Positions 1-64,000 of a DNA stretch of 64,000 nucleotides are shown here, piece by piece. Source of the DNA: Thuidium tamariscinum (taxonomy: Eukaryota; Streptophyta; Bryopsida; Hypnales; Thuidiaceae); NCBI GenBank assembly GCA_947034885.2, contig OX344751.2, positions 46,467,082 through 46,531,081 on the forward strand, written 5' to 3'. Within the stretch, counting starts at the first letter, position 1. Each line of letters opens with the position of its first letter. The notes below the pieces were generated by a model. That model did not search any database. It was not told the origin of the DNA and was given only the letters and a program-made list of their open reading frames with translations. A program made the translations under genes and the position numbers.

Positions 1-470
1 CCATTTGAAGATGTTTATAACATATGTACCTGTAATATAAGTGTACTATAGCATGGAAAGAGTTTATAATATAGATACCTATAACGTAAACACCTATAAT
101 TGTAAAAGGTATTTATAATATAAACTCCAAGGTTCATAGGCTTATAGATTCTATTTTCACATGCTGGCACTTCCTATATCCATTACTTTAAATACAAACC
201 ATTCTACAATTTCATTCTGCCACATTTTCATTTGCTTAGTCTTACAAACTCTTATGATATTCCTACACATCATTGCATTGCAATCAAATTTTTTGGTATA
301 CATATAAATGCCCTTGACAACAATGCTAGTATGTAAGCTTGTCAACCTTGAGCATGTACATAAGTAGAGCAACCATTGAAGGTAGCTATGGATATCTATA
401 TCATAAGTATGTAGTCTCCTAAGTTCATGGGCTCACACTCTTAGAGTCACATAATAGCAATCTTCTTTCT
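1..470. repeat. AT-rich dispersed repeat, related to 9188-9420
   Basis: No coding signal is recognised. Blocks such as 'cttgagcatgtacataagta' near 349 recur in diverged form near 9216 ('ccttgagtatatacataagt'). Both are followed by similar 'accatagaaggt' and 'catgggct' segments. This looks like two decayed copies of one dispersed repeat. The missing 3' exon or exons of the DRC4 gene were sought here on the minus strand and not found. Confidence 0.4.
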
Positions 471-510
471 GAAACAACAAATTGACAAAGTTTGAAAAAA
501 TTAAAGTTAA

Positions 511-1432
511 CCCCTAAGTTCCCAAGGCATTTTCTGGCTCTGAAACCACTGAAAACTGCCATTTCTGCTGCAATCACTCAAGAAACCTAAAAAAACTTTT
601 TTCTTAGAATCGAACCGTAGGATCTTGTAATTCACTTGTCTCAAATCATTTGGTAAAAATTTCATGAAGTTTGACCGTACGGATTGGAAGATATTAGCAT
701 TTGAAGTTGAAAAAGAAAGTTTTTTTCAACTGCGGCCTGCAATTTCAGGTGACTTTGATGGCCATTTGTGGATTTTTTTTGCACTACACACCATAAGGTT
801 AAAATTTTTTATCTTGAACATTTGAGTTGAGAGTTGTGGAAAAAAATTTCAGAATGTCAAAACTTGATTTTCACATATAAAAAAATTGTTAAGTAGAAGT
901 AGGTCCAAAGTTGAACAAAATACTAATTTGTTAATAGCCTTTAGATGGAATTAGAAAATCATAATCCCAACGGTGGGATTGTTCTTGAAAACAAACTTAA
1001 CCTTTTCAAAAAAAAAAAATTGAAAAAAATTGAAAATTGCATTCAAAAATGAATTCTATAAGTTGTTTTTTGAAGAGGATGCTTAAATTGCCCAAAAAAC
1101 AAGATTGTCCATAACTTTTTCATTATTAGTCCAAATAGGATGAATCAAAGCTTCAAATGTAGACAAAAACATAATCTTTCAGAAAAAAAATTGAAAAAAA
1201 AAAATTCATTTTTTTGTGTTTTTTTTTTTCTGCCCGTCGAACTGCTTTTTTGACTTAAGATGGCAAAACTTCTGCTCCCGGGCACCGATTGAAAAAAAAA
1301 TTATATTTTTAGAAAGCTGATGTGATTTTCTATCTTCAAAAAAAGTTTCAAAAAATTATGTCAAAATTTCACGTCACACGAGCTTGCCCGAAATCCCAAG
1401 TGTCCCCCGAGGGGACTTTGGGCATTTAGGGG
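511..1432. mobile_element. piggyBac-type non-autonomous element (922 bp)
   Basis: The segment is bounded by TTAA at 507-510 and 1433-1436, the target site used by piggyBac elements. Its ends are inverted: CCCCTAAGTTCCCAAGGCA on the left and the complement of CCCCTAAATGCCCAAAG on the right. There is no coding capacity. Internal sequence (around 606-710 and 1090-1165) resembles parts of 8410-8960 (inverted), 28290-28400 and 38650-38760. It lies downstream of the last recognised DRC4 exon, probably in the next intron. Confidence 0.75.
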
Positions 1433-1801
1433 TTAAAAAGATTACTAATGTTTTAGTATTGTGAACTTGTATTCAACAAGACAATGCCAATGCAATGTCT
1501 TTGTTGTTGATTCCTTAATAGTGAAAAAATAATCAAATTTTTGAATATATAAAATTATGACCTTTTTTGCATTGGTTTACTTGAAATTTTGAAATAAGAA
1601 AATTACTCTACCAACTTTGGATATTTAAAAAAATTAATAATGGCATTGCTACATGTTTATTTTAATTTGTTCTTGTCACCGCTATATTTATTTTAATGCA
1701 TTGCATTGTCCCAAATATTCCAACAAGGATTGAAAATGCCCAATAGTTGTATAGTCTAAAGTTGAAATTGACAATATAAGGTTATAGTTAGTATATTCAA
1801 C

Positions 1802-4800
1802 CTTCTTTTCTAGCTTCTCCCCCAAAACTTGCACCTTCCTTTGAAGGAGCATACTCTTGAGTCCACATTTTTGTTGAACATCGTAGATACTGCTCTCAAA
1901 CTTTGCAAATACTTCATCTCTCTCTTCTTGTAGCTAATTAATTAAAAAAAAAATGATAAATTTGCAAGAAAAGAATGCTAAACTTCAAACTAGGCAATGA
2001 AGTCAATGCCAATGAAGCCAATTGATATGTTTAATATACTTAACATCAATACAATTATATATCCTAAATCCCTTTGTAAAATTGTAGTCTTGATACTTGT
2101 CAAGATCATAATGCATTGAATCATTATTGATTATTTGTAGGTTGCTAAACTAACTACTAAAGTTCTTTAAGCTCCTGCATGGAGCTTGTTGAAAGTTTGG
2201 TTAGATTAAAATGAAGTCAATTTTGTGTAAATGAAAGTGAAATCCTTACTAAAGATTAAAAGTTATAGGTCTTGAACTTCATGATTTAGGCCAATTCGGA
2301 CATATTAATAATAGATAGGGCAAGCACTCAATAATTAGACAAGCTATAAGTTTCTTTCATTAATTTTGAATGCTTATTACTTGCAATCTATTGTAATCAA
2401 ATTGAGTAATTTGTGGTTGAAATTGAAAAACCTCTTCTCCTTCTTTTCCAACTTGCACTCAATTCACTAAAAATGACAATTTCAGAGTCATTATTGCAAA
2501 TTCTTTTGTAAATTCATCATATTCTTTATTTCATTTTTGTACATATTTTATATAGTGGGTTTTTTTCGACATTCTTTTAGAACACAAGATGATTTGGGGT
2601 ATATTAGACACTTTCATTATCTTTGAAAATTAGCATGTAAGTTACTAACAAGTAACTACCTATGCAATGGCAAGAATTTCCAAAGTCAAATAGTGCATCT
2701 TTCTTTACAAAGTTGAGTCAAACTATGCTAAACTTGATGAATAGGGCCCAATGTTTCTTTTATTCCAACTTTAGAAGTTGGAATCTTACAATTTGTGTAG
2801 TCAAATAGATTGAAAATTTGAAATGTTTTTTACATATTTCTATAGTACTTACTCTAGTGACTAAGTCCAAGTTTGTATGGTTGAAAATTTGAAAAATATG
2901 TTTTTTAGTTTCAATCATGAATGTTTAACACAATAGACAATAGAAAGTGGATATTCTAAATATATTTTGTAAAAAATAAATAAAAACTTTAGGAGAAGAT
3001 ACATTTTTTAGACATGGGTTAATTTGATGGCCAAACTTTGGCTCTTGTGATTAGTTAAATAACATAAATTTGTAGAATTACGTCTTCAAGTGTGCTACAC
3101 TATACTATTAATTCTATAAAAAATATATGCTAATGGATTGCATATTGTCTACTTTTTCATTTCAATGCAAGTTACTATTTATAATCCAAAATTACAAGAA
3201 AAGTCATTTACTATAGAAGAGAATTATGTTGTATGTATTTATTTAGATAAAATTTTGTTGCAACATCTTGACCCAAAAGAAAGTCTTAGAAACCCACCAA
3301 ATTGAATTATGTGGTAGTATAATATCAATTCTTTACCTGTTCACATCGTTTTTGAAGGACCTGGAAATCCCACTCTAATTGTTTGAGTTGTTTTGTCTTT
3401 TCTTTTAGTCCTGAGCTTGCTTGGGCAAGTAAATTTTTGTCCTACACACAAATCTTTGAAAAGTAAATAAGGAAGAAATGTGAAGTAGCTCACTTGTCAA
3501 AATTGAAATGAAGATAAAATTATGTATCATGAATTAAATGAACAACCAAGTGCAAATGAATCAATTCAAGATTTATCATTTCTTGGTTGTGCTAACAAAA
3601 GATGATGACTTTATCATAGTTGGTGAGATCCTTTCGCAATCCATCAACTTCCTTGAGAGCTTTTGCCAATGGTTCAATGAGCCTCTTGTTTTCTTGGGCA
3701 ATCTCATATGTGAGCTTTTCATTTGTAGCCTCCTTCTTCTTCATGTCTGTCACATCTTCCTACAATACTCATACTAATTGAACTAAGCTAAGTAGCTCAG
3801 AGTCAAATTGAATTGATAGTTTAATGAGTCATCAAATGAATGGAGCAAGAATAAATAAGCAAAAGATAAAAATAAAAGACAAGAAGAAGAATGATATGAT
3901 ATTGAGAAGAGGGTCTTAGATTGCATTGAACATTCTACCTTCAAAGTTTTGATCAAATCAAGATTGTTGTGAGTAATATCGTTATAGTAGCATTTGATTT
4001 CAGTGAATGCTTTTTCATGTTTCTTCATCAATTCACTAACATGCACATTCTTTCGTTCTTCAATTTCTTGAATTTCTACTTTCCGACGTAGGTCCATTTC
4101 TTCTCTCAAAGTCTTAATCTATAGATTGAAAAAGCCATTAGTCAAAGAATTAGATTAGTTATTGTCTTGACATAGTCAACTGCTTTAGAACTTAATCGAT
4201 GTTATATGAAGAAAATTTATCAAATGTTGATGAATGGTAGATGAAAAATGTGTTTCTATTAGAAGCAAGGATTTACTTTTCGATCAGACTTTTGTTGAAG
4301 TTCTTTAGCATTTTGATCAAACTCTTGGCGCATCTTTGTGGCTTCTTTTGCATGCTCCTAAAGCATGATTTTTTTGTAAGCAAGGTTTATACACAAGTTG
4401 AGTAGAAAAATAATTATTTTATATCATTGTTAGTAAAAGTATTTTGTGTGATATAATACTATGCATTACTAATAAAAAAGTTTACTAAAATCAAGCTTAA
4501 GTTTCCAAAGCATCACTAAAAATGCCAATTAAAGAAGTCTAAATGAAGCCAATTGAATCAACAAAACATGTTGATTTGGACATAGTTTTCTACAATCAAA
4601 TAGAATTATAGGCTTATAAAATAAGCAAAAGATAAAACAAATAACATAAGTGAATCAATCCATTAGATTATCTTATACTAGTTTAAAAGCGCGAATAATG
4701 TCTTCATAGGACAATTCCATCTCTTTCACTCGATCTTTAAGAGCTCGTTTATCATTCCTGCAATTTGTGCCCAGAACTTAACTGCTTCAGAACAACAAAA

Positions 4801-6339
4801 AAACAAACCATAGATTAGCTTTTCTTTCAAAATCTTCAATCTAATCTGTCACACGCTACACCACACAATTGGTATACATGCATGTCTAGCATATGAGAAA
4901 AATGCAAGATAAAATTATAGTCAACAATTAAGTGCTATCAATCCAAAGAACCTCTAGAGTAATCAATTCAAGTTTACTACAATTTTCAGAATTTAAATAT
5001 AAAAATTTAAAGAAAAATAAATACAGTAGTAAGTGATATGAATGAGTAACTAAGTTAAGTAAATAAAAAGGCTTTTGGTTGAGTAGCCACTTACACAAGT
5101 TCTCCTTCACGCTTGCTAAATTGTTCTCGTTGTAATTTCAAAGCTTGTTCATTGTCAGCTTTTATAGTAGCAATCATATTTTGTTGTTCATACAACAAAT
5201 GTTTCATCTTTTGATTGTACACCTGATGATAATTTCACCACAAAGGAACAAGAATTTGGTTCAAGAATGAATTGATCTTTACTACAATATTCATGTTCCA
5301 ATTTCATTTCAAACAAAACAAAACAAAAAATTCAATTCAATCATGCATCTAAGTTATTCAACTAATGCATAGGTATTTCTACCTTACAAGTTGTGATTCA
5401 AACAAAGCATTTGAGTTCTTAGTGAATTCCCCAAGCTGACATTCATTCAATAAGGAGCAACAAATTAAACCTTGAGTTCAAGCTGATGAGCTTCTTCAAG
5501 TTCTTCCATAGCTTGGTCTTTGATACAAAATTCAGCTCGTAGCTTATCATACTCTTCTTTTTTTACTTCCCAAAAGGATGAGATCTTATCCTAATTCAAT
5601 GTTGAAGATTCATGTTCATTAGTGGAATTTTGTTGTGAATTTTTTTCCACACATGTCAAATCTAATCTATTTTGACAATGCAAGTTATTGAGAATATTTA
5701 TAGATTTAGATGCATTATAACTTACATGAGGTGACCATTATTTTTTGAATATCTCAAGACTTTATTTGGAACCTCTCTATTAGTTTAGTGCAATGCAAGA
5801 CTAAAAAAGAATGATTTATACTACTATTGTTTTCAACTTGATTGTTCTTACTAAATTACTTCATCAACAATATCAATCACAATTTCATATTTTTGGAGTT
5901 GCTACATTGGAAGTACTTATACCCCCCCAAATTCACTACACTCAATCTTGCAACCTCAATTTTCATATTAACAAATTATTGCAAACAAGTTATTTATGCC
6001 TCTCTATCAATTCTGTTGAAAACATGGTTACTTAAAATTCATTGTGTAATGATTGATTGACAATATGATTCTAATAAGCAATCAAAATAATAAAAATCTA
6101 TTGTAAATGACCAAAGTTTGAAGCTAGTTGCTTTAACAATTAAAGGGATGCTGAATGAAGAGAATGAAACTGCCTACTCGTTCAAGCATCATAAGATTGC
6201 GCTCTTGTGTTTCTTTATCTTTAGCAGCATTGAGTGTTGCAATATGTGCCAACAATTCTTCAGGTGTGGGACCTAAGGGTTCTACATCCTTCTTCTTTCC
6301 TTTTCCTTTCCCCTTTTTGCCTCCCTTCTTTGGTCCCAT
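1802..6339 (-). CDS. DRC4: Dynein regulatory complex subunit 4 (DRC4/GAS8), 3'-partial, nine exons
   Basis: Coiled-coil subunit of the nexin-dynein regulatory complex on axonemal doublet microtubules, needed for motile cilia and sperm flagella (family knowledge: human GAS8, Chlamydomonas PF2). Exons on the minus strand: 6339-6178, 5590-5471, 5222-5095, 4757-4679, 4357-4277, 4118-3939, 3759-3610, 3441-3337, 1933-1802. All introns are GT-AG and the phases join into 379 codons. Visible hallmarks are a Lys/Gly-rich N-terminus (residues 3-17), DKISSFWEV early in exon 2, MKHLLYEQQ in exon 3, EEMDLRRKVEIQEIEERKN and YYNDITHNN in exon 6, and QEERDEVFAKF in exon 9. Animal GAS8 has about 478 residues, so roughly the last 90-100 are missing. 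No matching exon was found between 1 and 1790, so the gene probably runs off the left edge. The exon 7 donor is GTCATC, weaker than the others but supported by the join. Expression would be expected in sperm-forming cells. No lesion is seen. Confidence 0.92.
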
Positions 6340-8409
6340 GATGTATCTTTTTTCCCCTACAACTTACTTCTTTGAATTGTCTTTTTCATTAAGATTTCCA
6401 ATTTTGCCTCATACAATCAAAGCATATCTTATTGAGGACTTATTTTGCAATACTTGATTAAAACCCCTTTAATTCTATAATTATTGCATCTTCCACAATC
6501 CACATATAGATAAGCCAAAAATACATATCATAGACTATAGTTGGTTAAATTATTGACCTATGCAATACAACAAAATCAAATGCCTTTCAAACTATGAAAA
6601 CTTGCCAAATAATTTTCACACTCTATTTTAAATAAAAGACCATAAATCTTAAATCAAAATCCCTTTCATTTTTGAAATTTTATCATCTATAAAGAGATAG
6701 TTCAAGAGACTATTCAATGAATGAACACAAAAGTCAACAATTGGTATTATTAACTAATGAAACTTTGTCAATCCAAATGATGTTGTAAAAATCAATAAGA
6801 AACTTGAAAACTAGCTAGCCCATGAAGCAATGTGTATGGGAAGAATCTATTTTCAACAAGTTTATAGATGCTCTAAATCAATTTCAAAATTGATGAACAA
6901 GCCTAACTAAGATTGATTCTTGACCATGTAGATGCCTCCTTGCATGCACCTTAAGGATAAATGCAACTTCTATGTTTCTCTATTGTTGCCTTGCATGCAA
7001 CTTAAAAAACAAATTATGTGATCATTTTCTAGGTTTATTAATCTATTTGTTCAACATTTCATGCCAAAAAAAAGTTCAAAAATTGCCATGCCCTAAAACA
7101 ATTGTGTCTTTGTTTAATTCATTAGTAGTAGCTTTAACCATATCATCTATAAACCATATACAAAATTAGCATTCATCCATGATTTGAATGAATGGATATT
7201 AGATTTTGAGGGTGCACTTTTATTATTTGTATTTTATATTATGAACAACGCTTGAGACATCCTTTTGATTTCTTCAAAAAGATTGATATAGGAAAAAGTA
7301 TTATGAAAGAAAATTTGAAGGTTGTAAGGAGTTTCTTCAATACAAGAGTACATGTCACATCTTAAACTTACAAAATGAAATAGCAAGTTTTCATGTATTT
7401 TTTGTATATAAAGAGTTTGTCTAATCTTTATAAAAAATGCAAAAACCATACAAATTAATCACCTTGTGCATGTAGCAATAATTAAACAATATTTTTTCAA
7501 GAGCAAATTGAAGTTAGTTTTGCGAATATGATTGTATTCAAAAAATAAACTTCAATTTCAAATTGAAGAAAATTAAATGTTGTCACTCATTTTTATATGA
7601 CTAATTTTTATAATTTTAATTTTGGCATCTTTGATCTAAATGTAGTGTACAAGAGATAAAAGTGATGTTTAGGAGTCATTTTTGTTTCATTTTTATCTAC
7701 ATTTGGACCTTAAAGAATCACTGTACTCTAGAGAACCATTAGAAGTTCTTAAGAGCAAGAAATGAGGATTTAAGGAGTTTTTTAGGCACATATTGAAAAA
7801 TAAATTACAACAAATTTCAAACATTGAAAATTAACAATGATTTCAAAAAAATTAGATAACAAAAACCTAAAGTTTTAAAATGTAAAGAGATTTGGACTTT
7901 CATCACAAGAAAGTGCACAAGTTATACAAAACAATATTTGAAGTGCTTGTAAATGGTGTTTGCCAATGTGGCTACATTATGGGCCTTTAAAGACACAAGC
8001 ATTGATAAATTTGTAAAGACAATGAAATGGTGAAGAATGGAGATTTTTTTTGTAGAACCAATCTTTGAAGTTTAGAGTGAGAAAGAAGTATCCTTTCCAT
8101 TTTTCTAAATTAAATAATACTCAACAACTCTATGTAACTAAGACTCTATCAAGCATAACATCCATCTAAACCCCTAAAATCCCATTAAGTCCTCCACGAA
8201 TGGAATATATTTTTGATAGCTCACTTGGTCTCAATCTTCATTACCATTTTTTGAAACTTCTTTTGTAGATAAGAAAATACTTCAACATTTTGATAATAAA
8301 ATATATGATTCAATTGGTGCTTAAGATGAAAAGTTATCCCACCTTCTTTCCAAAATAGAGGTTAGTAGGTAGTATGAAAGAAGCTTTAAAAAGTCAAAAT
8401 AATATATTC
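6340..8409. other. AT-rich intergenic, DRC4 upstream region
   Basis: This holds the 5' flank of DRC4, whose start codon is at 6339-6337. I recognise no coding exon or RNA gene. Short open frames at 6155-6457, 6972-7169 and 7234-7449 are low-complexity or antisense to DRC4 exon 1 and look non-coding. Confidence 0.5.
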
Positions 8410-8960
8410 AATTTTTTTCCTTCAAACACTATATTTCATCTACATGTGAAGCTTCAACTCATTCTATTTGGACTAATGATGTATAAGTTATAGACAATCT
8501 TGTTTTTAGAGCAATCTTAGCACCTTTTTGAAAATATGAGCTATTAGAATCATTTTTTAATTCAATTTTCACAAATTATTTAAGAAGGTTATATTTGTGT
8601 TATTAAAAAATCAAATGTACAAATTATTGAGTTTCAATTCCAACATATAGCTATTAACATTTTTTTTAAAATCGTCAACTTTCAGTTCAATTCTTCAACA
8701 ATTTAAAAAAATTTACAATCTACAATACAAAAATATTCCTTAAATGGTGGTCAAAGTCATCTAAAATTGTAGATCAACATTCAAAAAATTTATTCTTCAA
8801 CTTTGAATGCTAATATATTTTAATTTGTACAATCAAACTTCATTAATTTTCACTACATGGTTTGAGACAACTAATGTATAAGGTCCTATGGTTAAATTAA
8901 TTTTTTTGGCCTATTTGGCTATTTCATTAGATGAGTATAGCAAAAGTGGCAATTTTGAAT
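8410..8960 (-). repeat. Degenerate inverted copy of the 511-1432 element family
   Basis: Read on the minus strand, 8410-8530 carries 'aacaagattgtctataactt' followed by 'attagtccaaatagaatgag'. These match the interior of the 511-1432 element near 1100-1145 with a few substitutions. The block 8780-8900, inverted, resembles 640-700. No intact TTAA-bounded ends were found, so this is an old truncated copy. Confidence 0.5.
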
Positions 8961-10462
8961 GTTTTTTGATAGAAAAATTTGCCTTAGGATTCTAAGGACT
9001 AATCAAATTTTGTAAAACTTATGAATGAATCCATTTTTAATGATTTTAGTATTTTGTATACCCTCCATTTAAAAAACAAACAAACAATTTATTCATTTAT
9101 AAAATAAACAACTTTTTCAATTTAAAATCCCATGCATCCTAAAAAATTGCCTACTTTCCATCCTAAAATACTACTCAATAGCACTAATTTGTGAACAAGA
9201 AAATGTGAGCATGTGAGCCTTGAGTATATACATAAGTAGAAATCCTACAACCATAGAAGGTGCTTATAACATAAAGATTTATAATATAGGTATCTACAAC
9301 ATGAATGCACTATAATTATAGAAGGGTTTTTTATTATGGATACTTACACCATAGGTGTATAGCCCTTAAGGCTCATGGGCTTCCATGCTTAAGGCTTACA
9401 CTATAGAAACCTTCCAAAACTACTTAATTCCTCCAGTTCATAAACTATATTATGCCAAAATTCCCCTCAAATTGACATTATTAGTTATTTAGGCAAGCTA
9501 TATTTGAGAATAATTCCTTTTTCTACTTATTCAACTATACATCATTGAAGTTTACTATTTTACCTATATAGTGTAAAAAATTTAGCATCTTTGACTACAT
9601 AGATGTAAAGTTTATATCAAAAATTAGGTAAAAACACTTTTTAAGCATGTCCTTTAAGATTAGCTAACTTTGACCAAACCCATATTGAATTTTTTTTCTA
9701 TGAAAAATAAAAATTCATCATATAGTGTAGTTAATGAAGATAATTACTTAGATGCTAAGTTTCAAAGAAATTGAAAGGATGAAGCTTAATATGCCAAACT
9801 TCTTTAAAAGGTTTATATGTCCAAAGTGCAACTAATACACTACATTTTAATATATATTTTTTGTTTTTTTAGACCAACAACTATATAGCCTTTATTTCAA
9901 GAAGGTGCTTCAAGAAGGTGCTGAGTTTCTTTGTAGCTTCATTTTTGGGGCTTGAATGAAGAAGGCTAATTTTGAATATGCAATTTTGAGTATGTAATTT
10001 TTGTACGTACTAACTCTATATGGCAAATGAAATGAATTTTTTGAAAAACTATGGCAATGATATGTAGGGCTATGATTAAAGTCTAACATTTTTAGACACA
10101 TTTCTCCTTTTTCTTCTAGAGGCTTGAAGCTACCAATTTATTTTAGGTAATTAGGCATTAAATTGACTAAAAAAACACCACTAAACTTTGACTAATGAAT
10201 TCTTGTCTTATGCTTGCACCAAATCAAAATTTGCACAATGAAAGCAAAGATCCTAGTCTCTTCTTTACATAGAATACTTTTGAAAAAATTAAGATTACCA
10301 TTTGTAAAGGGCTAGATTGTTTTTACTATAAATAACATGCCATTAAGTTCCTTTTACTTGGAATAGGCAACTCTACCTTAGATTTTGAAAGACCTAGCTT
10401 AGAGATTGAAGATTTTGATAGTATTTGAGCATATAGTCCCTAATTTTGGCTAGCTAAGTTCC
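8961..10462. other. AT-rich intergenic with repeat remnants
   Basis: 9188-9420 shares blocks with 1-470. Nothing else is recognised. The 63-codon frame at 9910-10101 has no features of a real protein. Confidence 0.4.
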
Positions 10463-11905
10463 CAGGGTTGCTATTTTGTGAGCCTGTGAGCGTGAGCTTG
10501 TGAGCTTGTGAGCCTACGAGCCTACACAATTTTTTGAAGACTCCATCTAAAACTTTTGGCCAAATTTGATTAACTTTGGTAAATTTTAGTGCCTATTACC
10601 GCAGAACTATTATTGTGGACCTATTACCGTGGTCCCTTGAATAACTTTGTTTTACCATTTATTGTACTTTGCTAGATTTTATGAAGAAAAAAAATTAGTA
10701 ACTAATTATAATTTTTTTGAAATCAAATGAGCTTATTTCACAAATTTAGATTTCTGTGAACACTCTCCTTAGTCTTGCATCTTAGTACCCCTTGGCACCT
10801 AGGGGAGTCCCGCAGTTCCAATTAAAAAAAAATTCTTTCTTCATCCCGCAATTGTGGGACTCCCCTCGGTGCCGAGGGGAGTCCGTCGGAAGGAAACCCC
10901 CCCCCCCTTTTTTTTGCAATAATAATTTTATCGGAGCCGTGGGACCCCTCTCGGCGCCGAGGGGTACTAAGAAGAAAGACCAAGGAGAGTGTTCACAAAA
11001 ATCTAGCAAAGTCTGACAAGTATTGTTTCAAGATGATAAATAAACAACCATTGGGTCAAGAAAGAAGAAATGAATCCCTTCATTGGATGAACAAGAGGAT
11101 AATGAGTCCACTAATCAATAATCTTGTGTAACAAAGTTCATTCTTTACAAAAGTAATCCCTATCAATCAAATATATATTTTTAAATCTTAACAAATTCCA
11201 TTATTGATACATTAAGACAAAACTGTAGGTGCCTACATTGGCCTTTGAGAAGACCTATGCTACTATAAGATACTCATGAACAAAATGAAATTTGGTGCAA
11301 CTAAGTTCTTTCCATATATAATGAAATCATACAAACAAATTTTTTTCTAAAATTTAAACAAGTTCATTGACTTAAAAATGAAGAGGGAATAATTGATGCC
11401 TTCCTATTAGCCTTGAGAAGACTTATAATGCTACAAGATATGATCAACCAAAATAAAATTTAGTGTAGCAAAGATTTTTATCAACAAATTTTCTTTCTAA
11501 AATCTAAACAACTGTAATAATAATACATCAATAAAAATCATTAGTACCTTTTCCTAGGCCTCAAAAAGATCTACATTATTATAGAATAATGATCAACCAA
11601 TATTCTATATTAACTTAATTCCACCTTTATTCATCTTTCATATCAATTGAGTTCCTATCAATTGAGTTCACAGTAATAGGTCTACAAAATAGATACTATC
11701 AATTGAGTTCCTATGTCCACGGTAATAGGTCTACAAAAATAGATACTAAAATTTATTAGAAATAAAAAAATTTGATTCAAATTTTAAGATGGAATCAATT
11801 TTAATGAATAAAATTAAGTTTTTTAATGCTTCTTCAAATTTTTAAGCTTTGTGCTCATAAAATCCCTGCTCTACGCTCACAAGCTCACAGAACAGCACCG
11901 ATGGC
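10463..11905. mobile_element. hAT-like non-autonomous element (1.44 kb)
   Basis: An 8-bp direct repeat TAAGTTCC flanks the segment (10455-10462 and 11906-11913), the target-duplication length typical of hAT transposons. The left end begins CAGGGTTGCTATTTTGTGAG. The right end, complemented, reads GCCATCGGTGCTGTTCTGTG, and both continue into GTGAGCnTGTGAGCGT. The GTGAGC motif is repeated several times just inside both ends, as is common for hAT subterminal binding sites. There is no transposase inside. A second foldback (10747-11005) is nested within it. Confidence 0.75.
10747..11005. repeat. Nested GC-rich foldback element
   Basis: The left arm (from 10747) and right arm (to 11005) are inverted copies over about 70 bp. 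Both read, in their own orientation, GTGAACACTCTCCTT followed by CTTAGTACCCCT and a GGGGAGTCCC-like block. The middle contains a tight palindrome CTCCCCTCGGTGCCGAGGGG and a run of C then T near 10896-10915. The structure explains why open frames appear on both strands here. It looks like a small terminal-inverted-repeat transposon inserted in the hAT-like element. Confidence 0.7.
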
Positions 11906-11913
11906 TAAGTTCC

Positions 11914-12381
11914 TAGCTAGAACCTTCATCAACTAGGAAGCCCAACTAGCATGATGTAGCAAGAAGAGTGGATATAATCCCAACTTTGCCTTCCATTGTT
12001 GCCATATGACAATGTCCAATGGTTCCTATCCCACTTATCTTGTTCATGACTATTCCTGTCCTTGTAGATCCCTCCTTCATAGCAACTACATGCCTACTTA
12101 GGACTCAAAATAATCTATTGTAAAAAAATCATACTTTAGAAATTCCAAAAAATATTATATGACTTCAATCTAAAAATAATGATGTGAAATAAAAAATGGA
12201 AGTGCATAGTTTGGACATTTTTATCTCTAGCCTAGAAATAAAGTAGGTACAACTAAGTTTATTGATCTATAAATTCCTATATGTGGTTGTCTAGATATCA
12301 TTCAATTGGTTTTCTAACCAATATACAAATCTTTAATGTTGATTGGTTTTTGTATCATATATCTAGCTTTATTGTTGTTGA
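11914..12381. other. Intergenic, nothing recognised
   Basis: AT-rich sequence between two hAT-like elements. No exon, RNA gene or repeat was recognised on either strand. Confidence 0.4.
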
Positions 12382-12389
12382 AATAGGGA

Positions 12390-12686
12390 CCCGGGGAGGA
12401 CACTTTTTGTATATTTGGGGGACCCACGTGCGGCGGTGGGGTATTTTTAGGGGGCTATCAATTACTTGTAATCATTTTTTGGCAACATTAAAAGAGCCCC
12501 TACTTTACCATAAAGCGAAAAAATCAGCCATATTATCACCCCTATTTTATTTTTAAAACACTTTGCCTTTTTAATGTCCCCTATTTTATATGTAAATTTT
12601 TTATAAATTTTACCTACGATTATTTAAATGTACCCTATATTCCGTCGCACATAGGTTATTAAAAAATGGAAAGTGTCCTCCCCTAG
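12390..12686. mobile_element. hAT-like MITE (297 bp)
   Basis: A perfect 8-bp direct repeat AATAGGGA lies at 12382-12389 and 12687-12694. The termini are inverted: CCCGGGGAGGACACTTT on the left, and on the right the complement of CTAGGGGAGGACACTTT, with 14 of the 17 terminal bases identical and contiguous. There is no coding capacity. The 8-bp duplication and short terminal repeats fit a hAT-superfamily MITE. Confidence 0.85.
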
Positions 12687-12694
12687 AATAGGGA

Positions 12695-13684
12695 GTTGCT
12701 AGGCCATGGCTTGCTATATGTAGTATAAACCCTATTGTTATGAAGGGAATAATATACTTCTAAAAAATAGCAACAAGGATAACCCTTTCTTCTTACATCC
12801 CAAAGATATGAGTGGCCAAATTACTTTCAATACTCTTTATTTCAATGGTCTTAGGATCAACATAGTTATTATTATTTTTGATTCTTTGAAGAGAAGGCCG
12901 GAGACCTTGTTGCAATAATAAAAATATATTGTACTTTAAAATTGAAATGTCTAATAAGACATCTTATGTCCTTAGATGATTTCAAAGAGGTCTCATAGAT
13001 GATGAAAAAAAGGAGTTTGTCATCAAATTTTTGAAAAAGTTTTTTAGAAGTTCCTTGAACACAATTTCAATGATATATTTTTTCTTTATTATATATTTTT
13101 TACTTTCCTAAATTAGAAAAAGACAAATTCATTGATTACCATCTAATGTGATTTGAAATTTTTTATACCTTTTTCTTTGTCTAAATTTATGTTTTAGAAA
13201 ATTATGGTCTTTTTTATGGTCTTTTTTGAAGTAATAATCAACTAATGGTAAGAAGTTTATGAAGTCTAGTTTCTATTATGGGTTGAAAATTTGAAAAATT
13301 CATAAAATTGAACTTTTTATTGCAATTTGAACTTTAGTCCTATTTCCTTGAGTATTGATTGCTTACTATTAATAAATTTGAAATAGTAAATTTTCTTTTG
13401 CCATATTTTTAGACACTATAATATACACCACAACAAGATTTTCCAAGGTTTTAAGCATAGTTTGTATTTGGTATGAATTTTTTTCACTTCTTAATCAAAA
13501 TTTCACGGTTTTTTCAAATCTTCACTAGAAAATACTTCTAAGACTTCTAAAAAATATGCAATTACATTTCTAGATACGGTAGTAATAAAAATTCTAAGCA
13601 CAAAAATTGTTGAAAGGGAGCATACAAAGACATGAACTTTGAAGTTTGAAATGAAGTCCATGGGCATGTCCTTTAAAGGTCAAT
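12695..13684. other. AT-rich intergenic, nothing recognised
   Basis: Only AT-rich non-coding sequence was seen. The 13594-13779 frame on the minus strand spans the start of the candidate element at 13689 and has no recognisable protein features. Confidence 0.4.
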
Positions 13685-13688
13685 TTAA

Positions 13689-14387
13689 CCCTAGATCGCC
13701 GCCAATGCCATTTTGTGGCCTTTGAATGGCATTCTAGGGTCCAATGCACAATGTAGATTGAAGCAATTTTTTTAGCCATTTTTTTTATGACCTTTCATGT
13801 TGTGTTACAAAAGTATCTAATCAAGTTTTTAGTCTAACTAATGTTTGTTTTCATATAGTTGAGAAGGAGATTTTTAAAAATGATGGCAAAATTATTAGTG
13901 TATTTTGAGAAATGAATTAAATCTGGATTTTCCCCACAAAAATGATATTCTTTGAGTTTGAGCCCAACTATTGAAATGAAGGTCTTCTACTCTAGTTCTA
14001 CTCCAATTGGAATTTTCATAATATTGAATATTTTATTGCATTTTAAACTTTGGATATATTTTCAATGTTTATTGCATTTTAATTAGAGAAGGATACGGAA
14101 ATTGAGTTTACACCATGATGTTTTTCATTTTAATGTACACATATAGTGAAAATTTCACATTTTTTGAAATATCTACTATTTGATGTGATTTTTTCTTCGC
14201 TTTTATTTCAAAAATCCGAGAAAAATCAATTTTCCTCAAAAAAATCTATGTTTTTTTGTGAAGTAGAAAAGACATGTAATAACATCTCTAGAAAATAAAT
14301 ATAATTTTTTTTTATACATATCTAGTTCCAAAATGGCAACAAGCAATCAAGCATGAAATTAGTGGTTATAGGTCTGTCTCTTAAGGG
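13689..14387. mobile_element. Possible TTAA-bounded element (699 bp)
   Basis: TTAA occurs at 13685-13688 followed by CCCTAGA. On the right, TTAAGGG-TTAA ends at 14391, giving CCCTTAAGAGA when complemented. This matches the piggyBac-type layout, but the inverted match is short and TTAA is frequent by chance in such AT-rich DNA. It is a weak candidate. Confidence 0.3.
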
Positions 14388-14399
14388 TTAATTCTACGT

Positions 14400-15558
14400 T
14401 TCTTTAGTTCCGATCAACCCTTTTTTTTACTTTCTGATCACTTCAAACTTCGTGAAGCATTGTGTTTCTACATTCATCCATATTTTGGTCTAAAAACACT
14501 TTTCCATCATATTCATACACTTTTTCATCCTAATTTGACAACTTCATCCTTACTTTAAAGAGAATTGGAAATTTTCTTGGCAAAAAAAGATTACTTTTAT
14601 CTGGCGAAAAAAAGACATTTATTTTGAAACGGTGCAATGACTGCAATCTGGCCATGGTGCCGGCAAAAAAAGGGCTGGTTCCGATAGTCCCTCTCCCGGA
14701 CCGCGGTCCTTACCTATCGCCGCGCTCATCGAGCACCAGCGATGGCCACTTCATCAGCTCTAGAATCGCGACGCAGCTTGCCATCTGTCGAGGTGAATTG
14801 AGGGCGTGTGCGTCCTCCGCCTGCCTGTCGATCCGCACTGCCTTCTGGTTTTGTTGGATCTTCAGTTCTCTTTTATTTTTTTGAAAGTAAAGGTGGAATC
14901 TCCATTGCCTCATTCGACGGGCGTCCGTCTTGAGCCGGTCGGTTTAGGTTCCTGGAGGGTCTTTCGGTGGTGGTGCGCTGGATTCCTTCGTCGGCTAGCT
15001 CGAGAACTCGATTTTTATCTGGGACTGCGGCTGGTGTTGGGAATCGTTGAAGTTCAGAGTTGGATCAGATGCAGTAACGAAATTGGTAGTGTTGAGCACT
15101 ATTCCTGCGGGCGGGTTCTTTTGGCTTGAGCTATCTTAGTTTGTTATTGGTTCACTAACCCTTTTTCGGAAGGTCCTTTGAACCTCCTTTGTGAGCGGAT
15201 CTTGGTCATATTGGAGGTCTTGGTGAGTTTCCTAGGGTAGGGCGATTTTTTCATTGAAGTGTGCGATCCTCTGCTGGGGATGATTTATGTTATCTTTTTT
15301 TGGTCATGGGAGTTTGCCTGATTAAGGTTTCTTGGGTTCAGTGTAGGGTTTCTGAATTGCAATGTTTCTATTTGCCTTTCGTCTTTCATCTTCGCTTACA
15401 TTTCGTGGTGACGCGCAGGTCATCGAATGCTGCGATGTTTTTACATTAATGAAAGCAGGGCGAGCTTGTGACTGGAGCGAGTGTTTAATCAGCATGTGAT
15501 CCTCAGATGATATACCGTCTGTTTTGTATCGATTCCGTGCTGTGCACAGGAGGAACAG
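14400..15558 (+). promoter_or_regulatory. AP-3 delta promoter and 5' leader region
   Basis: Base composition switches from AT-rich to balanced at about 14625 and stays so into the AP-3 delta reading frame. This fits a promoter and transcribed leader. An ATG at 14742 opens a 17-codon frame that runs into a possible splice donor (GTGAAT at 14793), so a spliced 5' leader is possible. Short frames on both strands here (14624-15449) are not recognised and are left out as genes. Confidence 0.4.
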
Positions 15559-18500
15559 GTGGCCATCGGTTATTTAGGGTTCGGGGAAATTGGGATGGCT
15601 ATGGCGGCGTCGGCAATGATGGAGTCCTTGTTTCAAAGGACATTGGACGATCTGGTGAAAGGCTTGCGGCTGCAAATGATAGGCGAGTCGCGATACTTGG
15701 CGAAAGCATTGGAGGAGGTTCGGAAGGAGATGAAGTCCACGGACCCTGTCATCAAGGTGACTGCTCTTCAGAAACTTACATACTTGCAGATGGCCTGCGG
15801 AGCTGACATGTCGTGGGCATCGTTTCACATAGTGGAGGTTATGACCATGCCCAAATTTGCGCACAAAAAAGTGGGCTACCTCGCGGCGGCACAGAGTTTT
15901 CATGAAGGAACTGATGTTCTGGTCCTCACTACAAACTTGCTTAGAAAGGACATGGGAAGTAAGAACGAGTATGAGACAAGCATGGCCATCGAATGCCTGT
16001 CGCGAATTTTGAATGCGGATTTGGCAGCTGCCCTGACCCCGGAAGTATTCACCTTGATGGCTAGTAGCCGGAGTTTCCTGCGTAAGAAGGCTACCCTAGT
16101 GTTATTGAGGGTTTTTGTGAGGTTCCCTGATGCCATTAGGGTCGCTTTTAAACGACTTGTGGAGAAGATGGAGGACGCGGATCCACAGGTAGTGTGTGCT
16201 GCAGTAAGCGTTTTGTGTGAACTTACTTTAAGAGATCCTCGGGCGTATCTTCCTCTTGCACCCGAGTTTTATAGACTTTTCGAAAACTCCGTCAACAATT
16301 GGCTTTCAATTAAGCTTGTGAAAATCTTTGGCGCTTTGACTCCCCTGGAACCCCGCTTGGGACGCAAAATAGCAGGGCCTTTGTGTGATCACATGAGGAA
16401 GACGCATGCGAAATCACTGTTGTTTGAATGCATCCGCACGGTGACGTTTGGGTTGATTGAGCATGAGGGAGCTGTTAAGCTATGCGTGGAGAAACTGAGG
16501 GAAAACATGGCGCTTGGGGATCCAAATTTGAAGTACTTGGGATTGAAAGCGCTTGCTGCCTTGATGAATTCACATCCATGGGCTCTGGAATCAAGTAAGG
16601 AAGTCATTATCAAGTGTCTGAACGACGGGGATTTAAGCATACAGAGGAGCGCTCTCGTTCTGATTATGGGAATGGTTTCTGAAATCAATGTTGAGGAGAC
16701 AGTGCAGGTGCGAATCAATAAAATAGAGGTTTTCTGGATCAAAATTTGCATCGCTTTGGGGGTTTGCATTATTGACCAGTGTTGTTATGCTGGTAGTATG
16801 CATAGTTTTGCTCGCAATGCGAATTGGGTGGCCAGGACCACAGGCTGCAGATTCTCAAACGCCTCAAGTGTGTATTAACACCAATATTTGCTTTGCAGGT
16901 TTTACTTCGCTATGCGCAGTCAGCAAACGCGGACTTCTGCAACGAACTAGTGTCGTCAATACTTCAGACATGTAGCCGGGTTCGGTATGAGCTCGTGTCT
17001 GATTTTGGCTGGTACGTATCAGTTTTGGCGGACATCGCTCGCATCCCCCACAGTGAACATGGAGATGAAGTAGGTCGCCAGCTCGTGGACATTGCACTCC
17101 GGGTGGAGTCTGTACGGATAGATGTGGTGAGAGTCTCACGTGGCCTCCTTGTCGACCCCGCCTTCCTTGGGAGACCTGCTTTGCGAAGTGTGCTTTGTGC
17201 GGCAGCTTGGATAGTCGGAGAATACATTGAACGAGCACCTCTCGGACCTTATGAAATCTTGGAGGCTCTTCTCCAACCTCGCACTCGTCTTCTGCCTTTC
17301 TCGGTACATGCGGTCTATCTTCAGGGGGTCTTGAAGGTTTTTGTATCATATGCCAATAGCAAATCTTTTGGAAAGTCACAAATCCCTGAGCAAGAGGAAT
17401 CTGGTGGGCCAGGTGAGGGAGGGTCATTGCATGCGGCGGTGGAATTGATAAAAGAGAATGTTTCTCCTTTGGTGAGTAGCATGGACATGGAAGTGCAGGA
17501 GAGGGCGTGTAATGTATTGGGATTGATTCAACCGTTTGAGGATCCCAATAATGCAGGGAGAATGAAGGAAGGTTTTAAAACGTTAACTGCCCTGAGCGAG
17601 GTGTTTTCATTAGAATTGGGACCTGTCTCTATGCATGCGCAGGGCAGAGTTTCTTTACCTAACGGTCTTTCAATTGAAGAGAATCTTGATGCTCTAGGTC
17701 CTGTTGACAGCAATGATGATGTGTTCCTGCACGCTGGAGAGGCAAGACCTAGCACTACTTATCGGGAATGGGAAGCTGAATTCAACTTCCAACCACCAAG
17801 TAAAGAAAACTCTTCTGCTGTGGATTCTAGTGCTGCGTTGTTACAGCAGCATCGTCATAGACATGAGAGTTTTTATTTGCCAACTGATGCACCCTCTGTG
17901 GATTATCCGCCACCTCAGCTTACAGCATCCACGGGAGCTGCGTCTCACGCTCCATCTGATTCATCTATTTTCAATGATAGCTCCCTGTTGCGGGCTAAGC
18001 CCCGACAAGGGAAGGCACGCAGGCCAGTAGTTGTTGCATTGGATGACGATGATGATTTGCCTGGAGTTTCAGCACCTGTGAGCAAAAAAGGGTTGAAGGA
18101 TGAGTTGGTATTTAGTGCAATCCGAGATGCACTTTCTGCAGACGGGAACAAGGGTCACAGTGCTGCTGACGGTTTAGAGAGTTCTCTTACTGCGTCCTCC
18201 TCAAGGAAGTCTTGGCATAGCCATCAGTCTAAGAAGAACAGAGAGAAGACTGGTCCCAGGGAGGCTGATGAAGGGGGAGGTGATACGGGTGAAGGTCTGG
18301 ATAACGAAGTTGGCAGGCAAACATCAGATATCGGTCATAAGGAGCACAGGAGGAGCAGACATAGACCCTCAAAACATGAGATACTGGTATTACCAAATAA
18401 GGACGGGTCTAGTAGTGAAAATGACAAGGAAGGTACATTCCAACTCAGCCAAAAGACACACAGAAAGAAACACAAACATCGATCTTCTCATCGGCACAAC

Positions 18501-18569
18501 CGACGTCAGGGGAAAAGCCCTGTTTCCGCGCCCCAGAATACCGACCCGATTCCTGATTTTCTCCTCTAG
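15559..18569 (+). CDS. AP3D: AP-3 adaptor complex subunit delta (delta-adaptin)
   Basis: Large subunit of the AP-3 vesicle coat, which in plants routes cargo from Golgi or endosomes to the vacuole (family knowledge). Exon 1 is 15559-16707 and exon 2 is 16899-18569, joined in phase 0 (VQ|VLLRYAQ), giving 939 residues. Arabidopsis delta has about 870. Residues about 20-600 are the helical-repeat adaptin N-terminal trunk, with family motifs LFQRTLDDLVKGLRLQ, YETSMAIECLSRI, LTPEVFTL, NLKYLGLKAL, IPHSEHGDEV and LLQPRTRLLP. The C-terminal tail is low-complexity: an acidic run (LDDDDDLPG) and a Lys/His-rich stretch (THRKKHKHRSSHRH). The open frame starts at 15559, but the ATG at 15595 or 15616 (MESLFQR) matches the usual family start better, so the first 12-19 residues are uncertain. 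No lesion is seen. Confidence 0.93.
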
Positions 18570-19793
18570 AAAGGTGTTAGTCTTTGGTGAAAATTCTCCA
18601 GCTCTCTCTGCTCCTGTAAATGCAGACTGCTTGTTCCTGCATGTGCCCAGAGTCCATACTCTTGAAGCAGGTTCCTAGAGGGACTTACCAGGTACCGTAG
18701 AGAATATCTGGTATTCGTATGGACATGGAAATATAAGAGTTGAATTGGAGCAGACTACATTTTCTTCTCTTTATTGCGGAGTAGCCTTGATCAGAAATGC
18801 AAGGGACGCTTGTGCAGAGGCAAGCATCTAGTGTGCCTCAATTGCAGCAGTCGAGGGGAGTTTCTTCATCGAGGTAGGTGTGCCTGTCCTTCGAACCCAT
18901 TATATATAGAATCTTTTATTACATTGAAACTTTTGGTATATATAGAACCTTACGGTATCAGACAAACACCTCTATGTTAATGCCTTATTGTTATCCTGAC
19001 CCACAAATTTGACACATGAAGTTGCTGCTTAGACTTAATTCGTTGCCAGCAGCGTCCAACTTACTGTAGCTGCCAATTTAATGTCAGTAGCGCAACATGG
19101 TTCTGATACTTTCTTTTTCATTCTTTGGTTCCATCCTTTTGCAGGTTTGCCTTCCGTCGACAATTAGGATCATAAATGAATGACAGCCTCTCCTCTTTTG
19201 CAGATTGCGGGAGACGGATTAACCTGAAGGGCGCTGTATCATGATGTAATAATTGGATGGGAATTATCGTAATGTTACTGTTGAGCACACCTAGGTAAAA
19301 TTGAACAATTGTTCTCTTTGTCTCTACTCGGCATTTATACCAGAAATCAGATTTTCTTGCAAGTTGCCCTCGATGTGCATTGTTCTGCTTACTTGCTAAA
19401 TCGCCTACTTTATTAATATGAATAAAGTGCTTCTCAACCCAGAGACGCTGGAATTTTTTTGCATGTAAAACGAGTGTTTCATGGCAGCCTCATTGGAATG
19501 CATAACTTAGAAGCGTTCTCGAAAGTACAATGTAGACCTTAGTGCTGTTTAATGCCCAATTCCAGCTGGGGTGCTTGGTCTAATGCCGCAGCTCCTGAAA
19601 TGTTTTATTGTTTTCAAGACAATGCTTTTTTTGCTGGCACTAAATTTTCCTAGACCTACTCCATTCTGTGAATTTAGTGAGAGTAGAGGCCGCTTTTCTG
19701 ATCCTCCTCGCAATATTTTTCTCCAGATCGACCAGATTTATGCTTCAGATTTTCCAAGTCATGTCGAAGAATATCCCCCTATGAAGATATGCT
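18570..19793 (+). other. AP-3 delta 3' flank and probable 3' UTR
   Basis: No coding exon is recognised. A canonical polyadenylation hexamer AATAAA at 19421-19426 lies about 850 nt after the stop and is a plausible 3' end. The short frames at 18774-18980 and 19571-19864 lack protein features. Confidence 0.45.
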
Positions 19794-19830
19794 GTTTGTT
19801 TGTTTGTTTGTTTGTTTGTTTGTTTGTTTG
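19794..19830. repeat. (TTTG)n microsatellite
   Basis: About nine uninterrupted TTTG units sit directly before the 159-bp tandem duplication at 19847. Confidence 0.95.
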
Positions 19831-19846
19831 GATGTTTGTTACGTTG

Positions 19847-20164
19847 AGATCTCCTGGACCGTGAGTCCCCCGGGTGCGTGTTTGGTACCGTCAGAAAGCC
19901 CTCGGCGAGGAGGGGTGCATGGGCTTTGATTCATGGTGTTCCAACCTACGGCATGAAAGTTATTGAATTTTGAAGTTTCTATACATTAAAAAAATTAGAA
20001 AATTTAGATCTCTCGGACCGTGAGTCCTTCGGGTGCGTGTTTGGTACCGTCGGAAAGCCCTTGGTGAGGAGGGGTGCACGGGCTTTAATTGATGGTGTTC
20101 CAACCTACGGCATGAAAGTTGTTGAATTTTGAAGTTTCTATACATTAAAAAAATTAGAAAATTA
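19847..20164. repeat. 159-bp tandem duplication of a dispersed repeat
   Basis: Two adjacent copies (19847-20005 and 20006-20164) begin AGATCTC and share GTTTGGTACCGTC, GAGGAGGGGTGCA and CCAACCTACGGCATGAAAGT with few differences. Diverged copies occur near 21660-21790 on the same strand and 57890-58020 on the opposite strand, so the duplicated unit is a dispersed element rather than unique sequence. Confidence 0.85.
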
Positions 20165-20449
20165 TTTATTTTATTTTATTTTAGACCGTGGCAATGGCAT
20201 GGGGCCACCCTAGTTTTTGTTATGTTTGACACTATTGATTATTGAGTATTGAGGTTAATGTTTTTGTCACGGGAAGGGGTGAAAATTGGGTTGCAAAATG
20301 ACGATTGAATGAATTGAATGAATGCTGACATAGAGTTTACAGCAAAAAAATTCTCTCATTTTCTTAGAATCTTGCAGGACATGCTTGGATTATCAGTGAG
20401 GGGGTGTACGGAAGTAAAGAGTCACATATTAGCATCTACGAGAGCAAGA

Positions 20450-20750
20450 ATAGACGCAAGACGTTAAATCGTGCAATCAATCCTGACGTGGCACAGGGAA
20501 ATCCAGCCCCCCGCAGGTAAAACAGGTTTTACCAGGGGTTGATGAGGGTTTTGGGGTTTATGTTTTGTTGGGTTTTTTGGTTGTGTCAAGGTTTTCCCTA
20601 GCTAATTTGGGGTCTCCGAATCCAAATATGAATTCAGAATTTGAAAAAAATAAATTTTGAAAAAAATAAAAAATTTCAGTGTTTACCCTGGGGTAACTTC
20701 AACTGCGCCACATTAGTTTCGATTACACGATTTAACGTCTTGCAGAATAG
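20450..20750. mobile_element. MITE-like element with about 50-bp inverted termini
   Basis: GCAAGACGTTAAATCGTG at 20456-20473 is repeated as its exact complement at 20726-20743. The similarity continues inward through a GTGGC(A/G)CAG block on both sides. There is no coding capacity. The long imperfect inverted termini resemble Mutator-like MITEs, but the target duplication is not clear. Confidence 0.55.
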
Positions 20751-21013
20751 ACCCATGTGGTTTGCAATTGGAAGCTATCTGACATTGCTTCGACCACCTA
20801 GTACTACACTTGATGAATATTGCTTTGACCACTTAGTGCTTCACTGTATTATTTAATTTAGTTGAAAATTTACCCCATGTGGTTCTACTCTAATTATCTT
20901 AGGCTTTTGTGTGCTTGGGAGTTGTATTATAGGTGACATAGGTTTAAGGTAGAACCACTTGTAACTGATGTTTAAGGTATTTTATACATGATTTGGTATA
21001 GTGCAAGGCAAAG

Positions 21014-21265
21014 CAAATATTTTCAAAGGTGCAATGATAGAAATGATGGGGATTGCAAAAACTTTGGTGATTTTATTGCATGAATTGAAATTACTATGAA
21101 TTTTGAAAGGCAAAAAGTGTGTTGGATCCATAGCCAAAACAAATATTTTCAAATGTGCAATGATAGTAATGATGGAGATTGCAAAAACTTTAGTAGTTTT
21201 ATTGCATGAAATGTAATTATTATGAATTTTGAAAGGCAAAAAGAGTGTTGGATCTATAGCAAATG
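21014..21265. repeat. 126-bp tandem duplication
   Basis: Two copies (21014-21139 and 21140-21265) start CAAATATTTTCAAA and share 'gcaatgatag', 'attgcaaaaacttt' and 'gaaaggcaaaaag' in register, with a handful of substitutions. Non-coding. Confidence 0.85.
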
Positions 21266-21426
21266 TGTAGATCCTTCTAATTCTGATCATACAAAAACTA
21301 CTTTTTTATTCACTACTTCATACTTTCTTGTACACTACTTTGAGACATGTGCCATTAACTTTTTAGTCCCAACTTTGAATAAAACAAACAAACATTCTAG
21401 CCTTAGTTAGAAATATGTCCATTGAT

Positions 21427-21614
21427 ATGTTGGCTATAGGTGTTGGTTGGTTATAAATGGTTCTACCTTAAGTATATTGTAGACAATGATATTGTATAGT
21501 TTACTACACTTTCAAATGACATGTTGGCTATAGGTGTTGGTTGGTTATAAATGGTTTTACTTTAAGTATATTATAGACAATGATATTGTATAGTTTACTA
21601 TACTTTCAAATGTC
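21427..21614. repeat. 94-bp tandem duplication
   Basis: Two copies begin ATGTTGGCTATAGGTGTTGG at 21427 and 21521 and remain nearly identical across the unit. A further partial copy of the end ('attgtatagtttactatact') recurs near 21813. Confidence 0.85.
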
Positions 21615-21829
21615 ATTTTCCTATGTAAACCCAACTCATAGGATGTGGCTATTTCAAACCAACTCATAGGATTTTCCTAGGAGAGGTGCATAGTCTCTAT
21701 ATGTTTTGTCTCATTGGATTTCAAATTTTTTTTATATAAACTAAAAAAATTGGAAAATCATTTTTATTTTCATATACTATGGCAATAACACATGGTATAC
21801 TAATACAATGCTATTGTATAGTTTACTAT

Positions 21830-22038
21830 ACTTTCAAATGTCATTTTCCTTAAAGATAAGTTACAAGATTCCAATAACATTTTCCTTAAGGATAAGTTTT
21901 CTTTAAGGAAAATGACATTTGAAAGTAAATCTCTTCTAACCTTGGTTTGAAATAGCCACATCCTATACCATGCACCTCTCATAGGAAAACCCAACTCATA
22001 GGATGTGGCTATTTCAAACCAAGGTTAGAAGAGATTTA
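21830..22038. repeat. Two adjacent perfect inverted repeats
   Basis: A 26-bp arm at 21830-21855 is complemented exactly at 21901-21926. A 41-bp arm at 21926-21966 is complemented exactly at 21998-22038. The 41-bp arm pair shares its outer sequence with a direct copy at 21629-21661. Two stacked stem-loops could form. No coding frame is convincing. Confidence 0.9.
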
Positions 22039-25000
22039 CAATCAAAGTTTGAAATGTACTTTTTCCCCATTTTCAAGTCATGACACATGTTCCAAAGTGT
22101 CATAAAGTATGTAAGAAGTATTGATTGGGAAAGTAGTCTTTGGCTATGATCCGAATTAGAAAACTCTAGACATTGACTATGGGTTCAAAGCACTTTTTGG
22201 CTTTTAAAGTATAAATAGTAATTTCAGTTTTGGGAATAAAATTATGAAAAATTTGCGATCCCTATCTTTCTTATGTTACTACATAGGAAAAATTTGCTTA
22301 GCCTAATATTCCTTATGATTTGTTCCAAAATTGCTTAAGTGATCGGGTATAAGTGGTTCTACCTTACCATGCATTGACATTGTTAGATTTCAATACTAGT
22401 CACGGTTTTCGATGACTCCTTATCACCCAATTCCTACAAGACATTAGATATGTCATTTGATGATCTAGAATAGAACTTCCATTGATGTCCAAATACTTGA
22501 TGGTGACAATCATATTCACCACTAGCAATTTAAACACCTTTGAATAGTAAGTAGCCGACTCTTTGCTAGGCTCAAACAACCTCATTTTGAAATTACTTTG
22601 AAATTCAATAGTCAAGGGTCAATGTCATGGTCTAGTGTGGGGTGGATACTATCCAATTAGATTCAAGGAGTACGCAAGAGCATTGTACAATGTCATGAAG
22701 ACAATAGTGAGGTTCCATCACCAACTTCACCATTTGTAAACATTTTGGCTCACTACAACACTATTCGCGAGTGAAGAAAGAGACCACTCTTCTTGATAGT
22801 ACTCTTTATGAGATTTGGAAGCCATGTTGGTCCTATGATTCACAAAAACATTCAAGACAAACTTCCTCCTTGAAAAGGTAGTTAATTCTATGCCTTAACT
22901 TCCAAATTGAGATCTAAAAGACTTGTGACCTTTATCTACGATTTTTCTTAAAGTACAAACTCCAAATCCAAAGTGCAAACTATTTTCATGACCTACTCTT
23001 TGAATAGATCATTATGAACTAATTTCCTTCTCATATGCAAGTTATGTCTACTTCAAACTCTTTATTTCTTTTCACCTAGTCTCTTCACTTTAAGAACCCT
23101 ACGTTTTTGTGGACATGTAGAAAAACATGAGAAAACGTAATATTTGACAAGACTTGGATCAACCTTGATGTCAACTAAAATTTGTCTTAATGGATGGGCA
23201 AAAAAACATCCAAAAGTTTTGGGTGGCACATTTGAATTTAGGTTTTTTTTCTAATGTTCTATGAGGAGGGGGTTGCAAGCTTTGCAAAGGGCTACATATG
23301 TAGGGGGCTTAAGTGCTACCTAATCTCTTTTTGGGACAAGCAATGCCATAATGGACAATTTTCATCCAACATCATTTTGAACGGGTTTGTAAATTGGACT
23401 TAGAAAAAAGTAGCATGGACCCTCAAATTATGTTGACATGGACCCCCAAATTATGCTAATGTGGACCCTTGAATTACATTGATGTAAACTTTTGAATTAT
23501 GTTGACATGGCATGCCTTGTTAGCACACTTTTGTGTCATTTGAAAATTTTGATGGTATTTTCTTAAACGTCAAATAAGACGTTTTTTAAAACATCAATCG
23601 GTGCATATCCTACCCAAAAGGCAAGCTCAACAAAAAATAAATATTCAAAATAAATAAATAAAAATGAAAAAACAAAATTGTTGAATTCAACAAGAATTGA
23701 AGAAAACTTACCGTCTTCCATTATGAGAATTTTTTATGGCAAAATGAAGGAATTACTTCATTGAAAGGTAGTGAGAATGAAGGGAAGTGAGATTATATTT
23801 GCATCCATTCTCTGACTATAGTAAGATAAAAGAAATGGGATAACTACAATATGGCAATTTGACCATTGTGCATGTTGATGTTTCTAACATTTAGATGTCG
23901 TTTTAGACATCTTAACATTGTTTTAAACATTTCACACTGCATACAATTGTTGCTTTACATATCTCATATGGATTGTTTCTCTTCCTACCACTCTACTTGT
24001 TTAAAGACCATTTCTTTTCATCTATACTATACATACATACATTTCCTTTTTTTTGCAAACCTTGCCATGTGGCTAGTCTGGCTTTCCTTTTCTAAATTTT
24101 TCACATATTGTCAATATTTTACCATATATTGTAGTAATTTCTAATAAATTATCTATAATCAAAATGGACTTTTTACTAAAGTGGTAGTCTATGTTTTTAA
24201 GATGTTGCAAAAAAAGATAAACCTGTTTTTCTAAACATCATTAAGAATATGTTTATCTACAGTAACATCTACTTGTTCTCCAACTAAGAAACACATGTTT
24301 TCTCCAACATCACATCAAATTCATATTTTTATAGCCATTCACTCTTAACGCATGACGCCTTGGAAAACATGATACATTTATTTTGGAGACAATACCTAAA
24401 ATGTGATTTTTTTTATAGTACTTGCAAGGTTTGAGAATTCACCTTCAAGGTCTCTTTAACTTAGTAAGGTATTGTAGGCACACGTAGTAGGGGTTATGAC
24501 AAGAAGATTTAAAGAACAACTAATATGAATTTAAGAGTTCCTTGAACTTGGGCATTTTGTAATTCAAGGGTGTGGATTCAAACGGAGTCTAGTGGGTATA
24601 AATAGGTATCTTATGCTTTTAATTTGAGAACTTGTAGTATATTGAGTTAGTTACAAAAGATTTCCTAACAACTTGGGCTAATTTTTATTAGAGTACTTAA
24701 CATTCTTAATCAATAAGAAACATCATTTTAAACACACAACTAGATGGGGCAATAGAAATGTTCTTTTATGGTGCATCTAAATGCAACAAGTTCAAATATA
24801 CTATTTCACTTTCAAACATCATAGGTAGTTTAAATACAAATTTGATAATTCAAAGGTAGCAAAAAGAAAAAGGTATCACCTAATTATTATTATTTTAATA
24901 ATATAGAATTTCTTAAATGAAATTAAAATTTTATTCATTATTTAAAAAATAATTTTATCATAGAAGATCAAGCATACAATAATTCTTAACTAAGAGAGCT

Positions 25001-25349
25001 TACTAAGAAAAGAAAATATCTCAAAAAATAGGGTTTTTGATGTTTTATTTTGTAAAACCATCGTGCTTATTTTGTAACTAGGCTCATAAATGAAAGTATT
25101 GTTTGTTAGGGGTATTTTGGAGGTATTTCCCACCTTCAAGTAGGCTTGATTTTGACCATTGAAATTCTACATTTTGGCATTCATTTCAAAATTTAATGTA
25201 TATAGCATTTTAGAGGATTATTTTCAAATAATTGTGGATGGATGTTCTAATGAGAGATAACATAAGTAATCTTTGTCAATGATAATCATTGAAGATCAAT
25301 GCAAAGCTTGTAAGGAAATCCCTTCTAACAATCAAAATACATACAATGG
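22039..25349. other. AT-rich intergenic, no gene recognised
   Basis: Only low-complexity AT-rich DNA and the minisatellite at 23414-23505 were recognised. The 22400-22615 and 23866-24144 frames show no protein features. Confidence 0.4.
23414..23505. repeat. 23-bp minisatellite, four units
   Basis: Four consecutive diverged units of 23 bp have the pattern 'catggaccc..aaattatg.t.a'. A fifth partial unit begins at 23506. Confidence 0.8.
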
Positions 25350-25357
25350 TTAATTAA

Positions 25358-26338
25358 TCCCTCATCCTTAAAGGAGACAAAAAAATGTCTTCATATAGTT
25401 TGGCAGTCCAATTCAAAGTGTTGTAACTTTTGCATCCAATGTTTGAATTCAATCAAACTTGTTGGAAAAGTTGCATATACTAACCTAGTTTGTATGATAA
25501 AATTTTCAAATTAAACCAAGATGTACAAATATTTTGGAAGCTAATCAAAGTTCATAGGTTCAATTTGAATTCACCAAACTGCATTCTCATGGCTGCAACT
25601 TGGGGGGCTTGTATCTTTTTCATCAAAAGTTAGTTTTCAATAAAAATAAAATTGGTTATGTTTTACTTAAAGTCTAGTTATTGTGGTCAAATTTTCATTG
25701 CAATTCAAGTTGTTTTGAATGTTTGAGAGCAATTCAAAGTTTTAAAACCTGATATTTTTGGATTACATTGAACTTTGGCAGCTTGTTTCTTCTTCATACA
25801 ATGCATGTTTGATGTTTCTAATAATTTTTTTTGTAAATGTTTTGTATAGTAGTCTAGTTTGTGTAATTAAAATTTTACTTCAATCCAAAAAGTTATGAGT
25901 GACTGAGAAGCATTTTAGTAGAGGAAGGTCCAACCATAGATGTTTTTTTGCAACCTTTTTCATATTTTTTTGATATTTCAAAACAATTCTAGAATCTCAA
26001 TGAATCAAATGAATAATGTTTTCTTTCACCGATGTGTTAGTGTTCTAGGATTGAATCACTTTATAGTTAAAAAATTTTTTCATTTGAATAGGTTTAGAAA
26101 TCAAATTTAATCTCCAAACTTGTTTTTAGGAAAATTTTAGCATCTTTTTTCAACACTAAAACATTATAATCTTGTACTATATATGGCCAAATGAATCCAA
26201 ATTTGATTGACATCATCTACAACATTCACACTACAAGATTGTATAGTTGAGATTTTCATACCTTAGTCACATTTAAACTTGCAACACTTGAAAAGCAAGG
26301 ATGCTTTTGAACATGTTTGGACCTTTAGGCATGAGGGG
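25358..26338. mobile_element. piggyBac-type non-autonomous element (981 bp)
   Basis: TTAA lies at 25354-25357 and 26339-26342. The termini are inverted: TCCCTCATCCTTAAAGG on the left and, complemented, CCCCTCATGCCTAAAGG on the right. The interior is similar along most of its length to 38574-39545 in the opposite orientation, for example 'caccaaactgcatt' near 25576 and its complement near 39325. It has no coding capacity. Confidence 0.75.
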
Positions 26339-26342
26339 TTAA

Positions 26343-28193
26343 AACCTTACAAGAACATTGTCAATGAATTTTTTATCTAAAAGGTGGAGCGATCTTGACT
26401 TCTATTTAAGATGCAACTAAATATTTTATTTGGCATTTGAAGAAAAAATATATCTAGCCACAATGACAAAACACTAGTTCCTACTAGCATGTTTTGTTTG
26501 TTTGTTTGTTGGGGGGGGGGGCAAATTTTGCCAAGTCTAACAAAAATGAATAAATATCATAACATCTCTTAAAATTTAAAAAAATGGCATGATGTAAAGA
26601 ACATAGGTTCTATAGGAAAATAAATGTTAGTTTTGATAGCGTCTATTGCAAGTGATTGTATTGCACTCTACTACATCAAATAGTTATTATCTAGAACAAG
26701 AGAGTCAAATCAATGAGATGCTTGATGGATTCTAAGTTCATAATCAATTCATCTTGATCTCAAACCTTGCTTTTTGATCTCTAACAAGTTTTCAAATCTT
26801 AGAACAAGTCTTTGTACTTAGATTTAGCAAGACCTATTAGAGTAATTTTAGACCTATAAGGTTAAATCAAATTGTTAATTGATTGAAATTAATCTATTCC
26901 AAATCTATAACATTAATTTGATTGTTGTTAATGACTAAATTACAGTCATTTACAAACATTTTATTTTTGCAAACAACAAAATATTTGATATTATAATGAC
27001 TATTTATTACTATTTAAATGATCACTTTAGACAATAAAAGCAACCATATTCTATAAACTACAATGACTATGAGTGTACAATACCTATTGAATGGCTAATA
27101 AACCCTATAACTATTTAAGAAGATTGATACAAAATAACTCAATAATATTTCTCAAAAGAAAGTAGTACAAAGCTTGGTAATAATTAATGCTCCAAGAATT
27201 GTGTTGGCATGCAAAATTTAAGTTTCATCTTAGACAATGGTCTGATATGGATATCCTTCAAACTTTAGGATAATGTCCTTCTAGAAATGAAAAAAATATT
27301 GGGAAATTACAAAGATTACATTGTGTTATAGAAGGCAAGTTGGTACATGATAATCATGTGCTACTTAGGTCAAATTCAACAATTGACTTTTTTCCTAATT
27401 TAACAAAACCATAACCTAATTGCAACATAGTAGTGAAAGAATTATGTATTTAAGGCTTTCTATTAAAACTAGGCATGCACCTTATAAAGTTTGTATTTAA
27501 GTATATAGTATGGTTTTGGGAGAAAAATTTATTGAATTACATTCAAATTGCGTAAAAATTTGGGATTTTTGAAAGTTCTTACAAATAAAGAAATGTAGTA
27601 ATACATCAAATTAAGAATTAAAATTAAACATGGATATGGCTCAAACATTGTTTTAGCTAATTATCATATTTATGAACAATATCTCTATATATTGGTATTG
27701 TAGGTTGTTCATTTTGCTTTAACAATTGTGGATTTGATAACAAAAGAATAAAAAATAATATCAAAAATGTTCAATTTTTCTTGCTGAATAGTATTTTAGA
27801 TGGAGTATTACAACTTTCTCATGAATTTGTCTTCAAATTCATGTAAATAAAAATGTGTAATTTCTAGCACACATTGAATGATTAAAAAAATGACAATGTC
27901 TTAGTGAGATAGTCTTTTTTGAAACCCATATTAGACCATTGACCTTTTGACTTCAATAGATACTATAAATTAATCTTTAATTTTTTTCAAAGAAATCTTA
28001 GATCTTCTATGAAGCACTAAAAAATATTATAAGTTCTTTGGGGATACCTTGAAAAGTTTTATACATAGTTTAGAAATCATTGAAAAGTTTTGTAAAATAA
28101 TAAAAAGGCCACCTTAATATTAGCCATACACATCTAATTTTTAAGAATGGTTGACTTCTTCTAACTACCATACATTACAAAATGACATGAAAT
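26343..28193. other. AT-rich intergenic with a dispersed repeat
   Basis: No gene is recognised. A T/G microsatellite followed by a G run lies near 26494-26522. The rest is AT-rich apart from the repeat at 27241-27943. Confidence 0.4.
27241..27943 (+). repeat. Dispersed repeat, about 0.7 kb, copy 1
   Basis: It is similar in the same orientation to 54831-55554, with shared blocks such as 'ataatgtccttc', 'gtgttatagaaggca', 'ataatcatgt' and 'tcatgaatttgtc'. No ends typical of a known transposon class and no coding frame were found. Confidence 0.75.
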
Positions 28194-28879
28194 TTAACCC
28201 GTAAAGGTTTTGGGAGTGATTTTGGAAAAAGTAGTCAAAATAGGGGTGTTTGTGGAATGTAAAGAGTGGACAAGAATCAACAAATTTTTTGGGACCACCA
28301 ACCGTAAGATCTTGAGCTTGTCTTCATTGTGAAGACACCTACCAATTTTCAACTGCAAATTCTTTGAATTGAGTGAGATCTAATAGTTCAAAGTTGGAAT
28401 TTATTTTTTTCTCACTGTAAAAATCCCGGGCAGCTGCACTTAGAGTGCCAAATTCCTCATCTATACAATTCCATTTTCATTGTAAAAGTTTAGATTGCAT
28501 TTCCCATACAAGTTAGGAGCATTCTCAAAAAATTTGAAAGTCATCACACTCCTAGAACATTAGGAAAACAACATGATTGTAGGCATAGGTTTTAAAAAAG
28601 TAGTATACACTAGCATGTTTTCAATTGCCAAATTGGAACTTCTAATGAGTTTGGATTAGAAATTTGAATGGTGGAGACAATGAGGTATGCATACTTCATC
28701 ATTAGAAATTATGATCTATGAAAAATTTGAAAATCTCAAAATTTGGCATCACAAATTTAGCCACAGCCTCCTGTGTAAGTTTCAGGTCTTTGGGCACCCT
28801 TCAAATACTGGGCCCTTAGAGTGCACATCCCGGGTCTACTTCTGACTGATGAAAAAATCCTTGACAAAACTGAAATCTC

Positions 28880-29230
28880 CCTTGTTTGACCGGTGTAGCA
28901 GCCTAGCACGGGGCTGGCCAATTCAACTATCTGGGCAGGGCTGACCAGCCAAGGGCCGTTGACCCGCCCATGGGGGTGCCAGGCTGAGCCAAATCCCCTG
29001 CCCAATGGGGGTTGGTCCGCCTGCCCCACCCAATGGGGTGGCTAGCCTACCTGCTGGCCCGCCCTGGCTCACCACTGCCGGCCCGCCCAAGGGCCTTGGG
29101 CTGGGAATCATGCCGGCCTCCTCCCACGGATGCAAAATGTGAGCACTCCAGGGACTCTCACAGTCCAGGGACTTTTTTGAGCAACCACTCCAGGGACTCA
29201 TTTGAGTAGCCACAGTCCAGGGACTTGAAT
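28880..29230. repeat. GC-rich block with CCAGGGACT repeats inside the piggyBac-like element
   Basis: 28880-29110 is strongly GC-rich with many GGCC, CCCGCC and CAATGGGG words. 29148-29225 contains four spaced copies of CCAGGGACT. It stands out from the AT-rich surroundings. Open frames on both strands here (28757-29240) reflect the base composition and match nothing I recognise. Confidence 0.6.
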
Positions 29231-29420
29231 CCCTATACAATAAAATTTGAATAAGTCTTAGTAAACACTTCTGGCTACAATCCTTGAAATAAAAGTAACA
29301 TTACTATTACACAAGATTTTTCAAACTAATATAAAATGACATAGACAAATATACAAAGTTTTAGGATAAATATGAAAGGGATAGGAAAAAAAGTTGAGAA
29401 GGTGAAAAAAGTACTTTAGA

Positions 29421-29733
29421 ACATAGGCAAAAAAAATGGAAAGGTAATAGATTACTTGGGGCTCAAAATAACTTAGAATGAGGTAGGGTAAAAAATTGAA
29501 AAGGTGAAGAAATAACTCTACTACACATAGGCAAAAAAAATGGGAAGGTAATAGATTACTTGGGGCTCAAAATAACTTAGAGTGAGGTAGGGTAAAAAAT
29601 TGAAAAGGTGAAGAAATAACTCTACTACACATAGGCAAAAAAAAATGGGAAGGTAATAGATTACTTGGGGCTCAAAATAACTTAGAGTGGGATAGGAGAA
29701 AATATAGAGAAGGTGAAGAAATAATGTTTGAAC
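29421..29733. repeat. 104-bp tandem repeat, three units
   Basis: Units start at 29421, 29525 and 29629 with ACATAGGCAAAAAA and contain 'taatagattacttggggctc'. A partial unit precedes them at about 29378. The array ends 12 bp from the transposase stop codon. The repeated peptide in the frame at 29521-29739 is a by-product of the repeat. Confidence 0.9.
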
Positions 29734-29745
29734 ATGCACATCACC

Positions 29746-32700
29746 TCATGGTCTTTGTGAGCGGTTGTAGCGTGCTTGATTTCGGGGCCCATAATGATAT
29801 TCTTCAAAACATCCACGGTTCAAGCATAAAAATACACGGTTGCAACGACGACAATAGAAGCTACACCTTGTGTCCCCGCACAATAGACATGCACGCCTCA
29901 AGCGACTAGAAGTTGGCATGTGAGGACGCGGGTCTCTCTCTTCTTCATCTACATCCGTTCCTCGCCCACGCCAATTCAATGTGAGTGCATCACACAAATC
30001 GGCCTTGAACTGTAAGTGAGTAATCGGTTTCTTTGGATGACACCTTTGACGCAAGGTCTCCAAATAGATGACATACATATTGACCACCGTAGTGTCCAAT
30101 AGGAAGTAGAAAACTCGATGCCACCACTTGTGTGACCTCGTTTGGCAAGAGTATGAGGCTCTAAGTTGGTCCGCCACATCCACCCCTCTCATGTGTGTGG
30201 TATATTCAAGATGTATAGGAGAAGTCTGTATTGGATCCCTTGCTGCCCCATTTCTACGTGGAACCGTCAGTACAGGCACATATGGAAAGCCAATAGGCAA
30301 TGCATTTGTGGATAAAAGGAGCACTGGGCGTTTGTCCTTCCACATAACACATGCAATGCCACGAGATTCATGCATCCTCCACTCTAACGTGCCTTGCGGT
30401 GAATTGCTCCAATTTTGAACCGCTTTCAATTCCGTTGGTAGGCCCACGCGATTAGACCTCATCGTCCCAGTGGCATAAATTTCTCGTGTAGCTAACTCCG
30501 TAAATAAGCCAATGCTAGAAAAATAGTTGTCTGTGACAACAACATGTCCCTTTCCCTCTTGGCCATTCAACAACCTTGTAACCACGTTGTGTGCTACATT
30601 AGCCTCTTCATGAACCATTGCTGGTACTTCTCCTACTCCTTCATGGTTGGCCCCACAATAGATTTCGAAGTTGTACACATATTTTGATGTAGAGTCCGCC
30701 AAGCACCAAACCTTTATGCCCCATTTCAATGGCTTCTTAGGCATATATTGCCTAGCAGGGCAATAGGAGCCCTTATAGCGTATCATCATTTCATCCACTA
30801 TAAGGTACTTCCCCAAAGTCCACTCGCACTTGAAACTATCTCTAATTTCATTTGCAAGCCACCGCACTTGTCCCATCTTGTCATAACTGGGCATATCTCT
30901 TTGTCCAACATAGTTTGAAGGAATTAGTGACATGAAGGCATCTAGTGATATCTTGGAACCTCAACCTAGATAGGATTTTAGAAATCCGAGGACAATGAAA
31001 AAAAGAGCCTTCTTTGCTCCAATAGGTCTTCATGTTTGGTTGCTTCTTCAACCCCATGAAAATGCGAGCTGCTAAATAGGCCTTCAAAGTCTGAATTGTG
31101 ATAGGCAACCATCCTTCTTCCCCCCTTGTTTTTCCATGCTCATCCGGTGTAGTGGCATAACAATTAGTCTCTATCACTATTTTCCGCAACAAAGTGTTTG
31201 GCCAAAACAATGAAAACAATTGCATAAATGTAGGCATCATGTGCCAAAAAGTTGTGGGCCCCCGTGCACCTACAAATGTCTTGGGCTTTGGATCATAGGT
31301 GAAATTGGATTGTGACCACGTTGAATTACGGAATCTATGCTTCACACCCTCTGGATTCTCCAGATCCCCTCCATCACTACTTTCATCCCCATCATATGCA
31401 TCCTCATTGTCAAGCAATTCATTCAACATTGAAGCACCTTCATGTGTATTCCTTGCTCGAACCTTCCCTCTGAATTCCACTCTAGAAGAATTGGCATGTA
31501 CTTGAGTGGCACGCCCATGATGCCGTTGTTGACGATGAGGTATGGAATTAGGATCCTCTTCATCAAAATTGTTGTTCTCTTCATTCACCCACTCCGGTTG
31601 AAAAGGTAGGACACCAAATGCATGATCCTGCCTGAAACTAGCACTATAAAGTTTGAGACATGTCCAAACCAAAAATATTCTAATTTTGAGAAGACAAGTT
31701 TATAACACCTATGTTGATTTTGACAACATAACTAGTAGGCTACCATCAAAACTCAAATGGTAATGTAAATTGAGACTTTGGAAATAGAAGATGACATTTT
31801 GGCATGTTGAAATAAAATAGGAGTTCTAACCATACATTCTATTTCACAAGGATTTTACAAAATATAGAGCTATCATTATATGAACATTGAAATTATAAGG
31901 TTGCAAATAATTACTTCTTGTGTAGAATTCCTTTGTAGAAGAAGAATATACATCTTCATTAGAATCATATCTGATAAGTTTTATGAATTGCAATTGTTGC
32001 TTGATTCAAAAATCATTCATTGAAATTGTATATAAAGATTCATTTTTACACTCTACAAGTTCCAAAAAATAAAATGAGAACTTCATAATCACACATACTA
32101 CCTATATAAGTAAGAAGACCATGAATGCACGGACCTATTATTATTTGAACAATGAAATTTGTATGTAAAAATAACCTTTCTCTAGGAAGTTCAAATGTCT
32201 CATATATTTTGTTAGAAAAAGGTACATGTTTACTAGGATAACCACTTAGAAGGTTCATGGAGATTGTGTTTAGATGAATTTGCAATCCTAGTTTGTCCTA
32301 TATTTTACTTCCACATTTTATAGTTTGTTTTGACTCCAAGAATTCTTCTCATATAATTGAAAGAAATTCAAAATAATACCTAATACCTAATTATATGAAG
32401 AATACATATTATGAACTATGACAATTTGTGGAACATTGAAATTTCTATGTGGCAAAAGAGTTCTCTTGGGGAGTGAAAGTGGGTCATTTCTTTTGCTAAG
32501 GGAAATGTACATGTTCACTAAAACCATATCTTATGACTTTTAGGGGTTTTGTTTTTATATTGATTGAAGTTATATTGCATGGAATTTGACCACTTCAATT
32601 TGTTCTTCATTTACACTCTATGAACCTCCCAAAAAATGTTCAAAAACAAAAAATAAAAAACAAAAAACATCAAATAAATATATGTATGAAGAACATTTAC

Positions 32701-34644
32701 ATTTATATTGAAATATGAATATGTCTATATATACATTACCAAATTCCGCATATAAGTTTTGTAAATTTTTTATTTATTATGCCCTTCCATTGGATAACAA
32801 AAACATATGAGTATTTAAAAAATCTTAGCTAACTATCCTCCTAAACCCAACAACTTAGGGTGGATCTAGTTCACCCACCTAAAGGGCCTGTCCCCAGCAA
32901 TTCCCCCTTCCTCGCCTTGCTGCAGCTGCTCTCCAGCGTCCCGTTGCAGGTTCTCCCCTGTGTCCCGGTACTGGTGCCCCCCTCCGTCTCGGTACTGGTG
33001 CCCCTCTCCATCCCGGTACTGCTGCCCCCCTCCGTTCCGGTACTGTTGCCCCCCTCTGTCTCGGTGCGGCTGGCCCCCGGCGCCTTCCACGGCAAAATCG
33101 GCAAAGTCCACAGGTCCTCCCTCCATGCCAGGCGGGAAAACTTGGGCCCTTGGATTCTCATTCCCTCCTGGCCATGCAGACGCGGGGTTCACGAGGCTGC
33201 AACGGTCACTTGAGTCTCCCGTTCTTCCATACGCCGAACTCGGACCCGCCTTGTCTGCGACTCTTGGCTTCATTTTTCTCCCCTGCCGCGTTTCTCTCTC
33301 TACATGTTTGTTGCCGAAGGAAACTTCGCTGTGCAGAAGCTCCGGAGGCCAACTACATGCGTCTAGGTAGAAGTCCCGTTCATCATCTTCTTCAGACTCA
33401 GAGGAAGCACCCTCGCAAGATGAAAGTCGTGGCAGTGCCCACCTGTCTTCTTGTTCTTGGCTTTCCAACAAGTCGAAATTTGTTTCACCGATGGGCATGT
33501 CTACATGTTCTGTAGGACGAGGATGCTCTGTAGGATGAGGATGCTGTGGAGCATCATTACTACCTGATGAGTTTGAATCGGTAGGTGAGCCATGGCTGGC
33601 AAGGCGTTGAGACATTGCGGTTGGAGCCGTTCACTGCGCCATGGAGGAAGGTCCTCCTTTGCTAGCTGCAGCCAACACAAGATGGGTGAGGTTAGTCATG
33701 TTTCTAATTTGGTTTTGAAAGCTTTGTATTCTCTAATAAAATGAATATATTGTTTGTACAGTGGTCATATGCAACTTACCCATTTTCCTTTCTCGAAGCG
33801 TGCTCTCCTCGGCATTTCGGTTGGAAGAACTTCTTTCTTTTGCAATAGGAAAATCAGGCCACACTTGTTCCTTGACAAGTGTAGGAATTAGTGGATGAAA
33901 CTGCCTCCTTTGACACCACCCTAAGCACCTTGCTGCTTGTCTATAGAAGTAGTGACGGTAGTTTGCTGGTACTGGATCTACAGGCCACTTTGCAGTACCT
34001 CTTGGAACTGATAGAGAATGTAAGTACTCTGGATTTAGCAAAGCCACCACTCTAGATGCTTGATTCGCAGATGCTCCTTCGTGGTGAGTGAGAAGTTGAA
34101 ATAGTTGATGTTCAACCGAGGTCGTTTGTGTAACGTCCTCCTGTATTTGAACTTGCATGAACTGAGGGTGTCTGTCGATTGCAGAGAACTCCTCCCTTTG
34201 ATGGTCCCTTGCTGCCCTATTGATGTCGATCTGCTGCTCTGATTGGTGTGGACTCACCGCGATGCCAATAGGGTGAGTCTGCGTCGAACCTCCGACGTCA
34301 CTTCGCAGTTGAAGTTCGGCGCCACTGGGGTGAGTCTGCGCCAAATCTGTTCTCCCACAAGTCTGCAACTCGGTGCCGACTTCCCAACTCTCCACGCCGC
34401 GGCTGCCGAACTGAAGCCCCTTCTACTGCCGCTGGTCGCCTTTGGGTGCTCCGTCGATGAAGGAGATCTTCCGCTTCTCCGCTCGCAGGTGACCACCTCC
34501 ACCGCTGTCGAGCTTCGTCTCCGCTTTGCCGGCACTAGACGTCGCTGCTGGTTCAGAAGCCCCGCCCTGTTGCAGCTGCGGCAACGTCCTTCCCACTTGA
34601 ACTGGTTCCTGATCACTTGGTTTGTGCACTGCGTTTGTAGTCAT
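29746..34644 (-). pseudogene. piggyBac-like transposase gene, three predicted exons, disrupted
   Basis: DDE transposase of the piggyBac family (DDE_Tnp_1_7), which would excise and insert DNA at TTAA. Exon 3 (31631-29746) holds the family core: an N-terminal part up to 'RCLHVT', then YDKMGQVRWL, VDEMMIRYKG (first catalytic Asp, 30793-30795), YMPKKPLKWGIKVW, TDNYFSS (second Asp, 30529-30531), GVDVADQ (third Asp region, 30169-30180) and a C-terminal Cys-rich zinc-binding motif (CLLCGDTRC..CRRC). A one-base shift near 30915-30930 splits the core into two frames (31672-30881 and 30933-29746). Upstream, 34644-33780 and 33665-32879 join in phase to exon 3 through GTAAGT..CAG and GTGGGT..CAG introns, predicting about 550 extra N-terminal residues. 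This upstream part carries an in-frame TAG (34425-34423) and TGA (33633-33631). With three lesions it is probably inactive. The core assignment is firm. The three-exon chain is inference, and the upstream exons could be a separate gene. Confidence 0.75.
32950..33070 (-). repeat. 24-bp coding minisatellite (QQYRDGGG units)
   Basis: Within predicted exon 2 of the transposase gene, about five units of 24 bp encode diverged octapeptides of the form (Q/H)QYRDGGG. The frame-preserving period suggests expansion under coding constraint, at least in the past. It is Gln/Arg/Gly-rich and likely disordered. Confidence 0.8.
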
Positions 34645-35687
34645 GTTACATGTGGATTGGATTGTGAACTATGGGGAATGCTAGGGAAGTATTTGTGGCA
34701 TTGTGTTTTCCTTGTTTAGATAGTAATGAATAACCGGCAAGGAGAGTGAGACAGATTTTTGTCGTGCAAAATATTTCGAAATTTGTGTTCCTGCTTGTGG
34801 GATGATGCGCTCAATTTCAAGTTTTGACGGTTCATTACTGATCTTCTTTAGGTAGGCAAGATATCAGTTGCCAAAATTAAATTTTCTTCTGTTAAAATTT
34901 TTGTTGAGATCACTGTGCATCTCAGATCATGGTCATGAATCATAGGTGACTGTAAGCTATATTCAGTTTGTGTCATACCTAATTGAAAGTTGCAACCTCT
35001 ATTTTTTTGAATTTCCAATAGGAAATAGTAGCACAATTATGTCATGATTTCAGCTTTGAAGCAGTAATCAAGATGAATGAAGTACATTATAGTAACTATG
35101 CAAAATTGCCATATTTTTGTTGTTCCAAAATCAGTTGAAGGTATTGCATTTGTAGAGTTTATCATTTGGAAGTTCCAGGATATAGCCAAGATTTAGTTCA
35201 CAAACACAGCAGTGGACCTCCATTTTCAGTTGACCGTTATTGCTTCATTTCATGGCGAAGTCTGGCACTTCCTTAGCTCCACTTGGCCTTGCTGTATGGC
35301 AGCCCTGATCACCATTGAAGAGTGTTATAAATGAGGATTCTGAATCCAAGACTGACAGAAGAAGAAGAAGAAAGGGAACCCATTCTTTTGTGGATTCAAC
35401 CCCCTGCCCTGAACTCTGCCCCTGGCCCTTGGGGCAAGTTCACAGAAATTTAGCCTTAGTGTAAATTGTGTTGCCCGTGCTGCCCTCAGACTAGCCCAAA
35501 GTACTTGTCCTTGAATAACTCTTTTTGTATAAATGAGAAAGGGTTGGGAATTGTTGCACTTGAAAGCTACTCCTCAAGCATTCTTTGTGTTAAAATTTCA
35601 TGACCAAATACCCAATATTCCACTAGTACTGGCCTGACTAAAAAAGTTATGTTTCCAAAAAACACTATTTGGTCCTTTAGGGGTTAA

Positions 35688-38569
35688 TATAAATTATGAT
35701 GTACTATTTATTTATATAGAAATTCAAATATAATTTGGTGTATCATGCCTAGTCATTCACTATACAAAAGATATTCTAAAAATGTATTATCTATTTTGAA
35801 AACACTATTTTTAAAATAATAAAATTATTAGTTTTAAACCTATGAAGTTCATTCATGTTTAAAGATCCAAAATTGCTTCAAAATACTAGTCCCAAAGCAA
35901 TGCTAAAATTTCAGCTATATTTATTTTTTGACAAATTCAGCTATAGGATCTTTTAGTTAACCTGCAAATTTACACCATCCTAAAATTCCACAATAAAAAA
36001 CCTTACCAATAAATTGCAAGATTAAAAAAAAAAGAATTTTCAAATGGCTAGATTTCATCTTTCAACCATTTTACACAAAAGGTCTAGATCCTACAACTTC
36101 CAACTCTTCCATATGTTGAAGACGTAAGTTGGGAATGTATGTAATTTTTTCCCCCACATCCATGCTTGAAAAATAAATATATAGGTAGAAGTAGAGAATA
36201 ATTTAAAATACAAAATTGTTAAGAATTTAGTCATGAAATACAAAAACATCAATCTTAATGATTGCAATGTTGTAATAAACAATCCAAATCCAATAAGAGC
36301 TACTCCTTGATCACATGTATGAAAATCTAAAAAAAAAAATGAATTTTTTTGTTTATATTAAGCTACCTAAAAATGTTGTAGTACAAAAAGATGTTGCATG
36401 GTGGTGTATTGAAAATGAATATTTTTATTTCAAGCATTTGCCTAAATACATTTCTAAATTTAATTAATTATTCAACATTGAAGGTTAAATGTAAACATTG
36501 AGTATGCTAATATTTTCATATTAGCTAATAAATTTTAGACCGAAAATGCTCAAAGGTCTCCAAAATTCAAAAGTGATGTCAAATTTGAGCTTATTTATAA
36601 ATAATTTTTTTTTTTTTAAAATTATGTCTGCAATTTAGTATTGTAAGAGACATGCAATATGATTTAGTATTCATTGATGTTTTTGGCAATCATCCACTTA
36701 GAAGTTCCAAATTTCTAGCAAAAAATTGTCAAAATTAAATCCTTGAATACATAAATGAGGGTTTTCCTTTACAATAGTGATTTTGTTGGATTCTCTTACA
36801 AAAATGTTCTAAATTCTATTTGAATGCATTTTTGGGACTATATGTATGTATAAAAAATCAATAAATTTTGTAACTATTAATTACAAGTTTATTTAGTATG
36901 GGCTCTCATATTCAAAGTTATACATCCGTTTAGATTAGAATTTATAGTGGTCAATTTTACAACCAAAGCAAAATTAGGTCTAGTGAATTTGAAATGACTT
37001 TGTAAACAACTAGTAAAGAAGTTCTTGGTAATGGAAAATGGTCAAAGTAACACTATTAAAAGAATTTGAATTGCTAGCAGTTATGAAGAAAAAACATGTA
37101 GCTACACTACAAGAGGCTTTGGCCCTACAACATCTCTTGAGTGACTTGATTCACTCATTAATGTGGTTGCAAGCTACATTCAACTCATCTCTTAGACAAA
37201 CACTTTCTGCACTCTTGTAATCTATTGCACTCAAAGTAAACTATTGATAATTTTGATAGAGTTTTGATTACAGAATATTTACAAAAAATCATGACATTAG
37301 ATTATTACAAAATCAAAGGTTCAAATATTTGATTTGTGTAACAAAAAAAATTAAAACTTTAGTTTTCTAAAAGAAATCATATCAAAACTTCAAAATTTCA
37401 AAATCTTTCTTTTTTAATACTTGATCTAATAAAAAAAATGAAATATTAATTCTATTTTTAGATTTTTATTATAAATTCTTCCTAAAGATTTGTCTTCAAA
37501 AGCACATCCATAAATCAAAATCACTATATATATAAGTTTTTTATGCGGAGAAATAATTAATCTTCTAAAACAAATTCATTTATAAAATTAAATTATAAAT
37601 ATATAAGTTAAACATTCAACCTTTTGATTCAAATGTTTTGTCTATTTGAAAACATTTGAGCTAAACTTCCATTCAACAATGTTTTTCAATTAAAAGAAAG
37701 TAAAATTGGACTATGTTGAGGAACTATAATTATAGTGCATGAATTTTTATTAAATGCTTCATTTATACTTTTGAAAGATTATTTTTTTCAAATTTCCAAA
37801 ATCTTTGTCATGTAGTGATACAATGTTCCATGACTTCCATCCACATTAATTTTTTCTAAAATAGTAAGTTACAATTCAATGGGCAATGTTTTGAAATTTT
37901 GAAAATCCTTAAAAACAATAAAAAGTAGTGCACTTTTGCATGAAAACTAGTACATTATACCATACAAATACCTATTGTTCTTCATTACATCTTCAAAAAG
38001 TCTAAAACTTAATATATATCATCTATGTTGAATTTTGGAAAACTTAAATTTTTCTTTGGCTGAATCAAAGACCTTCAATTAGCCTGTAGTAGTCAAATAA
38101 TACATAATTAATTAAACCAAAAAATAGGGTTCAAATTTTATATATACTTCAAAGGACATGGAGCAATGAAAGGTTGATTTTGCTTATCTCTATAGTACCA
38201 ACTTGCTTCTTAGATAAGGTTCACTTATTATTTCTTCATATGTAATTTAGTTGATGCTACACCTCTTTCTCTTGGATCCCAAACTCATCTATTGAATTAA
38301 TTACAGGTACAATGTCTCTACTACTTGATGCCTAAATTTCATCAATTTTGATGGGCTCACGTTTATCCCTACTATATATTTTCATCAAAACTTTAAAGCA
38401 ATCTTAAGGTTACAATGCAATGTTTTATCCAACTTGGATGTACTTGAGTGATGCATAGTAGCCATGAAGAGGTGCAAATAGCCATATAATACACATAGAG
38501 ACTCCTACTTTATTTTGAAGTTAGCACTCTATATTTGTCTTATTAAGCTTGGTCCAAGCAATACAAACT
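35688..38569. other. AT-rich intergenic, no gene recognised
   Basis: No coding exon was recognised. The frames at 36091-36282 and 37038-37220 have no protein features and are taken as chance. Confidence 0.4.
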
Positions 38570-38573
38570 TTAA

Positions 38574-39545
38574 CCCCAAAGTGACATTCAATTTCTAGGA
38601 TTCAAAAACATCATTGCTTTTGAAGCCTTATGGATTTAAATGTCTTCACGTTATTCAAAACTCAACCGTACAATCTTGTAATTTACATGTTTTAGATGAC
38701 ATGTATAAAATTTGAAGTCATTTGATCACATAGATTGCAAGATCATAATGTTTTAGTGTTGAAAATGGATGTTGAAATTTTCCCAAAAACACATTTGGAA
38801 GTGAAATCTGATTTCTAAACCTACTCAAATGAAAAACTTTACACTACAAAATGATTCAAAACTAGTATACAAACACATTGATGGAAAAAAATTTCATTCA
38901 ATTGACTCATTGTGTCTACAAAACGACCTTGAAATGTCAAAAATCAACAAGAAAAATTGCAAATAATACATCTAAAGGAGAACCTCCTTCTACCAGAATG
39001 CTTCTCAATCACTCATTAATTCTTGGATTGGCATGAAATTTTAGCCACACAAACAAGACTATTATGTGCAATTTTTTCAATTTTTTATTTATTGAAAATG
39101 GACTCTGTATGAAGAAGAAACAAGTCGCCAAAGTTCACTGTACTCGAATAATGGCAAGATTTTGAACTTTGAATTGCTCTAAAACATTCAAAATAATTTG
39201 GATTAACATGAAAACTTTACCACAATAACTATATTTCAAGGAGAACAATACTCAACAAATTTTATTGAAAATGAGCAATCAATGAAGGAGATACAAGGCC
39301 CCGAAGTTGCAACCCTAAAATGCAGTTTGGTGAACTCAAATTGAAGTTGTGAACTTTGATTGGCTTTCAAAAAATCAATACATCTTGGATTCATTTGAAA
39401 ATTTTACCACACAAATTAGAGGGGAGAACACAACTTTCACAACAAGTTTTTGTTGAATTTGGACCTTAGATACAAAAGTTATAGGATTTTGAACTAGAAT
39501 TGAAACTATGTGAGGACACTTTCTGTCCTCTTTGTCACTTTGGGG
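38574..39545. mobile_element. piggyBac-type non-autonomous element (972 bp)
   Basis: The first and last 16 bases including the target site are exact inverted copies: TTAACCCCAAAGTGAC at 38570-38585 and its complement at 39534-39549. The interior matches 25358-26338 in reverse orientation and contains a 'caaccgtacaatcttgtaat' block also seen in 511-1432. It has no coding capacity. The perfect termini make it one of the better-preserved copies in the window. Confidence 0.85.
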
Positions 39546-39549
39546 TTAA

Positions 39550-41934
39550 GGATTGCTTTTCAGTTAGATACCATCAAATTTGGTTAAAGGTTATATATAA
39601 AGAGAAAGAAAAGTATACCTAGTAAATATGAATTAACAAATTGTTTTTATACATGTAGAAGGTGTACACATATCACTTAAAAAAAGTAATTGATATTCAA
39701 TCAAGATCAATATAAACTATATATTATAAAGATTTTTATATAATTAATTAGGGATAATGAAATTTGATGAAAGAATCTACTTAAAGTATATGATTATCCA
39801 AAAATCTATATTGTCAATAAAGACTTGTAATATCCTTCTCAATTACATCAAGCTTATTAACTAAAGCACTAATATTACTCATTAGATGAAATTTGAAGGC
39901 TCTAAGAGACTGCAAGTTCTCGTAGTCTGGGAACGCAGAAAGTACAGGAATTGCAAAAATTTGATGTGACCGGGGTAGTCCCATGTCCTTCCAAAAAAAG
40001 TTTAAAAGTAAAAAATAAAAAATTTGGATTTTTTTTTGCATTTCATGATCCAAAAATACATATATGTTTTCAAAAATGTCAACTTAATAGTAGATAGCTA
40101 TTTTGGAGATTGTTTCAGAAATAGATCCAAAATAGCCCTTTAAAGGCCTCAGATTTCATCTAATGACACAGTGAAATTTTTTTAAATAGCACCATTTTGC
40201 AAACTTTGGTACTTTTGCAATTTAGATTGTGCAATCTCAAATCTATACCTATCCTATAAAGCACTATTTTGATTTAGAGTACAAAGTCTGAAATCTATAT
40301 TTGTCTTAGATGGCCTAAAATCTATAGTTATTCAAGATGGTACTTCTTATAGTTTAGAATGCACCATCTAAAAATGGCATGTCAAATATTGCCATTAAGA
40401 AAATTTCCTATTGACATTATTACTCTAAGTACTACTAGATACTTACTAGACCTGCATATACTAAACTAGTGCAAAAGTTGTTCAATTTCTTGTGCAATAT
40501 GTCTACTTTTTTCTTCTAAAGTATTGGATTGAGGTATTATAGTGACCCTAAACCCATATGTCATCTTCAAGACCAACTTTAGAAATAAAATCAAAGTCAA
40601 AAGTAGTCTCAAATTCAATATCAATACTAAAAGCTTAGCTCTCTTTGGTCACATTTTTATACCAAGTGAACTTGATTGAAGCAACTTGTTGTAAACTTTT
40701 AATGATTAATTTTTTGAATTATGAACTACATCACCAAACATGCCATTCTATGCTCCTTTTGAATATTGTCCATCTAACTAAAAGTGATAGTGAGAATTAT
40801 TTCCAACCCAAAGTAGAAATTAACAAATTATCTAAGAGCAACTAACACTAGAGGGGTTTGAAAAAAAACCCAATGACTACTTCACTATATCCTTTGTATT
40901 TTTCATGGTAGTATCCAACAGATAACTATTAGTGAGCTTTCCTTTATATCTTGGTATAGAGGTAGTCATTACCTAAATTCAATTGTGATGTAGTTTGCTC
41001 TAAAAATAACTATGCTCTAAAAGTGAACATGACACATGAATACATTTTGATTTCTTCAATGTATAAATACTGCATATTTTAGGAATTAGTCATTGCATGA
41101 TCATTGCACTTGAACTTCAAAAATTTGTAATTGATTCTACAAAGGTTCAAAAAATATGAAATGACTTGAGTTAGATGTAAGTTCCATCTTCCTTCCTTCT
41201 AGAATTTATTGAAAATTGTTTCAAGGAGTTTAGCTTTCCTTTAAAGGCAATCAACTCTTTTAAAGTAACTACATCTAAAATAGATTACTTCTCAAAATCA
41301 ACTACTTTTTTTAAGGAGGATTGAATAAGGACAATACTATAATGGTGTATATTACTAGGACAAGTGTAAGTTGGAATTGGGGTTTGCTTTGAGTAGTATT
41401 TAAGTTTATACATAGTATTGTGAAGGTGACAACTTTACAAGCGGTTGATTTTTTACTGTTTTTTTGTTCTCTCGTATGACATGTCATCAAGAGGATTTTG
41501 GCATCATCTACAATATACTTCTAGCATTCTACACATTATATCTTTGAAAATTTTTAACTAAATCATGATGTGTCAAAAATTATGGAACTACTTGCATTTT
41601 GATTCATAGTCCCACACCAAATAATGTGCAAAAATTGTTATTCTTTTCTTACAATGTATCAATTATGCCATAAAGTTTATTTGTGCTATTTTTGGTGAAG
41701 TTTATACTATAAATGGTTTTTTTTTACCCTGTAACACCACTACATAGACTAAATGTCTAATGAATAACAAAGAATTCTTGTATATAAGCTAGAATTGCAA
41801 TTGTTTGTCCTCAAAATTTTGTGCTAGAAGGCAAGGTCATGAACAATGATTTGGTCTCCAATGAATATTTTCGAATTTTTTAAAGTAGACGATTCCCACG
41901 GTTTCAAAAAGCATGATTTGCACGGAGACTAAGG
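39550..41934. other. AT-rich intergenic, no gene recognised
   Basis: Only low-complexity AT-rich sequence was seen. The frames at 39814-40053 and 40645-40845 have no recognisable features. Confidence 0.4.
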
Positions 41935-41938
41935 TTAA

Positions 41939-42159
41939 CCTTGAAGCGCACCGACGTCCATATTCTAGACGATGAACAGAGGGCTTCAAGGCCCAGTTTC
42001 ATCCAATTAATTTCTCATTTATCAAATGTAATACTTGAATCTAGAAAAGACAACCTTCTTTAATGACCAAATTCATTAAATTCTGGTAAATGATATATCT
42101 GTACAAAGCTATAAGTGAAAATGTGCAAAAATTCAAAAAAGGATTGAGACGCTTAAGGG
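41939..42159. mobile_element. Small TTAA-bounded element (221 bp)
   Basis: TTAA lies at 41935-41938 and 42160-42163. The left terminus is CCTTGAAGCG. The right, complemented, is CCCTTAAGCGTCTCAATCC. The right-hand 60 bp reappear, complemented, at 54745-54805, beginning CCCTTCAGCGTCTCAATCC and including 'gcttatagctttgtacaga'. The end sequence is therefore a repeated one. Confidence 0.55.
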
Positions 42160-42163
42160 TTAA

Positions 42164-43338
42164 ACCCATCCTCCGGAAGGATGCCTCCGTCAGTCAGCTC
42201 CTCGCTGAGGCTGCCCCTTTCGTTGGGACTAACGGAAGTGGGAGCTGCGCTGCATCCAAAAGCGGGGCTGGCTGCGGGGTCCGTGGCCTCCCTGCGGCCA
42301 TTTGCTTCCGCGGGCCCAGCGCCCTCCCTGCCTGCTGCTTGTGTGGCGCCGATGGAGCGTCCGCCCCCCGATATTTAGCCCCGTCGCTCCTGTACCCCAC
42401 TGCAACAGTTCTTCCCCCTCGGTTATCTTCGGACTCTCTGGATGCTCAGCGTGCTGTCTCTCCTGCGTTCATATTGGCAGGGTCTGCCTGTTGTGGCGTT
42501 GCGTGGCCCTGGGATGTGGCCTGGTGCAAATGCCTGTTTGGCAGCAGTGGGTGGACGAAAGATGCAAAAGCAGATGGGATACCCAACCAAGTACGTGTGT
42601 GTGTGAGACTGTGAGTGTGTTGGATCTCGGCGGGAGAGGGAGTGGCGGCGCTAGCGTTGCCCATCCCATACCACCTGCGCCGACCTGGCTGCCTGGCTGC
42701 TGCTGCTTCTACCCCCTCGATTGCTCGCTCGCCCCTCGCTGGTTAGCCAGCTCCCGATTGTGGTTTGCATTGGAGCTTGGCGCGAAACTGCTCTTTCTTC
42801 GTGGGTGGGTTGTTCAAGGCCTCCTCTGAGCTTCAATTCCAGGTAAGAGCCGACGCGTTGCGTGGTGCTTTTGTCGTTAGAGTACTCGTTTGCTCGGTCA
42901 TTTAGGAAGGCCGGAAGCGGAATTTTCCACCTGCCCATTTTCTGGGCGAGGATGCCGTCGTCTTGGGGACTGGCCTGCGAACGAGGGTGAGTGTTGTGGG
43001 TCCATGTGGTCTATTGGATGGAAATCGAAATGGGACTGGACGGGACTATTGGGAGGGCAGAATCGGAAGATTTTCGAAGGGCTGAATGAATCGTAAGATG
43101 AAGTTCTGGAAAGGCGGAATTTGAGCCAGCTGTGCTGATGGTAGCTGTGCTCTTCTTCGTCTTCTTCAGATGTGGACGATTGAGCTGATTCGAATTCGAA
43201 TTTGAGTTCGAAGAGGGTCTGTCTGCGAAATTGCCGAGGTTATGGGCGGATTCGAAATCATGATGCGACACTAGGTTTCTTCCAATTTCTGGTAAAAATA
43301 ATCTCCTCACACTTGCCTGGCCTTGCCCCAATTTGACC
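42164..43338 (+). promoter_or_regulatory. Helicase gene promoter and 5' leader region
   Basis: GC-balanced sequence starts abruptly at the right edge of the 41939-42159 element and continues into the helicase start codon. A consensus-like donor (CCAG|GTAAGA at 42842) suggests a 5'-UTR intron. Overlapping open frames on both strands at 42090-42938 follow base composition and are not recognised as proteins. Confidence 0.4.
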
Positions 43339-46300
43339 ATGGCGACGGCATTGGCGAATACTGGAGTTCTTGGTACGGAGTTTCTGTCGTCTCGAGTCGG
43401 AGACCACCTGTCATCCAAGCAGAAATCGGCTTTCGTGAGTTTGACCTCCCCGGGCATCACCATAGCCAGCCGCTCTGCTGCGTTCCTGTGTGTCGTTGCT
43501 TTTGCGGGGCGTCAAGGAGAGGGGCAGAGTTCTAGTGAGGGGACGAAGAAGAAGCCTTATTTCAAGAGAAGACGGAGTGGAAAGAGTAAAAAGAATGGGG
43601 CCGTAGTCGAAGAGGTGAAGAGCGACCTTCGAGCTCTCATTTCCAACTCGGCGGTTCCCGTGTTCTCTGAAGGGACTGAGTTGTCGGAGGAGCCCGAGGT
43701 GGCGAAACTGTTGGTGGAGGACGACGATGAGTCGGGTACGTTTGCTGTGTGAGAAGGGATAGAGATGAAATCTATTTACCAATCATGTTGAGAGTCACAA
43801 CGGCAGCTTGAAATCGAAGACCACTGCACGAGAGTCACACAAGAAACCCCTAAGTGGCCTAAACCGAGTCAAATGGCTTTTCTTAGCGAGTTATATGGGG
43901 ACCTTCTTTTTGTTGGATTGCTCGCACCCTTGACCGATACTTGCACTGATTCTGGGGACATGAAATTGGAATCTGTCTGATTTCTATTGTTCGTAACTCG
44001 ATCAAATCGATCATTTTTGAAACTTTGAAACCTTGGTTCTTTAGGGGTTAATGGTTTTACAAGAATTCTTACAATTCCATTCAGGGATTGCAGAGCTGGA
44101 AACAACAAGAGTCTGAATCAACAAGAACTGAACTGATAGCATTTGCAGCTAGGGATGGGGTAACAATCGTTAATAATCCGTTCATTACACTTACCGTCTT
44201 GGCTCATTTGAGATAACAAGTTTCCAACCTGTCTCGTAGAGGGAGCTTGAAACTTTGTCACGGAAGAGTCATATATGTGCAACCTCCATACGCCTATTCT
44301 TTTTATTTGGACTATTGTTGAGTTGACATTGACATACATAAGAGAGTCTACGAAATAATGATGATTCTGCACCGATCTTGTGATGTAATCATGATTTGGT
44401 GGCGGGACTGACAAGTGTAGCTCACAATTGTGAGCTTCGTTCGCTATGTTGGTTATCTTGTCTTCGCATCGTAAAGTAGGCCTTCGCGATGAATACGAAC
44501 TGTGAAAGTTTTTCTTCGTTTTTACATCCGAGAACCCCAATCACTAAGTCCTTCCTGGTCTTCTGTGCCTTCTGCAATGCCTGTCCTATCCTGGGCGTCC
44601 ATCATCTTATGCTTCTACTGGGGATGTATCCTGAGCCGCTGATGGTGTGGTTGCAGATGACGGGGGTTCTGGCAACCCACTGGGGAGGCGAGTGCTGGGC
44701 AAGGCCGTGGTGAGCTGGATGAAGGACGGTATTGCGGCCATGGTGAGAGAGGTGGCCTGTGCGCAGGAGAGAGGGGAGATCAAGGAAGCGGAGGAGCGCA
44801 TGGGAACTGGCCACAACCTGGTGGCGCTCGCGCAGCCGTTCCTGCTGGCCAGACCCATGCCCCAGGGCTTAGAACCGCTCTGCCTGCGAGCCAGTCTGCA
44901 TTACCCGACGCTCTTTGATCATTACCAGCGGGAATTGCGTGTCGCTCTGCAAGACTCCCAGGTAGGTACAGACATGGATGGGTGGCTCTCCTCTCGGGGG
45001 GCAAGAATCAGAGGTCGGTCGGTTTAGGGTTCCACCCTCTCCAGCTTCTGTCTGTCTGCAGTGTCCTCAAGCTTCACTGCTAATCGAATCCTAACTGCAG
45101 ATGGTCATGGGATGCACGAAACGAACTGATAAGATCTTTGGTTGGTTGCCTGGTTCTTCGCACCGTCCCAGATTCTCAGTTCCTCACTTAATTCTTACTT
45201 ACAGTCGCAAATGGCATTGCTGTTACAAGGGACAATCGGTTGACCCTCGAGTGCTCATGTAGCCGACTGTGCCGCTTCCATATGTAGAGCCGGAGTTGAA
45301 ATAAGCCATTTAGGAAGCCTCCATGCTGGTTGTAACGTGTTCTAATAGGAAGAAGAAATTACATCCTACATTTTTTATAAAAATATGTTCTGTAAGTTAC
45401 TTCCATTTTCTCATGGCTTCCACAGGAGACTTTCTGCTTTTAGCCTGGGCACTGGAGGATTGATATTTGATTTTTCTGTTGATTCTCATGTGTTTTTTGC
45501 AGTTGTATTTATTTTTTTTGAACTCTCGGGAGGGATTGTGTTGGATGTTGTGACTGCAGGCGAAAGGAAAGGTGGAGAACTGGCAGGGTACCGAGGCCTG
45601 GAAGCTGCTGAAGAAGTTCGCGAAATCTGGTGTGGTGTTTTCAACTTTCAAGAGTTCTTGCCTTACGACGAGTGTATGAAGGGTATTTGATTCAAAGGTG
45701 GTTCTAGAGTTGAGGGTTGACGTTGGATGTCTTGTTTACACAGGTGGGCACCGTGCGGTTGCCAGGAGGGCGAAAGAGCCCAAGCAGGTTCATGACGTAC
45801 TAGGACTATCTCGAGAACGGATTGCTGAGATCCAGTCACAGGTGGACACTTTCGTGACCATAGGTCTGTCACTTTTGCAAATTGAGAGAGACGCTGAACT
45901 GGAAGCCACGCATCAGTCTCTCGAGGGGGCTGCATCTGCCATCGGCAACTCTCCGATGCCTCCTTCCACAGTGCCGAAAGACAATAAAGACGAACAGGCT
46001 CTTGAGAATTGCGATTCTATCACCCATTTGATTGCCACTGGTTCCACCACAGGTATGCTGTGGCATTGAATTTGATGCCAAAGTCGTTGAAGTGCACATC
46101 GCTTTTGAAATGTTCAAATTAAGCGTAAGAAATAAGCAGTTATTAAGCAGTTTTTTCACAGAAATGGTTATTAAAGATATTGGGAAATGGATGACTGTCT
46201 GTCTAGACCCTCGGGCTTTAACTTCGTGTAGCAATTGATGTAATATTGAAGGTTGTGTTGGTGGAATGACAAAGTATTAAATAACTTTGGTTGATTTCAT

Positions 46301-49300
46301 GCCAATATTAGGAATGGAACTTATCTCAGTGGACCTGAATCATGATTTTGACACAGGTTTGGGAGGAATGCACTTGGTCACTTTGTCAGTAGAAGGGGGA
46401 GGCCATCTGCCTCCCACAACAATATCCCCGGGTGACATGGTCTGTGTTCGCATATCTGACAAGAAGCGAGGAGGGTCAACTATGGAATGTATGCGAGGCT
46501 CAGTTTACAGTTTGGCTGAAGACAAGAACAGCATCGCCGTTGCCATTGAGGCTCGATACGGCGATCCCACGTTCTCTCGCCTGTTTGGAAAGTCATTGCG
46601 CCTGGACCGCATCAGTGCACTTGCTGATGCGACCACATATCAGGTTTTCTCTCCTTGCACTTGCATTTGACATAATTTATACATGATGGAATCGTTGACC
46701 AGCTTCGTGGTACATGTTTGAAATCACACCAGCAGTCAAGTTCTCAGTCGCTAGTATAGAATCCTCATCAGAGGAGCTCTAACAACTGCAGTCACGTTAA
46801 CCCGGCCAATTTGAAATGCCATTTGGGACTCGGTCCCTTCTAAGTCGGCTACATTTTTGAAGACATCTTTTGGTAGGTTTTCTACCAGTGTACACCGTGG
46901 AGAAGTATGTTTCGCTAGCTTTGGAAGGATCTTTGCACTGAAGTGCTGTCGCAGGAAACATGTTGCCACATGCTTTTACATGTCTGCAAGTGGGCTTGCA
47001 CTGCAGGGAACTTAGAGAGTAGCTTGGAAGGGATTGTATTTGATCCTCCGAATCAGAATTTTTGAGGAACTGTCATTTTATTCCTGATTACTTACGTCGC
47101 TACTTGCTTGTTATTGTTGCGAGCATCATGCTTTCTTCTGACTATGACTTCGCGATTTTGTCAGCGTGACTGTGAAGCGCTAGTGCGACTTCAAAAGCAT
47201 GGGCTACAGAAGAAGAACCCGGCATCCTCCGTAGTGGCCACCCTCTTCGGGCAAGGCCCCGATATCTGTTGGCTAGCGCAGAATGGACCCCTATTGCCAA
47301 TTCCCAAGTTCGAAAAGTCCTCTTTGACAGAGATTCGATTTGATGATTCTCAGAAGCAAGCCATCCAAATGGGGTTAGACAGGAAAAGGCCCGTGGTGGT
47401 GATCCAAGGGCCTCCAGGAACTGGGAAGACTAGCGTCGTCACAGAGCTCATAGAGAGGGCAGTGCTACGCGGGGAGCGGGTGCTTGCAACTGCACCCACC
47501 AACGCAGCCGTGGACAACATGGTGGAAAGGCTGGCAAACGCAGGTCTGAACGTAGTCCGGGTCGGGAACCCCGCCAGGGTAGCCCCCGCCGTTTCTGCGA
47601 GGTCGTTGAGTTTCATCGTCGACAAGAGGCTGACAGCTTTTCGAAGAGATTTGGTGAGGAGGCGGGCCGACTTACGTAGTGATCTACGCCAATGTCTGGA
47701 CGACGACTCAGTAGCTGCTGGCATTAGGCAGGTGTTGAAGCAGCTGGGCAAGACCTTAAAACAACGAGAAAAGGAGGCGATCAATGATGCTTTGACATCT
47801 GCACAGGTGCGTTTTTTGTAGCCAACCAACTGAGTTGCTGCTTCATATTTCTTGGCTAGGATGTTGCTGCAAAGTCTTGGAATTTTTCCTGAAGATAGAT
47901 TTGCACCATGTAGATCCAACGCACTTTTCTGAATGTTTTGGTCGCCCCAACCTGGACTACTATTACTTAGAACCCTTGCCTCGTTCTCACTGGTCACCAT
48001 TGCTTCCTGCATTTTTGGAGCATGGCTTCGTCCCTCTCCGTTGTGTAACGAGAAGAAAAGGATGTTCCTCTGTTCATATACGGACCGTTGGAAGATAATT
48101 TATACGAACCGCTCTATCCAGGTCGTCCTCTGCACAAACACAGGAGCGGGTGACCCACTGATTCGCAAATTGGAGGCTTTTGATCTGGTGGTGGTGGATG
48201 AAGCGGCACAGGCAATAGAGCCGTCCTGCTGGATTCCTCTGTTGCAGGGCAGACGCTGTGTCTTGGCTGGGGATGCTTGTCAACTGGCCCCCACAATTAT
48301 GTCGCGAGAGGCCCTCGACGGTGGCCTCGGCGTCTCTCTCATGGAGCGAGCAGGAGCTTTGCATGACGGTCTCCTGAGTACCATGTTGAGCATCCAGTAC
48401 CGCATGCATCATGCCATCGCACTGTGGGCATCATACGAAATGTACGGAGGTCGATTGCGTTCGGCTCCTGCTGTAGCATCTCACCTTCTCCGTGACTCCC
48501 CCAGCGTTACGGTAGGGTCCTTGTTGTATGGATTTCATTCAATACTCTGGTCTATCAATTGTGCTCCAGTGTCGGTTGGTTTTGTGTTTTCTCATCTTGT
48601 GATCCCTGACATCTTCTGGTTTTTCTGCTGGTTACCAAAAGCAAGAGTCCCTTGCTTATTATGTAGGTGACTCCTGCTTGTGATAGTGAGGGGGGAAAAA
48701 AACGATTGTGAAGAATCATGTGATACTCGACTGCGAGGTGCCATGTGTATTTGTTTACAAAACTCGAATTTTTGAAAGATGGTCAGGTTTGGATACTTAC
48801 TGACCTATGTCTGTTTGAATGTCTGTTTCTAGAACTCTCCGATCACGAAGGTACCTATGTTGCTATTAGATACGCGACTACCATTTGGAAGTCTGATACC
48901 CGGTTGCGAAGAGCGTTTGGACCCAGCAGGAACCGGATCCTTTTACAATGAAGGGGAGGCAGACATCGTGGTCGACCACATTCGTGCCCTCCTTGGGACA
49001 GGTAACCTTAACCTCAAAACTGCATAATTAGGGTCTCAGCCTAAAGCAAGTCTCTTTAGGCTGGAGTTGTACTTTCTCACCTACTGACGTTACAGTATTA
49101 CTAGTCATGTTGTATTGCTACGACATACTTAGCTTGTAGAACACTGTGCTCTAGTCAATCGCTATAGCCTAAAGTCACTTGCTTTAATCTGTGACACAAA
49201 GAATGTAGTGGAGTCCATGCTTAGTCCATTTCAGATTTGACTGCGAGTTGAAGTTTCTTCCATGTGCAGACTTATATTTTAATATCAATGTGCTGTAAGT

Positions 49301-50006
49301 TCACTGAGGTGGGTTGGCTATGATGCACAGGTGTTCCTCCCTCTTCAATCGCAGTGCAATCACCGTACATGGCCCAGGTGCAATTGCTTTGTGACCGTAT
49401 CGAGGAAATTCCAGGTGCTGAAGGTATCCAGGTTGCCAGTGTGGACAGTTTTCAAGGACGGGAAGCTGACGCAGTTGTTATCTCTATGGTACTCCTCCAT
49501 GAACACTAATGTGGATTTATCTACCACATGCATGTGGTCTTGCTGTTGGGGACTTTGGGTTTATACCTTTTCGTACTGTAACGCCAAGCCTTATCACTGA
49601 TATCACTGTCCCATTCGCTAGTCTGAGAGGATTATAACAACTCTTTTTATCCCGAGCCCTTTGGGTCAATTATGTTCATTATCTATCACTGTCTAGTTCT
49701 TATTTCTTTCGGTTGGCCACGTATGTTTCTGACTCCGTACATTGTTGTGGCTGCTTCTTGTAGGTGAGGTCAAATAATATTGGAGTGGTGGGCTTTCTGG
49801 GGGACAACAGGAGAATGAATGTGGCAGTCACCAGAGCCCGAAAGCATGTCACTATAGTCTGCGACAGTACGACCGTCAGTCGGAATATGTTTCTGCAGCG
49901 TCTTCTTCAGCACATCCGTCGCTTTGGCGAGGTTCGCTGCGCTCGTCCTGCGGACACGCCAACTATGCCCCAAAAGAGTTCCAGCATTCCTTCTCGGGCT
50001 GCATAG
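43339..50006 (+). CDS. SMUBP-2/IGHMBP2-like SF1 helicase, predicted plastid-targeted, ten exons
   Basis: UPF1-like superfamily 1 DNA/RNA helicase, most like plant proteins such as Arabidopsis At5g35970. Exons: 43339-43735, 44657-44961, 45560-45629, 45744-46052, 46357-46643, 47165-47806, 48122-48511, 48833-49001, 49331-49488, 49764-50006. All introns are GT-AG and the phases sum to 989 residues. The Ser/Thr/Ala-rich N-terminus (MATALANTGV..) fits a chloroplast transit peptide, followed by a Lys/Arg-rich patch. Helicase motifs: Walker A GPPGTGKT (about 538-545), ATAPTNAAVDNM, Walker B VVVDEA (about 693-698), GDACQLAP (about 720), QYRM (about 761), DSFQGREAD (about 895) and the arginine-finger motif VTRARKH (about 932). 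Conserved linkers include TGLGGMHLV and SPGDMVCVR. All key catalytic residues are present. Intron 1 contains a small TTAA-type repeat (43847-44047). The start is the first in-frame ATG. Plastid location is inferred from composition. Confidence 0.93.
43847..44047. mobile_element. piggyBac-type MITE in intron 1 of the helicase gene (201 bp)
   Basis: The left end starts CCCCTAAGTGGCC after GAAA (a degraded TTAA). The right end, complemented, starts CCCCTAAAGAACC and abuts an intact TTAA at 44048-44051. Ends and length fit the TTAA-bounded family. It lies wholly between exons 1 and 2, so it does not interrupt coding sequence. Confidence 0.55.
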
Positions 50007-52665
50007 CCAGCCAGCGTCCGGTTCAATCTCTTTCTCAACTTTCAGCTTCCCATTTGTACAATGTAAAGAACATGATTGTGATTTGAGATATTCTTTGCGT
50101 TGGGTACATTCTCAACTGATGAAATGTCGTATTGTAAACTATGTAGCTGGTGAGAAAACTTGTTCTATCACCGTCTTCAGGAATAGAAAAGATGGTATTC
50201 GTGTATCCTACATTGAAATTTATTAGGCACTGAGAAAATTAAGAGGTGCCTCATTGGCATATGGTACGTTTAGAGGCAATTGTTCAAACATTCCTGTATG
50301 CAATGCATTCACTGTACCATATTTTATTTTATTTTTTACGCAACCTTTAAATTTCAAATCTACATGTTATTTATGCTGTATTAACCGCTAGGACTCGAAG
50401 AGCTTGCAAGGACCTCCTGCAATTCCTACTTCACCTTCAATTTGGTCAGTTATTTGTTTTCACATTTTTTAATGCATCCAAACACCAATTAGAGAAAGGG
50501 GATAGTGGACCTGCTTCGGCACGTTCTCTGTTGCAGCTTGAAGCATTCAACGTGCACTGACGATAGCCACCAGAAATTGGTATTTATGAGTTGTGGAAAA
50601 ATCAGGTTCTCTCAGTTTCTCCACATCCGAGACCGCAAGCCATGCAGCACTGATCTTGACCTTGTCATACAGATATGGAGTCATGGTTTGATTACTCAGT
50701 GATGAACAGAATTGTGTAAGCATTTGGAACTTTTTCATTCATCCAAGCGTATCATAAGCATCAATGGCCACAGTCCTCAAAATGATAGGCACACTTGAAC
50801 CATTTAAGAACTCTTGTTGGTTTTACAGGTGCTACGTTAGATTTTTTGAAGTAACTTGAATTCACCTTTATGAAGAAAGAATTTTAGGTGGAGGCATGAG
50901 TGTAGGACAAATTGAGATGGGAAAATTCTCAAGAGGAAATTTTATTGGAATTTTTAAGTGTACAAATTCCTACTCTAGTACTGTACTTGTGTGAATAATC
51001 TGCCTTCTTCCAATTCTGAAGCTCCAACTTCCCAAACCCTAATTTTAGTCCTGCTCGTTCATGAATCATGACTTGCCTCCAGTAGATTTTGTGCATCGGA
51101 CACTCAAGAATCTCTCATCCCTCCCTCCATCCAAAGCGGGGCGGTGCGGAGGTCAATTCCATCTGGCCCACCCAAGGGGTAGGAGGGTGGGACAAACGTT
51201 CTCATGAGCAGCGAACATATCCACTTGGAATCCCACTTGCGCACCAAGACAGGCTGCCACGTGTCGAGACGCGCATGATTGTCATGCCGATGGGCAGACG
51301 TCGATGATTGCGAATATGCCGCCCCCGCATATGCTCGGAGCACGATCAGGCGTCGTCGATCGAGGGACCCTCCCGCTCCTCCAGGTTTCGAGAACGTACG
51401 TCTCTATCTGTTCAGCTTCATCCGGATTGCACTCCAGCAGCAGCTCTGGATCAACTGCGCTGCATTTCCATCGGCTAGCTACTTTTCGACGGATCTATCG
51501 ACCGATCTACTCTATCGATCAGACCAGGGATGCATTTCCGCACCTGCCTTTGGCACCTTTTCCCGATTCCTACCATCGATCATTCCGTCCGCAGTGATAA
51601 ATAGTGGATGAAGAGCTGAATTTCATCCCCAGCTAGCGAGGTTGCGAGCTAGCCTGTGTGCCTTTCGGTGCTTCCTCCTAAGAATTCGCTAAGGTGCTTT
51701 CAATTCAGTCAGGAACTGGGTGCCACCGCCCACGTACTGATTGAGACACTTCCTACTGATCGAAATGGTAAAATGAATGCTGAACTCGAAATGGAAGTGC
51801 GAGTCGGTCGCTGGAAGGAATATTGATCGATCGATCGATCTGTCGGGATCCGTGCAAACTCTGGACACAGTTAGGAGAAATCCAAAATCATGTCCATCAA
51901 TGGACTTTTTCAAGAAATCCAGTGATGATCAATACACTAGGAATGGAATTTGAGCACAAAAGGACGTACATTTGCAATTTCCGTACTGAATTTCTCCTCT
52001 AATCGAATTGGAAGGTAAGTAGACGGTGGGATTTAGAGTCTGCACGCAGAAGAAGCGAAGGCTAGCGCAGCATACAAATACAAACCAGCTCGAGCCAATG
52101 CACCGACAGAGTGCTGAGATCAGCTCAACTGTTGGACAGGTCGGAAATTTGAGATCAAACGACAGGTTTCAGGCCAACATGCATGTATTTCGGCGTACTC
52201 ACTAATCACTACGTAATCGGTTTCAATTCAGGAATCGAAAGTTTATTCACGTACCAGTAGCTAGACAACTTCCACTCAGAAGTGGAGGTCAGGACTGGAA
52301 GAAGACGAGGTTCAGACAAATTGAAACCAGGAAGTAATGAGTTTTGCAAGACATTGATCAATCAGTATATTGATTAAAGAACAGCACATATAGACGCATG
52401 ACTAGTTCAGAACTATTAAGCATTTTTGGACGAACGTTTCAATCCACCAAATTAAGCTAGCTTGCGTCACAAGCAGTTCACTTTAGCGGCCTAGTTGTAG
52501 AGACTGTGAAGATACCAAATCAATCGGAAGCTTACACTGTCCGCAACTGAACTACTGAATCAGACGGTACGATACAGAACAGGGATTCACATCAATTACA
52601 CATATGACCGCTTGCAGACACGAGGCTGCCCTTGCAAGGGACTAATTGATTAGTGCGTTGATGGT
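50007..52665. other. Intergenic and 3' flanks of the helicase and repeat-protein genes
   Basis: The region includes the 3' flanks of two converging genes. 51050-51700 is GC-balanced with short frames on both strands, none recognised. It contains CCACGTGTC at 51257-51265, a G-box/ABRE-like core. A short GATC repeat lies at about 51825-51840. I recognise no conserved protein or RNA. Confidence 0.4.
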
Positions 52666-53666
52666 TTAGAACCACGAGCTCTTCTTCTCAGGCTGCTCTG
52701 CATCACCAGTCTGTTGGGTAGCCTGACCATCATCTCCCCCGGCCTTCTGGTCGTCGTCGTCGTTGCCAAAGTGCTGGTAAGCCTCGTACCCGGCAACTCC
52801 CAACACTCCTGCGCCAACTACGCCTCCTGCCACCTCTGCCACCAACTTCTTGCGACGATGCTCTCGCTCATCATCATCAATGTCCGTGCGATCCTTCAAA
52901 TTCTCGACCTGCATAATAATTACACATATCCGAAGGCTCAACACACGACCCGTCGATTGCCATTCAACAAATGAACATTCTAATCCCACAAAGTCATCGT
53001 CTTGTACCAACATAAACATGAAAAGTAAAGTTAATAAAGATCCCACAAAACGAAGAAGTGCATCAATCCATGCATCATGCTCGTCGTTATTATGACCGTG
53101 AACGTAGTTTTCCAAGCCTTTGAAACGTTTGATCACTCAAGACAGTAATAATATTCAGCATTCAGAGGCAAGGCAAGAGGGAAGAAAGAGATTCATTCGC
53201 ATGAGCCAGATACGTAAAAACTTACATCCTCCCTGTTGAACTGGCTGTTCTGGAATTCATCGGGAGTGCCATCGCCATCGGAATCCTTCTGTTGCGATCC
53301 ATAGCCGGAGGTGGATTTTTGACCATAGCCTGCGTCAGCAGTGTCGTCTCCATATCCGGTGCTGGTTTTCTGACCGTAGCCTGCGTCGGTAGTATCGTCT
53401 CCATATCCAGTGCTGGTTTTCTGACCATAACCCCCCTGGCCAGCATCGTCTCCGTAGCCGGTGCTGGTTTTCTGACCATAACCCCCCTGACCAGCATCGT
53501 CTCCGTAGCCGCCAGTTTGCTGACCGTAGCCTCCCTGAGTAGTGTCATCTCCATAGCCGCTAGTCTTCTGGCCATATCCTCCCTGAGTGCTGTCTCCCAA
53601 GGTGGAGTCATCCCCGTAGCCCGACTGCTTGCGGCCACCGTAGCCGGAGTCGTCGCCGTAAGACAT
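52666..53666 (-). CDS. Gly/Tyr/Asp-rich repeat protein with C-terminal hydrophobic segment
   Basis: Two exons, 53666-53226 and 52908-52666, join in phase 0 (RED|VENLK) through GTAAGT..GCAG, giving 227 residues. I do not recognise a named family. Residues about 1-125 are tandem units of roughly 16 residues built on GYGDD..GGYGQKTST and predicted disordered. Next comes DSDGDGTPDEFQ (about 128-139), which resembles the Asp-rich calcium-binding loop of thrombospondin type 3 and dockerin repeats. After it is a charged stretch (DRTDIDDDEREHRRKK) and a small-residue hydrophobic segment VAGGVVGAGVLGVAGYEAY (about 173-191), then an acidic/Gln-rich tail ending KKSSWF. A TATA box lies about 132 bp upstream. 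The composition resembles stress-related glycine-rich proteins, but function is unproven. The ATG at 53666 begins the repeat domain directly. The frame continues upstream to 53750 without an obvious reason to use it. Confidence 0.8.
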
Positions 53667-53797
53667 GATGGAATGTAAATGGGTCAGAGACTGGCACGCA
53701 AATTCGGTAAGAAGCGGAAGGACTGCCTGCAATTGTAACTGAATATTCAAGGTCGATGAGGTGACTGATGTGAGGGACAGGTGGGCAGTCGAACTTC

Positions 53798-53804
53798 ATT
53801 TATA
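53798..53804 (-). promoter_or_regulatory. TATA box of the repeat-protein gene
   Basis: On the minus strand the sequence reads CTATAAATG, a good plant TATA context, about 132-138 bp before the start codon at 53666. That spacing fits a short 5' leader. Confidence 0.6.
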
Positions 53805-53805
53805 G

Positions 53806-54744
53806 TGCGAGCGTGCGAGAAGACGATCAGCGATGATAGGGTCCAGTCCGTGGGTATAGGCAATTCCACAAGGGAGCCTTTCTGTCTTCGTTGGGACTGA
53901 ATGCTGGTCGGTCGGGAACTTCAGTTGCTTGGACGATGGATGTCCAGTAACTTCTCCGTCCGTCCGTCGCTCAGACGATATATGCGATGGTTGCCTCCCA
54001 TCCGTGAATGAGCAACCGACCATTTGTTGACACTGGGATGAAAATTGGGTGACGACCGCCGCGTCCAGCAATCTTCTTTCCGTTCGTTCCTCAATTGAGT
54101 CCGTGTCGGGGGAAGCAAATTGAAAGGTCCCTGATAGTAACTGTGGACGGATCAGGGTTAAGCTTCAGCTCTTCCCCACACCCCTTTGAGAGGCACTTTC
54201 GATGCAGATTTGGATTTCGTTTGGGCTCTGCATCAGTCCGGCCTGTCAGAGATCCCCTTCAATTGTTGTTTGCCGTGAGCGCGAGAAAGCTACGTTACCT
54301 TGTTAGACGGAGTAGTGTATAACTTTGGGAAGTACTGCATCTCTGCTGTCTCCACTGATTTCTCTTTGGGAGTGAGCCACACCGGAAAAAGTCCCTGATC
54401 TTTCTGCACGGCAGTTCGAAATGAAAAGGCACGGCACCAAGTGTCTGGCCGAGTGTCATCGTGCAATTTTACGTACATTATGCAGCAATTTAATAGGAAA
54501 CACGCCGATACTGCAGTGCAATTTGACCTAGTCCTCCGTATGGTGATCACTACATTATGCAATTTTTGGCAATAACGTAACAACAGACTGTCTTCTTTTG
54601 ATTTTTTGATCGAAACAATTAACACATGAATCATCATTTGACATATTTCAGTCACTTGATTGAAGGATTGGGAGGTGAAAGAATGATACAGTTATAACCA
54701 ATGATTAAGATGCTAAATTCATTTTAATAGCAATGAAACCTCTA
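53806..54744. other. Upstream region of the repeat-protein gene, nothing else recognised
   Basis: GC-balanced to about 54470, then AT-rich. Short frames on both strands (53796-54655) have no recognisable features and are left out. Confidence 0.4.
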
Positions 54745-55554
54745 CCCTTCAGCGTCTCAATCCTTTTTTGAATTTTTGCACATTTTTGCTTATAGCTTTG
54801 TACAGATAATAGGGCAATGGCACGATATGGGTATCACTTTCAGGATTCTCCGGACTTTCGAATAATGTCCTTCCAGAAATTAAAACAATATTGAAAAATT
54901 ACAAAAAATACATGGTGTTATAGAAGGCATGTTAGTACACCATAATCATGTACTATATAGGTCTAATTCAAATATTGAATTTTTTCCTAATTTAACATAT
55001 TCAGCATCTGATGACATTATAGTAGTGAAAGGACTATGTATTTAAGGTTTTCTATTTAAAAAACTAGACATGCACCTTATTAAGTTTGTATTTAAGTATA
55101 TCATATGGTTTTTAGAGGAAGATGTTATGAAATCATAGTCCTTTTAAATTGTGTAAAAATTTGTGATTTTTGAAAGTCCTCATAAATAAGGAAATATAGT
55201 AAGACATCAAATTAAGAATTCAAATTAAACATGGATATAACTCAAACATTGCTTTAGCTTATTATCATATTTATGAACAATTTCTCTATGAATTGGTATT
55301 CCGGATTGTTCCTTTTGCCTCAAATTTGAAACTGAGACAGTTCCAGATTTTATAACAAAGGAATAAAAAGGAATATCAAAATTCTTCAGTTTTTCTTATT
55401 CAATAGTATTTTGGAAGGAATATTACAACTTTCACATGAATTTGTCATCAAATTCATGGAAATACAAAATGTGTAATTTCTAACACACATTGAATGAGTC
55501 TAAAAGTGACATTGCTTTAGTAAGACACTCCTTTTTGGAACCCATATTGTGCTC
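54745..55554 (+). repeat. Dispersed repeat copy 2 with a CCCTTCAGCG end
   Basis: 54745-54805 is the complement of the right end of the 41939-42159 element. 54831-55554 is similar to 27241-27943 in the same orientation. The two similarities abut, which suggests that copy 2 retains a terminus that copy 1 has lost. No opposite terminus or coding frame was found. Confidence 0.65.
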
Positions 55555-58511
55555 ATATACTAGCAACCATAGTGGAACAAATTTAGCATGATTTGGATAA
55601 ACAACTTAGGATCTAGGTACTCAATACAACTAAAAAAATACATCTTAGAAGAGGTATTTTAAAAGAATACATGTAGGGTGATTGCAAGAAACACCTGTAC
55701 TATTTGCTGCATTTTGCAACAATACTCATTATTTTCTTTTGGAGTACTTTAAAATTAGAAAAATAACTTTTTTTAATTAAAAAAATATGTCTTATGAATA
55801 CACCTTTAAGATGAAAATACCCATGAAAGGAATTACATAGAAAAATTCTCTAAACAGGAGAATTTGAAAAATGCTAAACCTCAAGAAAATACATACCTTC
55901 ATGTTTTAATTAGGAAAAAAATCATAAGAGATTTTTTCGGAGTATTGAGAGACTGTTTTAGCCTCGTTCGCCATTCTGTGAACCAGCCACTGCTGGTCAG
56001 AATAAATAAAAATTAAAAAAAATTAATAATAATAATAATAATAAAATAAAATAATTTATTTATGTAATAAAATATTATTATCTGATGTGGCAGTCTCTGT
56101 GCCACATTAGATCTACTGTTGGGATTGTTTTCAACGAGTTCCCATAGTCCAGGAACTCACAATCTCCCAACATGGTGTGAAAACCTCTTATGAGTATAAA
56201 TAAATAAATAAATAAATAAAATCAAAAATATCCATTTGCAACAATTCTATGGAGGTGGTCATTCACCAGAAAAAAAACCAAAATAATATTTTATATGTTT
56301 CAAAATACAAGCAGAAAGAAGCTCACTTTGTAGACTTCCACACCACATAAAATTAACCATTTTTAAAAATCCTTCTTTGGAGAGCTAAAAGTCTATTAGA
56401 AGACCATCTCATCTAATTTTCATCTCAAAATCATTAAAAAAAAAGGGACTCCTTAGTACTAAAAAAACTTTCCTCTTCAAGATAATTAGTTTGTGCAAAT
56501 TAAGCAATTAGGGGCATCCAGTAATTGTTTCTTTGAAGGGCAATACAAAAGAAAGGATTGACTATAATAAATATTATTAATACTAAACTTGAACTAGGAT
56601 CTTCTAGGCGGAAGGTTTTGTAAGTTTGAAATTTTTATTTATGAATTATTTTTTCAATATGATTAATGATACTATAACTACAACTTGACAAAAAATTTAA
56701 ATATGAATTATATGATGGTATTAAATGTACATAATTTGTAATTATTGTTTTTCATTCAATTTTAAGACTCTTCCAAAAATTCAAAATGAAATGCACTTTG
56801 TAAGCTATATCCCATTCATTTTAAACAAATGTTGGCATCAAAGATGATTTTATTGGGTTAATTTAAATTATGGCAAAAGAAAGGGCCTAAAAAATCAAAA
56901 CATCCAACAAGGCAATCCATTTCTACTTCATGTTTTAGCAACTAAATCCCTCATAAAATCCAAAACTGATCCAAAATGATCCAAACTAACTTCAAGAGTT
57001 AGCAAGACCACCAAATTTCCTAAGCACCAAAAATTAGGTGAAAATAATCCATTCAAGATTCATTTTCAAATGAAGAAGTAAAGTTGTTGAATGGTACCAA
57101 TGACATTTTTGTGGCTTTGGAATTAAAGATCCTTATATATCCAAAATAGATGCTTCTACCTCAACTTTAATTGTAACTTTCAAAGTCATTACTTTAGGGA
57201 TTTGATATTAATTTTTTTAAATAAATTTTGATTAAATTTGATTCTACCTATTTTAAAATTAAAAAATAGAAAAAAAATATATTATAAAATTTCCAAGCTC
57301 TAAGTTTCAAAATCCAAATTACACATTATTGTATCATTTTTGGTCAATTTTTTTTCAAAAAAGTCTTTTAATTTTAATTTTAAAATGTAATTTCTTAACC
57401 AAAATCTTAATTTATGCAAAACTACTATGTCATTCTAATAAAAACTACAATTGATATAATATTGTGTCACTTTTACTTTTAAAAATTACAATTATTTGAT
57501 TATTCCATCAATTTTTTTGAAAAAATCAACATGAAAAAAATACTTTCTTTCTTAAAGAAGAAATATTTCTTAAAATCGTATCAATTATTTAAAGGGATAA
57601 AATTAGCTTTATAGTTATTTTAAAACGCATGGTCCAGGAGATAGCAAGGTAACAAAGAAAACAAAACAAACAAATAGCCTATCTTAAGGTACAGATATAG
57701 ATTGTGTGGGTATGGGAGACCAATAAAAAATCCTTTTCTTATGTATAAAATGTCCCATTCATGAATAATTCCAAATGCATGTGGGGACCATTGAATAGTA
57801 TTTTTGTGGATGATATAGAATGGGCATAGCTTCCATGGCATAGATGGACACTTGTAAAAATCATCTGAATTTCAATCAAAGTAAAAGTAATTTTTTAATT
57901 TTTCAATCCCAAAAAAATTAGAGTTTAATAACTTTCTCACTGTAAGTTGGAATGCCACAAAACAAAACCCATGCACCTCTCCTCGTGGAGAGCTTTCTGA
58001 TGGTACCCCGCATGCGACCATGGGATGAGTGGGAATGTGGGGTGTATGGTGGAGATCTCAATGTGACAAACAAACAAGCAAAACAAATGTCTCTTAAGAT
58101 ATAAGATCCTTTCAGCCTGTGAGTGCATGTTTCTCACCTTCCACGAATTGCTCATCAATCACCACTGGCCGTCATTAATTGGTCATTGGTATGATGTCCA
58201 GTACCAGTACTGTAGTTGAATCTGTGGGCTGTGGACCAAAGGGACGAGGCATTGCAGCGACCAAAGCTATCTGAGGAATTCAATTTTCAACTGGGCATTA
58301 TTTCAAAAACAAGTCCATGCTACCTGGGTAGACTTTCTCATATAAGAGCTGCTTCTTTTAAATGAAAGCAATACATTTTCAATGATGTAAATTGTTGAAT
58401 TTCAATGTACACTAGCTTGACTAGTGAATGAAAATGCATAGAAGGGACAACAATCACTTTTGTATGTCAGAGAAGCTTTGCCCTTTTGTCAAACTAGAAG
58501 CAACTGAAAAA
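55555..58511. other. AT-rich intergenic with microsatellites
   Basis: No gene is recognised. There are ATA/AATA microsatellites near 56025-56055 and 56196-56221. A lone terminus at 55675-55700 (AGGGTGATTGCAAGAAACAC) resembles the ends of the 62479-63201 element, but no partner was found. Confidence 0.5.
57890..58020 (-). repeat. Inverted diverged copy of the 19847 repeat
   Basis: 'catgcacctctcctcgtgga' followed by 'gctttctgatggtacc' at 57972-58006 is the diverged complement of 'gaaagccctcggcgaggagg' at 19895-19920. Adjacent AT-rich sequence is also similar in layout. Confidence 0.6.
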
Positions 58512-58515
58512 TTAA

Positions 58516-59172
58516 CCTCTAAATGTCCAAGGCACTAGAATCTAGTGTTTCAAAAACTTTGAAGCTAAATAAAACCTTTAGAACTAAGTTGTTATTTTTA
58601 GTAGTTTATATTTTTGAAGTATTCTTTTTGAAGTCTAGTTTAAGCATCAAGAACTCGATCGTGAAAATGATTGATTATGATTTTTTCAATTCAAGATTTT
58701 GTGCAAGGCCGTACCCATTGCAGTCTTGACTTTTTGTAGTTTTAAGGGCTCTTGGAAATGAGCCTCAAATACACTAGATCTTGGATACAAAATCACTTTA
58801 GAAATTCATTTAAAAAAATCGTAGAGTAGATTTTGAAAAGTCGTAAATTGATTAGGGTTATGTAACTTAGGCCCTTCAACCTCATATTTTTTTGGTGACC
58901 AACTTTTAAGCTTTGAGGCATGTGAAAATAGGATCAAAAGATTTCTAGTCACTTTTGCAATTTTAACACCCTTACAATCAAACATTATTTTCTTTCAATC
59001 CATAAGTGATAATGTTGTGTTTTCTTTACCTAAGTTATTTCTAACATGTCTTATTTGAATTTGCATGGTCATAATTTTAAGAAAATTGAAAAAATAAATC
59101 AAAATTTTGACTTTTTGTTCAAGTTAGAACAAATTCTAAAAAGCTCAAAAAAAGGCTTGGGCATTTAGAGAT
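58516..59172. mobile_element. Degenerate piggyBac-type non-autonomous element (about 657 bp)
   Basis: TTAA at 58512-58515 precedes CCTCTAAATGTCCAAGGCA, close to the left end of the 511-1432 element. The right end, complemented, reads TCTCTAAATGCCCAAGCC, but its TTAA has decayed to TTCA. The 58523-58729 open frame inside is not recognised. Confidence 0.6.
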
Positions 59173-59923
59173 TCAAGCCCAATATTATAAATATTTTTTT
59201 GGTTTTAGAAATTGGAAACTCATATACCTCTCCATTTTTTATGAGTTGTATCTAAAATGTCCACCCCAAATTAATTTTTAGTTCTAATGTTCAAATTTTT
59301 CATACATCTCACATTTAACTACTTCTAGACTATTGAGTGAATTTTGAACAAAACATTCAAAAATCTCCAAATAACAACATTTGGAGATCTCCATGTATTT
59401 GTATTGATCTCTTTGATGTTTTCCATAAATCTCTTGATGTTTTGCATCATCTCTTAATGACCATTTTTTATTCTATTATTAATTATGATCCCTTCAAGAA
59501 TCTAGAAGTAGTTAAATGCAATATATACTCCAATAATTGCTTTTGTATCACGTAATTTGCTTGGTTGATGATTTCTATAGCATGTAAGTTCGCATTGTCC
59601 ATTATCACAATGTACCAGAATTCTCTATTGTCACTATCTTCTCAGAAGATGGCAATCAACTATGAACATCCTTTTTATTTTCAATTAAAAATCCCCCCAT
59701 TTTGTAAAAAATCTAAAGTCATTGAAATTTTATTACAAAAAAATTCCCCCCCTCTTGATCACTATTGATCCAATTTAATATAGAATACAAATATGAATAC
59801 ATGATTCAAAAGTCAAGTTTGCATTCAAGTACAAATGCAAAATACAGATACAATTACAAATATAAAATACAATAGATCATGGGCTGCAGATATGAATATG
59901 GATTCAATAATATATTCCATATT
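59173..59923. other. AT-rich intergenic, nothing recognised
   Basis: Short frames at 59337-59555 and 59565-59768 have no protein features. No RNA gene or repeat was identified. Confidence 0.4.
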
Positions 59924-59931
59924 GTTTGCAC

Positions 59932-60081
59932 CAGGGTTTTTTTTCTGGCGATTTATTGCCAGATTTGAATTTTGATTCGACAACTTTCGCCACTGTCTGT
60001 GGCCCCCTCCAAATATTGCCCTTTGCTGGGAGGGCATGCAAGGCCGTTTCCTCTTTATCTACAGTGCAAAAAAAAACCCTG
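59932..60081. mobile_element. hAT-like MITE (150 bp)
   Basis: CAGGGTTTTTTTT at the left is mirrored by AAAAAAAACCCTG at the right. The flanking 8-mers are GTTTGCAC (59924-59931) and GTTTGCAT (60082-60089), 7 of 8 identical. The CAGGG start and 8-bp duplication are typical of hAT elements. It has no coding capacity. Confidence 0.75.
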
Positions 60082-60089
60082 GTTTGCAT

Positions 60090-62140
60090 AGAAGGGCTCT
60101 CGTGAAAATTACAAATAGGGGGAAGTAGTACTTAAAATCAAACAATGTTATTAATTTCAAAATCAAACAAATTAATGCAAATCCACAGTCCTCTCCAAAC
60201 ATGGCATGTACCAGTCACTCTCTCTCTCGGGCAACACTGTGCGAAGATTTGGCGAGTGGCGAGCTAGGATGCTGACACTGTGAACAATGTTTTGTTTTTT
60301 CATTCATTCTGGGCAGGTCCTGAAAGCAGTAGATGTAGTAAACAACTGTGATTTTCACATCTGTATAAATGGATGAAACGTGAAAAATGTGGATGTCACT
60401 TAAATTACTCATCCAAAAGAGCGCACAATCATTTCAAAAATAACGATATTGCCCTTAGAATATGTAGCAAATTAGCAATTTCATCCACTAAAAATGGAGG
60501 CCTCGCATTCCCACCAAACAATTTTGTGGACATCGCATTTGAGCAGAATATCGCTTAAAAGAATTCTGCTGCCTATGAACCAAAATTTGATCCTGGTCCA
60601 GTTGATTCAATGTTCATTGCAGAAGGAGGAAGAAGCTAGATCTTAGTTTCTGGGTTGAAGTGGTTTCCTTCTATTGCAAGTTACTTTGCGTCTTTGAGAC
60701 GCATTTCCTACATTCGCGGTGATCCCAAATGTGAGTCGTCATTGAATTCTGAACCTCTACCAAGCAAGCAATTGCAAGTCCAGTGTTGACACCACCAAAT
60801 CCGTTGACATAACTTACGGCAACAATGGAGGATATGCATGATCAGTCTGGTGGCGTGGACTCAGTAGTAAATTAGTAAACAACTTTTAATCGACTCGCTG
60901 TTGGAGAGAAATGGTCCAGATCTCTTTCTCGAAAAGTTGATATCTCCCGGTTTTGACGTCGGTCTTCATCGGCAATTCAGGGAAGCGTGATCAGGACGGA
61001 CCCGAGCCCCAAGCATGCCCCAGGCATGTTCTCCTCCGTTGGTAGGAATATTCTCTTTTCAGATACTTTGCACCCTCCACTCCTCGATCAGTCATCCGTC
61101 CCGCATGTGAGGATCTGCGGAGGAGCCAGGATGGGAACTCGGGGCTCCCGGAGTGGGAGCGGAAGTACGGAGCCCAAGGATGACGGTGCGGAGTGAGGAC
61201 GTGGGAATCCGTCCGAGAACGGGACCTGAACTGGTCCAAAAGACTGCCTGTCTAGGGGATGAGCCGAGGAGCCCCTGAGTCAGCGGGAAGGGGAGATGGG
61301 TCGGTGAGGGGTGGACCGAAGAACTGCAGGGCCGCTTCCGTCGGTACCCGTAGCATCCGAGGGTCGGTCGCGCTCCGTCCGGCTGAAGTGCTGCCTGCTG
61401 ATGACTGCTCCCTGCTCGCCTGGCGGAACAATTGAACCAGGAAGTCAGTCCGCGGAGTGGGTGGTTGGTTGATAACTTCAATTACGCGATAAGTTCGAGT
61501 CTGGCTGTGGCGCTGCTTGTTCCTCTTTTTCCCTGCACTGCAATGAATCCTTTTCCAGTGGCACCCAAAAAAGAATAAACAAATCGATCATTTATGTGAT
61601 CTGATTTCCGAATGATATATACGAGAATACCTTGCATCGAAAGCGCGCGCTCGTATTAGTTCAGTTCGATCATGACTGTCAGCGCTGGGATTGGATCATG
61701 GTTTCCGACTTTCCGTCCACGTAAGAAGTTCCTTCACTCGTTCCCCTACATTGGACTGGATAACTATTTGTGCAAAACGTGGGGTGGGTGAAAGAACTGA
61801 GTGATGAGGCAATTCCTCCTTCCAGGGGAGACGGACGAAGCCCCCGAGTACAGTACTGTCAAGTCTGTACGGTCAACACTCAACAGTGGGTAATATCTCT
61901 GTGGGAGTGTGGGGCTCTGGAATGTAATAAGAGAACCGAGGTAAAAGTTAGTGCTCTTGCAGCCAGATGCAATGAACACGGTCGTCTTCGGGGTAACGGT
62001 CAAGCCAATACTGGACCACGTTCAGTGTTGCGGGAACATTCCAAAATCGGAGACCTGAATCTCCGTTTAATCTGCAAAGTCCTTGTGTCCCTAGGAGGAA
62101 CAAAATGGAGTTGGGGCACATGCCGAAGGAAAAAAAATTG
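60090..62140. other. Unrecognised mixed region with a GC-balanced segment
   Basis: Base composition becomes balanced at about 60600 and clearly GC-rich over 60950-61500, as in the promoter or leader regions of the genes in this window. Open frames on both strands (60987-61196, 60991-61239, 61092-61481, 61770-62141) overlap each other and match nothing I recognise. It may hold the 5' part of a gene, a non-coding transcript or a pseudogene. I cannot decide. Confidence 0.35.
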
Positions 62141-62478
62141 AAATTGGATAGTAAAAATAAACTTGTTTACCTCCTCAAGAATATCATTTTCATTTCAATT
62201 AGCGCTCAAATGACAAATTTTATTAAAATAGCAGTGTTCCATATGCCATTTTTTCACGATTCTAAACACTAACATCTAGGACACAAATGGATCTCAAAGA
62301 TCTATGATAGATTTAGATTTCAAACTACGTGGTCTAAACCATCTTGGATAGATATAGATTTTAGACATCTAGGGCTATTGTAGATTTCAAAAATCTAATT
62401 GATTTAGTTTTCAAACTACCCGGTCCAAACTATAGAAAGTGTCAAAGTAAAGGAATGTTGCCAATTTAATGAACTAAT

Positions 62479-63201
62479 GGGTCGTTGCAAGAAACACTTA
62501 CCAATTTTGTCTCAAAATGGCTCAAAAACAGTGAGTCTTGTGAGTCCTGTGACCCTTTGAAATTAAAAAAAATTTAATTGAAAAAAATATGGATAATTTG
62601 AAGAGCAATGAGAATATTATGTCTCTTGAAATTCAGACCTAAGAAATTTTTCTCTAAATGTTATAGACAATGGAAAATACAATGAAAATAGCTCTTTTTT
62701 CACTAATTTGGTAAAAATAGTAAAAAAATTCAAAAAATGAAAATGAATTTTTTTTCTCCAAGTAAAGGTCTTTCTTTTCTAACAAATTTCATCTTTGGAA
62801 AAAATAAATTTTATTCTCCACACTTACGCAAAGTCAGCCACTTTGACGACATGTGGAGGTTGAATAGTATAGTATTTTCAAAAAATCTCTTTGGGGTCTT
62901 GTGTAACTTTAGGTGAGGTCCTCGCATGCCAATTTTCAGCTCAAAATTTGCATTTTTGGGTCAAAAATAGGACTAAAAAACCCCAAAATGGCCAAAGTAG
63001 ACATCCAATTGGGGGCAGTTTTAAAATAGTAAACTAATTTTGAAAAAATTCAAAAATTACACAAAATGTAAAACTTTTGTAGGCACCTTCATTTCAAGTT
63101 TCAAGTCAAATGAACAAAAGATGCAAAAGTTATGAGCAAAAAGCTACCTCCTAAAGGTCAAGGGGACAAAAAAAAACGACAAGTGTTCCTTGCAATCACC
63201 C
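62479..63201. mobile_element. MITE-like element with 24-bp inverted termini (723 bp)
   Basis: The left end GGGTCGTTGCAAGAAACAC is matched by the complement of the right end, GGGTGATTGCAAGGAACAC. TAAT flanks both sides (62475-62478 and 63202-63205), possibly a short target duplication. There is no coding capacity. The superfamily is uncertain. Confidence 0.65.
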
Positions 63202-63238
63202 TAATTCACTATTCAAGAGCAAAAGTTATACACTAACA

Positions 63239-63840
63239 AAATCATTGCAAGAAACACTTACCTATCTCAATGAGTCTTGTGACTTTTGGAATAATTTTTT
63301 TTTAAAAATAAAATGAAATATAGATATTTTGGAGAGAAATGAGAATATTGTGTCTTTTAAAATCTAAACCTAAGAAAATTTAACTCTAAAATTTATACAC
63401 AAAAAAAAGCACAATGAAAAATACAATGAAAATAGACACTTTGATGTTTGTTTGTTTTTAAATTGTAAAAAAAATTTAATTTAAAAAAAAACTTTTTTCC
63501 TAATTTAAAGATGCTCTTCAATCACTTTCATCTTTGGGAAAAATTAATTGTGTTCTCCACACTTATTCAAAGGTAGTGCACTTTGAGTACATGTAGAAGT
63601 TAGAGAGTTTACTATTTTAGAAAATCTCTTTGTGGACTTGTGTAATTCTAGTGGAAGTCCTTATAAGACAATTTTGAGCTTTAAATTTTCATTTTTGGGC
63701 CAAAAATAGGACTTATAATCTTCAAAATGACCATGGTTGATATATAGTCGGAATGTGTTTTAAAATATAAAAATAATTTTTTTCAAATTAAGAAAATTAC
63801 ATAATCTTTAAAAGTATTATATATACCTTAATTTCAAGTT
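63239..63840 (+). repeat. Second, diverged copy of the 62479-63201 element
   Basis: Starting with 'atcattgcaagaaacactta' at about 63241, the sequence follows the 62479 element in order: 'gcaatgagaatatt', 'acaatgaaaatag', 'gttctccacactta' and 'atttcaagttt' equivalents. It diverges after about 63840. The two copies lie head to tail about 40 bp apart. Confidence 0.75.
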
Positions 63841-64000
63841 TCGCTAGAGGATTTTTGGACCCAAGAAATGCCCTCTAATTTTGATATCACTATAAGAATA
63901 ATGGTTATATTCAAAGTATACTTCTTAAATCAGAAGAGGTGCGTGAAGTGGTTTTGTCAAGTAGTCTCCGGGGGATCACTCCTTATAATCTAACCCTTAA
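63841..64000. other. Right edge of window, nothing recognised
   Basis: AT-rich sequence ending in 'ctaacccttaa', which could be another TTAA-type terminus but is cut by the window edge. Confidence 0.3.

Follow-up and report, generated by a model that had tools for sequence, protein, structure and literature searches.

The piggyBac element at positions 28194-35687 of the window, the 64-kb stretch of DNA analysed here, represents a DNA transposon of what is most likely a land plant; this copy is old and inactivated, with TTAA on both sides and a DDE_Tnp_1_7 transposase inside. Judging from the sequences of its relatives, this land-plant piggyBac probably makes two proteins from one message, an upstream product (ORF1) and a transposase (ORF2) that would be reached by leaky scanning; the copy in the window is a decayed one.

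Boundaries, copies and host genome

The ends marked by the initial annotation, TTAA followed inwards by CCCGTAAAGG on the left and CCCCTAAAGG on the right, proved correct to the base (Table 1). TTAACCC recurs five times in the 64-kb window and GGGTTAA ten times, so the motif alone could arise by chance and the proof lies in the comparison of copies. We searched the genome (363 Mb in 19 contigs, with the window at C3:46467082-46531081) and found 45 DNA matches to the transposase, window included. We then compared the window copy with those at 20 other places, and subsequently with four more divergent ones. Both ends were found in 17 of the first 21 copies, each time at TTAA, and the remaining four retained the left end only (two copies) or the right end only (two copies). 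Among the 34 ends of the 17 end-to-end copies, 32 started with TTAACCC and the other two with TTAACCT, and BLAST similarity stopped at the TTAA or within about 20 bases of it. The counterpart of the left end in other copies is mostly CCCCTAAA.G. The end motif flanked three of the four divergent copies on both sides and the fourth on one side. Transposase copies bounded by different ends had been named at the outset as the finding that would speak against the element; the copies read carry the same ends, so that for the most part this objection was not borne out. The 17 end-to-end copies lie in 500-bp flanks that are unrelated, save for one 101-bp match at 71%, and that have a mean G+C content of 30%, against 40-43% inside the elements. 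Three copies (L009, L020 and L030) have an extra right-end-like piece outside the element, which could be a neighbouring short copy.

The elements are 6.7-8.4 kb long, and in the alignment of the 17 end-to-end copies five blocks are conserved: one at each end, the transposase exon, and two more that lie between this exon and the right end. Some copies are young, with L010, L011 and L012 differing by 0.5-0.7% and L015 from L018 by 0.8%. The copy in the window is old: its nearest relative among the 16 other end-to-end copies is 0.246 substitutions per site away. Its exon 3 is split over two frames, exon 2 is frame-broken and ORF1 has an internal stop, and it thus lacks the intact transposase frame of an autonomous element. 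These interruptions, together with the presence of both ends, support its earlier description as a near-complete but decayed copy. No coding match was seen in the left subterminal region, and Rfam and tRNA scans of the window returned nothing.

Table 1. Features of the element in the window (positions are those of the window).
Feature	Position	Strand	Basis or remark
TTAA target site, left	28194..28197	.	sequence
Left terminal inverted repeat CCCGTAAAGG	28198..28207	+	10 bp
Left subterminal region, conserved	28208..28870	.	mean identity 0.67-0.80 among 17 copies
Tandem array of ~104 bp, 3.2 copies	29388..29724	.	low-conservation stretch that follows the transposase gene
Exon 3, catalytic part of transposase (ORF2)	29746..31631	-	Pfam DDE_Tnp_1_7; two frames in window copy
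Exon 2, N-terminal part of ORF2 (LAxDDLPPRRS..DMPIG..)	32879..33665	-	splice sites inferred from alignment; frame broken in window copy
Intron 1	33666..33779	-	GTAAG donor, CTNAC branch-like motif, AG acceptor
ORF2 ATG (MPRRARFEKGKW|LA...)	33813..33815	-	frame overlaps ORF1
ORF1 reading frame	33631..34644	-	probable ATG at 34644 to stop in exon 2; stop at 34423-34425 in window copy
ORF1 conserved domain (HQLF..GASxxQAxxVVAL..NYRHxFYRQAARxLGW..RRQFHP..VWPD)	33853..34110	-	conservation among copies
Right subterminal region, conserved	35388..35673	.	upstream of ORF1; last 300 nt mean identity 0.71-0.76
Right terminal inverted repeat CCCCTAAAGG	35674..35683	-	10 bp, inverted
TTAA target site, right	35684..35687	.	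sequence

Related transposases are abundant in this genome. A search with the DDE_Tnp_1_7 profile (best 116 of 659 candidates scored) and one with a distant transposase (best 110 of 631 candidates scored), pooled with the 45 DNA matches, gave at least 211 distinct places. The family in the window is one of several abundant piggyBac lineages in this genome, some of whose copies are recent. The genome also holds 65 GRAS-domain matches, which point to a land plant, given the distribution of this domain; the earlier placement of the element in a plant genome is supported, the host being most likely a land plant. The window itself contains an AP-3 delta-like adaptin gene (an Adaptin_N match, with the subunit named by eye), which fits a land plant but is no proof of one.

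The transposase and the coding region upstream of it

The catalytic part of the transposase matched DDE_Tnp_1_7 in two pieces on the minus strand, in two frames, at 29746-30960 (E 1.3e-52) and 30881-31699 (E 3.1e-19); the acceptor of this exon, AG|GC, was placed by alignment. A profile built from six uninterrupted exon-3 frames matched only piggyBat (2.1e-27) and piggyBac (9.8e-24) in the PDB at E up to 1. The VDE, TDNYF and GVDVADQ motifs reported in the initial annotation were all present and aligned with piggyBac (6x67) and piggyBat (9c0f). The aspartates of IDE/VDE, TDN and GVD/GMD align to both solved transposases and are invariant in all six uninterrupted frames; we take them to be the catalytic residues. 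Between subfamilies, dN/dS of the transposase was 0.09-0.16.

Upstream of exon 3, the ORF2 frame of exon 2 was compared in seven copies. Four between-subfamily pairs had a finite dS and gave dN/dS of 0.18-0.31, one close pair gave 0.63, and synonymous change was saturated in the other 14 reported pairs. The signals of intron 1 are well kept among the end-to-end copies (GT in 15/17, AG in 17/17). At the junction between exons 2 and 3, phase-2 donors agree with the exon 3 phase in eight of nine copies, the ninth being the frame-broken window copy, and these donors are weak, with donors of similar score in other phases also present. ORF2 would thus be a full transposase with an N-terminal extension, encoded in three exons and about 860-890 amino acids long if the exons are right.

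Exon 1 encodes a second conserved coding region, ORF1, a protein of approximately 320-350 amino acids with a conserved C-terminal domain of 75-90. The initial annotation had identified a piggyBac element correctly but missed this second gene, and its account of the element was to that extent incomplete. Among eight copies, dN/dS over the last 119 codons of ORF1 was 0.15-0.35 for the 25 of 28 pairs whose dS exceeds 1; the remaining three pairs are closer and gave 0.31-0.58. No Pfam family matched the domain above the cut-off (best E 0.0046, from one of 13 members), two whole ORF1 proteins had no Pfam match, and searches of the PDB with single proteins and with the alignment gave no credible match (best E 0.65). 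A single-sequence AlphaFold2 model predicted an all-helical fold for the window ORF1 domain, at low confidence (mean pLDDT 61.5).

ORF1 is linked to the transposase in other places of the genome as well. In a search with a 114-amino-acid query (best 150 of 245 candidates scored), 101 of the 150 listed matches were followed, within 8 kb and on the same strand, by a listed transposase, where random placement gave a mean of 0.41 such pairs and three at most. None of the 150 had a listed transposase upstream, and two had one on the opposite strand. From this linkage and the purifying selection, we suggest that ORF1 has a role in the life of the element, most likely as an accessory factor of transposition or of its regulation. 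Another 49 of the 150 had no transposase nearby among the at least 211 places listed; they may be solo remnants, or may lie beside transposases outside these lists, for which 116 of 659 and 110 of 631 candidates were scored. These unpaired matches, and the lack of a Pfam match above the cut-off, might also be expected if ORF1 were a host gene that the element captured, or were itself an unrelated element nested in it. We consider this very improbable, given that ORF1 is common to subfamilies with dS above 1 and to a lineage at 35-40% identity, and that paired ORF1 sits upstream on the same strand.

Overlapping frames and the shortage of AUGs before ORF2

The two coding regions overlap. We examined 25 copies for the ORF2 ATG, and in all 23 that could be read (17/17 end-to-end copies and 6/6 others; L031 and L040 were unreadable and L022 was left out) it lies within the tail of ORF1 in another frame. 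When the ORF1 frame was joined across the splice, it stopped after 3-11 codons in all 17 end-to-end copies, which rules out direct in-frame splicing of ORF1 to exon 2. Exon 2 instead continues a different frame, whose opening ATG lies shortly before exon 1 ends (MPR..F.KGKW|LAxDDLPPRRS); in one of the 17 copies, L013, a stop interrupts this frame before the splice is reached.

The same arrangement is present in a distant lineage represented by L041 and L042, in which the transposase (of L041) is 35% identical and the ORF1 domains are 38-40% identical. Both copies have the same gene order, an ORF1 domain ending in WPD and, within a few codons of this motif, an ATG that opens ORF2, again in the +1 frame. 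Similarity between them in the ORF2 frame runs from the ATG on (MSxQxxAKEAxRxAAxxRLxxRSPxxxRRVKR). In L041 the ORF1 frame continues for 945 amino acids into the transposase frame, and this copy also has a stop. We considered a fusion of ORF1 to the transposase on the basis of this long frame and dropped it, as L041 and L042 both keep a separate ORF2 ATG in the other frame; because of this start and of the stop in the copy, we read the long frame as decay.

A related possibility is that ORF1 is the N-terminal domain of a single transposase protein, joined to the remainder by +1 ribosomal frameshifting or by alternative splicing. ORF1 lies upstream wherever it is paired with a listed transposase, both lineages read have ORF2 in the +1 frame, and the 945-amino-acid frame of L041 runs through both parts, all of which would suit such a protein. 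However, in the distant lineage the ORF2 frame shows similarity from the ATG on, stops close that frame shortly before the ATG in L025 and L027, L041 retains its separate start in the other frame with a long frame that looks like decay, and no GT-AG combination joining the two frames was seen by eye. A single protein would also leave the missing AUGs in ORF1, described below, unexplained. We regard it as unlikely.

In copies with an open ORF1, the ORF2 ATG lies approximately 0.9 kb after the first ORF1 ATG. If ribosomes scan to the ORF2 ATG, selection against AUGs in between is expected. In the 600 nt before the ORF2 ATG, we counted 50 ATGs where dinucleotide composition predicted 171.3, and every one of 22 copies fell below expectation (L009, L022, L031 and L040 are outside this count); these copies are related rather than independent and amount to roughly eight subfamilies. 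Control stretches showed no depletion, with 320 ATGs seen against 245.9 expected in exon 3, 144 against 143.9 at the right end and 482 against 419.6 in the flanks. Exon 2 had 96 against 80.1 expected (nine copies). Among eleven other trinucleotides in the same 600 nt, TGA was low (158 against 211.8) and GAT, TAG and TCA slightly low; the rest were at or above expectation, with ATC (317 against 212.8) and TAC (227 against 134.4) high. A shuffle run on 13 chosen copies gave 32 ATGs against 102.7 expected.

Binning the counts in eight representatives showed the depletion to be strongest over the 600 nt next to the ORF2 ATG (15 ATGs against 57.5 expected) and weaker at 600-900 nt (26 against 38.3). 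It wanes by about 900 nt, close to where ORF1 starts, and the opposite strand shows none. A few AUGs are still present between the two starts, a point against the one-message reading. Over the whole open ORF1, L013 had no ATG against 8.7 expected and L015 had five against 13.1, with weak depletion in L010-L012 (8, 8 and 10 seen, 12-13 expected). Codon shuffles that preserve the protein gave 37.3 expected off-frame ATGs against 18 seen, a difference clear for a single copy in L013 only. In-frame methionine is rare in ORF1, at five in 1,805 codons. In the distant lineage two ATGs were seen against 4.1 and 4.6 expected, counts too small for a verdict on depletion.

The depletion fits leaky scanning, and it would also fit a transposase message of its own, with a leader that begins within ORF1. 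Under this second arrangement two messages would yield the two proteins, with an ORF2 promoter inside ORF1 and the AUG-poor stretch serving as leader of the message for the transposase. Were this leader about 600 nt long, the depletion would be concentrated in the last 600 nt and weaken at 600-900 nt, as it does. Some depletion is nevertheless seen further upstream, in the direction of the ORF1 start, and the ORF1 frame contains intron 1, so that ORF1 and ORF2 would still share exon 1 and the splice. We judge two messages to be a less probable arrangement, though a more serious contender than a single fused protein.

We hypothesize that leaky scanning on a single message operates as follows. 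One spliced message would carry both ORF1 and ORF2, with the ORF2 start inside the ORF1 tail in the other frame. Some ribosomes would skip the ORF1 start, meet few AUGs, as the depletion suggests, and initiate at the ORF2 AUG. The DDD transposase of working relatives would then, as family membership implies, excise the element at its CCC ends and paste it into TTAA, and the ORF1 protein would assist transposition or regulate it. More tentatively, a piggyBac clade of land plants may be a two-protein system of this kind, in which a hitherto undescribed accessory protein, ORF1, is encoded upstream of the transposase and overlaps it, and in which leaky scanning through an ORF1 purged of AUGs tunes transposase output. 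The layout is old, being common to lineages only 35-40% identical, and piggyBac elements number in the hundreds in this genome.

Comparison with known transposons and viruses

These elements share with piggyBac of Trichoplusia (6x67) and with piggyBat (9c0f) a DDE_Tnp_1_7 core, three aligned aspartates, TTAA targets (at both ends of all 17 end-to-end copies) and CCC ends (32 of 34, the other two being CCT). As elsewhere in the piggyBac superfamily, the C-terminus is Cys/His-rich (by eye), and it aligns weakly to piggyBat. They differ from piggyBac and piggyBat in their size of 6.7-8.4 kb, their predicted three exons, their long N-terminal extension and the presence of a second protein over the transposase start. 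A single gene is typical of piggyBac, though not strictly defining, and here a second conserved coding region is present instead.

In one survey, animal piggyBac elements are reported to have single ORFs and to reach 9.51 kb (PMC10813416). Papers on plants mention piggyBac as a repeat class (PMC6890710), as a MITE superfamily (PMC10004981), and as a superfamily and engineering tool (PMC10794571). Across the open-access literature searched, by titles and opening lines of abstracts, no paper came up on a piggyBac element that has a second conserved ORF or uses leaky scanning. A main tool of genome engineering, piggyBac is treated as a one-protein transposon, and a large plant clade with a conserved partner protein and an overlapping start would change this picture. 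Such a clade would also be a source of plant-adapted transposases, and it raises the question of whether ORF1 assists, targets or restrains transposition. The purge of AUGs would also yield a precise prediction, open to refutation, of the way in which a DNA transposon controls its transposase.

Several plant DNA transposons, namely MuDR, CACTA/En-Spm and PIF/Harbinger, have two genes and encode a second, non-transposase protein beside the transposase. The elements described here resemble them in this respect, but differ in transposase family, target site and ends; the DDE_Tnp_1_7 transposase, and an ORF1 with no Pfam family above the cut-off, place them outside all three groups. Plant pararetroviruses use leaky scanning through AUG-poor genes, and the likeness here is a downstream start that would be reached through an AUG-depleted stretch. 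There it is the strategy of a virus and here it would be that of a cut-and-paste transposon, a resemblance of arrangement for which we claim no relation in sequence.

Copies around the window and sequence beside the element ends

A broken copy of the same family (L022), its transposase interrupted by an insertion of ~0.7 kb, lies ~43 kb beyond the window's right edge, and one more family copy lies ~95 kb away on the other side (C3:46371289), placing the window within a local cluster of copies. At three other piggyBac places (L009, L020 and L030), additional pieces resembling the right end, the ORF1-side terminus, lie outside the element and are possibly short family copies next door. At a further place, L018, the flank immediately left of the element, ahead of the TTAA, reads TTGTAACCCTAACCC, which resembles telomere sequence and sits where the element inserted.

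Opposed pairs and an apparent further lineage

Searches of the host's own genome with the transposase DNA and the DDE_Tnp_1_7 profile also returned piggyBac matches of equal score paired in opposing orientation, which look as if duplicated within inverted repeats. Among the matches listed for the profile, ten transposase places share a score of 269.4 bits and carry an uninterrupted frame of 1,023 aa; apparently, these represent a different piggyBac lineage that was amplified recently.

Features in the window and elsewhere in the genome (L places have their own numbering)
Feature	Location	Strand	Basis
Adaptin gene	window 15511-18566	+	Adaptin_N match
Superfamily-1 helicase gene	window 47066-48667	+	AAA_11/AAA_12 matches
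Open frame, many GYGDD and GYGQK repeats	window 53196-53795	-	
Right-end-like pieces	L009:1050-1194; L020:8613-8752; L030 near 438		
L022 copy	C3:46574424-46576338		
Opposed equal-score pairs	C8:23933884-23942167; C9:19502615-19519018; C1:48030726-48090464		own-genome searches
269.4-bit places (examples)	C2:29973840-29975039; C2:46051893-46053092; C5:1289005-1290204		profile search of own genome

Other genes and frames in the window

The GYGDD/GYGQK-rich frame overlies a tandem repeat with a 48-51-bp unit and had no matches when searched against Pfam. The adaptin gene appears AP-3 delta-like by eye, and the helicase is presumably of the UPF1/IGHMBP2 type.
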